From Maricaulis parjimensis (lineage in GTDB: Bacteria > Pseudomonadota > Alphaproteobacteria > Caulobacterales > Maricaulaceae): DNA of 64,000 nucleotides. Position numbers and translations under genes: made by a program. The stretch covers positions 375,094 to 439,093 of the forward strand of contig NZ_JADOTT010000001.1 of assembly GCF_016817355.1 (NCBI RefSeq), read 5' to 3'. This document shows positions 1-64,000 of the stretch, piece after piece (within the stretch, counting starts at the first letter, position 1; every line of letters begins with the position of its first letter). The notes under the pieces were generated by a model. It did not search any database. It was not told where the DNA came from and saw nothing but the letters and a program-made list of their open reading frames with translations.

Positions 1-398
1 TAGACCAGGAAGAGACGTGGCTCCATGCCCTTGATCTGGCCACCGACGATCAGCGTGGCGCTGAACGGGCTTTCCGAGACCGGACCCTCACCGGCCTGGT
101 CGCGGACGCATTCCTTCAGCGTATTGCCGATAATCGTGGCGACCTGGAACATGGTCGGCGCCTCGAGGAAGGTCGGATTGCGTTCGTCGGGGATTTTCGA
201 CCGCTCTTCCAGCAGATTGATGACCGCCTGGGTGGTCGCCAGATTGCCGGCCGTCATGATGGTGATGACGCGTTCGCCGGGCACGGACCAGGTGAAGAGC
301 TTGCGGAATTTGGAGACATTGTCGACGCCCGCATTGGTGCGGGTGTCCGACATGAAGATCAGACCCGTATTGAGGCGAAGACCAACGCAATAGGTCAC
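1..398 (-). CDS. Anbu-type proteasome-like peptidase (3' end outside window)
   Basis: N-terminal 132 codons of an HslV/proteasome-beta-fold peptidase of the Anbu (proteasome-type protease) group; the rest lies beyond base 1. I chose the GTG at 396-398, preceded by GGAG about 11 bases upstream. It gives the family start MTYCVGLRL with Thr2, which after Met removal would be the N-terminal nucleophile. MSDTRTNAGVDN follows, as is usual in the family. An ATG ten bases upstream opens a different, meaningless frame. It is the last gene of an operon with transglutaminase, alpha-E and ATP-grasp genes, the set that commonly accompanies Anbu. Substrate is unknown. Family assignment is strong; function is inference. 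Confidence 0.88.
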   Translation of the reverse strand, partial: MTYCVGLRLNTGLIFMSDTRTNAGVDNVSKFRKLFTWSVPGERVITIMTAGNLATTQAVINLLEERSKIPDERNPTFLEAPTMFQVATIIGNTLKECVRDQAGEGPVSESPFSATLIVGGQIKGMEPRLFLV

Positions 399-431
399 AG
401 GGAATCATTCTCCAAAAACGCCGATTCAGCG

Positions 432-1232
432 TTACTGCTGGACCTGCAGGGTGACAAGCAGGGTTTCCTCGCCGCCACCATAGGTCACGCCGGATATGGG
501 GGCGGCTTCAGCGTAATCCAGACCGGTCGCCACGCGGACATAGCGCTCGTCCGGTGAAATCCCGTTGGACGGGTCAAACCCAACCCAGCCAAGGCTTTCC
601 ACATGCACCTCGGCCCAGGCATGACTGGCTTCCTGGTCGATCAGGCCGTCAATCATGAGATAGCCACTGACATAGCGGGCGGGCAGGCCCATCTGACGGG
701 CGATGCCAATTAAAATATGAGCATGGTCCTGGCACACACCATGACCGGCGGCGGCGGCCTCTTCACCGGACGTGGCGACATGGGTTGCGCCGATATCATA
801 GCGGATCTTCTCCGTGATCAGGCGGGAGAGATCATGCATGCGCGCCAGGGCATTCCCGCTCTCGCCCTCGACGGATTTGGCCAGCTTGCGCATGGCCGGA
901 CCCGGCCGGGTGCGATCGGTCTGGCGCGTGTAATACCAGAGCGGTGCCGGCCCTTCGTGCGGACCCGACATGCCGGACGTGTCCTTCGTGTCCACGGTGC
1001 CGCGGCAGGAGATGATCAATTCCCGACTGCCTTGATCGACCCGGACCAGATCGACCGCATTGCCGTGCTCGTCGGGAAAGCGGGCCTGGAGGCTTCCGCC
1101 CTCGATGGAGACCTCCCAGTCGGACACGCTCTGGGTCCCGCTGCAGACCGGGCGCAGGCGCACCTGCTGCAGCCCGTAGGGAATGGGCGTCTCGAATGTG
1201 TAGCGGGTCTGGTGGGCGATGGTCAGCTGCAT
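432..1232 (-). CDS. Transglutaminase-like cysteine protease family protein
   Basis: 266 aa with an N-terminal bacterial transglutaminase-associated beta domain (residues 1-80; start MQLTIAHQTRYTF) and a C-terminal transglutaminase core. The catalytic triad is visible: Cys167 in HGVCQDHAH, His204 in SHAWAEVH and Asp220 in GFDPSNG. No signal peptide, so cytoplasmic. It lies 6 bases downstream of the alpha-E gene and 33 bases upstream of the Anbu-type peptidase, in one transcription unit. Such proteins usually act as peptidases or amidases rather than true crosslinkers; here it probably handles a peptide or isopeptide made or marked by the ATP-grasp partner (inference). Confidence 0.9.
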   Translation of the reverse strand: MQLTIAHQTRYTFETPIPYGLQQVRLRPVCSGTQSVSDWEVSIEGGSLQARFPDEHGNAVDLVRVDQGSRELIISCRGTVDTKDTSGMSGPHEGPAPLWYYTRQTDRTRPGPAMRKLAKSVEGESGNALARMHDLSRLITEKIRYDIGATHVATSGEEAAAAGHGVCQDHAHILIGIARQMGLPARYVSGYLMIDGLIDQEASHAWAEVHVESLGWVGFDPSNGISPDERYVRVATGLDYAEAAPISGVTYGGGEETLLVTLQVQQ

Positions 1233-1238
1233 CGTCTG

Positions 1239-2180
1239 TTACTCGTAGAAGCGGTAATCGGTCTCGATCTGCCGGCCCAGCGCATTGTTGCGGGACAGGA
1301 AGTCGGTGATGAATTCGTGCAGGCCGGCGGCGAAGATGTCGTCGATGGACAGCCGGTTGAGGCGGGCCTGACCCTCCTCGGCCATGTCGTGGCAGGGCTT
1401 GCGCATGTGATACTCGCGTTCCAGCGAGGCCAGATTGTCGACGATCTCGCAGCAGCAATAATAGAGCGAGCGCGGCATGTGCCGGTCCAGGATCAGGAAG
1501 TCCGCGATCTCGGAGGGATCATTGTCGCCGCCATGCAGCCAGGTATAGGAGCGGTCGGCGGAGACCGAGCGCAGCACGGTCTCCCACTGTACATTGTCCA
1601 GCTCGGACCCGACATAGGAGGTGGCCGGCAGGAGGACGTAGTATTTCACGTCCAGCAGGCGCGCCGTATTGTCCGCGCGCTCCACGAAGGTTCCCAGGCG
1701 CGCATAGGCAAAGATGTCATCCTGGAGCATGGTGCCGTAGAGCTGGCCGCGCACGAGGGCGCTTTGCTGGCGGATGGCGGTCATGATGGCGGGCAATTCG
1801 GCGATCTTCACCGGACGGCGCAGGAGTTCCCGCAGCGTCATCCAGCCCTCATTCACCGCCTCCCAGACATCGCGGGTCAGCGAGGTGCGGACCTGGCGCG
1901 CATTGCGCCGGGCATTCTCGAACAGGGTGAGCACGCTGGCCGGATTGTCGGCACTGCGCATCATGAAATCGATCACCGGGGCGGTTTCGAAACTGTCGTG
2001 CACTTCCAGGAAGGCCTGACGGCATCCGGCCGTGGTGATGATGGATTCCCATTCGCCCTCGGCGCTGACCGAGCGGGTCAGGGCCATGCGGAAACCGGCC
2101 TCGACGAGGCGGGCGGTGTTTTCGGCGCGCTCCAGCTGGCGGAACATCCAGTAGAGGCCGCAGGCATGCCGTCCCAGCAT
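1239..2180 (-). CDS. Alpha-E domain protein
   Basis: 313 aa, all alpha-helical, with the hallmark N-terminal motif LGRHACGLYWMFRQLERAEN found in alpha-E (DUF403) proteins. Its ATG begins one base after the stop of the upstream ATP-grasp gene (TGATATG), so the two are probably translationally coupled. Alpha-E proteins almost always travel with type-2 circularly permuted ATP-grasp enzymes and transglutaminases. Comparative genomics links them to synthesis or modification of a peptide, but no reaction is established. No membrane segment or signal peptide. Confidence 0.9.
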   Translation of the reverse strand: MLGRHACGLYWMFRQLERAENTARLVEAGFRMALTRSVSAEGEWESIITTAGCRQAFLEVHDSFETAPVIDFMMRSADNPASVLTLFENARRNARQVRTSLTRDVWEAVNEGWMTLRELLRRPVKIAELPAIMTAIRQQSALVRGQLYGTMLQDDIFAYARLGTFVERADNTARLLDVKYYVLLPATSYVGSELDNVQWETVLRSVSADRSYTWLHGGDNDPSEIADFLILDRHMPRSLYYCCCEIVDNLASLEREYHMRKPCHDMAEEGQARLNRLSIDDIFAAGLHEFITDFLSRNNALGRQIETDYRFYE

Positions 2181-2181
2181 A

Positions 2182-3597
2182 TCAGTCCTCCAGGATCCAG
2201 GTATCTTTGGTGCCGCCGCCTTGGGAGGAATTGACCACCAGGGAGCCCTTCTTCATCGCCACACGGGTCAGCCCGCCCGGCGTGATATTGATCCGGTCCG
2301 GCGAGACCAGGACGAAGGGGCGCAAATCGACATGGCGGGGCGACAGGCCGGACTTGGTCAGAACCGGAACGGTGGAGAGCGCCAGGGTCGGCTGGGCGAT
2401 GTAATTGGCCGGCTTGGCCTCGAGCTTTTTACGGAAGGCGGCGATCTCCTTCTTGCTCGCGGCCGGTCCGACCAGCATGCCGTAGCCGCCCGATCCGTGG
2501 ACCTCTTTCACGACAAGCTCATCGAGATGTTCAAGCACGTATTTCAGGGCATCCGCCTCGGCACAGCGCCAGGTCGGGACGTTTTTGAGGATGGGTGGTT
2601 TGCCGGTGTAGAATTCGATGATCTCCGGCATGTAGGAATAGATCGCCTTGTCATCGGCCACGCCCGTGCCCGGCGCATTGGCGATCGTGATCCCGCCAGC
2701 CCGGTAGACGTCCATGATGCCGGGCACGCCCAGCACGCTGTCGGCGCGGAAATTGAGCGGATCGAGATAGTCATCATCCACGCGGCGGTAGAGGACATCG
2801 ATCGGGGTGAAGCCCTGTGTGGTGCGCATGGCAATACGGCCATCCACGACACGCAAATCATGCCCCTCCACCAGGGCCGCGCCCATCTGGTCGGCCAGGA
2901 AGGCGTGTTCGAAATAGGCGGAGTTGTGGATGCCCGGCGTCAGCACCGCGATGACCGGTCGTGCACCCCGGCTGGCCGGAGGCGCACTGCGGGCCAGGGC
3001 GCGGCGCAGATTGACCGGATAATCCCCCACGGACTGAACCGGAACCCGGGAGAAGAGCTCCGGGAACATGCGCAGCATCGTTTCCCGGTTCTCGATCATG
3101 TAGGAGACGCCGGAGGGCGTGCGGGCATTGTCTTCCAGAACGTAGAAATCATTCGGTCCGGTGCGGACCAGATCCGTGCCGACGATATGGGTGTAAACGC
3201 CGCCGGGGGGAGAAACCCCGATCATCTTGGCCAGGAAGGCGTCATTATTGGCGATCAGGTTGAGCGGCAGGCGGCCCGCCTTGATGATTTCCTGCTTGTG
3301 ATAAATGTCGTGAAGGAAGGCGTTGATGGCGCGTACACGCTGTTCGATACCGCGTTCCAGCCGCGCCCATTCGCGAGCCGAGATCACCCGCGGCACGATG
3401 TCGAAAGGGATCAGGCGCTCATCGGCATCGCGGGCCCCATAGACATTGAAGGTGATGCCGGTGCGCCGGAAAAATGTCTCCGCCTCGCGGGATTTGCGCG
3501 CGAGTTCGGCCGGCGTGTAATCGGACAGCCAGCGCGTATATTCCTCATACGGCTCGCGCGGGGCGCCCGCTTCATCATGCATTTCGTTGAACGCCAC
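2182..3597 (-). CDS. Circularly permuted type-2 ATP-grasp protein
   Basis: 471 aa, first gene of the operon. The family signature LEDNARTPSGVSYMIENR lies near residue 165, and a glycine-rich nucleotide loop VVKEVHGSGGYGML lies near residue 365. These identify the permuted ATP-grasp family (DUF404/DUF407 type) whose members form amide bonds using ATP. The start is GTG at 3595-3597 with AAGGG upstream; an in-frame ATG five codons later is possible. In context it would be the ligase partner of the alpha-E protein, with the protease and Anbu peptidase as hydrolytic partners. Substrates are unknown. Confidence 0.9.
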   Translation of the reverse strand: MAFNEMHDEAGAPREPYEEYTRWLSDYTPAELARKSREAETFFRRTGITFNVYGARDADERLIPFDIVPRVISAREWARLERGIEQRVRAINAFLHDIYHKQEIIKAGRLPLNLIANNDAFLAKMIGVSPPGGVYTHIVGTDLVRTGPNDFYVLEDNARTPSGVSYMIENRETMLRMFPELFSRVPVQSVGDYPVNLRRALARSAPPASRGARPVIAVLTPGIHNSAYFEHAFLADQMGAALVEGHDLRVVDGRIAMRTTQGFTPIDVLYRRVDDDYLDPLNFRADSVLGVPGIMDVYRAGGITIANAPGTGVADDKAIYSYMPEIIEFYTGKPPILKNVPTWRCAEADALKYVLEHLDELVVKEVHGSGGYGMLVGPAASKKEIAAFRKKLEAKPANYIAQPTLALSTVPVLTKSGLSPRHVDLRPFVLVSPDRINITPGGLTRVAMKKGSLVVNSSQGGGTKDTWILED

Positions 3598-3840
3598 GCA
3601 TCACCCTTGCAGCTGGATCGCACAGGCTGGACACAGCCTCGCGATCTCACGGCGCGCCGATCCGCACCGTCCCTGTAAGTTCGTGTCCTGGCTGTCCGGT
3701 CTGCAAGCAGCTGACCGGTTCGGGCCGGGCCTGTGGTGTGCCCTCGCCTGCTCTGGATGGCGGCGTGAATGGAACCCGAAGAACGCCTTGAGGATTAGCG
3801 TTTTTCGGAGCGCGGAGCAAATTCAAGCGACTATGACTGC
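3598..3840. other. Intergenic region between ATP-grasp operon and recF terminator
   Basis: Together with the following hairpin this is 300 bases between two minus-strand units, so it should hold the promoter of the ATP-grasp/alpha-E/Anbu operon. Open frames on both strands here have unconvincing composition and no family resemblance. I see no clear -35/-10 pair. Confidence 0.4.
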
Positions 3841-3868
3841 AAGAGAAAAGCGGATTGCCCGCAATCCG
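3841..3868 (-). terminator. Probable rho-independent terminator of dnaA-dnaN-recF side
   Basis: Inverted repeat CGGATTGC / GCAATCCG (3851-3858 and 3861-3868) followed on the minus strand by CTTTTCTCTT. It lies 30 bases past the recF stop. The central loop is very short, so the innermost pairs must open. Confidence 0.5.
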
Positions 3869-3897
3869 GGCAAGTCGCGGAATAACTGCCTGCAGGT

Positions 3898-5070
3898 CTA
3901 GCGGCGGGTGAGCGAGGCGGCGTCGATCTCGAAATACTGGATTGCGTCGCCAAAGGGTTCGAACAGGACGCGTTCCACACCAGTCAGCCAAGCCTGGGAA
4001 CCCGTGGCCAGGATTTCCCGGGCCAGGCCTTCGCGCCGCGGCGCGTCGAGATGCGCACAGGCTTCGTCAAACAGGAGGAGCGGGGCGAGACCGCCCTGCT
4101 GGCCCAGCGCCCGGGCCTGGGCGAGGGCGAGGGTCAGGATGAGGGCTTTCTGCTCACCGGTGGAGCAATCGGAGGCGGGCTGGTCCTTGGCGCGATGCCG
4201 GGCGACCAGTTCGGTCCGGTGCGGTCCCTGGGTCAGGGTGCGGCCGACAATGGCGTCCCGGCCGCGGCCCTCGCGCAGGGCGGCGGCGAAATGATCTTCC
4301 GCCTGACCGGCATCCGACCCGCCGGCCAGATCCGCCTCGACGGCCCCGTCCAGAGCCAGATCGGCTTGCGGGAACACGCCTTCCGGCCGCGCATCGATCT
4401 CGCCCTGAAGGCGGATAAGCGCATCCAGCCGGGCAGCCGCCATGGCCACGCCATGTCCGGCCATTTCCTGCTCGAGCGCGTCCAGCCAAGCCGGATCAGC
4501 CCGGCCCTCATCGAGCAGGCGCTGGCGGCGGGTGCGGACTTTCTCATAGGCCGTTGCCGCTTCGGCATGAGCCGGATCGGCGGCATAGACGAGACGGTCG
4601 AAGAAGCGCAACCGGTCGGCGCGCGGGCCGGCAAAAAGGCGGTCCTGGGCCGGGGTCAGCCAGATCATCGGCACCAGGCGTGCCAGCTCGCCCTGCGGGG
4701 CCGGGTCGCCGTCAATCCGGGTCTGGCGCCGTCCGGACTCGCCGGACCCCACGCCGAGGCGCATCAGACCGTCCCGCGTTTCCACTTCGGCAAAGACCGC
4801 CCAGCTCGCGGCCTGGTCGCCATCCGACTTGCGGGCCACGCCATCAGCCCCGGCGGAGCGCAGACCCCGGCCCGGCGCCAGGAAGGAGAGGGCTTCGAGC
4901 AGATTGGTCTTGCCGGCCCCATTGGCCCCGAACAGGGCGACCGGGCCGGGCTCCAGCTCCAGATCGAGACTGGCATAGCTGCGAAAATCCGTGAGCCGCA
5001 AACGACGAACCGCCGCCGGTGGCACCGGCGGCGGCTGGTCAGTTCCGTATGCGTCGTCGGCCTGCGTCAC
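3898..5070 (-). CDS. recF: DNA replication and repair protein RecF
   Basis: 390 aa SMC-like ATPase that loads RecA at gaps with RecOR. Walker A GANGAGKT is at residues 48-55 after the family start RLRLTDFRSY. The ABC signature STGEQKAL and the Walker B region LLLFDEACAHLDAPRR are near the C-terminus. The start is GTG at 5068-5070, overlapping the dnaN stop by four bases (GTGA), so translation is probably coupled. The N-terminus carries a Pro-rich extension of about 20 residues before the conserved core. The order dnaA-dnaN-recF is the ancestral bacterial arrangement. Confidence 0.97.
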   Translation of the reverse strand: MTQADDAYGTDQPPPVPPAAVRRLRLTDFRSYASLDLELEPGPVALFGANGAGKTNLLEALSFLAPGRGLRSAGADGVARKSDGDQAASWAVFAEVETRDGLMRLGVGSGESGRRQTRIDGDPAPQGELARLVPMIWLTPAQDRLFAGPRADRLRFFDRLVYAADPAHAEAATAYEKVRTRRQRLLDEGRADPAWLDALEQEMAGHGVAMAAARLDALIRLQGEIDARPEGVFPQADLALDGAVEADLAGGSDAGQAEDHFAAALREGRGRDAIVGRTLTQGPHRTELVARHRAKDQPASDCSTGEQKALILTLALAQARALGQQGGLAPLLLFDEACAHLDAPRREGLAREILATGSQAWLTGVERVLFEPFGDAIQYFEIDAASLTRR

Positions 5071-6185
5071 ACGCGGAGCGGCATCAGCACATAAAGCGCA
5101 TCGGCATCACCACTATCGGTGACCAGGGCCGGAGAGGCGGCGTCAGCAAAATGGAAGCGGGCCTCATCGCCCTCGATCTGGGAGGCGACATCCAGCATGT
5201 AGCGGGCATTGAAGCCGATGGAGAAACCGTCTTCGGAATAGGAGACGGCGAGTTCTTCCTCGGCCTGACCGCTTTCCGGATTGTTCACGGCCAGGGTCAG
5301 CGTGTCCTCACCCAGGGTGAGTTTCACCGAGCGCGATTTCTCAACCGAGATGGTGGCAACACGATCGACGGCTTCGGCGAAACGCTTGTTCTCGACCGAC
5401 ATGACCTTGGAATTGCCGCGCGGGATCACGCGCTCATAGTCCGGGAAGGCCCCGTCGATGAGTTTCGAGGTCAGCACGGCGCGGCCAAGGCGGAAGCGGA
5501 TCTTGCCTTCGGAGACGGAGACTTCGACATCCTCATCGGCGTCTTCCAGGAGACGGCGCACTTCCTGGACGGTCTTGCGCGGCACGATCACGGCCGGCAT
5601 GCCATCGGCACCGTCCGGCAGGTCGATCTCGGCCAGGGCCAGGCGGACACCGTCCGTGGCAACGGCTCGCAGCGTCTTGCGGCCATCCTGGTCGGCGGCG
5701 TGCAGATGGATGCCGTTGAGATAATAGCGCGTCTCTTCGGTGGAGATCGCAAAACGCGTCTTGTCGATCAGACGCGCCAGCTCCTTGGCCGGCATCTGGA
5801 AGCGGTGCTCCAGATCCTCGGTCGGCATGACCGGGAAATCACCCGGCGGCAGGGAGGGCAGGTTGAAGTTGGACCGGCCCGCCCGAAGGGTGAGGCGCGG
5901 ATCGCCACCATTCATCTCCAGCGTGACATCGGCTCCATCGGGAAGTTTCCGCGTGATGTCGTAGAGCGTATGGGCCGGCGCCGTGATCAGGCCTTCGCCC
6001 TCGCAGCTGGCATTGGTGGTTTCCAGGATCTCGATATCCAGATCGGTCGCGGCAAAGCTGGCACCGTCCGGACCGGCCGAGATCAGCACATTGGACAGGA
6101 TCGGAATGGTATTGCGCTTCTCCACAACGGCCTGAACATGGCCAAGAGCCTTGAGGAGGGTGGCGCGCTCGATCGTCAGCTTCAT
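5067..6185 (-). CDS. dnaN: DNA polymerase III beta sliding clamp
   Basis: 372 aa, the normal length for a beta clamp. It starts MKLTIERATLLKALGHVQ and carries the conserved TIPILSNVLI. It ends LYVLMPLRV, typical of the protein-binding pocket end. It forms the dimeric ring that tethers Pol III to DNA. It lies 172 bases downstream of dnaA, which is enough space for its own promoter, and overlaps recF by four bases. Confidence 0.98.
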   Translation of the reverse strand: MKLTIERATLLKALGHVQAVVEKRNTIPILSNVLISAGPDGASFAATDLDIEILETTNASCEGEGLITAPAHTLYDITRKLPDGADVTLEMNGGDPRLTLRAGRSNFNLPSLPPGDFPVMPTEDLEHRFQMPAKELARLIDKTRFAISTEETRYYLNGIHLHAADQDGRKTLRAVATDGVRLALAEIDLPDGADGMPAVIVPRKTVQEVRRLLEDADEDVEVSVSEGKIRFRLGRAVLTSKLIDGAFPDYERVIPRGNSKVMSVENKRFAEAVDRVATISVEKSRSVKLTLGEDTLTLAVNNPESGQAEEELAVSYSEDGFSIGFNARYMLDVASQIEGDEARFHFADAASPALVTDSGDADALYVLMPLRV

Positions 6186-6357
6186 GTCTCGCGTTCCGCT
6201 TTCAACGTATTTGACATCGGCGTCTTGAGGGACGGCACGGCGGGCGAAATACCCGCGTGCAAATCAGGGTGGACCAAAGAGGATACATGAAAACGCGCCT
6301 TCGCAAGAGATTTCTCCAGCGTCAGCGCGTTCTCGTTAACCGTATTCGCGAACCCGG

Positions 6358-7830
6358 TCAGCCCTGGAGTTCGCGGGTCAGCCGGTCGATATCATCCGAG
6401 ATCGGGTCTCCGGACTCCATCATGGAGGTGACCTTGTTGACCGCATGGATGACCGTGGAATGGTCCCGCCCGCCAAAGCGGCGGCCGATATCCGGCAGGG
6501 ATCGCGTGGTCATCGTCTTGGACAGATACATGGCCACATGACGCGGACGCACGACGCTCTGGGTCCGGCGCTTGGAGCAGATATCCGCCGGCGTGACACC
6601 GAAATGCGCGGCCACGGCCTTCTGGATCTCGTCTACGGTCAGGCGTTTCTCCGAGCTCAGCGAGAGCTCGCGCAGCGCGGTCGATACGGCTTCCATCGTC
6701 ACCGGCAGGCCCAGCAGGGCTGTCCGGCAGATGACATTGTTCAGCACGCCTTCCAGCTCGCGCGGGCTGGTCGTGATGCGCGCAGCCAGGAAGTCGCGTA
6801 CCGGCTCCGGCACGTCGAGCACCGGATAGTGACACTTGGCCTGGGCGATCTTGCAATCGAGGATCTGGCGGCGCAGGTCCAGGTCCGGCTTGCCGAGCGG
6901 GCAGGACAGACCACCGGTCAGAAGGGAACGCAGACGCTCATCCGCGACCGGCAGCTCCGACGGCGGCCGGTGCGAGGCCAGAACGACCTGCTTGTTCTCC
7001 GCCACAAGGGCCGCGACCGTGTTGAGGAATTCATCCTCGGTCTTGGGCTTGCCGGCGATGAAATGGACATCATCGATCAGCAGAACATCGACGCTGCGCA
7101 CCTGTTCCTTGAAGGAGATCGTGTCGCGGGCCCGCATGGCGGACACGAAACCGGACAGGAATTCCTCAGCCGTCAGATAGAGCGCCTTGCGCGGACGGGA
7201 GGTGTGCTCAAACGCGGAGGCCACCGCATGCATGAGGTGCGTCTTGCCGACGCCGTAATCGCCGTAGAAGAAAACCGGATTGAAAGGCGGCGTCTGGGCA
7301 CCCACGACGGTGCGTGCAGCGGCGGCGGCCACTTCATTGGCCGGGCCGACACGGAAACTGTCAAAGGTGAAGCGCGTCTCGCCAAGAGCCTGGAGATCGG
7401 CCGCAGAGTCCGATGAAGACGGCGCGCGCTCGACGGTCAGCGGCGCAGACGGCGCTTCCGCGACACGGGCAGGCGCGCGGGACCGCGAGGCCGGGACCGC
7501 AACTTTCGGCTGAGTTTCCTGGTCGCCTTCAGCGAGCAGGTGAATAGCCCGGTGGGTCGTGTCCAGTTCGGCCCAAATGGCACGAATTCTGGCACCCCAA
7601 TGGTCTTCCACCCAATCGCGATTGAACGTGCTCGGAGCGACGATGATAATCGCGCCGGTCTCGGACACACGCACACGCAGCCGTGCAATCTCCTGGGAGT
7701 AAATGGCCGGACCACACTCTTCCCTGAGATGTGCCCGCACCTGCCGCCAAGTTGCGGAAATTCCCCCTGAAACTTCGACTTCGCTACCTGCGGTCTTGGC
7801 TTCTGCCACAGCCAATTTGTTATACGCCAT
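6358..7830 (-). CDS. dnaA: Chromosomal replication initiator DnaA
   Basis: 490 aa from the ATG at 7828-7830. Domain I starts at ATWRQVRAHL, as usual. The frame stays open another 62 codons upstream, but that part is Arg- and Trp-rich without family likeness, so I reject it. Domain III carries Walker A GDYGVGKTH and Walker B VLLIDDVHFI. Domain IV carries the DnaA-box recognition motif GGRDHSTVIHAVNKV. It binds ATP and DnaA boxes to open the origin. The upstream region has three GANTC sites and one DnaA-box-like site, suggesting methylation-linked and autoregulatory control (inference). Confidence 0.98.
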   Translation of the reverse strand: MAYNKLAVAEAKTAGSEVEVSGGISATWRQVRAHLREECGPAIYSQEIARLRVRVSETGAIIIVAPSTFNRDWVEDHWGARIRAIWAELDTTHRAIHLLAEGDQETQPKVAVPASRSRAPARVAEAPSAPLTVERAPSSSDSAADLQALGETRFTFDSFRVGPANEVAAAAARTVVGAQTPPFNPVFFYGDYGVGKTHLMHAVASAFEHTSRPRKALYLTAEEFLSGFVSAMRARDTISFKEQVRSVDVLLIDDVHFIAGKPKTEDEFLNTVAALVAENKQVVLASHRPPSELPVADERLRSLLTGGLSCPLGKPDLDLRRQILDCKIAQAKCHYPVLDVPEPVRDFLAARITTSPRELEGVLNNVICRTALLGLPVTMEAVSTALRELSLSSEKRLTVDEIQKAVAAHFGVTPADICSKRRTQSVVRPRHVAMYLSKTMTTRSLPDIGRRFGGRDHSTVIHAVNKVTSMMESGDPISDDIDRLTRELQG

Positions 7831-7942
7831 CGTTCGCCACACTTTTCTTGTCCCCACGCACTCAGCGCAAGCCATGTGTTTGTAATTTCGGCCAAATTTT
7901 CCCCTGCCCGACGCCGCAGAAATGGCCGTCAGACCCGGAATG

Positions 7943-7951
7943 TTATCCGCA
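7943..7951 (+). promoter_or_regulatory. DnaA-box-like site TTATCCGCA
   Basis: One mismatch from the consensus TTATCCACA. It lies 112 bases upstream of the dnaA start, a position where autoregulatory DnaA boxes are common. It is a single site and could be chance. Confidence 0.4.
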
Positions 7952-8009
7952 TGGGGATGATCGCCCTCAGTGGTCCAAAGGTTACGCCTTCCCCATTTTC
8001 GGTCAACCG

Positions 8010-8035
8010 GATTCAACGCTTCGAATCAGAGATTC
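8010..8035. promoter_or_regulatory. Cluster of three GANTC (CcrM) methylation sites
   Basis: GATTC at 8010-8014, GAATC at 8023-8027 and GATTC at 8031-8035, about 180-205 bases upstream of dnaA. In Caulobacter, CcrM methylation of GANTC sites in the dnaA promoter region affects dnaA transcription. The cluster suggests the same cell-cycle control here. Confidence 0.55.
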
Positions 8036-8254
8036 TTCGCTTGACACGAGAAATCCGTGACCGGATCGATGTTTGTGTTTTGCGACAGATTTGTGACAAA
8101 ATTATTGGTCGCTTTTCGCCACCCAAAACCCCACAAACGAGGGCCGTGGATCAAGTCGGAACGGGTTTGGCAACCCCTCCGTATGAGGATTAAAATAATT
8201 CCTCACATGAGCCGGTTTTTGCAGATCAGGCCGGTCGCCAGCTGAGCTGCAGAC

Positions 8255-8289
8255 AAAAAAATACGCCCAGGGCGTGTGCCCCGGGCGTA
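8255..8289 (-). terminator. rpsT rho-independent terminator
   Basis: GC-rich stem TACGCCC-GGGC / GCCC-GGGCGTA (8262-8273 with 8278-8289, one mismatch) followed on the minus strand by seven T. It starts 28 bases after the rpsT stop. Confidence 0.85.
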
Positions 8290-8316
8290 CTCAAAATTCC
8301 GTCGGTAAAGACTGGC

Positions 8317-8583
8317 TTAGGACGCCATCGCCTTCACACGGGCCGACAGGCGCGAAACCTTGCGCGAACCGGTGTTCTTGTGGACGACGCCGTTCGACAC
8401 AGCGCGCATCAGTTCCGACTCTGCCTGGACCAGAGCGGTCTTGGCTGCAGCCTGGTCGCCGGACGCGATCGCCAGTTCGACCTTCTTCACAAAAGTCCGC
8501 ACGCGCGAACGGCGGGCCTTGTTGACGGCCGTGCGACGCGCAATCTTGCGAACCATTTTCTTGGCCGAGTTGGTGTTGGCCAT
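8317..8583 (-). CDS. rpsT: 30S ribosomal protein S20
   Basis: 88 aa, basic, with the S20 start [13 protein letters not shown] and the Arg/Lys-rich stretch [16 protein letters not shown]. It ends [10 protein letters not shown]. It binds 16S rRNA in the body of the small subunit. It forms a single-gene unit with its own promoter and terminator, between dnaA and an enoyl-CoA hydratase gene, as in other Caulobacter-like genomes. Confidence 0.97.
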
Positions 8584-8645
8584 CGATCCTAACCTCTTCG
8601 TCGTGCCGGGCCGCGAAATGACCCGGTGAAATCCGTGAGCGGCGG

Positions 8646-8674
8646 CGTATAGGCCTTCGTGGCCGGGCCGTCAA
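8646..8674 (-). promoter_or_regulatory. Sigma-70 type promoter of rpsT
   Basis: On the minus strand, TTGACG (8669-8674) and TATACG (8646-8651) are separated by exactly 17 bases. This implies a 5' leader of roughly 55 bases before the rpsT ATG. Confidence 0.65.
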
Positions 8675-8694
8675 CCGCTCAATGGCATCATGCC

Positions 8695-9471
8695 CTAGCG
8701 GTGCTTGAAGTGCGCCGCCCGCTTTTCCGCGAAAGCCGCCATGCCTTCGCTTTGATCCTCGAGCGAGAATTGCGCCTGGAAGACGCGACGCTCGAAGCGG
8801 ATACCTTCCGTCAGACCGATCTCGAAGGAGCGGTTGATGGATTCCTTGGTCATCATGGCGACCGGCAGGGACTTGGCTGCAATCAGCTCGGCCGCTTCCA
8901 TGACGACGTCCATCAGGTCATCAGCCGGGACAACGCGCGACACCAGACCGGCGCGCTCGGCTTCCTCGGCATCCATCATGCGCCCGGTCAGGCACAGATC
9001 CATTGCCTTGGCCTTGCCGACAGCGCGCGGCAGGCGCTGCGTACCGCCGGCACCCGGCATGACGCCAAGATTGATCTCCGGCTGGCCGAATTTGGCCGTT
9101 TCGGACGCAATGATGAAGTCGCACATCATGGCGATCTCGCAACCACCGCCCAGCGCATAACCGGACACGGCCGCGATGATCGGCTTGCGGAAGCGCGCCA
9201 CGGACTCCCACGTTTCCGCAAAGGGATCGTGCATGTAGAGGCCGACCTGGTCGCGCGACTGCAATTCCTTGATGTCTGCGCCCGCGGCAAAGGCTTTCTT
9301 GGATCCGGTGAGAATGACACAGCCGATCGCCTCATCACGCTCGAAGCCGGCCAGAACGGCCGTGAGTTCCGTGGTGAGTTCGTCGCACAATGCATTCAGG
9401 GCCTCGGGACGGTTGAGGGTGATGACACCCACCCGGCCTTCGGTTTTCACCTGTAGCGTCTTGTAGGCCAT
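8695..9471 (-). CDS. Enoyl-CoA hydratase
   Basis: 258 aa crotonase-fold enzyme hydrating 2-enoyl-CoA in beta-oxidation. The oxyanion-hole segment AAGADIKEL and both catalytic glutamate contexts, GGGCEIAMMCD and QPEINLGVMPGAGGTQRL, are present. The C-terminus LEDQSEGMAAFAEKR is typical of short-chain hydratases. I chose the ATG at 9469-9471, preceded by GGAG with ideal spacing, rather than one nine codons further upstream. Cytoplasmic. It stands alone between rpsT and a TraB/GumN gene. Confidence 0.93.
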   Translation of the reverse strand: MAYKTLQVKTEGRVGVITLNRPEALNALCDELTTELTAVLAGFERDEAIGCVILTGSKKAFAAGADIKELQSRDQVGLYMHDPFAETWESVARFRKPIIAAVSGYALGGGCEIAMMCDFIIASETAKFGQPEINLGVMPGAGGTQRLPRAVGKAKAMDLCLTGRMMDAEEAERAGLVSRVVPADDLMDVVMEAAELIAAKSLPVAMMTKESINRSFEIGLTEGIRFERRVFQAQFSLEDQSEGMAAFAEKRAAHFKHR

Positions 9472-9591
9472 TCGGCACTCCATGTGACGGCGCGGCATCC
9501 CCCGCGCGGGAAAATCGGCGCCGCTATACCCCAGCGCGCTCCCAGCGTCGATACCGGGAACCCTACAAGAGTCATGGCGGCGCGGGTCTGC

Positions 9592-10518
9592 CTATTGGCG
9601 CGTCACGCTGAGACCGTGCTCACGCAGGAGCTCGATGACGCCTTCATCGCCGGGCAAATGGCCGGCTCCGACCGCGATGAAATAGGCCCCCTCACCCTCC
9701 AGACGCTCCAGGATTTGCGGAATCCAGGCATGGTTCCGCTGCACGATGATGGCGTCATAGACGTCCGGTGCCTCGCCCTGCATCTGTTCCAGGAGGAGGG
9801 TATTGATCGCTTCCATGTCACCTTCAGCCCAAGCCAGCACCATCTCGTCGAGCTGTTCGGGAAGGCGTTCCATCTCCCGCAGGCTTTCCACCAGGCCAGC
9901 CGCCTGGATCTCGTCGGAGAGGCCCGCCAGGAAGCCGAGCTGTTCTTCGGCGGTTTCGAAATAATCCATGGTCATGTCACCCGGGCGCGCCTGCAGAAGG
10001 CGCATCTCGACACCGGCATTGGGATCGAACCCCATTTGCTGCATCTGGCCGACGGCCAGAACGACCTGGGCAAACCAGGGGCGCATCGGCTCCAGCATGG
10101 CCGGAGCGGCGCCCAATTGCGGGGCGATTTCGTTCAGCAGCGCCCGGCCTTCCTCGTCCAGCATGGAGGACAGGGTCACGCCGGGCGGATTGAAGGCCAG
10201 TTGGGGGATGAGCCCCTGCATCACCTGCTGGGCCTCCGGAGAATGGACATCCGCTTCCAGCATCAGGACGTCGGAGGCCTCGAAGGCCTGCATCACGGTG
10301 TCGGACTGCCAGTCCAGATCGGCCGGCAGGATGTGGAATGTGCCAAAAATATAGATGTCGGAATCCGCATCGCCGACATGCCAAAGCGCCGGACTGGCCT
10401 CGATGGCCGCATAATCGACACCTTCCTGGGCCTGCGCCGGCACGGCCAGACCGATGGCGAGGCCGGCTGAAAACCCGAGGGCGGCCGCCGAGCGGCGAAG
10501 CGTGGGAACAAGGCTCAT
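9592..10518 (-). CDS. TraB/GumN family protein, exported
   Basis: 308 aa with a signal peptide ending near PAQAQ (about residue 30). The TraB/GumN fold is marked by its two conserved GxxH elements: GTFHILPADLDW near residue 60 and VGAGHLPGDEGV near the C-terminus. These proteins are thought to be metal-dependent and Tiki-like, but the bacterial substrate is unknown. The start ATG at 10516-10518 has GGAG nine bases upstream. A perfect palindrome lies 21 bases before the start. Confidence 0.85.
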   Translation of the reverse strand: MSLVPTLRRSAAALGFSAGLAIGLAVPAQAQEGVDYAAIEASPALWHVGDADSDIYIFGTFHILPADLDWQSDTVMQAFEASDVLMLEADVHSPEAQQVMQGLIPQLAFNPPGVTLSSMLDEEGRALLNEIAPQLGAAPAMLEPMRPWFAQVVLAVGQMQQMGFDPNAGVEMRLLQARPGDMTMDYFETAEEQLGFLAGLSDEIQAAGLVESLREMERLPEQLDEMVLAWAEGDMEAINTLLLEQMQGEAPDVYDAIIVQRNHAWIPQILERLEGEGAYFIAVGAGHLPGDEGVIELLREHGLSVTRQ

Positions 10519-10539
10519 GGGCGAGAACTCCATATCAGG

Positions 10540-10556
10540 GTGTCACTGTGTGACAC
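10540..10556. promoter_or_regulatory. Operator-like palindrome upstream of the TraB/GumN gene
   Basis: Perfect 7-base inverted repeat GTGTCAC-TGT-GTGACAC. Size and symmetry fit a dimeric repressor site in the leader or promoter of the 10518 gene. The regulator is unknown. Confidence 0.35.
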
Positions 10557-10632
10557 AGCTTATAGGCGAGATGACGGCAAAAGCATGCCGGGAACCCAGC
10601 CTGCGCTTTCCCGTCTTGCCGGGCCTAGCCCC

Positions 10633-11496
10633 CTATCGCTGGCAGGAGGGGCAAAAAAAGGTTGAACGCGCGGATTGGACGATACGGCGGATCTGGCCTT
10701 CGCAACCGGGATTGGGACAGGGCTCGCCCTCGCGGCCATAAGCGCGGAAACGGTGCTGGAAATAGCCCAGAGCACCGTCAGCGGCGGCGAAATCCTTGAG
10801 CGTGGATCCGCCTGAGGCAATGGCTTCATCGATCACGGCACGGACTTCCGGCGCCAGCCGGGCTGCCCGCTTGCCGGGGATGCTGGCCGCCTGCCGCCGT
10901 GGCGAGATGCCGGACCGGTGCAGAGCCTCACAGACATAGATATTGCCCAGACCCGCGACGATGCGCTGGTCCAGCAGGGCCGCCTTGATCGGCGTCTTGC
11001 GCCCGGCCAGCGCCTCATCCAGATAGGCGGCAGAGAAGGCATTGGAGTTTGGCTCCGGCCCAAGCCCTGCGAGGAAGGGCTGCGCCTCTTCCCGGGCGGT
11101 TTCATACAGCGTCATGAAGCCGAAGCGGCGCGGATCATTATAGCGCACCGTCACGCCGCCCTCGATCGCCAGCACGACATGGTCGTGGCGCGGATTGGCC
11201 GGTTCGGCGTGGACGAAATCGCCCGGCTGGCGCGTGCCAGCCTCCGCCTCGATCGAATATCGGCCCGACATGCCCAGATGTGACAGCAGGCTGGTCCCGT
11301 CATCCAGGCGGATCAGGAGATATTTCGCCCGCCGGTCGAGCCGCTCCACCCGCCGCCCCGTCAGGCGTTCGGCAAACCGGTCCGGAAAGGGAAAGCGCAG
11401 ATCCGGCCGGTTCAGCGTAACCGCCTCGATCCGGCGCCCTTCCATCGCGGGAACCAGACCGCGCCGCACGGTTTCAACTTCGGGAAGCTCGGGCAT
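10633..11496 (-). CDS. mutM: Formamidopyrimidine-DNA glycosylase
   Basis: 287 aa. It starts [14 protein letters not shown], so Pro2 (Schiff-base nucleophile) and Glu3 are present. The C-terminal zinc finger has four Cys (CPNPGC and FFCPSC). It excises 8-oxoguanine and nicks the abasic site. The open frame extends 40 codons further upstream, but only this ATG gives the obligatory N-terminal Pro. It is divergent from ubiE, with 146 bases between. Confidence 0.97.
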
Positions 11497-11642
11497 GATC
11501 GGGTACCATCCTCTGGTGCAGGACAATTGGAACCCACTGATAGATAGCGTTTTCGGTGAAGGCCAGCCCCAAGACGGCCTGCGACAAAAGCAACCGCTTG
11601 GCCCGCTTTCCGCCACGACGCAGGACGTCTATGTTCGCCGCC

Positions 11643-12425
11643 ATGACCGACCGTTCGACCCAAGACACCGTTTCCTTCGGCTTCACCGATGTGCCCCGCA
11701 CCGAAAAGGCGGGCCTGGTCCGCGGCGTGTTCGACCGTTCGGCACGTCGCTATGACCTAATGAATGATCTGATGTCCGTCGGTGTGCACCGGGTCTGGAA
11801 GGACATGGTGATCACCCGCGCCAATCCGCAGCCGGGCGAGCGCCTGATCGATGTGGCGGGCGGCACGGGCGATCTGGCTCGCAGCTTCCTGACCAAGGCA
11901 GACCGTGCCGGCGAACGCCGCGGTGATCCGCGCAAGGCCGAAGCCGTGGTCCTGGACATCAATGAGCAAATGCTGCGCGCGGGCGTGAAGCGGGGCGTCA
12001 GCGAGGCCCAGGCCGGACGCATCAGCTGGGTGACGGGCAATGCGGAATGCTTGCCGCTGAAAGACCGCTCCGCCCATTGCGTGACGATCTCGACCGGCAT
12101 CCGCAATGTCACCGACCGCATTTCGGCGCTGAAGGAAATGCGCCGCGTGCTGAAACCGGGTGGGCGTTTCCTGTGCCTGGAATTCACCCGGCCGACCAGC
12201 CGCGCCTGGGAAAAGATCTACGACGCCTGGTCTTTCAACGTCATGCCGACCCTCGGCGAATGGGTCGCCAAGGATCGTGACAGCTATCAATACCTGGTGG
12301 AATCCATCCGCCGCTTCCCCGATCAGGACAGTTTTGCGGACGAATTGCGCGAAGCCGGGTTCAACCGGGTGAGCTATACGAATTTCTCCGGCGGGATCGC
12401 CGCCCTTCACACGGGTTGGGCCTGA
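11643..12425 (+). CDS. ubiE: Ubiquinone/menaquinone C-methyltransferase UbiE
   Basis: 260 aa SAM-dependent methyltransferase of quinone synthesis. SAM motif [14 protein letters not shown], UbiE motif FGFTDVP and the later block [17 protein letters not shown] are all present. The start is ATG at 11643; an ATG four codons earlier (11631) is an alternative. It is first in a plus-strand run with ubiB two genes on. Its last 19 bases overlap the 3' end of an oppositely directed small gene. Confidence 0.96.
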
Positions 12426-12835
12426 TCCGCCACCCCGCCCGGCGCGCGCTGGCGGACCAGCCATTCCCGGGCATCCTTTTCCGTATCCACCAGATTGAGA
12501 ACGGGTGAATAGATCGAGCGCCCCAGCGTCATCCAGTATTCCAGGATGGGCCGCTGCATCGGATTGCTGCAGACATGGACAGAGAAATTCGGGGACGGCC
12601 CGTAATGGCGGGTAATCACGTCCTGGAGCCGGGCTGCCGCAGTCCGGAATTCCAGCGCTGTCATCTCGCCCAGCTGTGCATCATCATAGTGGATGATGCG
12701 GTCACAGCGCGGCGTCCAGCCCGGCAGTTTCACCATGGCCTCGATCAATTGGGCCGGATGATCGGAATGCACTTCACCCCGATAGTATATGTCAGCCCAG
12801 CGGCCTTCCGCTTCCAGTTTGATCGTGTGCGCCAT
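12407..12835 (-). CDS. Hypothetical SpoIIAA/STAS-like small protein
   Basis: 142 aa from the ATG at 12833-12835 ([13 protein letters not shown]). It has alternating beta strands and helices with a terminal segment [12 protein letters not shown], resembling SpoIIAA-like (STAS/Sec14-type) single-domain proteins. No signal peptide or membrane segment. It converges on ubiE with a 19-base overlap and is divergent from ubiB with 99 bases between. The 52566 gene looks like a distant paralogue. Function unknown. Confidence 0.65.
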
Positions 12836-12934
12836 CCGTCCAGTTACGGTGAAGCGGAAAAAACTCAACCACATCGCCCGCGCGACTTCACGTCACGCTC
12901 GCCAAGCGCGCTGCGGGACACTAAACCGGCCTTG

Positions 12935-14473
12935 ATGTTGTCCAGCCTCGCCTCCTTTGCCCGCCTTGTGCGGGCCGTTCTCACCCTGGCGCGCCATGAT
13001 GCGGTGCTGCCGGCAGAGTATCAGTCCGTCTATCCAGCCCCGGCCCGCCTTCTGGGCACGACACTGCGCCTGTTCGCGCGGCGGGATCAGGCGGAAAATC
13101 CGGGTGAGCGCCTGGCGCGCGCGCTGGAACGCATGGGCCCGTCCTATGTGAAATTCGGCCAGATTCTCGCCACGCGCAGTGATGTCGTGGGTGAACGCTT
13201 TGCCCGCGGACTGGCGCGCCTGCAGGACAAGATGCCGGCCTTCGGCGACGAGAAGGCCCGCGCCGTGCTCAAGGCGGAGTTCGGCGATGAGTCCGACACG
13301 CTGTTCGCCGAGCTGGGACCGCCGGTTGCCGCCGCCTCGATTGCTCAGGTGCACCGGGCCAAGACGCCGGACGGGCGCGATGTGGCAGTAAAAATCCTGC
13401 GTCCGGACATTGAAAAACGCATCGCCCGCGACATCCGCACCCTCTCCCTGGGCGCCGCCCTGGCTGAACGCTTCTTTCCGGCGAGCCGGCGGCTGGAGCC
13501 GCGCAAATTTGTGGAGACCGTGTCGCGTTCCCTGACGGTGGAGACCGATCTGCGCCTGGAAGCGGCGGCTGCGTCCGAACTGGCAGAAGCGTCTGCGGTG
13601 GCAGAGGGCTATCACATCCCCGATGTCGACTGGGAACGCTCGTCCAAACAGGTGCTGACCACGCAATGGATTGACGCCATACCGCTTTCGGACACGGACC
13701 GGATGGCCGCCAGCGGGCTGGACCGTGCCGCCCTGGCAACCAAACTGACCCGCGCCTTCCTGGCCACCGCGCTGGATCGCGGCGTCTTCCATGCCGACAT
13801 GCATGGCGGCAACCTGTTTGCCGACGAGACAGGCGATGTCTGGGCGGTCGATTTCGGGATCATGGGGCGGATCGGCCGGGCCGAACGGCGCTTCCTGGCG
13901 CTGATCCTCCACGGCTTCCTGACCCGTGACTACCAGGCCGCCGCCCGCGCGCATTTCGCCGCCGGCTATGTGCCCGCGCACCATTCGGTCGATGATTTCG
14001 CCAGCGCCCTGCGCGCTGTCGGCGAGCCTATCTTCGGCAAGAAGGCGGACGAAGTGCCGATGTCGCGCGTCCTGCTGCAGCTGTTCGAGATCACCGACCT
14101 GTTCGACATGCGCCTGCGGCCGGAACTGGTGATGCTGCAAAAGACCATGGTCCAGTGCGAGGGCGTGGCCCGCCAACTGGATCCGCAGCATGACATGTGG
14201 GGCGCCGCGGCTCCGATCGTGGAACGCTGGATGCGGCGGGAGCTGGGGCCGGAAGGCCGGATCCGCGATCTCGGCGAGGACCTGGTCCGCCTGCATGATG
14301 CGGTCCGCCTCCTGCCCAAGGCGATCGAGGACTGGTCGGACATCGCCACCAAACTGAAAGCCGGTGAACTGAAACTGGGCGGCGGCCCGAAAATCCGCCC
14401 CTGGGCCCTGCGCCTCGCCTGGCTGGGCGGCGCTGCCGCGCTCGGCGGGCTGATGGTTTACCTGTTTCGATAG
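12935..14473 (+). CDS. ubiB: Ubiquinone biosynthesis ATPase UbiB
   Basis: 512 aa ADCK/UbiB-type atypical kinase-fold ATPase supporting assembly of the ubiquinone enzymes at the membrane. The KxGQ motif is KFGQILATRSD (near residue 75) and the Ala-rich loop is AAASIAQVHRA. VAVKILRP, HADMHGGNLF and VDFGIMG form the nucleotide site. A C-terminal hydrophobic anchor LGGAAALGGLMVYLF ends the protein. The start at 12935 is chosen from family similarity; its ribosome-binding site is weak. It follows ubiE at the locus, as in many alphaproteobacteria. Confidence 0.95.
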   Translation: MLSSLASFARLVRAVLTLARHDAVLPAEYQSVYPAPARLLGTTLRLFARRDQAENPGERLARALERMGPSYVKFGQILATRSDVVGERFARGLARLQDKMPAFGDEKARAVLKAEFGDESDTLFAELGPPVAAASIAQVHRAKTPDGRDVAVKILRPDIEKRIARDIRTLSLGAALAERFFPASRRLEPRKFVETVSRSLTVETDLRLEAAAASELAEASAVAEGYHIPDVDWERSSKQVLTTQWIDAIPLSDTDRMAASGLDRAALATKLTRAFLATALDRGVFHADMHGGNLFADETGDVWAVDFGIMGRIGRAERRFLALILHGFLTRDYQAAARAHFAAGYVPAHHSVDDFASALRAVGEPIFGKKADEVPMSRVLLQLFEITDLFDMRLRPELVMLQKTMVQCEGVARQLDPQHDMWGAAAPIVERWMRRELGPEGRIRDLGEDLVRLHDAVRLLPKAIEDWSDIATKLKAGELKLGGGPKIRPWALRLAWLGGAAALGGLMVYLFR

Positions 14474-14529
14474 AATTTTCGCTTTTCTTTACACGCCGCC
14501 TAAAGAAAAGGTGTGCAGACCTGTCTCTC

Positions 14530-15075
14530 ATGAACAGGTTGCACAAAGACATCGAAGAACACCGTGCGCTTCAGCGCGAATTCTTCCGGCTCGATACAGA
14601 GACGACGGACCGGATCCGGCGGCTGAAACCGCGGCTCATGGCCTATGCGGAACAGGCTCTGGATGGATTGTTCGACCATTTGATGGGCAATCCGGAAGTC
14701 GCGCACTATTACGAAATTCCGGAGAACATCACCTATCTGAGTGCCGGCATGCTGTCGCATTGCGACCGGCTCTTCTCCTGCCATTTCGACGATTTCTACT
14801 ATCAGGTGACCGATCTGATGGGCGAACGTCACGCGAAGCTGGAATTTGACTCCCATGTCTACACATCCGGCTATTCCAACCTGCTCACCCGGATCATCGA
14901 CATCGCCTCTCAGGACCGCCGCAAACTGTCACCGGAAGACCTGATTGCACTGACGCGGATCACCATGTTCGACATGGAGCAGACGATGGGCGCCTTCCAT
15001 CGCCACCGCATGGACAAGCGCAATGCGCTGGACAGCGATGTGGTGAAGATTCAGCACCTGCTCACGGGAACCTGA
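14530..15075 (+). CDS. Standalone protoglobin / sensor-globin domain protein
   Basis: 181 aa made of one globin-coupled-sensor-type domain and no output domain. The helix pattern, DDFYYQVTDLMGERHAK and then VYTSGYSNLLTRI, matches the region holding the proximal heme ligand, with His101 the candidate. Such domains bind heme and sense O2, CO or NO. It lies 56 bases after ubiB and 76 bases before coaC on the same strand. A link to oxygen-dependent ubiquinone synthesis is possible but is inference. Confidence 0.8.
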   Translation: MNRLHKDIEEHRALQREFFRLDTETTDRIRRLKPRLMAYAEQALDGLFDHLMGNPEVAHYYEIPENITYLSAGMLSHCDRLFSCHFDDFYYQVTDLMGERHAKLEFDSHVYTSGYSNLLTRIIDIASQDRRKLSPEDLIALTRITMFDMEQTMGAFHRHRMDKRNALDSDVVKIQHLLTGT

Positions 15076-15151
15076 TCCGCACGGCGCTCCCGGCGCTTGG
15101 GAAATCGTGACAAACCGGCTACCTCTTGCCCGTCAATCCGGGAGCCTGTCC

Positions 15152-15694
15152 TTGTCCGAACCGCGCATCCTCCTGATCATTGGTGGTGGTATCGCCGCCT
15201 ATAAGAGCCTTGAACTCATCCGCGAGCTGAAAAAGCGCGGCATTGCGAGCCGCTGCATCCTGACCAAAGCGGGCGCAGAATTTGTCACGCCGCTGAGCCT
15301 GTCCGCCCTGTCCGGCGACAAGGTGTACAGCGATCTGTTCGACCTGACCGATGAAGCGGAGATGGGCCATATCGAGCTCTCGCGCTCGGCCGACCTCGTC
15401 GTTGTGGCCCCGGCCACGGCCGATTTGATGGCCAAGGCCGCCAACGGTCTGGCCAATGACCTGGCCTCCACCACACTCCTGGCCACGGACAAGCCGGTGC
15501 TGATGGCGCCGGCGATGAATGTGCGCATGTGGGAACACCCCGCCACGCAGCGGAATCTGAAAACCCTGACAAATGACGGGGTCCAACTCATCGGACCGGA
15601 TGAGGGCGAGATGGCCTGCGGCGAGTTTGGTCCGGGACGCCTGGCCGACCCCATCGCCATCGCCGAAGTGATCGAAGGCCGTCTCAATGGCTGA
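15152..15694 (+). CDS. coaC: Phosphopantothenoylcysteine decarboxylase (CoaC half)
   Basis: 180 aa flavoprotein domain decarboxylating 4'-phosphopantothenoylcysteine in CoA synthesis. The start motif is IIGGGIAAYKSLEL. Downstream are the PAMN motif (LMAPAMNVRMWEHPA) and the substrate flap Cys in GEMACGEFGPGRL. I prefer TTG at 15152, with GGGAG seven bases upstream; GTG at 15107 is the alternative, adding 15 residues. The gene ends where most bacteria continue into CoaB: stop and next start overlap as ATGGCTGA. Confidence 0.9.
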   Translation: MSEPRILLIIGGGIAAYKSLELIRELKKRGIASRCILTKAGAEFVTPLSLSALSGDKVYSDLFDLTDEAEMGHIELSRSADLVVVAPATADLMAKAANGLANDLASTTLLATDKPVLMAPAMNVRMWEHPATQRNLKTLTNDGVQLIGPDEGEMACGEFGPGRLADPIAIAEVIEGRLNG

Positions 15695-16334
15695 CACGCT
15701 GAAGGGGCGGCATGTCCTGATCACGGCCGGGCCGACGCGCGAGCCGATCGACCCGGTCCGCTATATCTCCAATCATTCCTCCGGCCAGCAGGGCTATGCG
15801 ATCGCCAAGGCCTGCGCCGCCCTGGGCGCGAAAGTCACCTTGGTGGCCGGACCGACGGCGCTGGCCGATCCGGACGGGCTGGAAACCGTGCATGTCGAGA
15901 CTGCGCTGGAGATGCTGGCCGCGGTCGAGACGGCCCTGCCGGCCGATGTCTTCATCGCGGTGGCCGCTGTTGCCGACTGGCGTCCGGCCGAGCGGGCCGA
16001 CAAGAAGCTGAAACTGGACAAGTCGGACTTCTGCAGCCTGCCGCTGACGGAAAACCCTGACATTCTCAAGACGATCTCCAACCTCGATGCCCAGCGCCCC
16101 GGCCTCGTGATCGGTTTCGCCGCGGAAACCCACGATGTGGAAGCCCTCGCCAAGGCCAAGCGCATTCGCAAGGGCTGTGACTGGATCGTGGCGAATGATG
16201 TGTCCGGCGATGTGATGGGCGGGACGGAGAATGCCATCCATTTGGTCACGCCCGACGGGGTGGAGAGCTGGGCGCGCATGCCGAAACAGGCCGTTGCGGA
16301 CGCCCTGGCCGAAGAGATCGCAGCGGCGCTCTAG
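15687..16334 (+). CDS. coaB: Phosphopantothenate-cysteine ligase (CoaB half)
   Basis: 215 aa. It starts [20 protein letters not shown] and contains [12 protein letters not shown], the CTP-binding AAVADWRP and the dimerisation/flavin region ENPDILK, all CoaB features. It couples cysteine to 4'-phosphopantothenate using CTP. It overlaps coaC by eight bases in the +1 frame, so the usual bifunctional CoaBC is here encoded as two proteins, or is joined by frameshifting. Confidence 0.9.
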
Positions 16335-16337
16335 CAT

Positions 16338-16366
16338 TTATCCACACTGATCCACATCTCCCCACA
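16338..16366 (+). promoter_or_regulatory. Tandem DnaA boxes upstream of dut
   Basis: A perfect TTATCCACA at 16338-16346 is followed by TGATCCACA at 16348-16356 (one mismatch) and the degenerate CTCCCCACA at 16358-16366. Starts are exactly 10 bases apart, one helical turn. A reverse-strand TCTTCCACA-like site lies about 15 bases further. The gap is between coaB and dut, 112 bases before the dut ATG. This fits DnaA binding, for control of dut or as part of an origin. Confidence 0.65.
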
Positions 16367-16477
16367 GACCGGCGCTGGCCTGTGGAAGACTTGCGGGGAA
16401 AACCGGGCTTGCGCTTGCCCCCGTGCGGCAGGCCTGCCCCAATGCACACAGCCGATTCTGACCGAGGGAAGCCGACC

Positions 16478-16933
16478 ATGACCGTCTCCGTGAAAATCCT
16501 GCCCCTGCCGCATTATGAAGGCCTGGCCCTGCCGGCCTATGAGACTCCGCAATCGGCCGGCATGGATTTGCGCGCAGCCGTTCCCGCCGATGAGCCGGTC
16601 TCCATTCCGCCGGGCGAGTGGCGCCTGATCCCGGTCGGGATCGCGATTGCCCTGCCCGCCGGTTATGAAGCCCAGGTGCGTCCGCGCTCCGGCCTGGCCG
16701 CCAAGCACGGCATTTCCTGCGTCAACACGCCGGGCACGGTGGATGCCGATTATCGCGGCGAGATCCGGGTCAATCTGATCAATCACGGCCAGACCGAATT
16801 CACCGTCCAGCGCGGCGACCGTATCGCCCAGATGATCATCGCCCCGGTCACCCAGGCCGTCTGGGAAATCGCCGACAGCCTCGACGAGACCGAACGCGGG
16901 GCGGGCGGGTTCGGCTCCACGGGGACGAAATAA
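16478..16933 (+). CDS. dut: dUTP diphosphatase
   Basis: 151 aa trimeric dUTPase that keeps dUTP low and makes dUMP. All five motifs are present: AGMDLRA (27-33), RPRSGLA (68-74), [11 protein letters not shown] (86-96), RGDRIAQ (112-118) and [10 protein letters not shown] (140-149). The start ATG at 16478 has GAGGGA upstream; the open frame continues 32 codons further but that part is not conserved. The DnaA-box array upstream suggests coordination with replication (inference). Confidence 0.97.
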
Positions 16934-16996
16934 ACCAGACATGATGTGGCCATCGACGGCCCGTGCTCTAAACTCCACCCAAATGGGAGACCCAAC

Positions 16997-17947
16997 ATGA
17001 CTGATCCGATCGGCCGCGGCCGCGTCTATGCCTCGATTGACGAAACCGTTGGAAACACGCCGCTTGTCGAGCTGAAAAAGCTGGCCGACGCGCACGGCTC
17101 CAAGGCCCGCATCCTGGCGAAGCTGGAATTCTTCAACCCGCTGGCCTCGGTGAAAGACCGGATCGGCGTGGCGATGATCGATGCGCTGGAAGCCGCCGGC
17201 AAGCTGGGCGAAGGCAGCGTCATGGTCGAGCCGACCTCGGGCAATACGGGTATCGCCCTGGCCTTTGTCGCCGCGGCCCGCGGCCATCGCCTGATCCTCA
17301 CCATGCCGGAAAGCATGTCGATCGAGCGCCGCAAACTGCTGGCCCATCTGGGCGCAGAACTGGTCCTCACCGAAGCGCCCAAGGGAATGAAAGGCGCGAT
17401 CGCCAAGGCACAGGAAATCATCGACGCCACGCCCGGTGCCGTGATGCCGAGCCAGTTCTCCAACCCGGCCAATCCGGCGATCCACCGCGAAACCACCGCA
17501 ATGGAAATCTGGAATGACACGGCCGGCGAGGCCGATGTGCTGATCTCCGGGGTTGGAACCGGTGGCACGCTGACCGGCTGCGGTCAGGTGCTGAAAGCCA
17601 AGAAGCCGGGCTTCCATGTCGTCGCCGTGGAACCGACCGACAGCCCGGTCCTTTCTGGCGGCAATCCCTCGCCGCACAAGATCCAGGGCATTGGCGCGGG
17701 CTTTGTGCCGGACATCCTGGACACCGGCCTGATCGACGAGATCGTCACCGTGTCCAATGAGGAGGCCTTCGCCTTCGCGCGCGAAGCCGCCAAGCTGGAA
17801 GGCGTGCCGGGCGGGATTTCCTCGGGTGCAGCCCTCAAGGCAGCCCTGGAAGTCGGCAAGCGTGATGACATGGCCGGCAAAACGATCGTCGTGATCCTGG
17901 CCAGCTTTGCAGAGCGTTATTTGTCGACGGCGCTGTTCGAGGAGTAA
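16997..17947 (+). CDS. cysK: Cysteine synthase A
   Basis: 316 aa PLP enzyme making cysteine from O-acetylserine and sulfide. PLP lysine is Lys53 in SVKDR. TSGNTG (80-85) binds the substrate, GTGGTLTG holds the PLP phosphate, and QFSNPANPAIH is the CysK-type segment. The ATG at 16997 has GGGAG seven bases upstream. It is followed directly by a large palindromic element rather than a simple terminator. Confidence 0.95.
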   Translation: MTDPIGRGRVYASIDETVGNTPLVELKKLADAHGSKARILAKLEFFNPLASVKDRIGVAMIDALEAAGKLGEGSVMVEPTSGNTGIALAFVAAARGHRLILTMPESMSIERRKLLAHLGAELVLTEAPKGMKGAIAKAQEIIDATPGAVMPSQFSNPANPAIHRETTAMEIWNDTAGEADVLISGVGTGGTLTGCGQVLKAKKPGFHVVAVEPTDSPVLSGGNPSPHKIQGIGAGFVPDILDTGLIDEIVTVSNEEAFAFAREAAKLEGVPGGISSGAALKAALEVGKRDDMAGKTIVVILASFAERYLSTALFEE

Positions 17948-17950
17948 AGC

Positions 17951-18102
17951 TTTCCTCCCCACACTGTGGGGAGGTGCCCGGCGCATGCCGGGTGGAGGGG
18001 CCGGCGAAGCCGGTGAACCGCTAGATTTTCGGCGCTTCGCGCCGCCCCTTCGACCCGATGCCCTGCATCGGGCCACTTCCCCATAAGATGGGGAAGAAAG
18101 CC
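17951..18102. repeat. Large palindromic intergenic repeat element
   Basis: About 150 bases made of successive hairpins: CTCCCCAC/GTGGGGAG, GCCCGGC/GCCGGGT, GGCGCTTCGCGCC, CCCGATG/CATCGGG and CTTCCCC/GGGGAAG. The two halves also mirror each other: TTTCCTCCCCA at the left end against TTTCTTCCCCA read from the right end, then GGAGGGGCC against GAAGGGGCG. The centre is near 18027. It looks like a REP/MITE-like palindromic unit between cysK and the convergent helicase gene, and may serve as a bidirectional terminator. Confidence 0.7.
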
Positions 18103-18108
18103 TCCGGA

Positions 18109-19425
18109 CTAAGCTTCCACACTCGCCGGAGCCGGATCACAAAACGCTTTCACATCGAAAATGCGCGGGTCGGCGATGATGTCGCCGGGCGTAAGCGGAC
18201 GTGACAATTCCAGACCTTCCAGCGAGCGGGCGCGGGACAGGGCGACATAGGCCTGGCCGTGCGCGAAAAGGCGGCGGGCGAGGTCGAGATAGACCTTGTC
18301 CAGGGTGAGGCCCTGGGCCTTGTGGATCGTCATCGCCCAGGCCAGCCGCAGCGGATACTGGGTGAAACTGCCCGCTGTGGTCTTGGTCAGCGCCTGCTTT
18401 TCCGGATCGAAGGCATAAGCATTGCGCTCCCATTTCTGGGCCTCGACCGCATGGGTGGTGTCCCCGATGCGGACGCGGACGGCTTTCTCGTCAAAGCCTT
18501 CCACCTCCCCCAGCGTGCCATTGACCCAGCGGCCCTGGGGATCATTGCGGGTCAGCATGACCCTTGCGCCGATCTTGAGGGTGAGCGGTTCCTCGCCCGG
18601 GAACAGGCGCGGATCGAACTGGCCTTCCACCTTGGCCTCGAAAGAACGGCCCGGCGTGGCCAGGCCTTCCAGACGCGCCTGATTGATACGCCAAGCGGCT
18701 TCATTAGTGGCGGTCAGTACGATGTGGGTGAGCGAGGCTTCCAGACCGGACCGGCCTGTCACGCGGTCGTTCAGATCAGCGGCCTCGTCATTATTGAGAT
18801 TGGCGTCGCGGACCGCGTTGAGGATGTTGATGAAATACTCGTCCGTCTGGCGGAAGACCTGTTCCAGCTCGACATAGGAAAAGCCGGCATCACGGAAGCT
18901 GGGCGGATGGAAGAAAAAGGGCCCGCCAAAGGTCGCCTCCAGGTATTCCGCCTCGGCGCCCTGCACGACCGGTGGCAGTTGGGCGAGATCGCCCACCAGC
19001 ACAATCTGCACCCCGCCGAAGGGCTCATCCCGTTCCCGGTTGAGCCGCAGTGCCCGGTCGATGGCCCACATCATGTCGGCGCGGACCATGGAAATCTCGT
19101 CGATGACCAGGGTTTCCAACGCCTGCACGACGCGGCGATGGCGCACCTTGCGGATATCACGGGCACCAATCATGCGCGGCGGGAAATGGAAGAAGGAATG
19201 GATGGTCTGCCCACCCGCCTGCATCGCGGCGACGCCGGTTGGCGCGATGACCGCCGCCCGATTGCCCGCCCGGCGCAGGAATTCGCGCATCAGCGTGGTC
19301 TTGCCCGTACCCGCCCGGCCCGTGATGAAGACATTGGGCCGCGCACTCGCCAGCCAATCCAGCAGGCGTTCCTGATGGTCGGACAGGGAGGGCCGCGCGG
19401 CCGCAAGCTGGGAGACGCTGGTCAT
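18109..19425 (-). CDS. PIF1/RecD-like DNA helicase
   Basis: 438 aa superfamily-1B helicase. Walker A GRAGTGKT (36-43), Walker B LVIDEISMVRADM, motif III GDLAQLPPV, and C-terminal motifs MTIHKAQGLTLDKVYLDL and YVALSRARSLEGL are all intact. It is close to the minimal PIF1 core, without added nuclease or RecBCD partners. PIF1-type helicases unwind G-quadruplexes and help replication through obstacles; the specific bacterial role is not established. It sits alone, facing the palindromic element. Confidence 0.88.
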   Translation of the reverse strand: MTSVSQLAAARPSLSDHQERLLDWLASARPNVFITGRAGTGKTTLMREFLRRAGNRAAVIAPTGVAAMQAGGQTIHSFFHFPPRMIGARDIRKVRHRRVVQALETLVIDEISMVRADMMWAIDRALRLNRERDEPFGGVQIVLVGDLAQLPPVVQGAEAEYLEATFGGPFFFHPPSFRDAGFSYVELEQVFRQTDEYFINILNAVRDANLNNDEAADLNDRVTGRSGLEASLTHIVLTATNEAAWRINQARLEGLATPGRSFEAKVEGQFDPRLFPGEEPLTLKIGARVMLTRNDPQGRWVNGTLGEVEGFDEKAVRVRIGDTTHAVEAQKWERNAYAFDPEKQALTKTTAGSFTQYPLRLAWAMTIHKAQGLTLDKVYLDLARRLFAHGQAYVALSRARSLEGLELSRPLTPGDIIADPRIFDVKAFCDPAPASVEA

Positions 19426-19457
19426 GGGCTCAAACTGACGGTGTTTGCGGCAAAAGC

Positions 19458-19949
19458 CTAGCCGGTCGCGGCATCATGGCGGCGGTCATGACGCACCCGC
19501 CGGAACAGGCCGCGCACGCCGTCCCGGTCGGAATTGCGACTGCAGCCCGGACCGTCCACATGCACATCCGCAACAGATTCTCCATCCAGGGTGAAACTGA
19601 CCGGACAGATAAAGGCTGACGGGTTGGGCCGGACCGGATTGGGTTCGGGCCGGGAGCAGCGGTCATAATGGCGCCGGTCATACTCGCCCCGGCTGGGCGT
19701 GCCCTGCGTGCAATAGGAGGGGGCCAGGGGCAGGGCGGCGCGCTGCTCCGCCGGTTCACCCAGATCAATCGTGTAGGTGAGGATTGTACGGCCCTGATCA
19801 TCCACGGACTGGCGCGCCGTATTGCCAAGTTCGGCTTCCAGCTGCGCACGGCTCATGCCGATATAGGCGGGCAGCGGCCGATCGGTTTGCACCGTGCTGC
19901 AGGCGGCCAGGAAGAGGCCCGCCAGGACAGCAAGACATCCTCGTTTCAT
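19458..19949 (-). CDS. Putative lipoprotein
   Basis: 163 aa with a lipoprotein signal: MKRGCLAVLAGLFLAACS, lipobox LAAC. A short domain with IGMSRAQLEAELG resembles the outer-membrane SmpA/OmlA-type start, but I cannot confirm it. The tail is rich in Arg, Asp and His. The start at 19949 is chosen for AGGG nine bases upstream; ATG at 19958 has no spacing to it. Function unknown. Confidence 0.7.
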   Translation of the reverse strand: MKRGCLAVLAGLFLAACSTVQTDRPLPAYIGMSRAQLEAELGNTARQSVDDQGRTILTYTIDLGEPAEQRAALPLAPSYCTQGTPSRGEYDRRHYDRCSRPEPNPVRPNPSAFICPVSFTLDGESVADVHVDGPGCSRNSDRDGVRGLFRRVRHDRRHDAATG

Positions 19950-20060
19950 CCGGATCATCCCTCGCTTGATGCTTCACGATCACGCTATCACGGGGCCTTT
20001 CGCTGCGCCCGTCAAATCCCGGCGCTTGATCCGCACGCCGGGATGGCGCACCTGTCGGAC

Positions 20061-20804
20061 ATGACAGACGAGATCGATATCGAACGCTTTGCGCGCCACA
20101 TCGTGCTGCGCGAGATCGGCGGGCCGGGCCAGCAGGCGCTGGGCAAGACGCATGCCGTGCTGATCGGCGCAGGCGGGCTGGGCGCACCGGCCGCGCTCTA
20201 CCTGGCAGCCGCCGGGGTCGGCCGGCTGACCCTGATCGATCCGGACACGGTCAGCCTGGACAATCTGCAGCGCCAGATCCTGTTCCGCACGGCCGATGTC
20301 GGCGCGCCAAAGGCGGAGACCGGTGCCAAGGCGCTGGTTGCCCTCAATCCGGGCACGGCGGTCACGGCCGTGACCGCTGCGCTGGACGATGACAATGCGC
20401 AGGCTCTGATCGAGGGAGCCGATCTGGTCCTCGATGGCTGCGACAATTTCGAGACGCGCTTTGCCGTGAATGCCGCCTGTCGGGCGCTGGACATTCCACT
20501 GATCTCCGGCGCAGTTGGACGCTGGGATGGACAAGTCGCCCTGTTCAACGCCTCCGCCGCTGCCCCCTGCTATCGCTGCTGGGTGCCGGAAGTTCCGCCG
20601 GACGCGGAAACCTGCGCCCGCGTCGGCATTGTCGGCGCCCTGACGGGCGTGATCGGCTCGATGATGGCGCTGGAAGCGATCAAGCATGTCTGCGGCGCCG
20701 GCGAGACGCTGGACGGCCGCATCTTCCTGCTCGACGCGCTGGGCATGGACAGCCGGACCGTGAAACTGGCGAAGGACCCGGCCTGCCCGGTGTGCGGCGC
20801 TTAG
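20061..20804 (+). CDS. moeB: ThiF/MoeB/HesA-family adenylyltransferase
   Basis: 247 aa E1-like enzyme adenylating the C-terminus of a ubiquitin-like sulfur carrier (MoaD or ThiS). The signature RFARHIVLREIGGPGQ opens the protein. The ATP loop GAGGLGAPAALYLAAAGVG and the contact LQRQILF follow. Zinc Cys pairs CYRCW and CPVC are present. An ATG six codons upstream (20043) is equally possible. No thi or moa genes are next to it, so MoeB versus ThiF is not decided by context. It converges on the S9 peptidase gene with a four-base overlap. Confidence 0.88.
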   Translation: MTDEIDIERFARHIVLREIGGPGQQALGKTHAVLIGAGGLGAPAALYLAAAGVGRLTLIDPDTVSLDNLQRQILFRTADVGAPKAETGAKALVALNPGTAVTAVTAALDDDNAQALIEGADLVLDGCDNFETRFAVNAACRALDIPLISGAVGRWDGQVALFNASAAAPCYRCWVPEVPPDAETCARVGIVGALTGVIGSMMALEAIKHVCGAGETLDGRIFLLDALGMDSRTVKLAKDPACPVCGA

Positions 20805-22888
20805 TCCTCGTCCGTCGCAGGCTTTCCGGCATGCGGATTGAATGTGTCGATTTGGCCGTCCATGGCGTCGTCAAGAAAGGCGGCCAGATTGCGCATGGTC
20901 AGCACGAACTGACGGCTATAACCCCAAGAATGGCCGAGTTCCGCGACTTCTTCATAGACATAGTCAGCGCCTGCGGCTTCAAGAGCCTCTGCCATGGCAC
21001 GGGACTGGTCAACCGGTACGACGCCATCCTCGATACCGTGAAACAGGTAGATCGGGATGGCAGCCTGATCGGCGAGGTGAACCGGTGAGGTCTGCCGGAT
21101 GAAATCGCGGTCGGCCCGGCGCTCACCCAATTGTCCGACCCAGTAATCACTCACTTCCCGGCTGAACTCGTCCTTCCATTCCAGGAAGGCATCCAGGTCT
21201 GTGACGGCGCCGCCGGCTATGGCGCAGCGGTAGAGTTCGGGGGTGAGCGTGGCCCCGGCCAAGGCCGCGTATCCGCCATAGCTGAAACCGACGATACAGA
21301 TCTGTTCCGGGTCCGCACGCCCGGTTTCGATCAACCAGCGGACACCATCCGACACATCATCCTGCATCCGCCGGCCCCATTGGCGGTAGCCCGCTTCTGC
21401 GAAGGTGCGTCCGAAGCCGGACGAGCCCCGATAATTCGGCTGGAACACCGTATAGCCGTGGGCAGCCAGATACTGGACGACCGGGTCGAACTGACGCGTA
21501 TCGCGGACTTCCGGTCCACCATGCGGCATCACAACAAGCGGTGTGGTTGCGTGGCTGCCGGTCCGCGGAGAGGTCAGATAGCCGGTGATCTCGACACCAT
21601 CGCTGGCCGTGTAGCTCACGGTTTCCATCGGCCGCAGCGCATCACCCGCCAACTGCTCGTTCACGGCCACCAATTCATCGATCAGACCCGTGGCCGCGTC
21701 ATACATGTAATAGGTGCCTGGCTCGGTCGGGCCTGAAACAAGCACCACCAAGCGCGCCTCGCTGATCGAGACGGGCTGGACCACCCGGTCTTCGCCGAAG
21801 GCCTCGACCACGCTGGCATAGCGGGCTGAAAAGACCGGATCCGCGAATTCATAGCGCAATTGGGTGTCGTGATAGGCATAGCCCGCATATTCACCGGTCC
21901 CACCATGAATCAGGGCGGTCTCGATATCGTAGTCATCGCGGACATCCACAACGCCCAGGAAGCGGTCATTGGCAAGGTCATAGCGATAGATGCCGAAATA
22001 CTCGGCACCGTCCGGCCGAGCCCGGACCAGGATTTCACCCGGCGTCGGCGACGGGCCCGCCCATTCAAAATCCGGCTGGCCACCAAATAATTGCAGCGTC
22101 CTGACCGTGTTGATGCGACGCCAGGACCCGTTGCGGCCGGTGCGGGCATGAAAGCGCAAATGTTCGCCGCGCGCGCTTTCATCAACCCGGATCACGGCTT
22201 CACCATGAGCGCTGAACCAGGCCACGGTCCGGTCATTCCCCCGCTCGACAAGCTCGGCATGACCGGTCTCGATATTGACCCGGTAAAGACTGTAGCGGTC
22301 ACGGACCGTGCTCGGCATCAGGATGTGGTCCGGATCATCCGGCATGAAATCCGTCACATTGCTGCGCATGGTCGTGACATGATCACCCAGCTCGCCCTCT
22401 TCATTATCGAACAGGACGGCGACACGCTGCAGGGTCTCGCGATCAATGGTGAGCACGCGCGATTGGGGGATGGTGTACTCAAACCGCCCGCGATGGCCGA
22501 CAAGACGCCAGGATGATCGCGCATTGCGGGGCGCAATGGCGATCAGGAACCGGTCTTCATTCGCCCACTCGACCCATTGCACGCGATTGGTTCCGACGGA
22601 AATCCGGCGGCCCATGGGCTGCCCTTCCGGAGCCTCGAAATCGAAAATGAGGACTGTGTCTTCCTCGCTCTCGAACTGAGCCTGTTCGATGAGCAGGAGA
22701 AAACGGCCGCTGGGCGACAGCCGGGCGTTGAGAAAACGGGGCAAGAGGGTGACGTGGCGGAGATAGTCCTCAATGGCCCCCTCGCCCATGGACGGAATGC
22801 GCTGCGCCTCGGCCCGGAACACCCCGATCGGCACAATCGCCATGAAGACGGCCGCCCAAACGGCCGCCAAACGCAAAACAGCAAGCAT
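20801..22888 (-). CDS. Secreted S9 family prolyl oligopeptidase
   Basis: 695 aa with an N-terminal signal peptide (MLAVLRLAAVWAAVFMAIVP, cleavage near AEAQ). A beta-propeller half is followed by an alpha/beta hydrolase. The nucleophile is in GFSYGGYAAL, the acid in HGIEDGVVPVDQ and the histidine in ELGHSWGYS. It cleaves peptides, probably in the periplasm. The ATG at 22886-22888 has GGGGG five bases upstream. Confidence 0.92.
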   Translation of the reverse strand: MLAVLRLAAVWAAVFMAIVPIGVFRAEAQRIPSMGEGAIEDYLRHVTLLPRFLNARLSPSGRFLLLIEQAQFESEEDTVLIFDFEAPEGQPMGRRISVGTNRVQWVEWANEDRFLIAIAPRNARSSWRLVGHRGRFEYTIPQSRVLTIDRETLQRVAVLFDNEEGELGDHVTTMRSNVTDFMPDDPDHILMPSTVRDRYSLYRVNIETGHAELVERGNDRTVAWFSAHGEAVIRVDESARGEHLRFHARTGRNGSWRRINTVRTLQLFGGQPDFEWAGPSPTPGEILVRARPDGAEYFGIYRYDLANDRFLGVVDVRDDYDIETALIHGGTGEYAGYAYHDTQLRYEFADPVFSARYASVVEAFGEDRVVQPVSISEARLVVLVSGPTEPGTYYMYDAATGLIDELVAVNEQLAGDALRPMETVSYTASDGVEITGYLTSPRTGSHATTPLVVMPHGGPEVRDTRQFDPVVQYLAAHGYTVFQPNYRGSSGFGRTFAEAGYRQWGRRMQDDVSDGVRWLIETGRADPEQICIVGFSYGGYAALAGATLTPELYRCAIAGGAVTDLDAFLEWKDEFSREVSDYWVGQLGERRADRDFIRQTSPVHLADQAAIPIYLFHGIEDGVVPVDQSRAMAEALEAAGADYVYEEVAELGHSWGYSRQFVLTMRNLAAFLDDAMDGQIDTFNPHAGKPATDED

Positions 22889-22965
22889 GATATCCCCCAG
22901 AAACGGCAGGTTAGGCCGCCCCGCGGACGGTCTGCAACCCTTTCGCGAAACCGGGGGAGATGCGA

Positions 22966-23190
22966 TCAGTCGCGCTGAGCCGTGATCTGGAGGCCGATGC
23001 CGATGGCGAGGCCCGGTATGAGGCCGAAGAGGATGCCGAGGGCGATATTGGCCGTGGCCAGCCCGATTATCAGCCAGAGGCACAGACCAGCGCCCAGCCC
23101 CGCCATGAAGCCGAGCGGACGGCGCCGCGCAGGCGGGCGGGCCGGAGGTGTTTGACGCGGATCGATGGGGGGTTGTTCCGGTGAGACCAT
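22966..23190 (-). CDS. Small two-helix membrane protein
   Basis: 74 aa. A Pro/Arg-rich cytoplasmic head (about 25 residues) is followed by two hydrophobic helices, LGAGLCLWLIIGLATANIAL and GILFGLIPGLAIGIGL. It is upstream of and codirectional with the S9 peptidase gene, 77 bases away. No family recognised. Confidence 0.6.
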   Translation of the reverse strand: MVSPEQPPIDPRQTPPARPPARRRPLGFMAGLGAGLCLWLIIGLATANIALGILFGLIPGLAIGIGLQITAQRD

Positions 23191-23281
23191 GCCCTGTTAT
23201 GTAGGGCCTCCTGTCTCACCGGAAACTGGTCGGTGGCTTAAATCTTGGTCACGAATTTCACGTGACCGGGCAAGCGCTTAC

Positions 23282-24202
23282 CTATTCGTAGGAATAGTCG
23301 TTGCCGACTGCGTCATTGTAGAGGGTCTGCAGGAAGCGGTCGGTGGAGATGAAGCCCCAATTCCAGTCATCATGGAGGTCGGCAAGCGGTTCCGCTTCGC
23401 GCAGGGCCTCCAGATCGGCGCCGCCCTCGACGAGGGTGCGGACGCGGAAGGCGGCTTCGCGGACCATGGCAATGGAGGCTTCCAGCTCGGCCGGGCCGGA
23501 GAGCGGGCCGTGACCCGGAATGATGCGGGTGTCCTCACCGACCATGGCGAGCGCCTGTTCCATGGCGGCGATATAGCCATCCACGGAGCCACCGGCCGAC
23601 AGGTCGATATAGGGGAAGAGGCCGGAGAACATGACATCGCCCATGTGCAGCACGTCGGCTTCACGGAAATAGACGAAGGCATCGCCATCCGTGTGGGCGT
23701 TCGGGACGTGGACGACTTCAACAGTCTGACCATTCATGTGGAAGGTCAGATCCTGGCCGAAAGTGATGATCGGCAGCATGGCCGGCCCCTGGGCCCATTC
23801 GGCTTCGGAGGCGTCGATCCGGCTGCGGATATTGTGGTGCGCGGCAATCGTGGCACCGCGCTCGGCGAAGTGCGCGTTGCCGCCGACATGGTCGCCATGC
23901 CAGTGCGTATTGACGATGAAGCGCGGCGCTTCGGCACCGGCGATCTCGACCACGGCGCCTTCGATCAGCTCACCCGTATTGGGCAGCTGGTCATCCACCA
24001 TGACCGCGCCGTCCTCGCCGGTCAGCAGGGCCAGATTGCCCGCAATCCCGGTGGTGAGCATGTAGAGGCCATCGCCGAGATCGGTCGGGGTGACCTCGGG
24101 GGCCTCCTGCTGGGCCGATGCGGCGCTGGTGACCAGGCCCGCCATCGGCACGCCGGCCGTCAGAAGCGCGGCCACACTGGTGATTGCCAGACGAAAACTC
24201 AT
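23282..24202 (-). CDS. Exported metallo-beta-lactamase-fold hydrolase
   Basis: 306 aa with a signal peptide ending near SAASA (about residue 30). The zinc motif HWHGDH is at residues 100-105 (NTHWHGDHVGG). Later ligands are in NAHTDGD and HMGDVMFSG, and IIPGHGPLSG closes the site. It belongs to the periplasmic MBL-fold group; the substrate cannot be read from the sequence, and beta-lactamase activity should not be assumed. The start has GGAGGGG seven bases upstream. Confidence 0.88.
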   Translation of the reverse strand: MSFRLAITSVAALLTAGVPMAGLVTSAASAQQEAPEVTPTDLGDGLYMLTTGIAGNLALLTGEDGAVMVDDQLPNTGELIEGAVVEIAGAEAPRFIVNTHWHGDHVGGNAHFAERGATIAAHHNIRSRIDASEAEWAQGPAMLPIITFGQDLTFHMNGQTVEVVHVPNAHTDGDAFVYFREADVLHMGDVMFSGLFPYIDLSAGGSVDGYIAAMEQALAMVGEDTRIIPGHGPLSGPAELEASIAMVREAAFRVRTLVEGGADLEALREAEPLADLHDDWNWGFISTDRFLQTLYNDAVGNDYSYE

Positions 24203-24360
24203 GATTTCCCCTCCCTGAAAAACTGGGTCCGGCACAGGCCGGTCGGATCACATATAGGGTCGCACGCGCGGTTTTCACCATCACACTTCTGCGAACGGCA
24301 TGAAATTTACGGCCTAATAACCCTGAAAGGGCGAGAAAGCGGGGGAAGGAGTCTGTCACC

Positions 24361-24927
24361 ATGCGCGGTATTCTCGCCCTCTTGCTTGCCCTTGTTCTGC
24401 CGGTTTCCATCCAGGCTCAGGAAACAGCGCCGGATACGCCGTCCGGCCAACAGGTGCCGCGCTTTGTGTCGCTGAAAGTGGATGTGGCCAATGGCCGCTC
24501 CGGCCCGTCTTCCTCGCATCCGATTGCCTGGCGTTATGTCCAGGCCGGCCTGCCCATGGAAGTGATCGCGGAGACGCCGGACTGGCGCCGCGTGCGCGAT
24601 CCGGGCGGCGAGGTGACCTGGATGCACCGCTCCATCCTGTCAGGCCGCCGTTCCGTCTTCACCCTCGACGACACGCCCCTGCACGCCCGCGACAATGCCG
24701 AATCGCCGGTCGAGGCCGTGGCCGAAGCCGGCGTGGTCCTGGCCCTGGAACGCTGCCGGACCGGCTGGTGCCGGGTCGAGGCCCAAGGCTATCGCGGCTG
24801 GGTCCAGACGCAGACTTTGTGGGGCGTCTATCCCGAAGAACGGGGTGCCGACGAGACCGCCGGCGCGCCGGGTGACGGCAACCCCGCCTTGAGCGCCTCA
24901 CGCGCGCATGATACCGCTCTGCCCTAA
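24361..24927 (+). CDS. Exported bacterial SH3-domain protein
   Basis: 188 aa with a signal peptide ([20 protein letters not shown]). One or two SH3b-like units follow: [20 protein letters not shown] with TWMHRSIL, then a second half with TPLHARD and [12 protein letters not shown]. Such proteins bind peptidoglycan or act as periplasmic adaptors. GGAG lies eight bases before the ATG. Divergent from the MBL hydrolase gene. Confidence 0.82.
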
Positions 24928-24929
24928 CC

Positions 24930-24957
24930 CCACCCGGACAGCCTTGGCAGCCGGGTT
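24930..24957 (+). terminator. Possible terminator after the SH3 gene
   Basis: ACCCGG / CCGGGT stem followed by TTTTC, just past the stop at 24927 and before fabA. The stem is only six pairs, so this is tentative. Confidence 0.4.
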
Positions 24958-25016
24958 TTCATGACCAGCCCGGAGCCGGCCCGAGCCGTGCTTTTGCGGC
25001 GCAACCGACCGGCCAT

Positions 25017-25535
25017 ATGACTGACCGCCAGAGTTCCTTTACCTACGACGAATTGATCGCTTCCAGCGAAGGCGAGATGTGGGGGCCTGAGAATGCCCAG
25101 CTTCCCGCGCCGCCGATGCTGATGATGGACCGCATTCTCCACATCGATGACGAGAGCGGGGAATACGGCAAGGGCCAGATCGTGGCCGAGCTGGATATCA
25201 AGAAGGATCTCTGGTTCTTCGAATGCCACTTCAAGGGCGATCCGGTGATGCCGGGCTGCCTCGGCCTCGACGCCATGTGGCAGCTGGTTGGCTTCTTCCT
25301 GTGCTGGAAAGGCAATCCCGGCAAGGGCCGCGCCCTGGGCGTGGGCGAAGTGAAATTCACCGGCCAGATCACGCCGGACACAAAGCTGGTGCGCTATGTC
25401 ATCGATCTGAAGCGCGTCATCCAGCGCCGCCTGATCATGGCGATCGGCGACGGACGTGTCGAAGCTGACGGCAAAACCATCTATACCGCCAAGGATCTGC
25501 GCGTGGGCCTGTTCAAGCCCGGCGAAATGGCCTGA
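25017..25535 (+). CDS. fabA: 3-hydroxydecanoyl-ACP dehydratase/isomerase FabA
   Basis: 172 aa hot-dog enzyme that dehydrates 3-hydroxydecanoyl-ACP and isomerises trans-2 to cis-3-decenoyl-ACP, the branch point to unsaturated fatty acids. Catalytic His71 and Asp85 are in [20 protein letters not shown]. First gene of fabA-fabB-fabI, with gaps of 20 and 30 bases, so a single operon. No irr/fur-type gene precedes it, unlike in some alphaproteobacteria. Confidence 0.97.
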
Positions 25536-25555
25536 CCCTTCCGAGGAGACCCCCA

Positions 25556-26770
25556 ATGCGTCGTGTAGTCATCACCGGCCTCGGCGTGATTTCCCCGATC
25601 GGCAATAATGCCGAGGAAGTCACGCGCTCCCTGAAAGCTGGCAAGAGCGGCATTGGCCGCATGGACAGCTTTGTCGAGCACAATTTCAAATGTCATGTCG
25701 GCGGCAAGCCGACGATCGACCCGGCAGAGCATGTCGACAAGCGGGTCTACCGCTTCATGTCGGAAGGTGCCGGCTGGAATTACATGGCCATGGAACAGGC
25801 CATCGCCGAAGCCGGGCTGGAAGAGAGTGACATCTCCCATCCGCGCACCGGCATCATCATGGGTTCGGGCGGTCCGTCCGCCGGCACGATCATCCAGGCC
25901 GCGGACATCACCCGCGACAAGGGTCCGCGCCGCATCGGTCCGTTTGCCGTGCCCAAGGCGATGAGCTCGACGGCCTCGGCCACGCTGGCCACGCCGTTCA
26001 AGATCCTGGGCGTGAACTATTCCATCACCTCCGCCTGCACGACCTCCCTGCACTGCATCGGCGCGGCCGCCGAACAGATCCAGTGGGGCAAGCAGGACGT
26101 GATGTTCGCCGGCGGTTGCGAAGAGATCCATTGGGGCCTCTCCAACCTGTTCGACGCGATGGGCGCCATGTCCACCAAATACAATGACACACCGGAACAG
26201 GCCTCGCGCGCTTTCGACAAGGACCGCGACGGTTTCGTCGGCGGTGCCGGCGCCGGTGTCGTCGTGCTGGAAGAGTATGAGCGGGCCAAGGCACGCGGCG
26301 CGAACATCATCGCTGAAGTCACCGGCTATGGCGCCACTTCGGACGGTTACGACATGGTCGCCCCGTCCGGCGAAGGGGCCGTGCGCTCGATGAAGCTGGC
26401 GATGGAAACGGTCAAGAATCCGATCGATTACCTGAACCCGCACGCCACCGCGACGCCGGTTGGCGACATCAAGGAAATGCAGGCGGTCAAGGAAGTCTTC
26501 GGCGATAATGCGCCGATGATCTCCGGCACCAAGTCGATGACGGGCCACTCGCTCGGCGCGGCCGGTGTGCACGAAGCCGTCTACACCCTGCTGATGATGC
26601 GCGAGGGCTTTGTCGCGCCGTCGATCAACGTGTTCGAAATGGACCCGGACATCGCGGCGCTGAACCTGCCGATCATCACCGAGACCCGCGACGCCGAACT
26701 GAAAACCGCCATGTCGAACTCTTTCGGCTTCGGCGGCACGAACGGCACCGTGGTGTTCGAAAAAGTCTAA
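25556..26770 (+). CDS. fabB: 3-oxoacyl-ACP synthase I FabB
   Basis: 404 aa ketosynthase elongating acyl-ACP, needed with FabA for cis-unsaturated fatty acids. The Cys-His-His triad is Cys161 ([12 protein letters not shown]), His296 ([11 protein letters not shown]) and His331 ([11 protein letters not shown]). It starts [16 protein letters not shown] after a GAGGAG site. Confidence 0.97.
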
Positions 26771-26800
26771 GATCGCATCTGATCCAGAGGGGATGTCACG

Positions 26801-27616
26801 ATGAGCGATACTGTTTTCCCGGCCGGCGAGCTGATGAAGGGCAAGCGCGGTCTTGTCATGGGCGTGGCCAACAAGAACTCGATTGCCTGGGGCATTGCCC
26901 AGCAATTGGCTGCCCAGGGCGCCGAGATTGCCTTCTCCTACCAGGATGAAGCGCTGGAACGCCGGGTGAAGCCGCTGGTGGAAAGCCTGCCCTGCGAACC
27001 CTTCATGGTTCAGGCCGACGTCACCAATGACGCCTCCATGGATGCCTGTTTCAAGGCGCTGGAAGACAAGTGGGGCACGATCGACTTCCTGGTCCACGCC
27101 ATTGCCTTTGCCGGCAAGGATGAGCTGGTCGGTTCCTTCACCGAGAACACCACCCGCGAGGGCTGGCGCCGGGCGATGGAAATCTCCGCCTTCTCCTTCG
27201 TGGATGCGGGCAAGCGCGCCTCCCATCTCATGCCCAATGGCGGATCCATGATCACGCTGACCTATCTGGGCTCCGAGCGCGTTGTGCCGTCCTATAATGT
27301 CATGGGTGTCGCCAAGGCCGCGCTGGAAGCTTCCACGCGCTACATGGCCCGCGATCTCGGCCCGCAGGACATCCGCGTCAACGCGCTGTCGGCCGGCCCG
27401 ATGCGCACCCTGGCCATGGCCGGCATTTCCGGCGGCAAATCCCTGATGAAGACCGGCCGCGAATGGTCGATGATGAAGCAGGACACGAAGATGGAAGGCG
27501 TGGCCGGTGCGGCGCTCTACCTCCTCTCCGATCTCGGCTTCTCCTGCACGGGCGAAACGCTGCATGTCGACGCCGGCTTCCACGCGGTGGCCGTGCCAGA
27601 TCTGGGCGACGACTAA
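26801..27616 (+). CDS. fabI: Enoyl-ACP reductase FabI (NADH)
   Basis: 271 aa short-chain dehydrogenase-like reductase completing each elongation round. Cofactor loop GVANKNSIAWG is near residue 21. Tyr155, Tyr165 and Lys172 form the FabI Tyr-x6-Lys site (TYLGSERVVPSYNVMGVAK). It is the target class of triclosan. Last gene of the operon, followed by a strong terminator. Confidence 0.96.
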   Translation: MSDTVFPAGELMKGKRGLVMGVANKNSIAWGIAQQLAAQGAEIAFSYQDEALERRVKPLVESLPCEPFMVQADVTNDASMDACFKALEDKWGTIDFLVHAIAFAGKDELVGSFTENTTREGWRRAMEISAFSFVDAGKRASHLMPNGGSMITLTYLGSERVVPSYNVMGVAKAALEASTRYMARDLGPQDIRVNALSAGPMRTLAMAGISGGKSLMKTGREWSMMKQDTKMEGVAGAALYLLSDLGFSCTGETLHVDAGFHAVAVPDLGDD

Positions 27617-27644
27617 GCGTCACCGACAAACGAACATGAAAAAC

Positions 27645-27671
27645 CCCGCCGGCGATGTCGGCGGGTTTTTT
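27645..27671. terminator. Bidirectional rho-independent terminator after fabI
   Basis: CCCGCCG / CGGCGGG stem with a 7-base loop, T6 on the plus side and A5 on the other. It serves fabI and probably the convergent lipoprotein gene. Confidence 0.85.
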
Positions 27672-27681
27672 GTTGGGTAGC

Positions 27682-28605
27682 CTAGCCGCCGCCGTCGGCC
27701 GCCATGATGGTCGCCATCCCGACAGCGCCCAGGAAGTGGAAGGGAAGCAGCGCACCCTGCGCAGCGCGCTCGCCCGCCGACCGATGCCTGTCCCAGACCT
27801 CAAAACTTTCCACCTGCGCAAAGGGCAAGCATTGACGCTGGGCGTCCTCGTACAGACGCCTCATCGAACCGCAAAACTCCAGGTCGCCGATCTCGTCAAC
27901 AGACTGAATGGAAACAGAACGAGCCGATCCGGCCAAGCCGCGGACTTCAAGGTGAACCGGTGCCTGCCCGTCCTTGCGCAGCGCCCGCAAGGTCTCAACA
28001 AGGTTTTCGCCCGGCTCGACGATTTGGTATCCAGCCCGCCCGAATTGCCAATAGATTCGGCGGATATCATCGCGATGAAAACAGGAGCGCGCGCCCTCAC
28101 TGCCGCAAACATAATCCGGCGTCACATACAGCGCCGGTGATTGGCGCCACTGCCAGACAGTCTCAGTCGGCGCCTGATCGGAGAGGGAGTGGACGCCAAT
28201 GATACCGGCATTTCTGCGCTGCTCTCGAGGCAAGGCCTGATAGACCTGCCGGGCACGCTCGAGCCCCTCCAAGGATGCCTCATACTCGACAAGGCGATAG
28301 TCCCGGCTGTCCCTGTCGATCATTGAAATGGCGATGATCTCGACCTCACCAGCCTCAATTCGGCTGATGATACCTGGCGATGCGACATGCTGGAATTCGA
28401 CGAATGCCGGGGAAGCCGGATCACCCGAATAGCGCGCCGAGAACATCGCCGACATGCCGTCCGGTAGCGACAAAACGCGCTCACTGGCAGCCCGCAAGCC
28501 TTCTGGCGTGCCCTCATAATTCCGGGTTCGCGATGGCGTCGCACAGCCAGAAACGGCCAAGGCGGTCACGAGTAAGAGCACAAAGACCCAGCATAATCGG
28601 GACAT
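27682..28605 (-). CDS. Putative lipoprotein of unknown function
   Basis: 307 aa. Lipoprotein signal with lipobox VSGC at about residue 20 (VTALAVSGCATPS). A soluble domain follows with several Cys pairs (CGSEGARSC, near residue 170; CGSMRR and RQCLPF, near 245-260). No family recognised. Its 3' end meets the fabI terminator. Confidence 0.75.
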   Translation of the reverse strand: MSRLCWVFVLLLVTALAVSGCATPSRTRNYEGTPEGLRAASERVLSLPDGMSAMFSARYSGDPASPAFVEFQHVASPGIISRIEAGEVEIIAISMIDRDSRDYRLVEYEASLEGLERARQVYQALPREQRRNAGIIGVHSLSDQAPTETVWQWRQSPALYVTPDYVCGSEGARSCFHRDDIRRIYWQFGRAGYQIVEPGENLVETLRALRKDGQAPVHLEVRGLAGSARSVSIQSVDEIGDLEFCGSMRRLYEDAQRQCLPFAQVESFEVWDRHRSAGERAAQGALLPFHFLGAVGMATIMAADGGG

Positions 28606-28681
28606 TCAGTCGCTTCCCTTCATCGCTTGCTCTCTTCACTGGTCACCATCGCCCCCCGTGAAGAGAGCAGAAACGGGTTCC

Positions 28682-31117
28682 CTACTCCCCAGCCTCTTCC
28701 TCCCCCATCGGGTCCACTTCCGGCTTCACCCAGCGATCCAGCCAGTCGATGCTCTCCGCCAGCACGTGGAGGACGCTTTCGCGGGCGCGATAGCCGTGGC
28801 TTTCATAGGGCAGCATGACCAGGCGGGCCGTGCCGGCATTGCCTTTGACGGCGGCATACATGCGTTCGGACTGCATCGGGTAGGTGCCCGAATTATTGTC
28901 CATCTGGCCGTGGATCATGAGCATGGGCTCGTCGATCTGGTCGGCATGCATGAAGGGTGAGAGCTCGAAATAGACCTCGGGCGCCTGCCAGAAGGTCCGG
29001 CGTTCCGACTGGAAGCCGAAGGGCGTCAGGGTGCGGTTATAGGCGCCGGAGCGCGCGATCCCGGCGCGGAAGACGTCGGAGGCCGCCAGAAGGTGGGCGG
29101 TCATGAAGGCGCCGTAGGAGTGACCGGCAATCGCCAGACGCTCGCCATCGCCAAAGCCCATCTCCACCGTGACATCGCGCGCGGCCTCCGCCGAGAGGAC
29201 GAGCTGGTGGATAAAAGTGTCATTCACCGTTTCCGGATCATCACCGACGATGGGCATGGTGGCGTTTTCCAGCAGGGCATAGCCCTGGGTCACCAGGAAG
29301 CGCGGGCTCGTGCCGGCGAGGCGGGCGAACTCATAGGGCGAGCCGGATACCTGACCCGCGGTCGAGGCGTCATTATATTCCAGCGGATAGCCCCAGACGA
29401 GGACTGGCAGGGTGTCGCCCTCTTCATAGTCGGCGGGCAGGTAGAGCGTGGCGGAGAGCGGGACGCCATCCTCACGCTCATAGGTGATCAGCTGGCGGGT
29501 GATTTCGTTGAGCTGGGGGTGCGGATTGGCAAAATCGGTGATCTGCACCGTCTCCTCGCCCGTCCGGTGCCAGCGCACATTGGCCGGCGTGGTCGGATCT
29601 TCCCAGCTGGTGAGGAAAGAGGAAGCATCCGGCTCCACAAGCCCGATCACCTCTTCATAATTCTCACCGGAATTGCGCCAGATTTCTTCGGTCTCGAAGG
29701 TTTCAAAGCTGACCCGGTTGAGGAAGGGGCGGTCGCCGTCCGGCGTGGCACCATCACCGGCGAAATACATATAGCCGTCATGGACACCGACCACGGTCTG
29801 GCCGAATTCATTGCGCACGGTCAGGGCCGAGCCGGGATTGGCATAACGGTCCTGGTAATTGCGCTCTTCCGCCAGACGGGGCTCGACGGACGGATCAGCA
29901 AAGTCTACCAGCCAGCGGCGAATAACGCGCGTATCGCGGTCATACTCCATGGAAAAGCCGGTCTGGCCGATTTCGGTGAATTGGGTGCCGTAATAGCGGT
30001 CTTCCGTGCGCAGGATTTCCACCGGCTCACCGTCAAAGGGCGCAGCCAGGGCCCAGACACTGTCGCGCTGGTCGGCCTCGGCGCGCGGATCACCGCCATC
30101 GAGGGCTTCGGCCCAGGTCAGGCGGGCTTCATGACTGGCCTGCCAGCCAATGGAGCGACGGCCCGTGACAACGCCACCGATCGGCACATTATCGGCCAGG
30201 GGTTGGCGGGCAATCGTGGCGACTTCATCACCGTCGAGATCGATCACGAAGGTGCGGTCCGGGAAGGAATACCAGGGCACCTGATAGGAGAAGGGCTGTT
30301 CCATCTCGCCGACCAGGATGTAATCGCCGCCCGGGGCCGGGGCGGCGGAATAATACAGGCCCGGCTCGCCAAGCTCACGGACACGGGCCCGGCCGGTCGT
30401 ATTGACCAGGGCCAGCTGCGCCGTCGCCAGCCAGGCAAAGAGCGCGGCATCATGCTCGTCTTCCAGCAAGTCCTGATAGGTACGCACGGGCGCTTCATAG
30501 CCGGAGGCTTCCTGGATCACCGGACCGGCGGGCACACGCGGCTCAACCGGCATGTCGCCGCGGTCCGGGTCCACCAGTTTCACCAGGATACGCTCGCCAT
30601 CCGGCATCCAGGAGATCGGCGAGAAGACCGCATTCACGCCGGACCGCACCAGTTGGCGTGCACGCGCCGTATCCACATCGACCACCCAGAGGCTGAGCGT
30701 GTCATTGCGCGTCATTACGAAGGCGAGCTGGGAGCCGTCCGGCGACCAGGACGTGTTGGAAATGCCGGCATCATCGGGAAGATCGACGCGGCGTTCCGTA
30801 CCGGTTTCCAGATCGATGAAGGAAAGACCGACAATCGAGCGCGGACCATGGCGGCCATTCAGCGTGGCATCCAGGCGCAGACCGGCGAGGCGTTCCATCG
30901 GCCGGGCCAGTTCGGCGACCGGCGGCAGGGCTTCACGGTGCATGAGAAGCAGCGTGTCATCGGCCGGGGAAAGCGAGGTCCAGGGCGAGGGTGCCGCATC
31001 GACAATATCGACCAGGTCCTGCGGCGGCAGACGATAGGTTTCCTGCGCCAGGCTGGTGGATGTCAGTGCGGTGGCGGCGGCCAGGCCGAGGCCCAGCTTG
31101 AAGATTGATCGGATCAT
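28682..31117 (-). CDS. Secreted S9 peptidase, glutamyl-endopeptidase-like
   Basis: 811 aa with signal peptide (MIRSIFKLGLGLAAATALTS, cleavage near SLAQ). A long beta-propeller region (residues 50-550) precedes an alpha/beta hydrolase. The nucleophile is in GHSYGAFMTAHLL, the acid in IHGQMDNNSGT and the histidine in YESHGYRARES. GHSYGAFM and the size match the prolyl-oligopeptidase clade that includes chloroplast-type glutamyl endopeptidases. The start has a run of G seven bases upstream. Likely periplasmic peptide degradation. Confidence 0.9.
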   Translation of the reverse strand: MIRSIFKLGLGLAAATALTSTSLAQETYRLPPQDLVDIVDAAPSPWTSLSPADDTLLLMHREALPPVAELARPMERLAGLRLDATLNGRHGPRSIVGLSFIDLETGTERRVDLPDDAGISNTSWSPDGSQLAFVMTRNDTLSLWVVDVDTARARQLVRSGVNAVFSPISWMPDGERILVKLVDPDRGDMPVEPRVPAGPVIQEASGYEAPVRTYQDLLEDEHDAALFAWLATAQLALVNTTGRARVRELGEPGLYYSAAPAPGGDYILVGEMEQPFSYQVPWYSFPDRTFVIDLDGDEVATIARQPLADNVPIGGVVTGRRSIGWQASHEARLTWAEALDGGDPRAEADQRDSVWALAAPFDGEPVEILRTEDRYYGTQFTEIGQTGFSMEYDRDTRVIRRWLVDFADPSVEPRLAEERNYQDRYANPGSALTVRNEFGQTVVGVHDGYMYFAGDGATPDGDRPFLNRVSFETFETEEIWRNSGENYEEVIGLVEPDASSFLTSWEDPTTPANVRWHRTGEETVQITDFANPHPQLNEITRQLITYEREDGVPLSATLYLPADYEEGDTLPVLVWGYPLEYNDASTAGQVSGSPYEFARLAGTSPRFLVTQGYALLENATMPIVGDDPETVNDTFIHQLVLSAEAARDVTVEMGFGDGERLAIAGHSYGAFMTAHLLAASDVFRAGIARSGAYNRTLTPFGFQSERRTFWQAPEVYFELSPFMHADQIDEPMLMIHGQMDNNSGTYPMQSERMYAAVKGNAGTARLVMLPYESHGYRARESVLHVLAESIDWLDRWVKPEVDPMGEEEAGE

Positions 31118-31191
31118 GTGTCCCCCCCGAATGGATTTCGGGAAGGAAGATAGGCGGCTTCCGCCGCCCATCCCCTAAACTTTCTGTAATC

Positions 31192-32415
31192 TTATTCCGC
31201 AGCGGCAGGTCTGTTGACCGGTTTGCGGATCGGGTCCGGCGAGAATTTCAGCCCCATGACCGGGCGCAGAAGGGGAATGCGGCGAACAATCTCGAAGCCG
31301 AGAACACAGCCGCCAGCCGTCACTGAAACCAGGATGAAGAACTCCGTCCAGACATCCAGGCCCGCCTGGCGCAGGGCATAGCCCGCCATGACCGTGATGG
31401 TCTGGTGCAGGATGTAATAGGGAAAGACCGCCTGGGTGAGATAGCGGCGCAACGGCCCGTCCGTATTCAGCCAGCGCCGGGCCGCGCCCAGCAGGGTCAG
31501 GATGATCGACCAGGCAAAGACGATCCGCGCCACCCGGGCCGGCCAGAGCAGGTAGGACCGCTCGGCGACCCAATCGAAATCCGTATAAGCCGCATAGAGC
31601 AGGACGAAGAGCGTCACCGTCACGCCCGCCACCAGCGGAAAGGCGCGGTCGATGGCCTTCCAGAGACCCTCATTGCGGGCAAAGGCATAGCCGTAGAGCA
31701 GGATGGTGAGCGAGCCGGCATGATTGGCCCAATCCCCGGTCAGATCATGCGTGGTCGGGAACATCGGCACGATGGTGAAGCGGTAAAGGATGAAGGGTGC
31801 CAGGGGCAGGATGATCAGGCCCAGCGAGCCGATCCAGTTGGCCGAGGCCCAGCGCCCCAGCGTCTGCATCACCCGGCTGTCCGATCCGGCGCGCAGGAGC
31901 GGCAGGAGCGGCGCCAGAAGCAGACAGTAGACGAAGAGATAGGCGACATACCAAAGATGGTTCCAGGTCGGGGTGAAGACCGGCCAGGGCCCTTCCCATT
32001 GACCGGCATATTGGCGGTAGAAATCCCACCAGTCCGGCCCGATCTCGCCGGCGATCCGCAATTCGGACCAGGTCTGCGGCGGCACGATCACGAACATGCC
32101 GAACAGGATGACCGGGAAGAGCCGCCAGGTCCGGTCCAGGGCAAAGCGTCCGGCACCCAGTTTGTCGCCGAGATAGCGGATCGCGACCCCGGAAATGAAG
32201 AAAAGCAGGGGCAGGCGCCAGGGGCTGGAGAGCCACATCAGGGGCTCCATCGCATCATTGGCGTGCAGGCTCTTGGCGTGCCAGCCCTCTGTGTTGAAAT
32301 ACATGCCGATGTGATAAAAGATCAGCAAAATGAAGACGATAATGCGCAGCCAGTCGAGGTCGTAGCGGCGCGAGGACGGCGTGACCACGGGGCTGATGGA
32401 GGGGGACAAAGACAT
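31192..32415 (-). CDS. Acyltransferase-3 family membrane protein (OpgC-like)
   Basis: 407 aa with about ten hydrophobic segments. It starts RRYDLDWLRIIVFILL, then FYHIGMYF whose His is the usual acyltransferase-3 residue. Family members acylate surface glycans, for example succinylation of osmoregulated glucans by OpgC. The acceptor is unknown here. AAGGAG lies seven bases before the ATG; a longer open frame upstream is not conserved. Divergent from a LytTR regulator gene. Confidence 0.85.
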   Translation of the reverse strand: MSLSPSISPVVTPSSRRYDLDWLRIIVFILLIFYHIGMYFNTEGWHAKSLHANDAMEPLMWLSSPWRLPLLFFISGVAIRYLGDKLGAGRFALDRTWRLFPVILFGMFVIVPPQTWSELRIAGEIGPDWWDFYRQYAGQWEGPWPVFTPTWNHLWYVAYLFVYCLLLAPLLPLLRAGSDSRVMQTLGRWASANWIGSLGLIILPLAPFILYRFTIVPMFPTTHDLTGDWANHAGSLTILLYGYAFARNEGLWKAIDRAFPLVAGVTVTLFVLLYAAYTDFDWVAERSYLLWPARVARIVFAWSIILTLLGAARRWLNTDGPLRRYLTQAVFPYYILHQTITVMAGYALRQAGLDVWTEFFILVSVTAGGCVLGFEIVRRIPLLRPVMGLKFSPDPIRKPVNRPAAAE

Positions 32416-32589
32416 GGGCAAACTCCTTTGCAGCCCATCCTCACCATCCCGTCCCGGCCAGACAGTCCGGAGGGTCCGGCGGCAGGTCCGCGGGATGAAA
32501 ATCAGCTCTGAGGGGCAAGCGGCGGCGAGCCGGGACAAGCGGCGAGGCCCGCGCTTGCCGCGATGACGGAAGCGGGCAAGACTCCGCCC

Positions 32590-33453
32590 ATGACCGACAC
32601 CCGAACCATGGACCTGGACCAAGTGCGCGCTGCCGAAAAGCGCGCCCATTGGAATGCCGTGCGCTTCGCCTGGATGAGCCTGGTGGCGTTCTGGATCATC
32701 GCCTCATTGTCCATCGCCACCGAGTTCGACCGGATGAATGTCGACCACCCGCCCCTCGTCGGCTGGGTCACGGAAGGCTCCAGCATCCTCATGACGGCGC
32801 TATTCGCGCCGGTGATGATGGCGCTGGGCGTGCGCTATCCGATGGAGCCGGGACGCTGGCTCAACTCCCTGCCCTGGCATGTCGCGGGCTATATTGCCTA
32901 TGTCGCCATCCATGTGGGTGGCATGGTGATGCTGCGCAAACTGGCCTGGGTGGTCGCTTATGACGGGACCTATACCTTCATCCACACCTCCGCCTTCCAG
33001 GAAATTCTCTATGAGGCGCGCAAGGATCTGGGGACCTATATCGGCTATCAGGTGATCATTGCCGTCGCCCTGGCCCTGGAACACAGCCGGCTGGAAACCC
33101 TGATGGCCCGCGAGGAAGCAAGGCGCTCGCACCGACTGACCCTGAAATGCGGCGGCCGCACCCTGCGCATTGCCGCCGATGAATTCCTGACCGCCAAGGC
33201 GGCGGGCAATTATGTCGAGGTCAGGCTGGCCGGGGGCGAACACCTGGCCCGCATGACGCTGGCCGATCTGCAGAAACAGCTGGGCGAGGCGGGTGTGGAT
33301 GCCGTGCGCGTCCACCGCTCCTGGCTGGTCAATCGCGACCATGTCCGTGAGATCACCCCGACCGGCGAAGGCGATGTCGCCATCACGCTGGACACCGGCG
33401 AAACCATCCCCGGCAGCCGCCGCTATCGCAGCGAGCTGGAAGCGGCAGCTTAG
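32590..33453 (+). CDS. Membrane-bound LytTR-domain transcription regulator
   Basis: 287 aa. Four transmembrane helices (residues about 20-45, 60-85, 95-120 and 145-165) precede a C-terminal LytTR DNA-binding domain (190-285). The latter holds LTAKAAGNYVEVRL, VHRSWLVNRDHV and PGSRRYRSELE. It senses something at the membrane without a receiver domain. The start at 32590 is uncertain; ATG at 32563 is in frame. Its divergent neighbour, the acyltransferase gene, is the likely target (inference). Confidence 0.87.
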   Translation: MTDTRTMDLDQVRAAEKRAHWNAVRFAWMSLVAFWIIASLSIATEFDRMNVDHPPLVGWVTEGSSILMTALFAPVMMALGVRYPMEPGRWLNSLPWHVAGYIAYVAIHVGGMVMLRKLAWVVAYDGTYTFIHTSAFQEILYEARKDLGTYIGYQVIIAVALALEHSRLETLMAREEARRSHRLTLKCGGRTLRIAADEFLTAKAAGNYVEVRLAGGEHLARMTLADLQKQLGEAGVDAVRVHRSWLVNRDHVREITPTGEGDVAITLDTGETIPGSRRYRSELEAAA

Positions 33454-33483
33454 GACCAGCACCCCTCGGCCTTCCACTTCTCG

Positions 33484-34188
33484 TCAAGAAAGCGCTAAAC
33501 GATCCCTGAAATCTGCCACCAAGGCCTTCGTCTCTGACACTGCCCGCTCGCACACAGCCAGGGCGTTCAAGTCGGTTCCCTCCAAAAGGAAACTGACCCA
33601 AGTCACCACCTCTGTGCGAACAACGTCATTTGGAACCGGAAGCTGCGTGCTGGGGTCAATTGGAACACCCATTATGCTTACGCCAGCGCCAAACGTGACG
33701 CCCGGCCCCCATGAAACGCTACCACCAGAAGGAGCCGAAACTCGAACCTCACGGGTTTCTGTACGAGTTTGAGGAATCAAACCGCGATGCTTCGCATTCG
33801 CCAGATCGCGCAGTGTCTGAAAGACTTTTTTAGGGTTCAGATACGGCTGGTATTCTAACAACAATGCGTAAAACTCGGGGTCCCTCACTCCCAAATCGCC
33901 ACACTTCGCCCGCCCAAGCGTCGATGCCAGAGAATGCTCATCCTTCGCCACAGGAAAGTAGACTTTCGCCTTTTCAATTTCGATATCGGTCAGCATCGGC
34001 TTCACACGCTGTGACCAAGCCAAAAACATAACTTGGTCCATTGCGTTGGAACATCTTTCGAAAATCTCATGAGTCAAAATGAGAGCGCGATCTGAAACAT
34101 CCCTTCGGGCTAAACACGAGTCAAATTCAACCCTTAGCTCAGAAAGAAGTTCTTCCGCCCGATCCACACCAATACTGATATGCCTCAT
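33484..34188 (-). CDS. Orphan hypothetical protein, AT-rich gene
   Basis: 234 aa, unrecognised. The first 140 residues look helical, with two Cys. A Gly/Pro-rich middle (SAPSGGSVSWGPGVTFGAG) separates this from a short C-terminal helix. Base composition is clearly more AT-rich than its neighbours and codon use differs, suggesting recent acquisition. The ATG has GGAG seven bases upstream. It sits between the LytTR gene and sucCD, facing the former. Confidence 0.65.
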   Translation of the reverse strand: MRHISIGVDRAEELLSELRVEFDSCLARRDVSDRALILTHEIFERCSNAMDQVMFLAWSQRVKPMLTDIEIEKAKVYFPVAKDEHSLASTLGRAKCGDLGVRDPEFYALLLEYQPYLNPKKVFQTLRDLANAKHRGLIPQTRTETREVRVSAPSGGSVSWGPGVTFGAGVSIMGVPIDPSTQLPVPNDVVRTEVVTWVSFLLEGTDLNALAVCERAVSETKALVADFRDRLALS

Positions 34189-34285
34189 GAATGACTCCGA
34201 CGAATTAGAATTTTGACTTACAGAGATTTAGTGCAGTGATTCTCCATGCTGCAAAACACGACGGGGAAATCATTGATTCTAGATC

Positions 34286-34319
34286 AAAAAAGGCCGCGCT
34301 CCGAATGGGGCGCGGCCTC
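34286..34319 (-). terminator. sucCD rho-independent terminator
   Basis: AGGCCGCGC / GCGCGGCCT perfect 9-pair stem with an A/T loop, followed on the minus strand by T7. It is 24 bases past the sucD stop. Confidence 0.9.
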
Positions 34320-34342
34320 TTCAATTCAGGTGTCGCTGATGA

Positions 34343-35250
34343 CTAGCCCTTGAGCAAGTCTTCCAGCGTGGTGCCGAGACGGGCCGGGGACGGGGAGACA
34401 CGGATGCCGGCCGCTTCCATGGCCGCGATCTTGTCTTCCGCACCACCCTTGCCGCCGGAGACGATGGCACCGGCATGGCCCATCGTGCGGCCCGGAGGGG
34501 CCGTACGGCCGGCGATGAAACCGACGGTCGGCTTGGACCGGCCCTTCTTGGCTTCGTCGGCCAGGAATTGCGCAGCATCTTCCTCGGCGGAACCACCGAT
34601 CTCACCGATCATGATGATCGACTTAGTCTCGTCATCGGCGAGGAATTTCTCGAGCACATCGATGAATTCCGTGCCCTTGACCGGGTCACCACCGATACCG
34701 ACCGCCGTGGTCTGGCCGAGGCCGACCTGGGAGGTCTGGTAGACGGCTTCATAGGTCAGCGTGCCGGAGCGCGAGACCACACCGACCGAGCCCTTCTTGA
34801 AGATGGAGCCCGGCATGATGCCGATCTTGCATTCTTCCGGCGTCAGGATGCCCGGGCAGTTCGGGCCCAGCAGCATGGAGTTGGACTTGTCCAGCTTGGC
34901 CTTGACCTTGACCATGTCCATCACCGGGATGCCTTCGGTGATGCAGACGATGAAGGGGATCTCGGCCTCGATGGCCTCGATGATGGCCGCACCGGCACCC
35001 GCCGGCGGGACATAGATGACGGAGGCATCGGCGCCCGTGCGATCCTTGGCTTCGGCGACCGAAGCATAGATCGGCAGTTCGGCCGAGGCGTCGAGACCGG
35101 AGGTCCAGCTCTCGCCACCCTTTTTCGGGTGCACGCCGGCGACCATCTGGGTCCCGTAGTATTGCAGCGCCTGTTCGGTATGAAAGGTGCCCGTCTTGCC
35201 GGTGAGGCCCTGGACGATGACCTTGGTGTTCTTATCGACGATGATCGACA

Positions 35251-35251
<1 letters not shown>
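34343..35251 (-). CDS. sucD: Succinyl-CoA ligase alpha subunit
   Basis: 302 aa TCA-cycle enzyme subunit with the CoA-binding Rossmann domain. Phosphohistidine is His259 in [33 protein letters not shown] is the conserved core segment. Its ATG shares its A with the sucC stop (TAATG), so the two are translationally coupled. Confidence 0.97.
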
Positions 35252-36450
<1,199 letters not shown>

Positions 36451-36503
36451 AAAGGGGCCTCGCGGGAGGAAATGAAGCGAATGTATGGCCAGATGGGACT
36501 TGC

Positions 36504-36531
36504 CTTATAACACCCGGCAAGCCGAGCGCAA
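36504..36531 (-). promoter_or_regulatory. Candidate sucCD promoter
   Basis: On the minus strand TTGCGC (36526-36531) and TATAAG (36504-36509) are 16 bases apart, 54 bases before the sucC ATG. The -10 is good and the -35 is partial. Confidence 0.4.
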
Positions 36532-36556
36532 CGCATTCGCCACCGTTGTCACTGAG

Positions 36557-37906
36557 CTAGAGGTGCAATGCATGATCACGGTGCCAGCTGTCGCGGATTT
36601 CGGACAGGGTCAGCGGCCGCGCCGGTTCGGGGAGCGGGGTTTCGGGAAGGATGACCTCGCCGGAGAAATAGCGCACGCCGACGGACAGGCCGGCTTCCAG
36701 CACGTCCAGGGTGGACGTCTGGGTGAGATAGGTCTCCGCCTTGTGGCTTTGGGCTGAGGCCACCCATTCGGACAGAGCGATGACCTGACTGTCCGCCGGA
36801 CCATCCTCATTCATGCGCGCGGGGACTTCGGCGCTGAAAATGCCGACACCACAGCCCTCGAACCGTTTCAGGTCAGCGGCCCCGAAATCCAGATGCGCCA
36901 GGACATAAGCCCCGAAAGGCTTCATGGAGCGGAAGATTTCCTGCATCTGCCCCAGCGGAGCCCCCTTCGGCACACCATCCACGCGCAGGAAGAAATAGCG
37001 TCGCATGGCTTCCGGCACGGATTGCAGAATGTTGAAGTATTTCATCCGCTGGGAAAGCGTGGCGATCGTGTCGTAATGCACCGGCACAATGATCGCGCAG
37101 GCCCAGCCCTGCGAATAGGCTTTCTGGAATCCGCGCTGGGCGGCGCGCGCCACGCTCTCATCCAGCTTGCGGTGGAGCACGCGGTCATCCGACCCCATCA
37201 GCGTATCCCGGCCGTAATAGGCAAAGCCTTTCACCACCCGGCGAGCCACGCAGATATTGTGCAGGAGCGCCGAACGCCGGCTGTCCCAACAGGGTTTGAA
37301 GACGATATCGTCCCAGACCGCATTGCTTTCCTTGTAGACCGCTTCGGGACGATGCGCGTATTCCGGCTTGGGATCCGGTCTGGGCGCATCCTTCCAGTCG
37401 GTTATGGCCTTGTCGTCGCTGGCTGCCCGCTTTTCCCGCTTCCAGGGCGGCGCGGGTTCGGTATCGGCAGACGGTTTGACCGTTTTGGGCTTTTTCGCTG
37501 CGGCCGGCACTTCTGCCTGGGTGCGGGCGACGATTTCCAGCAATTCCTCAGTCGGTACGCTGCGCGCTTCGCCAAGAACTTTGAGCAGGCTGAGCTCGCG
37601 ATCGCCCAGGAAGAAATGCTCCAGCTCCTCGGCAATCTCCGACACGGCGAGCGCGGCCGCTTCAGCGTCCATGGTCTCGAAAATGATCAGATAGCCGCCC
37701 TGGCAGCGGATCACGACATCGCCGGCATCCAGGCGCTTCTCGATGAAATGGTTGGAGACGTCATAGACCTTCTCGCGAAGGCGTTCCCAATCCCCACCGG
37801 CCCCCTCGCGGACCTTGTCCAGATTGAGGAACTGGAACTGGCCCATATCGACGGAAGACCGCCCGGCGAGCACTTGTTTCAGCTTTTGTTTCAACTCGGG
37901 CGGCAT
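36557..37906 (-). CDS. Degenerate GGDEF/EAL-like protein
   Basis: 449 aa. The N-terminal part (residues 20-115) looks like a GGDEF fold whose signature has decayed to RCQGGYLIIFE (67-77). A charged Lys/Pro linker (135-185) follows. The C-terminal part (190-449) resembles an EAL barrel that lacks the EAL motif; HKAETYLTQTSTL and VGVRYFSGEVI (388-419) occupy the place of the EGVET...QGYLFG region. It is therefore probably a catalytically dead c-di-GMP-type scaffold or sensor. Fold assignment is from pattern resemblance only. Upstream of and codirectional with sucCD. Confidence 0.7.
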   Translation of the reverse strand: MPPELKQKLKQVLAGRSSVDMGQFQFLNLDKVREGAGGDWERLREKVYDVSNHFIEKRLDAGDVVIRCQGGYLIIFETMDAEAAALAVSEIAEELEHFFLGDRELSLLKVLGEARSVPTEELLEIVARTQAEVPAAAKKPKTVKPSADTEPAPPWKREKRAASDDKAITDWKDAPRPDPKPEYAHRPEAVYKESNAVWDDIVFKPCWDSRRSALLHNICVARRVVKGFAYYGRDTLMGSDDRVLHRKLDESVARAAQRGFQKAYSQGWACAIIVPVHYDTIATLSQRMKYFNILQSVPEAMRRYFFLRVDGVPKGAPLGQMQEIFRSMKPFGAYVLAHLDFGAADLKRFEGCGVGIFSAEVPARMNEDGPADSQVIALSEWVASAQSHKAETYLTQTSTLDVLEAGLSVGVRYFSGEVILPETPLPEPARPLTLSEIRDSWHRDHALHL

Positions 37907-37985
37907 GGCGGGGAATTCTCGAAAACCGATCCTTTCCCGCAGTTTGCCGACCGAGGTCTTGCGATCCGGTTACGCGCGCCTGCCG

Positions 37986-38414
37986 CTAGCGCGTCGTTGC
38001 GACCACGGCCCCGTCAATGGAGAATCCGCCGCCGCCACGGGCGAAGAGATAGAAGCTGGATGCTGCGAACATCACCGTCAACGGCCAGGCTTCCGGCGCC
38101 ACCCAGACCCCATAAATCCAGGCGGCCATCAACAGGATGAAACCGACCAGCCGGGTCAAAACACCCAGGACCAGCAGCGCTGCCGCGATCTGGCTGCCCC
38201 AGACAGCGATCTGCGCCAGGTGGGCCGGTGCAATGAAAGGGAGATTCCAGACGGAGGCGGCGTGGATGATGTCCGGCATGACATCCGGCCAGGTGCCGGC
38301 ATGGGCCCGTCCCCACATCCACAGCATGGGGGCCAGGGCCAGACGGATCACACCGCCGACCAGCCAGTCGGGCAGAAACCGGGCCATTTGAGCCGGCCGA
38401 TCCGTCGTTTCCAT
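37986..38414 (-). CDS. DoxX-like membrane protein
   Basis: 142 aa with four hydrophobic helices, the DoxX/MauE-type layout. It has RLALAPMLWMWGRAHA in the first helix and ends AASSFYLFARGGGGFSIDG. The ATG has GGGGGGAG directly upstream. Members sit in the inner membrane in redox or thiol-related roles; nothing specific can be said here. Confidence 0.75.
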   Translation of the reverse strand: METTDRPAQMARFLPDWLVGGVIRLALAPMLWMWGRAHAGTWPDVMPDIIHAASVWNLPFIAPAHLAQIAVWGSQIAAALLVLGVLTRLVGFILLMAAWIYGVWVAPEAWPLTVMFAASSFYLFARGGGGFSIDGAVVATTR

Positions 38415-38506
38415 CTCTCCCCCCGGAAGATGTTGTGCACTGATACCAGTGTGCGTGTCACAGCGCCCGGCTTCAACCGGCTGCACCTGAGGCGCGAATT
38501 CCGGAC

Positions 38507-39370
38507 CTAGCGGCCAACATAGGCGGTGTAGCGGGCCGTCCGTTCGCCAAATCCATGCATGCGGAAGCCAACAGGCGCTTCACCCTCGGCACAGGCCTCA
38601 ACCTGCATGCGCCCTTCGCGGGGCTGGGCAATCGGCAGACAGAACTGGCCTTCCTGGCGTTCATGAAACCGGCCGACTTCAGCGACCATCAGCGAACGCT
38701 CCCGTGGAAAGCCGCGATAGAGATCACCGCAGGCATCCCCCTCAACCCAGTGCACGCCTTCCAGTGTGAAATTGCCGGTCCCGTCCGGTTCCAGAATGGC
38801 GACTTCCATTCCTGTTGAGGTGAGATTGCAGACTTCCAGCGTCCGGACCGGTTCGGCCATGCCCTGACTGTCAGTCGGCGCCTCCAGGCACAAATGCGCA
38901 TCGGCCTCATCAAGATCACTGCACCGGATGCGCCAGCTGACACGTCCGACCGCAATGCCGCCGGCACCGCGCTGACCGGTCAGTTCGATCGGTGTGGTCC
39001 GGAAGTTCCGGGCCTGGCCCCCGGCCGTGCACGGCGGCGGCGCGGCGAGGGATGTCGAGCCGGAGGCACCGACACACCAAATCTGATCCACCGACCGGGC
39101 TGGCCAGCGCCATTCGCCGGACATCACATGAATGTCCACCGCATCCCCTGCGACCCCGTTGAGCGCGCCTTCGAGACAGGCCCCCGGTTCGATCATGAAC
39201 CAGGTCCGCAAGGTCGGCTCAGCCCCGGGCCGGGTCTGATAGGCGGCAGCCGTCGCCACACGGAAGCCGGTGTCATTGCACACGTCGAGCATGACGGTGC
39301 GTTGGGCCGAAGCCGGCGCCATACAGGCCAGCCAGGCCGCACTCAAAAGTCCGAGACAAAGAAAACGCAT
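38507..39370 (-). CDS. Exported protein with two DUF1036-like domains
   Basis: 287 aa with signal peptide (MRFLCLGLLSAAWLACMAPA, cleavage near SAQ). Two homologous units follow. The first has MLDVCNDTGFRVATAAAY (about residue 26) and the second has LEVCNLTSTGMEVAI (about residue 175). Each is followed by a W...GAC segment (IEPGACL, VEGDACGDLY), as in DUF1036. Single-domain DUF1036 proteins are usual, so this is an internal duplication. Function unknown. Confidence 0.8.
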   Translation of the reverse strand: MRFLCLGLLSAAWLACMAPASAQRTVMLDVCNDTGFRVATAAAYQTRPGAEPTLRTWFMIEPGACLEGALNGVAGDAVDIHVMSGEWRWPARSVDQIWCVGASGSTSLAAPPPCTAGGQARNFRTTPIELTGQRGAGGIAVGRVSWRIRCSDLDEADAHLCLEAPTDSQGMAEPVRTLEVCNLTSTGMEVAILEPDGTGNFTLEGVHWVEGDACGDLYRGFPRERSLMVAEVGRFHERQEGQFCLPIAQPREGRMQVEACAEGEAPVGFRMHGFGERTARYTAYVGR

Positions 39371-39429
39371 GAACACCCCCATGCCCGCCAAGGTCGCAAA
39401 AGCCTGACCTGCGGGCAAGTGGGTCTGCG

Positions 39430-40170
39430 TCAGTCAGCCGGTGGCGTTTCTTCCGGCCGTGCGAGGAAGGTCATGTCCTGACCGCCAATATCGATCCGCA
39501 CGACTTCCCGCGTCTCAGGGACGACAAAGATATCATTGGGTGGTTGGCCGCCGCGCTGTTCCAGGCGAATGGTCTCGACCGGGCCGGACGGCGTGTCGAT
39601 CATGACCCGCTCGACCGCGCTGAGCGTGATGGGCGTCACCGAATTGGTCATCGGCGCAAACCAGTCCAGCGCAATGCTTTCGCCGACCTCAAGGGGCAGA
39701 ATGGCGGCCAGCATGAAGACACTGGCGCGCAAGACAGTGCCGTCCGGTAGATCCGACTCCAGTGCCTGGCCGGATTCCGGCTGACCGGGCCGGACGATCT
39801 CGACGCGCCCCTCGGCCCTGCCGGGCTCAAAGCCATAGTCGAAACGGTAGTAATTCGGTCCCTGGTGGAAGCGGATATGGACGTCATGCGGGTCAAGCTC
39901 AGCGCCACCGATCCGCGCCTCGAAGCTTTCATAGATCTCGCGCGAGGCCCACATGGTGCGATCCCAGATGACGATCTCGTCGCCCTCGGCATACCAGCCG
40001 AAACGCATGAAACCGTCGACTTCGCCCGCATGGTGCAGATCCAGCTCAATCCCGCCGGATTCAAAAGCGGTGCTATCGATCCGGTCCATCCAGTTCTCAA
40101 CCGTCTGTGCCTGTACGGCAGCGGTCAGTCCGAACCCGATGGCGGCGGCAAGGCCGAGTGTCCTGATCAT
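39430..40170 (-). CDS. Exported hypothetical protein (DUF3108-like)
   Basis: 246 aa with a signal peptide ending near AVQAQ (residue 22). The mature part is beta-rich, with WYAEGDEIVIWDR and YYRFDYGFEPG. Near residue 150 is a segment (LRASVFMLAAILPL) followed by PSGPVETIRLEQ, similar to DUF3108-type proteins. It lies at the 3' side of the carotenoid-oxygenase cluster. Assignment tentative. Confidence 0.6.
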   Translation of the reverse strand: MIRTLGLAAAIGFGLTAAVQAQTVENWMDRIDSTAFESGGIELDLHHAGEVDGFMRFGWYAEGDEIVIWDRTMWASREIYESFEARIGGAELDPHDVHIRFHQGPNYYRFDYGFEPGRAEGRVEIVRPGQPESGQALESDLPDGTVLRASVFMLAAILPLEVGESIALDWFAPMTNSVTPITLSAVERVMIDTPSGPVETIRLEQRGGQPPNDIFVVPETREVVRIDIGGQDMTFLARPEETPPAD

Positions 40171-40247
40171 GTCATGTCCCCCTTCGACAGGCCCACAGCC
40201 TCACCGGGGGGACATGACCACATCATGACACGCGGATTACGTCGCCC

Positions 40248-40646
40248 TCACCCGCCGAACACAACAATATGCATCAAGCGCCCGGGAACGAAGGCAAGCA
40301 GACCCGGAATGACCAATGCCGCGAAGTAAAGGCTCTGGACCCGCTTCCTGTGTGCGCCTTTGGGGGCGCCCCGCCGGACCGAGAAGACCAGGCCGACAAG
40401 CCCCGCCAGGGTCAGGGGCACGAAGATATGGATCAGCGAGAAGCCCCCGTCATTGATCTGGCGGATGAAGAAGGCTGACACGGCAGCGGCCAGCATGAGC
40501 AATGCCCAGACTATGCCCATCGCCCGGTGCGGCAGTGTGCCCTTGGGGCCGAGCAGCAGGATGGCGCCCACAACCAGAGCAGCCAGCGCCGCCAAGGCAT
40601 GGATCTGGATCACCGGCGAGACACTGAAGAATATGTTCCAGTTCAT
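40248..40646 (-). CDS. DUF2306-type four-helix membrane protein
   Basis: 132 aa with four hydrophobic helices. It starts with VIQIHALAALAALVVG, then PHRAMGIVWALLMLA with the conserved HR, and ends with a helix containing ALVIPGLLAFVPGRLM. DUF2306 proteins are inner-membrane proteins of unknown role. It begins 9 bases after the carotenoid oxygenase stop, so it is likely cotranscribed. Confidence 0.8.
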   Translation of the reverse strand: MNWNIFFSVSPVIQIHALAALAALVVGAILLLGPKGTLPHRAMGIVWALLMLAAAVSAFFIRQINDGGFSLIHIFVPLTLAGLVGLVFSVRRGAPKGAHRKRVQSLYFAALVIPGLLAFVPGRLMHIVVFGG

Positions 40647-40655
40647 CGTGCCCTC

Positions 40656-42170
40656 CTAAACGCCGCGCCAGCAGCCATGGAAACCCAGCGGGCAGGCATA
40701 GGGCAGGCGCCAGCTGGTCACCGGCCCGTCCTCGATATGGCGGGCATTGAAGACATGCAGTTCCGTGGCCCGTTCGCGCTTGTTCAGGGCGGTGTGGACC
40801 AGCCAGCCCTCACCTTCCTCGGCGCGATCACCATTCGGGATAAAGAGCGGTTCCTCGACCACGATATCCGTGCCGAAATCGAAACGCTGGGTGGCACCGC
40901 TGACCAGGTCGCGCTGGACCAGCTGGGTCGCTCCGCGCATATGGCCATCCGGCCATCCCACATGCCAGGTGAAGCGCCGGGCGAGGCCCGTATAGCGTGG
41001 ATCCACCTGCGGGAATTCGGCACACACATCGGAGAAGACCGACTGTTCCGCCCGGCCATCGGGATGCAGGGTGATCAAACGCATCCGGCTGATGCTCTGA
41101 TGCTCCAGCTGCGGTGTTCCCAGCATGACATCGCGGGCATGGCCCGTGGCAATCTCGGCATCATCCGACAGGGCGGCATCGACATGGATCGTGCCGTCGG
41201 CATCTTCCCAGGCTCCGCCAACATGGAAGAGGAAGCCGGGCGGCATGTCCCAGGTGCGGCGGCGCGACCAATCGGCCTTGTCGATGGCGACAACACGCAT
41301 GCCACGACTATCATCCCAACCGAAACTGTCCAGGAAAGGCATTTGCATGCGCTGGAAGGCGAGATTGCCAATCAGGAAGACCAGCGACCGGTCGGTGACG
41401 GCAAAATCGTGGATCATGCCGCCGGGAATGTCATCGACCATCTCGGCCCGGCGCAGGGCGCCATCGGCACCGATCTGGTAGAGAACCAGAAGGTCATGCG
41501 AGGCGGCCTGACCGAAATTCCACACCGTGCCGTCCGGATCGATTTTGGGGTGGGCCGAGAAGGGCACGCCGCGCAGGCTTTCATGGAAGTCGCGCGATCC
41601 GCGGCTTTCCAGGGTTTCCGGATCCAGCCGCCAGGCCGAGCCGCCCTCCCAGAGCGCCATAAGCTCGCCATTCAGCATCATCACCGACGTGTTGGCGGCA
41701 TTCATGTCGTCCGGTCCGCGCAGACCGATACTGCCAGGCGGGTTGGAGCCGAAGGTGGGCACGAGGAAACGGCCCGCGGCTTCTTCATTCTGCCATTTGC
41801 GAGTCCCGACAAAGCGGGCGGTGTGAGACACGTCACGTCCCGGCGTCAGGCGCCAGGCATGGACCATGCCGTCTCCGTCGAACCAGTGCCGGTAGCGCCA
41901 TTCATTGCGGCTGAACCGGGCCGGCCCGTTGCGATGAAGCACGCCGGCCAGGCCACGGGGCAATCGACCATGCAGCCGGCGTGCAACACCGTCGAAACCT
42001 TCCGACGGTGCATCTGTGAAGCCCAGCGTCCAGGGGTCTTCCCGGCTCGCGGCTTCGAAGGCGGCGTAGACCGGATCAACCGGCTGGTTGGCGAGCGCCA
42101 GTCCCGGCAGGGCGGCGGCACCACTTCCGGCCGCCATCAGGGACAGAAGATGTCTGCGGTTCAGTGCCAT
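40656..42170 (-). CDS. Carotenoid oxygenase family protein with Tat-like signal
   Basis: 504 aa seven-bladed non-heme iron dioxygenase of the carotenoid/stilbene cleavage family. All four iron His are visible: His207 (SAHPKIDPDG), His254 (MIHDFAVTD), His316 (LFHVGGAWED) and His498 (GFHGCW). The N-terminus LNRRHLLSLMAAGSGAAAL with PGLALA is a twin-arginine type signal, unusual for the family since most members are cytosolic. GGGAGG lies upstream of the ATG. Substrate is an apocarotenoid, carotenoid or stilbenoid; not decidable here. Confidence 0.9.
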   Translation of the reverse strand: MALNRRHLLSLMAAGSGAAALPGLALANQPVDPVYAAFEAASREDPWTLGFTDAPSEGFDGVARRLHGRLPRGLAGVLHRNGPARFSRNEWRYRHWFDGDGMVHAWRLTPGRDVSHTARFVGTRKWQNEEAAGRFLVPTFGSNPPGSIGLRGPDDMNAANTSVMMLNGELMALWEGGSAWRLDPETLESRGSRDFHESLRGVPFSAHPKIDPDGTVWNFGQAASHDLLVLYQIGADGALRRAEMVDDIPGGMIHDFAVTDRSLVFLIGNLAFQRMQMPFLDSFGWDDSRGMRVVAIDKADWSRRRTWDMPPGFLFHVGGAWEDADGTIHVDAALSDDAEIATGHARDVMLGTPQLEHQSISRMRLITLHPDGRAEQSVFSDVCAEFPQVDPRYTGLARRFTWHVGWPDGHMRGATQLVQRDLVSGATQRFDFGTDIVVEEPLFIPNGDRAEEGEGWLVHTALNKRERATELHVFNARHIEDGPVTSWRLPYACPLGFHGCWRGV

Positions 42171-42180
42171 CACGCCCTCC

Positions 42181-42603
42181 CTATTGCAGGTCCAGCGCGT
42201 GGGCATTGCCGCCCGGCGACACGGTGAACACGGCATCCGCCCAGGAGGCCGGGCCAAAATTGCCGCGCGCATTGTTGGAGAAGGCGAAAGGCTCGCTGGG
42301 AATGCCCATCAGATTGGTGTCCAACTCGCCATCCCCGTCGACGTCGTGGAACATGCGGATGGCATAGTCCCCCGCAGGCAGGGACGCGAATTCGACGGTA
42401 GCGGTCAGTCCCTGCACGACCACGCGGCGGCCCTCCACGGCATCACCGCCATTCCAGCTGGCTTCGTCGGCATAGAGGGCCATCATCACGGCCCCTTCCG
42501 GCGTCTGCAGGCCCTCGACCGTCACGGTCAGGCTGGCATCGCTGTCGGCACCCAGGCTCAGCAGGGCCGTCATCAGGGCGGCGGTCATCATTGAGGTCAT
42601 CAT
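42181..42603 (-). CDS. DUF2141 exported protein
   Basis: 140 aa with a short hydrophobic leader and one DUF2141 beta-sandwich: SLTVTVEGLQTPEGAVMMAL, then AIRMFHDVDGDGELDTNLMG and EPFAFSNNARG, the family hallmark. First gene of the carotenoid-oxygenase cluster, 10 bases before the oxygenase ATG. AGGAG lies seven bases before its start. Known DUF2141 genes often neighbour carotenoid or lipid genes; no activity is known. Confidence 0.85.
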   Translation of the reverse strand: MMTSMMTAALMTALLSLGADSDASLTVTVEGLQTPEGAVMMALYADEASWNGGDAVEGRRVVVQGLTATVEFASLPAGDYAIRMFHDVDGDGELDTNLMGIPSEPFAFSNNARGNFGPASWADAVFTVSPGGNAHALDLQ

Positions 42604-42684
42604 CGATCAACTCCTGTCTTGTCCCGGTCCCGTGACCGGCGTTGAAGACAGGCATGACCAACCCCGCCGCGCGGCGAAACGCAG

Positions 42685-42748
42685 ATTGCGCAAATGGGCT
42701 GTCTGGGTTCGCGAATTGCGCTAGGTGTTCATTCGCGCTTCGCGAATG
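42685..42748. promoter_or_regulatory. Repeated TTCGCGAAT motifs and hairpin before the LytTR gene
   Basis: TTCGCGAAT occurs at 42708-42716 and 42739-42747, 31 bases apart (about three helical turns). The second copy is part of the palindrome CATTCGCG-CTT-CGCGAATG (42730-42748). ATTGCGC also occurs at 42685 and 42715. The site lies in the divergent DUF2141/LytTR intergenic region and may be where the regulator binds. Confidence 0.45.
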
Positions 42749-42759
42749 ACAGGGCTTCA

Positions 42760-43497
42760 ATGATCGACCGGCTCAAATCCCTGGCCCCCAAGATCGCCGC
42801 CATTCTGGCGGTGGGCACATTCCTGACTGTTCTGGCCCCTTATAATACATCGGCCCTGGGTCTGCCCTGGCTGTGGATCTACTGGACCGGGCTGATCGCA
42901 TTCGGGTTCGGCTGCGGGGAAATCTGCACCTGGACGCTGGAGCGGACCGTGCCGGACTGGCCGCGCTTTGCCCGGGGTCTTGCAGCCTCTTTCATGGTCT
43001 CAATTCCGGTCACCGCGGCCGTGGCCTTGATCCAGTTCGTCATGGGCGGCGCATTCCCGCTCTACGTCCTGCCCATGATCTATTTCTTTGTCTGGGTGAT
43101 TTCTGCGGCGGTGACCGTCGTCACGCTTCTGGTCGAGCAAAGGCAGGATCTGGAAGTCGCGGGCGATGCACAGCCGGGCGCATTGCCGGCGCTGACCGAA
43201 AAAATGCCGCACAAACTGCGCCACGCTGCCATTCTCGCCCTGTCGGCGGAAGATCATTATCTGCGAGTGCACACCGAATCCGGCGACTGCCTCATCCTGA
43301 TGCGCTTGAGTGATGCCATCACCGCCGTGGACGCCCTGGACGGCGCGCGCACACACCGGTCATGGTGGGTGGCCAAGGATGCGGTGGAGCGGGTCAGCCG
43401 CGGTGACGGCCGGGCTACGCTTTCGCTTAAAAACGGCATCGAGGCCCCGGTCAGCCGAACCTATGCGCCGAAGCTGCGAGAAGCGGGCTGGTACTGA
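42760..43497 (+). CDS. Membrane-bound LytTR-domain transcription regulator
   Basis: 245 aa. Four hydrophobic helices (residues about 12-30, 37-57, 73-92 and 98-120) precede a LytTR domain (150-245) with ALSAEDHYLRVHT, THRSWWVAKDAV and PVSRTYAPKLRE. Same layout as the LytTR gene at 32590 but sequences differ widely. Divergent from DUF2141 and the carotenoid oxygenase, which are its likely targets (inference). ATG at 42760 has AGGG five bases upstream. Confidence 0.86.
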   Translation: MIDRLKSLAPKIAAILAVGTFLTVLAPYNTSALGLPWLWIYWTGLIAFGFGCGEICTWTLERTVPDWPRFARGLAASFMVSIPVTAAVALIQFVMGGAFPLYVLPMIYFFVWVISAAVTVVTLLVEQRQDLEVAGDAQPGALPALTEKMPHKLRHAAILALSAEDHYLRVHTESGDCLILMRLSDAITAVDALDGARTHRSWWVAKDAVERVSRGDGRATLSLKNGIEAPVSRTYAPKLREAGWY

Positions 43498-43498
43498 C

Positions 43499-44344
43499 CT
43501 AGTTGGCGATCAAGAGTGCGAGAGGCGCCGACCGCAGGACTTGGGTCGTCTCGTCACGGCTCAGCACGCGTTGCCAGACCGGAGCCCCGAAACTGCCCAT
43601 CACGAGAAGACCGGCTCCGGCTTCACTTGCCGCGTCGATCAGGCTTTTGGCGATGCTGCGGCCATCGGGCGTCACCATTTGCGTGACCGTATCCACGCCA
43701 TGCAGGGAGAGGTAATGCGCCAGCGCTGACAGGCTCTTGCTGACCTCCACTCCGTCTTCGCCGGCATGAATGATCCGCACGGTGTCGGCCGCCTGGAGGA
43801 TTGCCAGGCTTTCCAGAACGGCGCGTGAGGCCTCGAGGGATTCATCCCAGGCGATGGTCACGGTGCTGAAATCGGGCAGACCATCCAGCTCGGCCGGCAG
43901 GACCAGGACAGGCCGCCCGGATTCACGCGCCGCAGCTTCGATGACCAGAAGCTGGTTGTAGGCGTCCGGATCAGCCTCGGGCCGGGCTAGGACCAGAAGG
44001 TCGCAAAGCCGGCCTTCGACAGCCATCGCTTCGGCGGGGAGCCCGACAAATTCGATGAAGCGGCCTACCACGCCAGATGTGGCCTCATCCGCCAGGGCTT
44101 CGAAAGCCTTGTGGGCATTCACACTGGCGGCCGAAGCGGCATCATCCAGCGCCTCTAGCACAGCTTCCATCCCATAGGTCGAAAAAGCCGTGCCCATGAA
44201 GTCCGCGCCGCTTGTCGCATTGCGCCGGATGAAGAGGCCGTCAATGGACGCCTTCCAGGCCTTTGCCAGGGGAAGTGTACGCGCCAGGAGATCCTGGTCC
44301 GTGTCACCGCCCGTGAGAACCACCACTATCCGCCGGATGCTCAT
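43499..44344 (-). CDS. Tandem universal stress protein
   Basis: 281 aa with two UspA-like halves. The first begins IRRIVVVLTGGD; the second begins TVTIAWDESLEASRAV (about residue 165) and ends LLVMGSFGAPVWQRVLS, followed by the typical APLALLI. Only the second half keeps the glycine-rich nucleotide loop in recognisable form (GSFGAPVW). Probably stress-linked nucleotide binding. GGGGAG lies upstream of the ATG. Confidence 0.85.
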   Translation of the reverse strand: MSIRRIVVVLTGGDTDQDLLARTLPLAKAWKASIDGLFIRRNATSGADFMGTAFSTYGMEAVLEALDDAASAASVNAHKAFEALADEATSGVVGRFIEFVGLPAEAMAVEGRLCDLLVLARPEADPDAYNQLLVIEAAARESGRPVLVLPAELDGLPDFSTVTIAWDESLEASRAVLESLAILQAADTVRIIHAGEDGVEVSKSLSALAHYLSLHGVDTVTQMVTPDGRSIAKSLIDAASEAGAGLLVMGSFGAPVWQRVLSRDETTQVLRSAPLALLIAN

Positions 44345-44434
44345 CGAAATCTCCCCGTGACCCGCGCAACAACGCTTGGATCAAGTGTCGGACGATGGAC
44401 CTGAAATGTCGACCGATAGCTTGTCGCACCCTGA

Positions 44435-44977
44435 TCAGATGAGCGCTTTGCGGTTCTCTTTCCAATCTGCGGCCGTCTGACCCCAGACATCGACCATGAT
44501 GCCGAAACCCGCCGCTTCGACTTCCTTGCCGGAATTCCGCGATCCCAGCTTGCGGGCCACGCCCTGGCTGGGCGTGTTGTCAGCATGAATGAGATGGATC
44601 GTATCGGCCCAGCCCAGCGTGTCGAAGGCCCAGTCCATGGTCGCGCAGGCCGCTTCGACCGCATATCCCTTGCGCCAGCTGGCGCGGTTCAGCGACCAGC
44701 CGACTTCCGGCTGCGGCCAGCCATGCGGATACCAGGGTCCGATCCGGCCCAGCCAGATGCCGCTGGATTTCTCGATCACGCTGAAGAAGCCATAGCCGCG
44801 CAATTGCCAGTGACCGACAATGCCGCACAGGCTGCGCCAGACCAGGGGCGGCGTCTGGATACCGCCAATGAAGCGCGTGGTTTCCTCATCCGCCATCATT
44901 TCGCAAAGCGGTTCAAAATCCGACATGTTGGGCTGGCGCAAAATGAGACGATCCGTCTCCAGCGTGACAGGAAGCAT
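44435..44977 (-). CDS. GNAT acetyltransferase, RimJ/RimL-like
   Basis: 180 aa. It starts LETDRLILRQPNMSDFEPL and carries GRIGPWYPHGWPQPEVGW and the acetyl-CoA region WRKGYAVEAACATMDWAF. IHLIHADNTPSQGVARKLG closes the fold. It transfers acetyl groups to an unidentified amine. I take the ATG at 44975-44977 rather than a TTG ten codons upstream. Confidence 0.87.
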   Translation of the reverse strand: MLPVTLETDRLILRQPNMSDFEPLCEMMADEETTRFIGGIQTPPLVWRSLCGIVGHWQLRGYGFFSVIEKSSGIWLGRIGPWYPHGWPQPEVGWSLNRASWRKGYAVEAACATMDWAFDTLGWADTIHLIHADNTPSQGVARKLGSRNSGKEVEAAGFGIMVDVWGQTAADWKENRKALI

Positions 44978-45161
44978 GGTTGAAATCCGGGGTTGGAAGC
45001 ACTGCAATCGCCCCCATGCTTACACGCATTCTTTATGACTGCCCATGCCGCACGCCCATCCCGGGAGTGGGCTAGGGTGACGCGCCGGACTGATGCCGTG
45101 TTCATGGCGTTGGACTTGCAAGGCGAGCGGGTGAAGTGCCGCCTGGAGTGAGTGGATTAAG

Positions 45162-45689
45162 ATGGCCGACAAGCATCACGGCCCCGGAATTGTAACCCTG
45201 CTGGTCTATCTGATCGGCGCCGCCAGCCTGACCGGCGGACTGTCCGGCTGGGTGCATGCGAGCGGGGCCTATGCCTGGTTGACCGAACTCAACACGCCCA
45301 ATTGGGCGCCGGCCTATTCCCTGATCAATATTGTCGGCCTTTTCATGCCGGCCTTCGGCGTGATCGCCCTTTGGATCGTCCAACATTCAGGACGGGATGG
45401 CAGCCGGACCTGGGCCAGCCTTCTGGTCCTGCTATTGCTGGCCGGCATGACCAGCCAGATCATCATCTTCTTCAGCCTGCGCGATGTTTCGACCGGATTC
45501 GTGATCGCACTCGGCCTTTGGGTCTATGCCCTTCTGGCCAGCCATTTGGTAAGCCGCAGCTCCCGCGCCGCCGGCGTCCTGCTCTGGATGCCACTGGCCT
45601 GGCACACCTTCCTGGTGGTCCTGGGCTTCGAACTCATGCGCCTGAACAATGGCAGCGGCCTGGGCCCAGGCTTTACCGGCACTTTCTGA
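45162..45689 (+). CDS. TspO/MBR family membrane protein
   Basis: 175 aa with five hydrophobic helices. The sequence YAWLTELNTPNWAPAYSLIN matches the WY..L.KP.W.PP pattern of TspO, although the second Pro and some Trp are replaced. TspO proteins bind porphyrins and, in Rhodobacter, affect tetrapyrrole and carotenoid gene expression. The divergence from consensus lowers certainty. Confidence 0.75.
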   Translation: MADKHHGPGIVTLLVYLIGAASLTGGLSGWVHASGAYAWLTELNTPNWAPAYSLINIVGLFMPAFGVIALWIVQHSGRDGSRTWASLLVLLLLAGMTSQIIIFFSLRDVSTGFVIALGLWVYALLASHLVSRSSRAAGVLLWMPLAWHTFLVVLGFELMRLNNGSGLGPGFTGTF

Positions 45690-45707
45690 ACACTCTCCCA
45701 GACACAG

Positions 45708-45740
45708 AAAAACCGCCAACCCGGAGGCTGGCGGTTTCCT
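45708..45740. terminator. Bidirectional terminator between TspO-like gene and mdh
   Basis: AAACCGCCA / TGGCGGTTT stem (45710-45718 with 45729-45737), flanked by A-rich and T-rich sides. It serves the convergent genes on both sides. Confidence 0.7.
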
Positions 45741-45761
45741 GTTTCAGTATCCGCTTGCGGA

Positions 45762-46838
<1,077 letters not shown>

Positions 46839-46892
46839 TCAGGCTTGTGTCTCCCGGCTGCGCCCCCAAATGGGGACGGAAGGGAAATCACC

Positions 46893-47390
46893 ATGAGCCA
46901 GGCCGACTATCAGCTCGCCGAGATCAATATCGCCCATGCGCGCTATGATATTGACGATCCCCGTTTCCAGCCCTTTGTCGACCTGCTCGACCCTGTGAAT
47001 GCGATGGCAGAGCGCATGCCGGGCTTCATCTGGCGCAATGCGGAACCAGAGCCTCCCGGGGTGCTGGAAGCCGCCGGCCTGGGCGATCCACGCCTCCTGG
47101 TGAATATGAGTGTCTGGCAAGACATCGACAGCCTTGCCCTGTTCGTCTTCAAGACCGCGCATCTCAAAGTCATGAACCGGCGGGCCGAATGGTTCCGGTC
47201 GGTCGACACGCCCACCATGGCTCTGTGGTGGGTGAAGGCGGGGCATGTCCCCACGCCCGGCGAAGCGGCGGACAAGCTGGACGCCCTCGCCCGGACCGGC
47301 CCAAGCCCGGACGCTTTCACGTTCAAATCCTTGTTCCTGCCTGATAGAAGTGTGGTGGAACTGGATCGCAGCCGGTTCACGCTGGCCTGA
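46893..47390 (+). CDS. DUF3291 domain protein
   Basis: 165 aa, YQLAEINIAHARYDIDDPRF then FVDLLDPVNAMAERMPGFIWR and MSVWQDIDSLALFVF, a ferredoxin-like dimeric alpha/beta barrel related to antibiotic-monooxygenase folds (DUF3291). Activity unknown. GGGAAA lies before the ATG. Paired with the next gene (gap 12) in plus orientation. Confidence 0.85.
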   Translation: MSQADYQLAEINIAHARYDIDDPRFQPFVDLLDPVNAMAERMPGFIWRNAEPEPPGVLEAAGLGDPRLLVNMSVWQDIDSLALFVFKTAHLKVMNRRAEWFRSVDTPTMALWWVKAGHVPTPGEAADKLDALARTGPSPDAFTFKSLFLPDRSVVELDRSRFTLA

Positions 47391-47402
47391 ACCGGAGGTC
47401 GA

Positions 47403-47849
47403 ATGAAAACCTGGATCATTACCCTGTTCGCGGCCCTTGCCGCTTCGTCCGAAGGACAGGCGCAATCGCTGGACCTGGACTGGATGGCTGGTCACTGGCG
47501 AAGTTCGGGGTCCGGCCCCATTGTCGAGGAAAGCTGGAGCACGGGCGAGGGCGGGCTGATGCTGGGCTTCAACCGCACTGTCCGGGACGGACGCGCGATA
47601 GCGTTCGAATACATGCGGATCGAGACAGCCGCGGATGGCACACGCTATTGCGCCCAGCCGGGCGGCGGCGCGCCCACCTGTTTCAGCCGGGTCAGCCAGG
47701 ACTGGCAGGAAGTGCGTTTCGAGAATCCCGACCATGATTTCCCGCAAGTGATCGAGTACTGGCGCTCAGGAGATGTCCTGACCGCGCGCATTGCCGATCT
47801 GTCCGGAGAGACGGACATGATCTTTCTTTGGCACCGTATCGAGGACTAG
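47403..47849 (+). CDS. Exported DUF6265-like protein
   Basis: 148 aa with signal peptide (MKTWIITLFAALAASSEGQA). The mature domain starts LDWMAGHWRSSGSGPIVEESW, then GGLMLGFNRTV, FENPDHDFPQ and IFLWHRIED, matching the lipocalin-like DUF6265 family. GGAGG lies four bases before the ATG. Its 3' end overlaps zapE (opposite strand) by four bases. Confidence 0.78.
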   Translation: MKTWIITLFAALAASSEGQAQSLDLDWMAGHWRSSGSGPIVEESWSTGEGGLMLGFNRTVRDGRAIAFEYMRIETAADGTRYCAQPGGGAPTCFSRVSQDWQEVRFENPDHDFPQVIEYWRSGDVLTARIADLSGETDMIFLWHRIED

Positions 47850-48985
47850 GCTTTCGCCGCCCGCTCCGGGCGCTCGGCCGCCAGGTATTCATGCGTGCGC
47901 ATTTCCATCAGGCGTGAGGCTGTACGCTCGAACTCGAAAGCCCCGTCACCGGCCGGATAAAGATCATCCGGTTCGGCATCGGCACTCATCACCAGCTTGG
48001 TGCGGGCCTCGTAGAGGGCATCAATCAGGGTGACAAAACGCTTGGCTTCATTGCGCTTGTCCGGAGACAGGCGCGGCACACGGTCCAGCAGCACGGTGTG
48101 AAAACGTTCGGCCACCGCAAGATAGTCTGCCGCCCCCAACGCCCGGGCACAGAGTTCCGGGAAGGTGAAGCGGGCGACGCCCGCCACTTCGCGTTCCACC
48201 ACCCATTCGCGGCCATTGACCTCGAGCGTGCAGGACTGCGGGGCAGCACCCGACGTCAGACGCTCCCAGGCCTTGTCCATGGCCAGCTCGGCATCGGCAT
48301 CCAGCGGGCAGTAATAGACCGGGGCCGCCTCCAGCTGGCGCAGGCGGTGGTCGACGCCGCCATCCAGTTCGAACATGTCGAGCCGCGCCTTGAGCAGGTC
48401 GATGAAGGGCAGGAAGAGCTGGCGGTTGATGCCATCCTTGTAGAGCGTGTCCGGATAGCGGTTGGACGTGGCCACGACGACAACGCCCTCAGCAAACAGG
48501 TGTTCGAACAGGCGGCCCAGGATCATGGCATCGGCAATGTCGGTAACCTGGAATTCGTCAAAAGCCAGAAGGCGCGCCTCGCTGGCCAGGCCCCGCGCGA
48601 CGGGCGGGATCGGATCATCGCCGGCACCTTTGACATAATTGGGCTGGCGGCGGCGTTCCGACTTGCTGAGATGACGCCAGCGATTGATGCGGGCATGGGC
48701 GTCCTGCATGAATTCGTGGAAATGCGCCCTGCGGCGCTCGCGCACGGGCGCGGTCTCGATGAAGAGATCCATCAGCATGGATTTTCCACGCCCGACCCCG
48801 CCCCAGAGATAGAGGCCCTTGGGCGCCGGTTTCGGCTTGCCGAACAGGCTCTTCGCACCGGGTTTCCAGCCCTGCAGGCGTTCCGACAGATCCGTCAGCG
48901 CCTGTGCCGCCCGCTCCTGGTCCGGATCGGGGTTCAGGCTGCCCGCGTCCACGCGCTGGCGCCAGAGTTCAAGCGGCGTTGTCAT
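47846..48985 (-). CDS. zapE: Cell division AAA+ ATPase ZapE
   Basis: 379 aa AFG1-like ATPase. Walker A GGVGRGKS (62-69), Walker B LLAFDEFQVTDIADAM and the sensor region VVVATSNRYPDTLYKDG are present. In E. coli, ZapE modulates the FtsZ ring under stress. zapE is often directly beside mdh in alphaproteobacteria; here two plus-strand genes separate them. Confidence 0.93.
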   Translation of the reverse strand: MTTPLELWRQRVDAGSLNPDPDQERAAQALTDLSERLQGWKPGAKSLFGKPKPAPKGLYLWGGVGRGKSMLMDLFIETAPVRERRRAHFHEFMQDAHARINRWRHLSKSERRRQPNYVKGAGDDPIPPVARGLASEARLLAFDEFQVTDIADAMILGRLFEHLFAEGVVVVATSNRYPDTLYKDGINRQLFLPFIDLLKARLDMFELDGGVDHRLRQLEAAPVYYCPLDADAELAMDKAWERLTSGAAPQSCTLEVNGREWVVEREVAGVARFTFPELCARALGAADYLAVAERFHTVLLDRVPRLSPDKRNEAKRFVTLIDALYEARTKLVMSADAEPDDLYPAGDGAFEFERTASRLMEMRTHEYLAAERPERAAKA

Positions 48986-49092
48986 GGTGCCAAGGCTTGG
49001 ATGTTGCGCCCGCGAAGGTCAATGCCCGTCTGCGCACGGGAACACACGGGATCGCGATCGGGGCGGCCTGCAAGACACGCCGCCCCGGCCCG

Positions 49093-50526
49093 CTAGTGAA
49101 CCGCCTCGAGCGTTTCCACCCAGGCCTCGATCGCTTCAGTCGACAGATCCCGGCCGCTATAGGCGATGTCCGGTACATAGGTCTCGCCCGAGGCACGCGG
49201 CCGGCCGCGATAGACCTTGATGGGCAAGCCCAGGCGGGCGTGACCGGACGGCAGATCTAGCTGGCGCAGCTCCATATAGGCACTGTCGGCATAGGTCTCA
49301 CCGCCAATATGCGTCACGCCTTCCAGGTTGAGCATGCGGTCCGCGAAGTCCAGACAGGCACTGCCGCAACTGCCATTGGTCAGAAAGAACACGTCAGCCG
49401 AAACCGGATTGTCAGCTTCCGGTGCCGGATCCTCCGCATCCCTGACCTCATGGTAGAAATCCTGTCCGGCTTCCCGCGCCGCCAGCATGCCGGCGAGGAC
49501 CTCACGGAAATAGGTTTCAGCATCCGGCATGTTCTGGTCGATGGTGAGCTGGATGATGTATTCGGCATGGGCGATGTTTTCGTCGGAAATGCGATAATCG
49601 ACACCGCTGGACGCTGCCGGGCGCCGGTATTGGGCATAGGCCTCACCCCAAACGGCGGCAACCATTTGGTCGCCCCAGTCACTGCTGCCGCCATTATTGC
49701 CGCGCACATCGAAGACGAGGCGGTCGGCCTGGCGCAATTCCGGGGCTCGCTCGGCCAGCTCGGCGATCATGGACTGCATGCGCTCGAGGTCATCACCGCG
49801 CGGCCCGAAGGTGGGCGCTCCGATCCAGAACCCGTTTTCGCCAAAGGGCCGGATGCCGAACTCGGCGGTATCGCCGCGGCGCAAGGGCCGGGCCATGTCA
49901 TACCAGGCATCCCCATCGATCGGCGTCCATTCCAGCGAAATCTGCTGGCGCGCGCCGTCGAGGTCGAGCTCGCAAGTCTCCGGACGTTCGACGAAGGGAT
50001 TGCCGCGATCGATGAACGTCTGGGGTGCCCGGTTCTGCCAATCGGCATTGAGGGCCGGCTGGGCAAAGAAGTCGAACACGCGGTGCCACATCCATTCGTC
50101 AGGCGTACGACCGTCACAGGACAGGATGTCGGCCCCGTCCACATTCTGCAAAGCGTCAGTGCGGGCATTGAGACGCCACTGACCTGCCGTGCGCGTGGCA
50201 ATGAAGCCGGGCCATTCCATGCCGGAGGCGCCCCGGTCGACCTGGACCCCGTAATGCCCGTCGCGATAGGCGGAAGCATAGGCATAAAGCGCGTGCGCAA
50301 ACCCGGCCTGGTCTTCGACCCGAGCAGCCAGGTCAAGTCCGCGCTCGAGCGCGGCCTGGCCATTGATCGCAAAGTCCGGATTTTCCGCATCAACCGGACC
50401 GGGATGGTGGGCCTGTGTGGCCGCATGCATGGCGCGGATATCCGCTTCGGCCAGCGCAGACCAATCGGGTTGTTCGGATTGCACGGCCACCAGCGTCGCG
50501 GCGGCCATGGTCAGGATCGACATCAT
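49093..50526 (-). CDS. S41-type peptidase, probably exported
   Basis: 477 aa. The C-terminal half shows the S41 core: RLVFDVRGNNGGSSDWGD, then FFLTNGSCGSACLDFADRM, whose Ser in the GSCGSA stretch is the nucleophile candidate. The N-terminus (MMSILTMAAATLVAVQ) is a weak signal peptide. No PDZ domain is evident. It likely degrades peptides or acts as a tail-specific-like protease. The start at 50526 is preceded by GGGGAC. Confidence 0.82.
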   Translation of the reverse strand: MMSILTMAAATLVAVQSEQPDWSALAEADIRAMHAATQAHHPGPVDAENPDFAINGQAALERGLDLAARVEDQAGFAHALYAYASAYRDGHYGVQVDRGASGMEWPGFIATRTAGQWRLNARTDALQNVDGADILSCDGRTPDEWMWHRVFDFFAQPALNADWQNRAPQTFIDRGNPFVERPETCELDLDGARQQISLEWTPIDGDAWYDMARPLRRGDTAEFGIRPFGENGFWIGAPTFGPRGDDLERMQSMIAELAERAPELRQADRLVFDVRGNNGGSSDWGDQMVAAVWGEAYAQYRRPAASSGVDYRISDENIAHAEYIIQLTIDQNMPDAETYFREVLAGMLAAREAGQDFYHEVRDAEDPAPEADNPVSADVFFLTNGSCGSACLDFADRMLNLEGVTHIGGETYADSAYMELRQLDLPSGHARLGLPIKVYRGRPRASGETYVPDIAYSGRDLSTEAIEAWVETLEAVH

Positions 50527-50646
50527 GTCTTCAAGTCCCCACTTGAATGCGTCCCCCAACGCGCGCGCATGTGAGCACAGCCTCGCCGCCCGGTCACCCG
50601 GCAAGATGAAGGTTTAAGCTTTTGACAATCTGGCCGTAGGCTTGCG

Positions 50647-50745
50647 TCAGCCGGCCGGCCAATGCTGGGCGAGCACACCGGTCAGGCCCGCAAGCACGCA
50701 GAGGCCCGCGATGACCAACAGGCCGGGACGCCGGACGTCACGCAT
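50647..50745 (-). CDS. 32-residue single-helix membrane peptide
   Basis: Tiny reading frame starting [20 protein letters not shown] and ending AQHWPAG: a basic head followed by one hydrophobic helix. Its ATG overlaps the thioesterase 3' end by eight bases, favouring translational coupling. It cannot be assigned. Evidence is its clean architecture and position only. Confidence 0.4.
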
Positions 50746-51166
50746 GCACGGCCTCCAGCGCCGCACGCATCCCGTCGGGCAAGGAAACCGGTCGGCGGGT
50801 GTCCCGGTCGACATAGACGTGGACGAAATGCCCCTGCGCCGCCGGCTCCTCCTCACCCTCTTTGAAAAGGCCGATCTCATAGCGCACCGAGGAATTGCCG
50901 ATCCGCGAGACACGCACACCGGCCTGAACCAGTTCCGGATAGGCCAGCGCCGCAAAGTAATTGCAGCCGGTTTCCACAACGAGGCCGATCACACCGCCCG
51001 CGTGGATATCCAGACCCGCCTCCTCGATCAGGAAGCAGTTCACCGCCGTGTCGAAGAAGCCGTAATAGGCGGCATTATTGACGTGACCATAGATGTCATT
51101 GTCGGCCCAGCGCGTCGGCAGATCCCGAAAACGCGGATAGTCGGATCGCAGGCGTTTCTCGATCAC
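50738..51166 (-). CDS. Acyl-CoA thioesterase (4HBT hot-dog fold)
   Basis: 142 aa with the 4-hydroxybenzoyl-CoA thioesterase motif [20 protein letters not shown], in which the Asp is catalytic. It hydrolyses acyl-CoA thioesters. The start is GTG at 51164-51166, overlapping the alcohol dehydrogenase stop by four bases (GTGA), so the two are coupled. Confidence 0.9.
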
Positions 51167-52305
51167 AGCACGGCCTCGTAGCAGGCCTTGGCGGCATCCA
51201 GCGTCATCTCGCGCGGATTATTGACGAGCAGGCGCTGCACCTTCATCGCATCTTCGGCCAGGCGCGGCAGGTCATTATGGCTGACGCCCACCTGGGTGAG
51301 GCGGGTCTCGATCTTCACGGCGTCAGCGATCCGCTCCATCTCCGCGATCAGGGCATCGGCACAGGGCGAGGCCAGTCCGATATGCGCGGCCAGTTCGGTG
51401 TAGAGGGGCTCTGCGACCTGGGCGTTGTAGCGCAGGACCGGCGGCAGCATGAGGGAATTGGAAAGTCCGTGCGGCACGTGGAATATCCCGCCGAGCGGAT
51501 AAGCCAGCGCATGCACGGCACCGACCGGCGCATTGGCAAAGGCCTGTCCCGTCAGCAGGGCGCCCAGCAGCATGTCCTCACGTGCTTCGACATCCTTGCC
51601 ATTCGTGCAGGCCCGCTCGATCGCACCATGCAGCTTCTTCAGACCGGCCAGGGCCAGCGCGTCGGACACCGGGTTCTTGTGGATTTTCGAGGTATAGGCC
51701 TCAATGCCGTGGACCATGGCGTCAATCCCGGTCGCCGCCGTGACATGACGCGGCAGACCCAGCGTCAGTTCAGCGTCCAGCACGGCCATGTCGCCATAAA
51801 GGACCGGGTCATTGACCCCCATCTTGGACGTCTCACCTACAGTGACGACAGAAATCGGCGTGACCTCGGACCCCGTTCCGGCCGTGGTGGGGATCAGGAT
51901 GAGCGGCAGGCGTTCTCCCTTCACCTGGTCCACGCCATACATGTCCGCCAGCTTCTGGTCCGTGCCGAGCAAAAGCGCCACCAGCTTGGCCGTATCCATG
52001 GACGAACCGCCGCCGAAACCGATCACCAGCTGCGCCCCGAATTCACGGGCTTCCTCGACGGCCGCAAGCACCATGTCTTCCGGCGGGTCCGCGACCACGC
52101 TGTCATTGATGGCGACGGTGAGCCCGGCCGCTTCCAGCCCGGCGACAGCGCCATCGAGAAGACCAAAGGAACGAACACCCTTGTCCGTCACGATCAGGAT
52201 CCGGTCCTTGTCGCCGATCAGCGGCGCTGCGATGCGCGCCAAGTGCGCGGCCGAGCCGGCGCCGGCATGAATATGAGGAACGGTGCGGAAGTCGAAGGTC
52301 GCCAT
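51163..52305 (-). CDS. Iron-containing alcohol dehydrogenase
   Basis: 380 aa group III dehydrogenase. NAD loop [12 protein letters not shown] near residue 97. The Fe ligand region is [12 protein letters not shown] (Asp), [21 protein letters not shown] and HVPHGLSN (His). It interconverts alcohols and aldehydes using NAD(P); the substrate is not readable. It leads the unit with the thioesterase gene. Confidence 0.92.
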
Positions 52306-52565
52306 TGGGCAAGCCCCAAATTACAGTTAACGGTATGGTCACCAAGACTCATCGTCTTCCTGCAGCGGCCAGTTGGCAACCGGTTTGGCAGGAAAAAACT
52401 CATACGTCATTGATTCAAAACATGCGGCGAATTTTCATAGAAGACAGGGTTTGTGGTTAACCCCAAAGCCGCCAACTGCTCATTTACAAATACTGGCGAA
52501 CGCCGTTCGCAAAAATTATTCTGCTCTGAGTAATAGCAATAATTGAAGTGTATGGGTGTTTGAGT

Positions 52566-52952
52566 ATGGCGGTACGGGTAGACCTGACCGCCGATGGCCG
52601 GATCGTCGAGATCGTGGCCAACGGCAGTGTCACACGACGCGAAACGGGCTGGGCAGTGGAACGGGCCCGCGAGGTCGCGAAAGAGAAGGGTCTTCGCTGC
52701 CTTCTGGCTGATTGCATCCAGGTCGAACCGCAGGTCTCACCGACCCTGACCAGCGAAATGCTGGAGAATTCCGTCTTTGCCTTCGACCCGAGCATTCGTG
52801 TGGCCTACGTCTATTCTGGACGCTGGCCTGACGATTATCGCGACACCGTTCTGGACAGTCTTGTCGACGTTTTGCCGGTCAATATCCGCACGTTCGACAA
52901 GCGGGACGACGCTCTGGAATGGCTGGGGGATTATTGCGGCAGCGCGGCCTGA
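52566..52952 (+). CDS. Hypothetical SpoIIAA/STAS-like small protein
   Basis: 128 aa: MAVRVDLTADGRIVEIVAN, LADCIQVEPQ, IRVAYVYSGRWPDDY, then TFDKRDDALEWL. The alternating strands and helices and the terminal segment resemble SpoIIAA-like single-domain proteins, as in the 12407 gene. No signal peptide. A terminator follows 25 bases after the stop. Confidence 0.72.
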   Translation: MAVRVDLTADGRIVEIVANGSVTRRETGWAVERAREVAKEKGLRCLLADCIQVEPQVSPTLTSEMLENSVFAFDPSIRVAYVYSGRWPDDYRDTVLDSLVDVLPVNIRTFDKRDDALEWLGDYCGSAA

Positions 52953-52977
52953 CCCCCTCTCAGGCCCATCGCAAGAG

Positions 52978-53012
52978 AAACCCCCGGGTCGCTTTCGGCC
53001 CGGGGGTTTTTT
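52978..53012. terminator. Bidirectional rho-independent terminator
   Basis: AAACCCCCGGG / CCCGGGGGTTT perfect stem with a 10-base interior (52989-52998), T6 on the plus side. It closes the 52566 gene and probably mmsA on the other strand. Confidence 0.9.
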
Positions 53013-53017
53013 CTGCG

Positions 53018-54517
53018 CTATTGCATGGTGGGGATGACGAAGGCCTGATCCCCGATATCACCGGTGGGCCAGCGCTGGGTCACCGTCTTGATCTTGGTGA
53101 AGAAGCGGATCCCGTCCGTGCCGTACTGGTTGGTGTCGGTGAAGGCCGACCGCTTCCAGCCCCCGAAGGAGTGATAGGCCACCGGCACCGGGATCGGCAC
53201 ATTGATACCGACCATGCCAACCTGGACCTTTTTGGCAAACTCACGCGCCGCCAGACCGTTGCGGGTGAAGATCGCAACGCCATTGCCATACTGGTGCTCG
53301 GACGGCAGATGGGCCGCCTCGTCCAGGCTATCCGCACGCACGACCTGCAGGACCGGGCCGAAAATCTCTTCCTGGTAGGAGGACATGGAAGGCTTCACAT
53401 TGTCGAACAGGCTCGGCCCGATGAAATACCCGCCTTCATGGCCCTGCAGCTGGAAGCCGCGGCCATCGAGCAGAAGGTCCGCGCCTTCATCGACGCCTTT
53501 CTGGATCCAGTTTTCAATCGAGGCCTTGTGGGCCGCGGACACGACCGGGCCGTAATGCGCCTCACCATCGGTGGAGATGCCGACATTCAGCTTGGCAGCC
53601 TCTTCCTTCATGCGGGCAACGAATTCGTCCGCCGTGTCCTTGCCGACCGGTACGGCCACCGGCAGGGCCATGCAGCGTTCGCCGGCCGAACCATAGGCGG
53701 CGCCGAGGAAGTCGGTGACGACCTGGTCCATGTCCGCATCCGGCATGATGATGCCGTGGTTCTTGGCACCGCCCATGGCCTGGAAACGCTTGCCCTGCTG
53801 GGCGCAGGTCTGGGCGATGTAGTGGGCGATATTGGAGGAACCGACGAAGGAAACGGCCTTGATATCGTCATTGTGCAGCAGGGCGTCGACCGCACTCTTG
53901 TCGCCATGAACGACCTGGAGAATGCCTTCGGGCAGGCCGGCTTCAATCATCAGCTCGGCCAGACGCACCGGGACGGACGGGTCCTTTTCCGACGGTTTCA
54001 GGATCATGGCATTGCCGGTGGCCAGCGCCATGCCCATGAACCACATCGGGATCATGGCCGGGAAGTTGAAGGGCGAGATGCCGGCGACCACGCCCAGCGG
54101 CTGACGCATGGAATAGACATCAATGCCCGGGCCGGCGCTCTCGGTATATTCACCCTTCATCAGGTGCGGCACGCCGCAGGCAAACTCGATCACTTCCAGG
54201 CCGCGAATGAGATCACCCTTGGCGTCGGCAATGACCTTGCCGTGCTCGGAGGAGAGGAGATGGGCCAGCTCGTCCATCTCGGCTTCCACGAGGTTCTTGT
54301 AGGTCATCAGGATGCGGGCCCGGCGCTGCGGGTTCATCGCAGCCCATGCGGGTTGGGCAGCCTTGGCAGAAGCTACGGCACGCGCCACTTCGTCATCCGT
54401 CGCGAACGCGACCCGGGCCTGAACCTCACCCGTATTCGGGTTGAACACGTCGCCGAAACGCTCAGACGTGCCGGGCTGGGCCTTGCCGTCGATGAAATGA
54501 TGGATGTCACGCGTCAT
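53018..54517 (-). CDS. mmsA: CoA-acylating methylmalonate-semialdehyde dehydrogenase
   Basis: 499 aa ALDH-fold enzyme of valine, thymine and inositol breakdown giving propionyl- or acetyl-CoA. Catalytic Cys282 is in AYGSAGERCMALP. The family segments PFNFPAMIPMWF and the C-terminal PVPVAYHSFGGWKRS, characteristic of MmsA/IolA rather than other ALDHs, are present. The general-base Glu of ordinary ALDHs is replaced in this family (GGAKNHGIIMPD), consistent with the CoA-acylating mechanism. Confidence 0.95.
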   Translation of the reverse strand: MTRDIHHFIDGKAQPGTSERFGDVFNPNTGEVQARVAFATDDEVARAVASAKAAQPAWAAMNPQRRARILMTYKNLVEAEMDELAHLLSSEHGKVIADAKGDLIRGLEVIEFACGVPHLMKGEYTESAGPGIDVYSMRQPLGVVAGISPFNFPAMIPMWFMGMALATGNAMILKPSEKDPSVPVRLAELMIEAGLPEGILQVVHGDKSAVDALLHNDDIKAVSFVGSSNIAHYIAQTCAQQGKRFQAMGGAKNHGIIMPDADMDQVVTDFLGAAYGSAGERCMALPVAVPVGKDTADEFVARMKEEAAKLNVGISTDGEAHYGPVVSAAHKASIENWIQKGVDEGADLLLDGRGFQLQGHEGGYFIGPSLFDNVKPSMSSYQEEIFGPVLQVVRADSLDEAAHLPSEHQYGNGVAIFTRNGLAAREFAKKVQVGMVGINVPIPVPVAYHSFGGWKRSAFTDTNQYGTDGIRFFTKIKTVTQRWPTGDIGDQAFVIPTMQ

Positions 54518-54736
54518 GTCTTGTCACTCCCGGTGGAAATCTTGGAACGGTCTTGCGCCGATTGCCTCGCGGCTGACTTAGTATGTGCAGCCCGGCCTGT
54601 CGAGGCGTGAGAAACGCTGTCCGCAGACCCGTGAAATTCACCGGCTGCACTTTTTTCGCATTCTCTCCGGCGGAATGCCGGACACAGCCCGTTTAGAGAA
54701 GGTCGCCCGCACCGGCACAAGAGGAGTTTTGACCGG

Positions 54737-55480
54737 ATGCTTCGCCTTGGATCCCTTACCCCTCTAGTTCTCATTCCGCTGATTGCCTGCGCGTCTCCTC
54801 CCAGAGATGGTGGAATGAGAGGGCAAGGCCCCGGCCAAGGTCCTGGTGGTGGTGCGGGCGGCGGTTTTACCGGTGCGGCCCGTCTGGTCGATGCCGGCCG
54901 CTATGGTGAAGCCCTTCCCGCGCTGCGCTGTCATGCAGCGCGGGGCGAGGGTTTTGAAATCGCCCAATACCTAGCCGGTTACAGCGCCCTCAAACAGGCG
55001 GACGCCGAAGAAACCCCGGACATTCTACGGGACGAATTGCGGGTGGAAGGCTTTGACCGCCTGACCCTGGCCGCCCAGGCCGGCTGGCCGGCGGCACAGG
55101 CCGAACTGGCCGAGGCCCTGGCCTTGGTTGATACGCCCACAGCACGGGAAGACGCCGCCTATTGGGCCGAAGTCTATCGGCACAACCGGCGCGAACAGGC
55201 CTACGGGCTGGACCGTCTGGATGATGGGGTGGAAGCGCAGATCGCAGCCACTATCGATGCCGACACCACCCAAGCTGTAACGGCGCGGGCAGCCGCGTTC
55301 ACAACGACGCCTCTGGAGCGCCAAGACGCCACGCCCGAATGTGCCCCCTACCTGCGCGAAGAGCGTCGCGGCGGTCCTGGTGGACCGGGCGATGGCGGTC
55401 GTGGCCGTCCTCCCGGTGGCGGGCGCGGTGGCCCCGGCGGCGGACCGGGCGGTGGCCCGAATGGCGGTATCGGCGGTTAG
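54737..55480 (+). CDS. Lipoprotein with glycine-rich ends
   Basis: 247 aa. Signal with lipobox LIAC (MLRLGSLTPLVLIPLIACAS). A Gly/Pro stretch follows (about 25-45), then a helical domain (50-200) with SEL1-like Ala-rich helices (QAGWPAAQAELAEALAL). It ends in a run of GG, GR and GP repeats (212-247). AGGAG lies ten bases before the ATG. Function unknown; the last four bases overlap the ArsR gene in the opposite strand. Confidence 0.75.
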   Translation: MLRLGSLTPLVLIPLIACASPPRDGGMRGQGPGQGPGGGAGGGFTGAARLVDAGRYGEALPALRCHAARGEGFEIAQYLAGYSALKQADAEETPDILRDELRVEGFDRLTLAAQAGWPAAQAELAEALALVDTPTAREDAAYWAEVYRHNRREQAYGLDRLDDGVEAQIAATIDADTTQAVTARAAAFTTTPLERQDATPECAPYLREERRGGPGGPGDGGRGRPPGGGRGGPGGGPGGGPNGGIGG

Positions 55481-55827
55481 GACGCCTGCATCAGGGCGTC
55501 GGCCTGGGCCTCAGCCTCTTCATCCGTGCCGACGAGTTCCGGGCGCAGATGGCAGCAATCATCCAGCAGGAAACGGACGATCCGGCGCGTGCCCTCGCTG
55601 TTGAGCGAGTAGAGCATGAAGCGTGACCGGCGCTCCGCCTTGATCAGGCCGGCGCGTTCCAGCGTCTGGAGATGCCCCGTCATGGTCGAGGGCGGGATAT
55701 CAAACCCCTGGGCCAGCTCACCCGCAGAGGCCCGTTCCGGTGCCTGGTCGCACAGGGTGCGGAACAGGGCGAGGCGAACGGGGTGCGACAGGGCGGCAAA
55801 TCCGGAAACGGCGTCTCTTGCAGTCAT
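55477..55827 (-). CDS. ArsR-family transcription regulator
   Basis: 116 aa winged-helix regulator: ALSHPVRLALFRTL, the recognition helix IPPSTMTGHLQTLERAGLI, and the wing ERRSRFMLYSL. A late CC pair (LLDDCCHLRP) could bind metal, but the classical ELCVCDL-type motif is missing. Target unknown; typically autoregulated. No obvious efflux or metal gene next door. Confidence 0.87.
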   Translation of the reverse strand: MTARDAVSGFAALSHPVRLALFRTLCDQAPERASAGELAQGFDIPPSTMTGHLQTLERAGLIKAERRSRFMLYSLNSEGTRRIVRFLLDDCCHLRPELVGTDEEAEAQADALMQAS

Positions 55828-55925
55828 GAGACCGGGTTAATGCCGCACCATGACTCCTGATTACCGTTTCAGTGAAAGTTTTGCGACAGACCGCAGGATG
55901 CCGGGGAAGGCCGGGGCGCCCGGGA

Positions 55926-56591
55926 TTAGTTGGCCGTGCGCAGCCGGTCTTCCGGCTTGCCCGGGAAGAAGCGGTTGATCAGGCTGGCGATCGGACCCTG
56001 ACGCACACCGCGCGGACGCCGGCCCGGGCGGCTGGCCGCCGTCAGGCTTTCCATCGTGCGACCCGGCTGCACGGCGCGGGCCTTGCGGAAGACGGCCGCG
56101 TCACCACAAGCACGCTCCTGCAGAACCCAGGCCGGATCCATCATCAGCGCATCGGCGAGGCGTGCAGAGGAACCATGATCGGCTCCAACCAGGATGAGCA
56201 GCCCGTCCTGGCGCATGGCTGCCGCGACATGACGCCAGTTTCCGGCCATGACCGGAAAGCCCACTTCCGGGCCGATGATGGCCAGATCGATCGGCGTCGC
56301 GTCCTCATCCTTGCGCAGGGCCGGGCCGCCACGCAGGGCGTTGGTCGGAATTTGGCGGCGATCACAATCGGATTGCAGGGCCTCGATCGCGGCGATCGGG
56401 GCGATAATCTCGTGACGGGCGCCGCGCTTGAGGCAGACAGAGCCCAGATCAGACCCGCCAATCTGCACCGTACGCATGCCCGGCTTCACGACCAGAGCGA
56501 GGTAATCCGCGGTGAACTCGTCCTGCCGGCGCACGCGGCGCTGGGCGATTTTGCGGATGCGGCCGGCAGTCTGGGTCGTGATGGCGGTCAT
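55926..56591 (-). CDS. Methyltransferase-like hypothetical protein
   Basis: 221 aa. The central part has a Rossmann-like order: VKPGMRTVQIGGSDLGS near residue 45 in the SAM-motif-I place, IDLAIIGPE, then MRQDGLLILVGADHG. The glycine pattern of the SAM loop is imperfect, so methyltransferase activity is doubtful. A Cys-containing segment (LQERACGDAAVF) and an Arg-rich tail follow. No partner gene is evident. Confidence 0.6.
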   Translation of the reverse strand: MTAITTQTAGRIRKIAQRRVRRQDEFTADYLALVVKPGMRTVQIGGSDLGSVCLKRGARHEIIAPIAAIEALQSDCDRRQIPTNALRGGPALRKDEDATPIDLAIIGPEVGFPVMAGNWRHVAAAMRQDGLLILVGADHGSSARLADALMMDPAWVLQERACGDAAVFRKARAVQPGRTMESLTAASRPGRRPRGVRQGPIASLINRFFPGKPEDRLRTAN

Positions 56592-56737
56592 GGCGTGTCC
56601 CGATCGTGAACAAGGTGTTAATGCCTGTCCAGGACCTCGCAATCGGCGGGCCAATTCATAAACAATCCAGTAACCATAAGCGCTTGCGCGGCGTTTTCCG
56701 ATTGCACCTCGCGCCGTTTCCGCGTTTCCCTGACGCC

Positions 56738-57583
56738 ATGAACACGCAAGAGGATCCGGCACAAGCCGTCCCGGCCCATATTGTCGACCGGCTGATCGAG
56801 GAGCGGGCTCCGAAACTGATCGGGACGCCGCTTTGGCCGCTCATCCGCACGATCGGTTATCCCATGCTGGGTTATCGCCGGGCCGTGGACATGGCCGATG
56901 CGATCTCACCGCTGAACGGCACAGAATGCCTGGATTGGGCATCCGATTATCTTCGCTTGTCCAAGGATGTTTCCGGTCTCGACCACATCCCGGAAAGCGG
57001 CGCCTGCGTGGTCGTGGCCAATCATCCCGGCGGGATTGCAGACGGGATCGCGGTCTGGGACGCGCTGAAAGCCCGCCGTCCCGACATGCTCTATTTTGCC
57101 AATGCGGATGCCCTGCGGGTCTGTCCGGGCCTGGAGGAAAGGGTCATCCCGGTGGAATGGCGCGACCACCAGCGCTCGCGCAATCACAGTCGCGACCTGC
57201 TGCGCCGCGCCATGACGGCCTTCAAGGAGGAGCGTTGCTTGGTGATCTTCCCGTCCGGCCGCATGTCGGAATGGAGCTGGAAGCACTGGCAATTGCGTGA
57301 AAAGCCCTGGCATCCGACTGCAATCAGCCTGGCCCGCAAGGCCGGTGCGCCGATCATCCCGCTGGCCGTTCGTCAACGCATGCCCTTCCTCTATTATGCC
57401 CTCGCCCAGGTGAATGAGGAGCTCAAGGACATGACCATTTTCCATGGTTTGATGGGCAAGGCCGGGGCGCGCTACTCCCTGGAATTCGGCCGCGCCCTGA
57501 CCATGAACAAGGATGATGGCAGCGACGCACAGGTCACGGAGATGTTCCGGAACATGTGTGAAACCCAGGCCTGGGGTCCATGA
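56738..57583 (+). CDS. PlsC-like phospholipid/ornithine-lipid acyltransferase
   Basis: 281 aa. The acyltransferase motif I is VVVANHPGGIADG, the NHPxGxxDG variant found in OlsA- and hemolysin-like enzymes rather than NHxSxxD. Motif III is CLVIFPSGRMSEW. One basic N-terminal region precedes; no clear membrane anchor. It acylates a lysophospholipid or lyso-ornithine lipid. The start ATG at 56738 follows a weak ribosome-binding site. Confidence 0.85.
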   Translation: MNTQEDPAQAVPAHIVDRLIEERAPKLIGTPLWPLIRTIGYPMLGYRRAVDMADAISPLNGTECLDWASDYLRLSKDVSGLDHIPESGACVVVANHPGGIADGIAVWDALKARRPDMLYFANADALRVCPGLEERVIPVEWRDHQRSRNHSRDLLRRAMTAFKEERCLVIFPSGRMSEWSWKHWQLREKPWHPTAISLARKAGAPIIPLAVRQRMPFLYYALAQVNEELKDMTIFHGLMGKAGARYSLEFGRALTMNKDDGSDAQVTEMFRNMCETQAWGP

Positions 57584-57676
57584 TAAAATGTTGTTGTGGT
57601 TGTAAAGGCAATCAAAGTTCGCTCAACTAGAGATTATACATCCTCGAACAACGCAACGAGGACTAGGGGGGCGAAA

Positions 57677-58573
57677 TTGAAAAATGCATTCGAACTTGAG
57701 TTGTCTCTGTCCTTTCTCGGTCAGTCCGCCGCTGGCAATCAAATCGATTTTTATGACGCAGCGCAGGCGCTGGTTGGCTTTCAAAGATCGCTTGCGCTTA
57801 CGACACATCTTATTCTGAACAACGAAATCATTACACAGGCACCCTCTCTAGCGGGCGCTACAATCATTGCTCTCCCCTCCGAGGAAGGGAGCTGGAAACA
57901 ACGAGCCGTTGTCGTCGGGACTTGGGCCATGATTGCTGGCGGAGCGTACAAGTTGGGCACTGCGCCCACCGATACTCCTCTTGGCCATCTGGTTAGCTCA
58001 GCCTACGATTATGTAATATCGGAAACTCTCGGTTTTCATGTCGACTACGATCAAACGCTAGGACAACAGATTGAATCTGTTCAGCAGAACCTAGCCGCCG
58101 ACAAAAAGCTAACGCAGAATCGCTTTGATAGCGTGATCGAAAAGTGTGAAACAGCAATCGAGTCAATGCACCGGCCAATCGTAGCAAGCAACTCGGCTGA
58201 AAGAGCGATCATATCCCGAAAAACAGGTGGCAAAGAAAAGGCGTTCAAATTTGAGCTCTCCGAAGCTTCTTTTGAGCATGTAAAATATTCTCGCGAGCGC
58301 CCCAAGAAACACAGATTTGTAGGATCAATTTCGAGCTACAATATCAACACCTTTAAGGGACGCATCTACATCGAAGAACTTGGAAGGCCTGTACCTTTTG
58401 AATTGGACTCATCCGCCAAGTCTCCCAAGCAAATTCAAACAATTGTATCAAGCCTGAGCAGGAACTCATCCTTCAGGACCAAAACTAACGCACTCATAGA
58501 GATTGAAGCAGTTGTGATCGAGAGCCGGACAGGGCGCATCAAGAAACTCTATGTTCAAATGGTCACTGACTAG
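57677..58573 (+). CDS. Orphan hypothetical protein, AT-rich, acquired
   Basis: 298 aa from TTG at 57677, which has AGGGGGG five bases upstream; a GTG at 57596 extends it 27 residues without such a site. It has KNAFELELSLSFLGQSAAG, a central hydrophobic stretch VVVGTWAMIAGGAYKLG, a helical middle, then a beta-rich C-terminus (KGRIYIEELGRPV). No family is certain. Codon use is far more AT-rich than its neighbours. It is inserted where a DUF885 gene has lost its front. Confidence 0.7.
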   Translation: MKNAFELELSLSFLGQSAAGNQIDFYDAAQALVGFQRSLALTTHLILNNEIITQAPSLAGATIIALPSEEGSWKQRAVVVGTWAMIAGGAYKLGTAPTDTPLGHLVSSAYDYVISETLGFHVDYDQTLGQQIESVQQNLAADKKLTQNRFDSVIEKCETAIESMHRPIVASNSAERAIISRKTGGKEKAFKFELSEASFEHVKYSRERPKKHRFVGSISSYNINTFKGRIYIEELGRPVPFELDSSAKSPKQIQTIVSSLSRNSSFRTKTNALIEIEAVVIESRTGRIKKLYVQMVTD

Positions 58574-58574
58574 C

Positions 58575-58841
58575 CGTTGCGCCCGGCCACCAAACCCAGG
58601 CAATGATGGCGACCTGTCCGCAGCCGCTCCGGTCCTGGACTGGCTGGCCATGATGCCGGGCCAGATCATCAGCTATGAAATCGGCGCGGATTTCTTCTAT
58701 CGCCAGCGCGACCGCGCCCGCGAAGCGCTGGGAACCGATTTCGACTATCCGACCTTCCATCGCCTCGTCTTGGAAGAAGGCTCCGTCCCGCTCTGGCGGA
58801 TCGAAGACAAGATCGATGCCTGGATCGCCGGTGCCGACTAA
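58575..58841 (+). pseudogene. C-terminal fragment of a DUF885 peptidase gene
   Basis: About 85 in-frame codons, PVLDWLAMMPGQIISYEIG then RDRAREALGTDFDYPTFHRL and GSVPLWRIEDKIDAWI. This is the final segment of DUF885-type proteins, where GQ..YKIG and the FH..VL.NGS.PL elements are conserved. The remaining 450 or so residues are absent. The fragment begins directly after the AT-rich gene, so insertion or deletion removed the front. Confidence 0.65.
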
Positions 58842-58865
58842 AAGGAAGCGCTGAAAGGGCCCTGC

Positions 58866-60104
58866 CTATTCAGGCCCACCGCCCTGGATCCGAACCCCTT
58901 CGCGCCAGGCTTCCCGAATGGCCCGCGTTTGCTCGAAATCCGCCAGAGGATCGCCCTCCAAAACCAGGAAACTGGCTTCGTGGCCGGGCTGCAAATGCCC
59001 GATCTGGCGGTCCGGAAAAACGGCCTGCGTGCAGTTTGACGTCCACATGGTCAGCAAGTGCGCCGGCTCCAACACATCCAGTCCGGAAAGATACGCGACT
59101 TCATCGACCGACGTGTCGGAATAGTCATCGCTGCCCACGACCAGGGTCACGCCCGCTTCCACGAGCCGGGCCAGATTGGCCTGCTGCAAGTCCCGCGTCG
59201 CCGCATAGCGTTCCGGATTGCGGCTCTCCAGGCCTGCGGCAAACGACAGTGTTGTGTGAACCACCACGCCCGCTGCAGCCGCAGCCTCGGCATCCTCATC
59301 GGTCAGGGCGCGGTCATAGGGACCGACACTGGGACCATTATAGCCTGGCATGTGGGCAATCTCGTCGACACCGGCGGCGATGGCATTGCGGAAGTCCGCG
59401 GCCGTTTCCACATGGGCGAGGACCGGAATTCCGGCCGCATGAGCCCGCGCCACGATCTCCGGCAGCAGGGCCGGGTCCAGCCCCCGCTGCCCCACGGTTT
59501 GCGGATGATCGCGCCGGGCCTCGAAGGCCTCGGAATAGAGAAGATGGACTTTGATGGCGGCGGGCTGAGTGGCCAGTATGCCCGGCCAGGCGCGCTCAAA
59601 ACTGTCTTGGTCCGGCAGCTGGTGGAAGGCTGTTCCGTCCATCTCCTCCCAAACCAGCTCTCCGAACAGGCCGGCATATTGCTGAAGGCGCTGATAGACT
59701 TCCACCGGGTGCCCACCCGGCGCGGTCAGGGGTGCACCTGTAAAGGCCAGATCCGGCGCCGAGGCCGCAGCCAGCCGGGCATCCAGCTCGGCCCGATAAG
59801 GCGGGAAATTCCCGATTTCGCGGACATAGAAGACACCCTCTGCCAGATATTGGCCCGTGATCTCCGGCAGTTGCGGTGAACGTCCGATACTGTGCGCGTG
59901 CGCATCGCAATAGGGCGGAACGACATAGGCTCCATCCAGATCGACGCGCTCTTGCGGTTCACGATTATCAGGTTCGACGAAATGGCTTCCCTCGACATGA
60001 ACCGTCCGGGGTTCGAAGGATTCCCCCGTCCACCAGAGCCCGTTTTCAAAAACCGTGACCGGTGCAGACAGGCCCAAAGCCAGACTTGCGATCTGAGACA
60101 GCAT
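58866..60104 (-). CDS. Amidohydrolase family protein
   Basis: 412 aa. Metal site HxH in PPYCDAHAHSIGR near residue 68, later His in VLAHVETAADF and EIAHMPGYN, and the Asp in VGSDDYSDTSVDE. A C-terminal composite-domain segment GHEASFLVLEGDPLADF follows. It begins with a weak hydrophobic leader (MLSQIASLALGLSAP), so it may be exported. Hydrolyses an amide or cyclic amide; substrate unknown. Confidence 0.87.
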   Translation of the reverse strand: MLSQIASLALGLSAPVTVFENGLWWTGESFEPRTVHVEGSHFVEPDNREPQERVDLDGAYVVPPYCDAHAHSIGRSPQLPEITGQYLAEGVFYVREIGNFPPYRAELDARLAAASAPDLAFTGAPLTAPGGHPVEVYQRLQQYAGLFGELVWEEMDGTAFHQLPDQDSFERAWPGILATQPAAIKVHLLYSEAFEARRDHPQTVGQRGLDPALLPEIVARAHAAGIPVLAHVETAADFRNAIAAGVDEIAHMPGYNGPSVGPYDRALTDEDAEAAAAAGVVVHTTLSFAAGLESRNPERYAATRDLQQANLARLVEAGVTLVVGSDDYSDTSVDEVAYLSGLDVLEPAHLLTMWTSNCTQAVFPDRQIGHLQPGHEASFLVLEGDPLADFEQTRAIREAWREGVRIQGGGPE

Positions 60105-60204
60105 TTTCCCCTCCTGTATCCCTGGCGGGTATTAGGGAGAGGGCGACGTAATGCCGTGCTTGCAGTGATGTTACGGATTGGTAAGCGCTGACAGGCGCTC
60201 CGGA

Positions 60205-61320
60205 TCACTCCGCCAGATGCTCGAACCGGTTGATCACAGCATAATTGGAGCCTTCGGAAACGGCATAAACGATGTCCGGCCAGCCATCGGCGTTCAGATC
60301 GCCCACGCTGAGATTATAAGCATTCACCGGATCAGCCGCGATCTCGACGCGATCGAACCCGCTTTCCCGATTGAGATAGACCCGATTTTCCACGCCGGCA
60401 TTGGCGATGGCGATATCCAGCCGGCCATCCTGGTCGAAATCCCCGGTATCAATCCCGAAGACCACATCATCATCGGATCCAAAGCGCACCGGTTCGCCAA
60501 AGCGTCCACTGCCATCATTCACGAAAAGAAGGCTTTGCGCTTCCATGCCACCGGCCAGGATGTCGGCATGCCCGTCGCCCGTGATATCGGCCACGGCGAT
60601 CGCGCGGATTTCCATCTCGAATTCGGCGCCCAGCATGACCGGGCCGGAGAAACCGCCGCCAGCCAAGCCCTGATAAAGCGGCAGCCCCTGCCCGCCCCGG
60701 TTGGAGAAGACCAGGTCCTGCAATCCGTCTCCGTCCAGGTCAGCAATCGCGACCTGGATGGTCTGGTAGTCGCCGGGAAGCTCCACGGCTGGCTCGAATG
60801 TGCCGTCACCCCGGTTCAGGAAATAATTATTGGCCTCGCCACGCTGGACGAGGACGAGATCGGCATCGCCATCCCCGTCAAAATCCCCGGCGGCGATACT
60901 GCGCGCCTGGGCGATCGGCCCGGTTTCCCGGGCCTCGTCGAAATTGCCTGCGCCATCATTGAACAGCAGCAGGACGGGCAGGAGGTCGCGGGCAATGGCG
61001 GCATCCAGATCGCCATCCCCGTCCAGGTCGGCCAAAGCCGCCTCATAGCCTGTGCCCCGGTCCGGACCGGCATCGCGGGCCGACCGGAAAAAGCCGAGAC
61101 CATTGTTGAAATAGACCTCGTCCTGCTGGACCCAGTGACGGCCATTAACGGCGAACCCGTCCAGATCCCCATCCCCATCCAGATCACCCAGATTGACCGA
61201 GGCCGTCAGCGCGTCTTCCGCGCCAAAGGCATTATAGGGGTGAACCCAGAATTCCTGCTGGGAGAAAGCCGGCGCAGACAGCGCTGCGACCAGGCCAAGA
61301 CTCAGACAAAATTGACGCAT
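60205..61320 (-). CDS. Exported seven-repeat FG-GAP/VCBS protein
   Basis: 371 aa with signal peptide (MRQFCLSLGLVAALSAPAFS). Seven calcium-loop repeats: LGDLDGDGDLDG, LADLDGDGDLDA, AGDFDGDGDADL, ADLDGDGLQDLV, ADITGDGHADIL, GDFDQDGRLDIA and GDLNADGWPDIV. Seven such units make a complete integrin-alpha-like beta-propeller. There is no other domain, so it is a bare propeller, probably a calcium-binding adhesin-like or periplasmic scaffold. Confidence 0.9.
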   Translation of the reverse strand: MRQFCLSLGLVAALSAPAFSQQEFWVHPYNAFGAEDALTASVNLGDLDGDGDLDGFAVNGRHWVQQDEVYFNNGLGFFRSARDAGPDRGTGYEAALADLDGDGDLDAAIARDLLPVLLLFNDGAGNFDEARETGPIAQARSIAAGDFDGDGDADLVLVQRGEANNYFLNRGDGTFEPAVELPGDYQTIQVAIADLDGDGLQDLVFSNRGGQGLPLYQGLAGGGFSGPVMLGAEFEMEIRAIAVADITGDGHADILAGGMEAQSLLFVNDGSGRFGEPVRFGSDDDVVFGIDTGDFDQDGRLDIAIANAGVENRVYLNRESGFDRVEIAADPVNAYNLSVGDLNADGWPDIVYAVSEGSNYAVINRFEHLAE

Positions 61321-61378
61321 TTCGACCCTCGAGAATTTTTGGGCAGACTAGCGGATCGCACGCGCGGGCCAAGAAAAA

Positions 61379-61403
61379 ACCCCGCCGGCAGGACCAGCGG
61401 GGC
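61379..61403 (-). terminator. sdh operon rho-independent terminator
   Basis: Stem AGCCCCGC / GCGGGG(T) followed on the minus strand by T6, 31 bases past the sdhB stop. Confidence 0.8.
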
Positions 61404-61433
61404 TGTTTTCGCGATGAGCGTTGGCGGGACGGA

Positions 61434-62213
61434 CTAGCCGTCGCGCTCGGCCATCATCTGCTTGATTTCACCGATCGCCTCGGCCGGGTTCAGACCCTTC
61501 GGGCAGACCTGGGCACAGTTCATGATCGTGTGGCAGCGATAGAGTTTGAACGGATCATTGAGATCGTCCAGACGCTCGCCCTTGGCTTCGTCGCGGCTGT
61601 CGGCCAGCCAGCGATAGGCCTGCAGCAGGGCTGCCGGGCCCATGTATTTGTCGCCATTCCACCAATAGGAGGGGCAGGCCGTGGAGCAGGAGGCGCACAT
61701 GATGCACTCGTAGAGACCATCGAGCTTTTCGCGGTCTTCCGGGCTCTGCTTCCACTCCTTCTCCGGCGCCGGCGTATCGGTCTTCAGATACGGTTTCACG
61801 GCGGCGTGTTGGGCATAGAACTGGGTGAGGTCGGGGATCAGATCCTTGACCACCGGCTGGTGCGGCAGCGGGGAGATCGTGATCGTGCCCTTGTACTCGT
61901 CAATGCCGGAGGTACAGGCAATCGTGTTGCGGCCGCCGATATTCATCGAGCAGGAGCCGCACACACCTTCACGGCAGGACCGGCGGAAGGCCAGCGAGGC
62001 GTCGACATTGTTCTTGATCCACAGAAGGGCGTCGAGAACCATCGGGCCGCAATCATCCAGATCGACCTTGTACGTATCCCAGGTCGGGCCTTCGCCGCTT
62101 TCCGGGTTGTAGCGGTAGATCCGGAAAGTGCGGGTATTCTTGGCCCCGTCCGGAGACGCATGGGTCTTGCCCTTCTTGGGCTGGGAACCGCGGGGAAGTG
62201 TCAGCTGAACCAT
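61434..62213 (-). CDS. sdhB: Succinate dehydrogenase iron-sulfur subunit
   Basis: 259 aa. The [2Fe-2S] cysteines are Cys80, Cys85, Cys88 and Cys100 ([10 protein letters not shown] to TIAC). The [4Fe-4S]/[3Fe-4S] clusters use [12 protein letters not shown] and [12 protein letters not shown]. It passes electrons from SdhA to ubiquinone. It comes 14 bases after the DUF3052 gene that interrupts the usual sdhA-sdhB order. Confidence 0.97.
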
Positions 62214-62227
62214 AAAAGGGTCCTCAC

Positions 62228-62653
62228 TCAGTTCACGGCGCGCTTGTCGCGCGGAATCATCAGTTTCAGTCCGGACCAGACCTCGTCCACGGCGCAGACC
62301 TTCACATCGACCAGGTCGATGGGCAGGGCGACTTCGCGGATCACGTCCTCGGTCATGTCGGTTTCCACCTTGGAGGCCTTTTTGGGCCAGGAGACCCAGA
62401 TCATCCCCGCCGGCTGGATGGCCGAGCGCAGACGCGGCAGATCGGTTTCGAATTCCGACCGGACCTTGGTGAAATAGTGCACATAGTCGAGCGCATCGCC
62501 CGGCTCGGCCGAGGATTTCTCCTCGGCAAACAGGGCGGCAGAGCGCAGATCGTCATGCTCGGCCGGAAGACCGAGAAACGCCACCTTGAGCCCGTCCTTG
62601 AGGCCGAGCTTCTTGGGCAGGGGTGTCCCCGAATATCCGGCCGTGGCCGCCAT
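62228..62653 (-). CDS. DUF3052 family protein inside sdh operon
   Basis: 141 aa: [69 protein letters not shown], all DUF3052 features. The ATG is two bases after the sdhA stop, so it is in the same transcript. DUF3052 proteins have no known activity; a role in succinate dehydrogenase assembly or repair would be an inference from position only. Confidence 0.85.
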
Positions 62654-62655
62654 GA

Positions 62656-64000
62656 TCAGTACACCCGCGCCTTCGGCTCGATATACGCGATGTCATTGGA
62701 CATCGTGTAGGTGTGCACCGGACGATAGTCGATCTTCACATTGCCGGCCTCATCGCACCAGGCGAGCGTGTGCTTCATCCACTCCTCGTCATTGCGATCC
62801 GGGAAGTCTTCGCGGGCATGGGCGCCGCGGCTTTCTTCACGGTTGGCCGCGCCATTCACCGTCACGGCGGCCTGGGAGAGGAGATTGTCCAGCTCCAGGG
62901 TTTCCATGAGGTCGGTATTCCAGATCATGGTGCGGTCGGTGACGCCGATATCCGGCATGCCGGAATAGACGCCCTTGATCGCCTCGACGCCTTCCTTGAG
63001 GACGTCGCCGGTGCGGAAGACGGCGCAATTATTCTGCATGGCCTTCTGCATTTCCAGGCGGATCTTGGCCGTCGGCGTGCCGCCGGAAGCGTTGCGGTAC
63101 TTGTCCAGGCGATCCAGCGTGTTCTGGCCGTCAGCCGCGGTCAGCTCTTTCTGGGTGGCCCCGGCTTTCACCGTTTCGCCGACGCGCAGACCGGCGGCGC
63201 GGCCGAACACGACGAGGTCGATCAGCGAGTTGGAGCCCAGACGGTTGGCACCATGGACCGACACGCAGGCGGCTTCGCCCACAGCCATCAGGCCCGGCAC
63301 GACCGCATCGGGATCATCGCCCACCTTGGTGAGGACTTCGCCGTGATAATTGGTCGGGATGCCGCCCATATTGTAGTGGACCGTCGGCAGAACCGGGATC
63401 GGTTCCTTGGTGACGTCGACACCGGCAAACACGCGGGCGCTTTCGGAAATGCCCGGCAGGCGTTCCGCCAGAATGTCCGGATCGAGGTGATCGAGGTGCA
63501 GGTGGATATGGTCCTTGCCGGCGCCGACACCACGGCCTTCGCGGATTTCCATCGTCATCGAGCGCGAGACGACGTCGCGGGAGGCCAGATCCTTGGCGGA
63601 GGGTGCATAGCGTTCCATGAAACGCTCGCCCTCGGAGTTAGTCAGATAACCGCCTTCACCGCGGGCCCCCTCGGTGATGAGGCAGCCGGCGCCATAAATG
63701 CCGGTCGGGTGGAATTGCACGAATTCCATGTCCTGCAGCGGCAGGCCAGCGCGCAGCACCATGGCATTACCATCACCCGTACAGGTGTGGGCCGAGGTCG
63801 CGGAGAAATAGGCGCGGCCATAGCCACCGGTCGCCAGAATCACGGTCTGGGCGCGGAAACGGTGCAGCGTGCCATCATCCAGCTTCCAGGCGGTGATGCC
63901 GCGGCAGGCGCCATCATCATCCATGATCAGGTCGAGCGCGAAATACTCGATGAAGAATTCGGTCTCATTGCGGACCGATTGGCCGTAAAGCGTGTGCAGG
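62656..64000 (-). CDS. sdhA: Succinate dehydrogenase flavoprotein subunit (5' end outside window)
   Basis: 448 codons from the window edge to the stop; the N-terminal FAD-linking His lies outside. Visible are [56 protein letters not shown] and [19 protein letters not shown], with the substrate and FAD contacts of SdhA. Oxidises succinate to fumarate. sdhC and sdhD would be upstream outside the window. Confidence 0.96.

Follow-up and report, generated by a model that had tools for sequence, protein, structure and literature searches.

What does a proteasome-like peptidase do beside an ATP-grasp ligase, an alpha-E protein and a transglutaminase, and does it act on something that its neighbours make? 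The question is raised by one end of a 64,000-nucleotide stretch of the Maricaulis parjimensis genome (hereafter the window), where genes of these four families lie next to each other. Statements below about the literature are based on extracts of the cited papers.

The four-gene locus and its identity

Re-reading of the minus-strand open frames bore out the arrangement described in the initial annotation, namely four genes on one strand separated by gaps of 1, 6 and 33 bases (Table 1). These short gaps and the terminator-like hairpin that follows recF are no more than a hint of a single transcript for the four genes. In a comparison with the PDB, the ATP-grasp protein matched the solved homologue 3n6x (E = 4.1e-191). 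The Anbu gene continues for 334 bases beyond the window edge, and the whole gene (C1:374760-375491 of the same genome; locus L002) encodes 243 aa. A Pfam search with the truncated piece inside the window returned no match; the full protein matched Pfam Proteasome (E = 5.7e-8) and the solved Anbu chains 5loy and 5nyj (up to E = 1.4e-86, for 5loy), with residues 1–241 of 243 covered by the alignment to 5nyj. The operon is flanked by recF and a LysE-family gene, the latter outside the window.

Table 1 Features of the Anbu operon and its surroundings in the window
Feature	Position	Strand	Details
ATP-grasp ligase, circularly permuted, COG2308 type, first gene	2182..3597	-	471 aa, GTG start; Pfam CP_ATPgrasp_2 E 2.9e-164
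Alpha-E protein (DUF403/PF04168)	1239..2180	-	313 aa, two homologous halves; Pfam Alpha-E E 2.4e-84
Bacterial transglutaminase-like protein (TG), Cys167/His204/Asp220	432..1232	-	266 aa; Pfam Transglut_core E 5.5e-21, Bact_transglu_N E 3.4e-16
Anbu proteasome-like peptidase, N-terminal 132 of 243 aa inside window	1..398	-	open frame cut at window edge
recF, upstream neighbour	3898..5070	-	name from sequence
Terminator-like hairpin	3851..3868	-	30 bases after recF; overlaps palindrome 3856-3872

Catalytic residues had been described as intact in the peptidase (Thr2) and the transglutaminase (Cys167/His204/Asp220), and they proved to be near-invariant among sampled relatives as well. The window's copies carry Cys, His and Asp at TG positions 167, 204 and 220, and Thr, Asp and Lys at Anbu positions 2, 18 and 33; in the relatives, the same residues were found in 149/152, 152/152 and 151/152 TG sequences, and in 160/161, 161/161 and 161/161 Anbu sequences, respectively. 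The intact four-gene set with conserved active sites is thereby confirmed as real, far beyond chance.

The locus is the published, unexplained Anbu operon, credited to Valas and Bourne 2008 and Iyer et al. 2009, with structures described in PMC5666114 and PMC6376114. Its gene families, their order and the Anbu Thr/Asp/Lys residues are all those of the published operon, and nothing essential differs; the window's copy has recF as a neighbour and gives no evident sign of nitrogen control. An earlier remark that the gene set had already been described, its substrate being unknown, agrees with these extracts, and the accessible literature that we searched for the Anbu operon contained neither a substrate nor a proven function. 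What is added here is new regulatory and evolutionary detail on a known system.

Distribution and one-way dependence of the operon genes

Across 398 Pseudomonadota genomes (E ≤ 1e-15), Anbu was present in 144, alpha-E in 212 and both in 141, a co-occurrence with a Fisher p of 9e-49 that is uncorrected for relatedness among the genomes. The dependence is one-way, with Anbu rarely found without alpha-E and alpha-E often found without Anbu, which fits Anbu acting on a product of the other genes. The exception is a single genus (3 genomes) that has Anbu and lacks both alpha-E and the ATP-grasp gene. At the level of individual loci, the order ATP-grasp, alpha-E, TG, Anbu was contiguous and on one strand in 68 of the 101 Anbu loci read, and 58 of the 80 named alpha-E loci contained the full four-gene set. 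Anbu lay apart from the other operon genes in 18/101 loci. Where the remaining trio formed a locus without Anbu (18 genomes), 17 of the genomes had no Anbu match anywhere.

Within the genus Maricaulis, the four genes occur as a unit or not at all: in carriers they form a single block between recF and lysE, and the block is missing from this site in the eight relatives examined. Separate entries into the genus were considered and found no support, the three copies forming one clade (SH-aLRT 98, by a quick tree method); the operon tree leaves out locus L148, which has no ATP-grasp gene.

Alpha-E is a duplicated helical unit. Its halves align to each other with an HHalign score of 105, where the best of 40 column shuffles reached 17.9, and its AlphaFold2 model has a mean pLDDT of 90.5. 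Comparison of the sequence with the PDB gave no match at E ≤ 1, and Foldseek comparison of the model with the PDB gave nothing at E ≤ 0.001 (best E = 0.72). At 4 of the 101 Anbu loci a single open frame encodes both ATP-grasp and alpha-E; these fusions were confirmed by Pfam, with E values of 6e-61 to 2e-56 for the alpha-E part.

Searches for a fifth operon gene yielded families present in at most 10 loci when frames of at least 90 aa around 100 loci were clustered, and in at most 19 loci with frames of at least 70 aa around 80 loci, this last family lying at a median of ~6 kb from alpha-E. The same neighbour clustering, which relied on a crude gene caller, revealed no widely conserved transporter, exporter or small-molecule enzyme beside the operon. 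Among 4033 small frames beside 158 operons, screened for a small-peptide gene, the largest clusters comprised 10 loci and were confined to single lineages.

Probable nitrogen control in relatives and the window's own copy

In relatives, an NtrC-type palindrome, TGC-N11-GCA, was found upstream of the operon at 37 of 81 loci with no preset pattern (shuffle mean 11.4), and an unbiased dyad search, run on two sets, placed it second in both. By group, it preceded 23/53 alphaproteobacterial loci (shuffle mean 7.0) and 14/28 of the others (4.4). A repeat on named loci gave 33/74 (11.1), the two collections of 81 and 74 loci having one locus in common by exact DNA. Judging from its sequence, the palindrome would be bound by NtrC. 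Strong sigma-54 sites stood before 13/81 loci, with 0.3 expected, at a score cut-off of 13.5 that was fixed after the scores had been seen; at the named loci there was only one in 75 (0.6 expected). The 81 loci are those with enough upstream DNA out of 83 whose ATP-grasp scored 600–1000 bits, while the 80 named loci left 75 for sigma-54 scoring and 74 for the palindrome count; in all cases the upstream regions depend on start codons chosen by script.

P-II genes served as a weak control, run without shuffles and retaining two doubtful rows (L237, placed off the gene, and L251, a distant relative), in which the N11 spacing was the commonest upstream of the gene (11/30 loci, with other spacings reaching up to 9). 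A strict alpha-type form of the palindrome occurred at 9 places in 10 whole genomes: five operons, one site before a dusB-like gene and three elsewhere, not at nitrogen genes recognisable by eye. The reversed pattern, used as a control, had matches in 4/10 genomes. As stand-alone proof of a regulon the strict matches were set aside, being too few and too mixed in location.

Published work on two species agrees with the palindrome and sigma-54 findings in relatives. In Pseudomonas putida, PP_2685-2688 rise under nitrogen limitation, a response assigned to NtrB/NtrC (extracts of PMC7801951, PMC8050072 and PMC3325844). The tabulated increases are 1.1 to 4.8-fold for PP_2685 and 11 to 37-fold for the other three genes (PMC7801951, in part), and the PP_2685 promoter is described as nitrogen-agnostic (PMC8050072, in part). 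The rise is also seen in what is presumably the rpoN-mutant column of the available table (PMC7801951; column order inferred), so sigma-54 may not be strictly needed in this species. In Burkholderia cenocepacia, an ATP-grasp/alpha-E/TG cluster is NtrC-dependent (PMC5491218, in part), and a sigma-54 regulon study lists COG3484 (PMC12316311, in part). Nitrogen limitation thus seems to activate the Anbu operon through NtrC in many Pseudomonadota.

At the window's own copy, neither the palindrome nor a sigma-54 site is clear. The only TGC-N11-GCA between recF and the ATP-grasp gene lies 275 bases upstream of the latter, inside the terminator-like hairpin, and from its sequence this element is ambiguous between a terminator and an NtrC-type site. 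Upstream of the operon in genomes G011, G015 and G019 the pattern was absent, and the best sigma-54 score in the window's genome was a weak 11/15, under the cut-off. A sigma-54-like site initially picked out visually in the window was not retained, because its region did not outscore shuffled versions of itself. L253, provisionally taken as the NtrC of this genome, carries GAFTGA and falls under the NCBI cut-off. A link to nitrogen limitation did not figure in the initial annotation.

Candidate functions of the operon

Our tentative explanation, to which we would give somewhat less than an even chance, is that the operon is a module for nitrogen stress whose products form an amide bond and cleave it. 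ATP-grasp together with alpha-E would carry out the ATP-driven formation of an amide or isopeptide bond, and the TG-like protein and Anbu would transfer or cut it, so that some protein, peptide or small amine would be modified and later have the modification removed; in many Pseudomonadota, nitrogen limitation would turn the operon on via NtrC. Here we infer the reaction, the type of substrate, and the roles of writer and eraser. The Yersinia ATP-grasp protein releases phosphate from ATP (PMC6376114, in part). Building and removal of a peptide tag, as initially proposed for this locus, is an existing hypothesis in the literature that gains indirect support from the one-way dependence, the ATP-grasp/alpha-E fusions and the presence or absence of the genes as a block. 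On the other side, no substrate was found, the accessible text of PMC6376114 describes assays in which neither Anbu peptidase activity nor a complex between operon proteins was detected, and no widely conserved fifth or peptide gene emerged with the crude gene caller.

Several other roles deserve consideration. The apparent control of the relatives' operons by nitrogen limitation would also suit a protease that recycles nitrogen from proteins in starvation, with the ligase trio only loosely related, and the loci where Anbu stands apart from the trio, as well as the genus that has Anbu without alpha-E and ATP-grasp, point the same way. However, the presence of alpha-E in nearly every Anbu genome is more than a free-standing protease needs, and the published assays, as far as the available text goes, saw no peptidase activity; we consider this role unlikely. 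Salvage or storage of small-molecule nitrogen, with the ligase amidating an amine or amino acid that TG and Anbu, as amidases, would release again, would suit the P. putida operon rising with urea transport genes assigned to the same regulator (PMC7801951, in part), the clustering of operon domains with urea-metabolism domains in metagenome abundances (PMC3597751, in part), and the annotation of the closest solved ATP-grasp relative as a putative glutathionylspermidine synthase. The neighbourhood, however, lacks a widely conserved transporter or small-molecule enzyme, and a proteasome-like protein such as Anbu would by default be expected to act on a peptide bond; we regard this role as doubtful. 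ATP-grasp ligases also act in graspetide-type clusters, but a ribosomally produced, ligase-modified peptide is disfavoured and highly improbable here, given that no small frame is conserved beyond single lineages and no exporter is widely conserved nearby.

The make-and-cut module could also be framed more broadly, as a core part of how Pseudomonadota respond to nitrogen starvation. In a cycle under NtrC control, ATP-grasp and alpha-E would attach an amide tag that Anbu takes off again; this would be a bacterial tagging system separate from pupylation and from glutamylation by RimK, and an ancient role for the proteasome fold. Anbu is a close proteasome relative. We hold this broader framing to be rather doubtful; if the phylum-wide starvation role and the action of Anbu on the ligase product were true, the condition and mutants for finding that product would be defined, the route leading through nitrogen-starved cells and single deletions to ligase-dependent conjugates.

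Known systems offer partial parallels to such a module. RimK/RimB and RloABC likewise pair an ATP-grasp ligase with a peptidase, RloABC also having a transglutaminase-like protein, and loss of the ligase or of RloB rescues loss of the peptidase; their peptidases, however, belong to the aspartic retropepsins, and RloB, a membrane transglutaminase, is inactive (PMC12239564, in part). In the window's operon, by contrast, the peptidase is Ntn-type (Pfam Proteasome) and not a retropepsin, and the TG triad is intact. The NtrC-controlled B. cenocepacia cluster shares ATP-grasp, alpha-E and TG with the window's operon and has a large TG protein in Anbu's place (PMC5491218, in part). At two further loci from Burkholderia, L181 and L187, the small TG has no catalytic Cys, and these genomes gave no Anbu match. 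Finally, Connectase, archaeal and monomeric unlike Anbu, is a proteasome-like protein ligase, showing that members of this family can be something other than proteases (PMC8665760, in part).

The Anbu operon of Maricaulis parjimensis and its setting

The window copy is a typical member of a known operon encoding an ATP-grasp protein, alpha-E, a transglutaminase-like protein (TG) and Anbu. Gene placement was as the initial annotation had claimed, with all four genes on the minus strand and consecutive gaps of 1, 6 and 33 bases; the complete Anbu, taken from the window's own genome, has 243 residues. The most useful additions to this picture are an NtrC-type palindrome in many relatives, a one-way dependence of Anbu on alpha-E, gene fusions, and the duplication within alpha-E.

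Genes of the Anbu operon in the window
Gene	Position	Strand	Family assignment and solved relatives
ATP-grasp	2182–3597	minus	unambiguous; best solved relative 3n6x
alpha-E	1239–2180	minus	unambiguous; no solved relative by sequence
TG	432–1232	minus	unambiguous; best solved relative 3isr, part of TG
Anbu	from 398 leftwards, cut by window edge	minus	unambiguous; best solved relatives are Anbu structures

Upstream of the operon lie recF, then dnaN and dnaA (window 3898–8016), with a terminator-like hairpin 30 bases past the recF stop; gyrB lies beyond the operon (these names being recognised from sequence), and a LysE-family gene is found on its far side. With recF, dnaN and dnaA directly upstream, the operon could lie close to the origin of replication. 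Within the genus, alpha-E was detected in 3 of 19 genomes, the window's own counted; in one more, G012, a contig ends after the start of the ATP-grasp gene. In the three genomes with readable flanks, recF and lysE bound the block. Flanks were fetched from nine further genus genomes, G012 among them, and the remaining eight (L125–L129, L131–L133) had recF and lysE without the block, in some cases as immediate neighbours. The three genus copies group as a single clade (SH-aLRT 98 in a quick 37-row tree), so a single entry with later losses is the likely history.

Catalytic residues were nearly invariant across 161 Anbu, 152 TG, 162 alpha-E and 159 ATP-grasp sequences. Three TG sequences departed from Cys167. 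Two belong to the Burkholderia loci L181 and L187, which have a large TG-type protein next door and lie in genomes giving no Anbu match.

Constant core, one-way dependence and alpha-E duplication

We compared 101 Anbu loci: the window's own, four from close relatives, and 96 regions drawn mostly as one per genus out of 144 Anbu carriers (one genome, G281, gave two). The canonical contiguous order was present in 68, Anbu stood alone in 18, ATP-grasp, alpha-E and Anbu occurred with no intervening TG in five, and ten had other layouts. ATP-grasp and alpha-E shared a single open frame of 866–934 residues in 4 of the 101, with both domains found by Pfam in each fusion. Among the best 80 named alpha-E loci (a second collection) of the matches listed, 58 carried all four genes and 20 the trio without Anbu, while L200 was without TG and L148 was cut by the contig; an Anbu match was absent from 17 of the 18 trio genomes (out of 20) that were searched whole. 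These layouts, together with the trio genomes without Anbu, therefore identify ATP-grasp plus alpha-E as the constant core.

Two further features of individual loci were seen. At L077, L079 and L091, and partly at L078, Anbu has on one side a transglutaminase-type gene of very large size and on the other an ATP-grasp/alpha-E fusion gene; each locus also contains another ATP-grasp/alpha-E pair, making a double system. The operon proteins of L146, from a record titled Candidatus Sulfopaludibacter (Acidobacteriota), cluster tightly in a quick tree with those of L147, a Hyphomonadaceae MAG, which suggests mis-binning or recent transfer.

Counted over the same 398 Pseudomonadota genomes (E ≤ 1e-15), Anbu occurred in 144, alpha-E in 212 and both in 141 (p = 9e-49, relatedness ignored), leaving 71 genomes with alpha-E but no Anbu and three, of one genus, with Anbu but no alpha-E. 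Those three (genus g136: G132, G335, G422) gave no ATP-grasp family or alpha-E match genome-wide. At L089, a locus of this genus, Anbu is an orphan with no obvious partner. Such a one-way pattern is what would be expected of an eraser that needs its writer, the writer being able to do without it, and it would look just the same for an accessory maturation factor. In one study, a Yersinia ATP-grasp releases phosphate from ATP, and neither peptidase activity nor partners were detected for Anbu (PMC6376114). That the ligase writes an amide bond, which TG and Anbu transfer or cut, is our best guess for operon function, held tentatively and with slightly more doubt than confidence. The RloABC work supplies genetic logic for testing the operon (PMC12239564).

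The alpha-E model (AlphaFold2, 59 sequences) was all-helical and confident (mean pLDDT 90.5, pTM 0.89), and its helices follow a pattern that repeats. Profile–profile comparison of the two halves gave a probability of 98.9 and a score of 105 over 136 columns with a diverse alignment, and 97.3 and 72 over 83 columns with a narrower one; as controls, 40 column shuffles reached at most 17.9 and a reversed half 10.6. Each half carries one conserved ER pair. Foldseek matched the model to no solved structure at E ≤ 0.001.

Upstream palindrome and possible nitrogen control

A spaced-dyad search upstream of the ATP-grasp gene, with no prior motif, ranked TGC-N11-GCA second in both the alphaproteobacterial set and the set of other loci; the NtrC consensus has this spacing. 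Of the alphaproteobacterial loci, 23 of 53 had the dyad in the 300 bases upstream, as did 14 of 28 other loci, against shuffle means of 7.0 and 4.4 (maxima 14 and 9, 50 shuffles), and other spacings from 4 to 18 reached at most 10 and 8 loci. The named set had it in 33 of 74 (100 shuffles: mean 11.1, maximum 20; other spacings, 7 to 15 loci), and trio-only loci in 10 of 20. The two collections overlap in exact DNA at one locus (L070 = L150) and share related species, so the palindrome loci cannot be counted as independent. In front of P-II genes from 16 genomes this spacing was also the commonest (11 of 30), but the control is weak, since other spacings occurred at up to 9 of them.

Strong sigma-54 sites, at a score cut-off chosen after a first look at the scores, preceded 5 of 53 alphaproteobacterial (0.21 expected) and 8 of 28 other loci (0.08 expected), whereas in the named set just one locus of 75 had such a site (0.56 expected). 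This split is understandable, since NtrC of Caulobacter and Rhodobacter has no sigma-54 contact loop and reportedly acts at sigma-70 promoters (PMC10274813).

According to published accounts, nitrogen limitation raises P. putida PP_2685–2688 (see also PMC3325844), a response assigned to NtrB/NtrC with urea transport genes, with a weak rise of Anbu itself and the rise seemingly present in an rpoN mutant too (PMC7801951). Nitrate raises both operon ends, the PP_2685 promoter alone being nitrogen-agnostic (PMC8050072). The B. cenocepacia ATP-grasp/alpha-E/TG/large-TG cluster depends on NtrC and sigma-54 (PMC5491218), and a sigma-54 regulon survey includes COG3484 (PMC12316311). PMC5666114 describes the operon as dispensable without stress and unchanged across various conditions except in nitrogen-limited P. 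putida.

No strong sigma-54 site precedes the window's own operon, and its single palindrome coincides with the terminator-like hairpin; the window's genome has a sigma-54 gene, and its P-II gene carries a TGC-N11-GCA site. A TGCCYAA/TTRGGCA-type palindrome was also seen at position 1501 of L219 and L222, loci from two genera, between an SDR-type gene and uvrC (named by eye), with no obvious nitrogen gene beside it.
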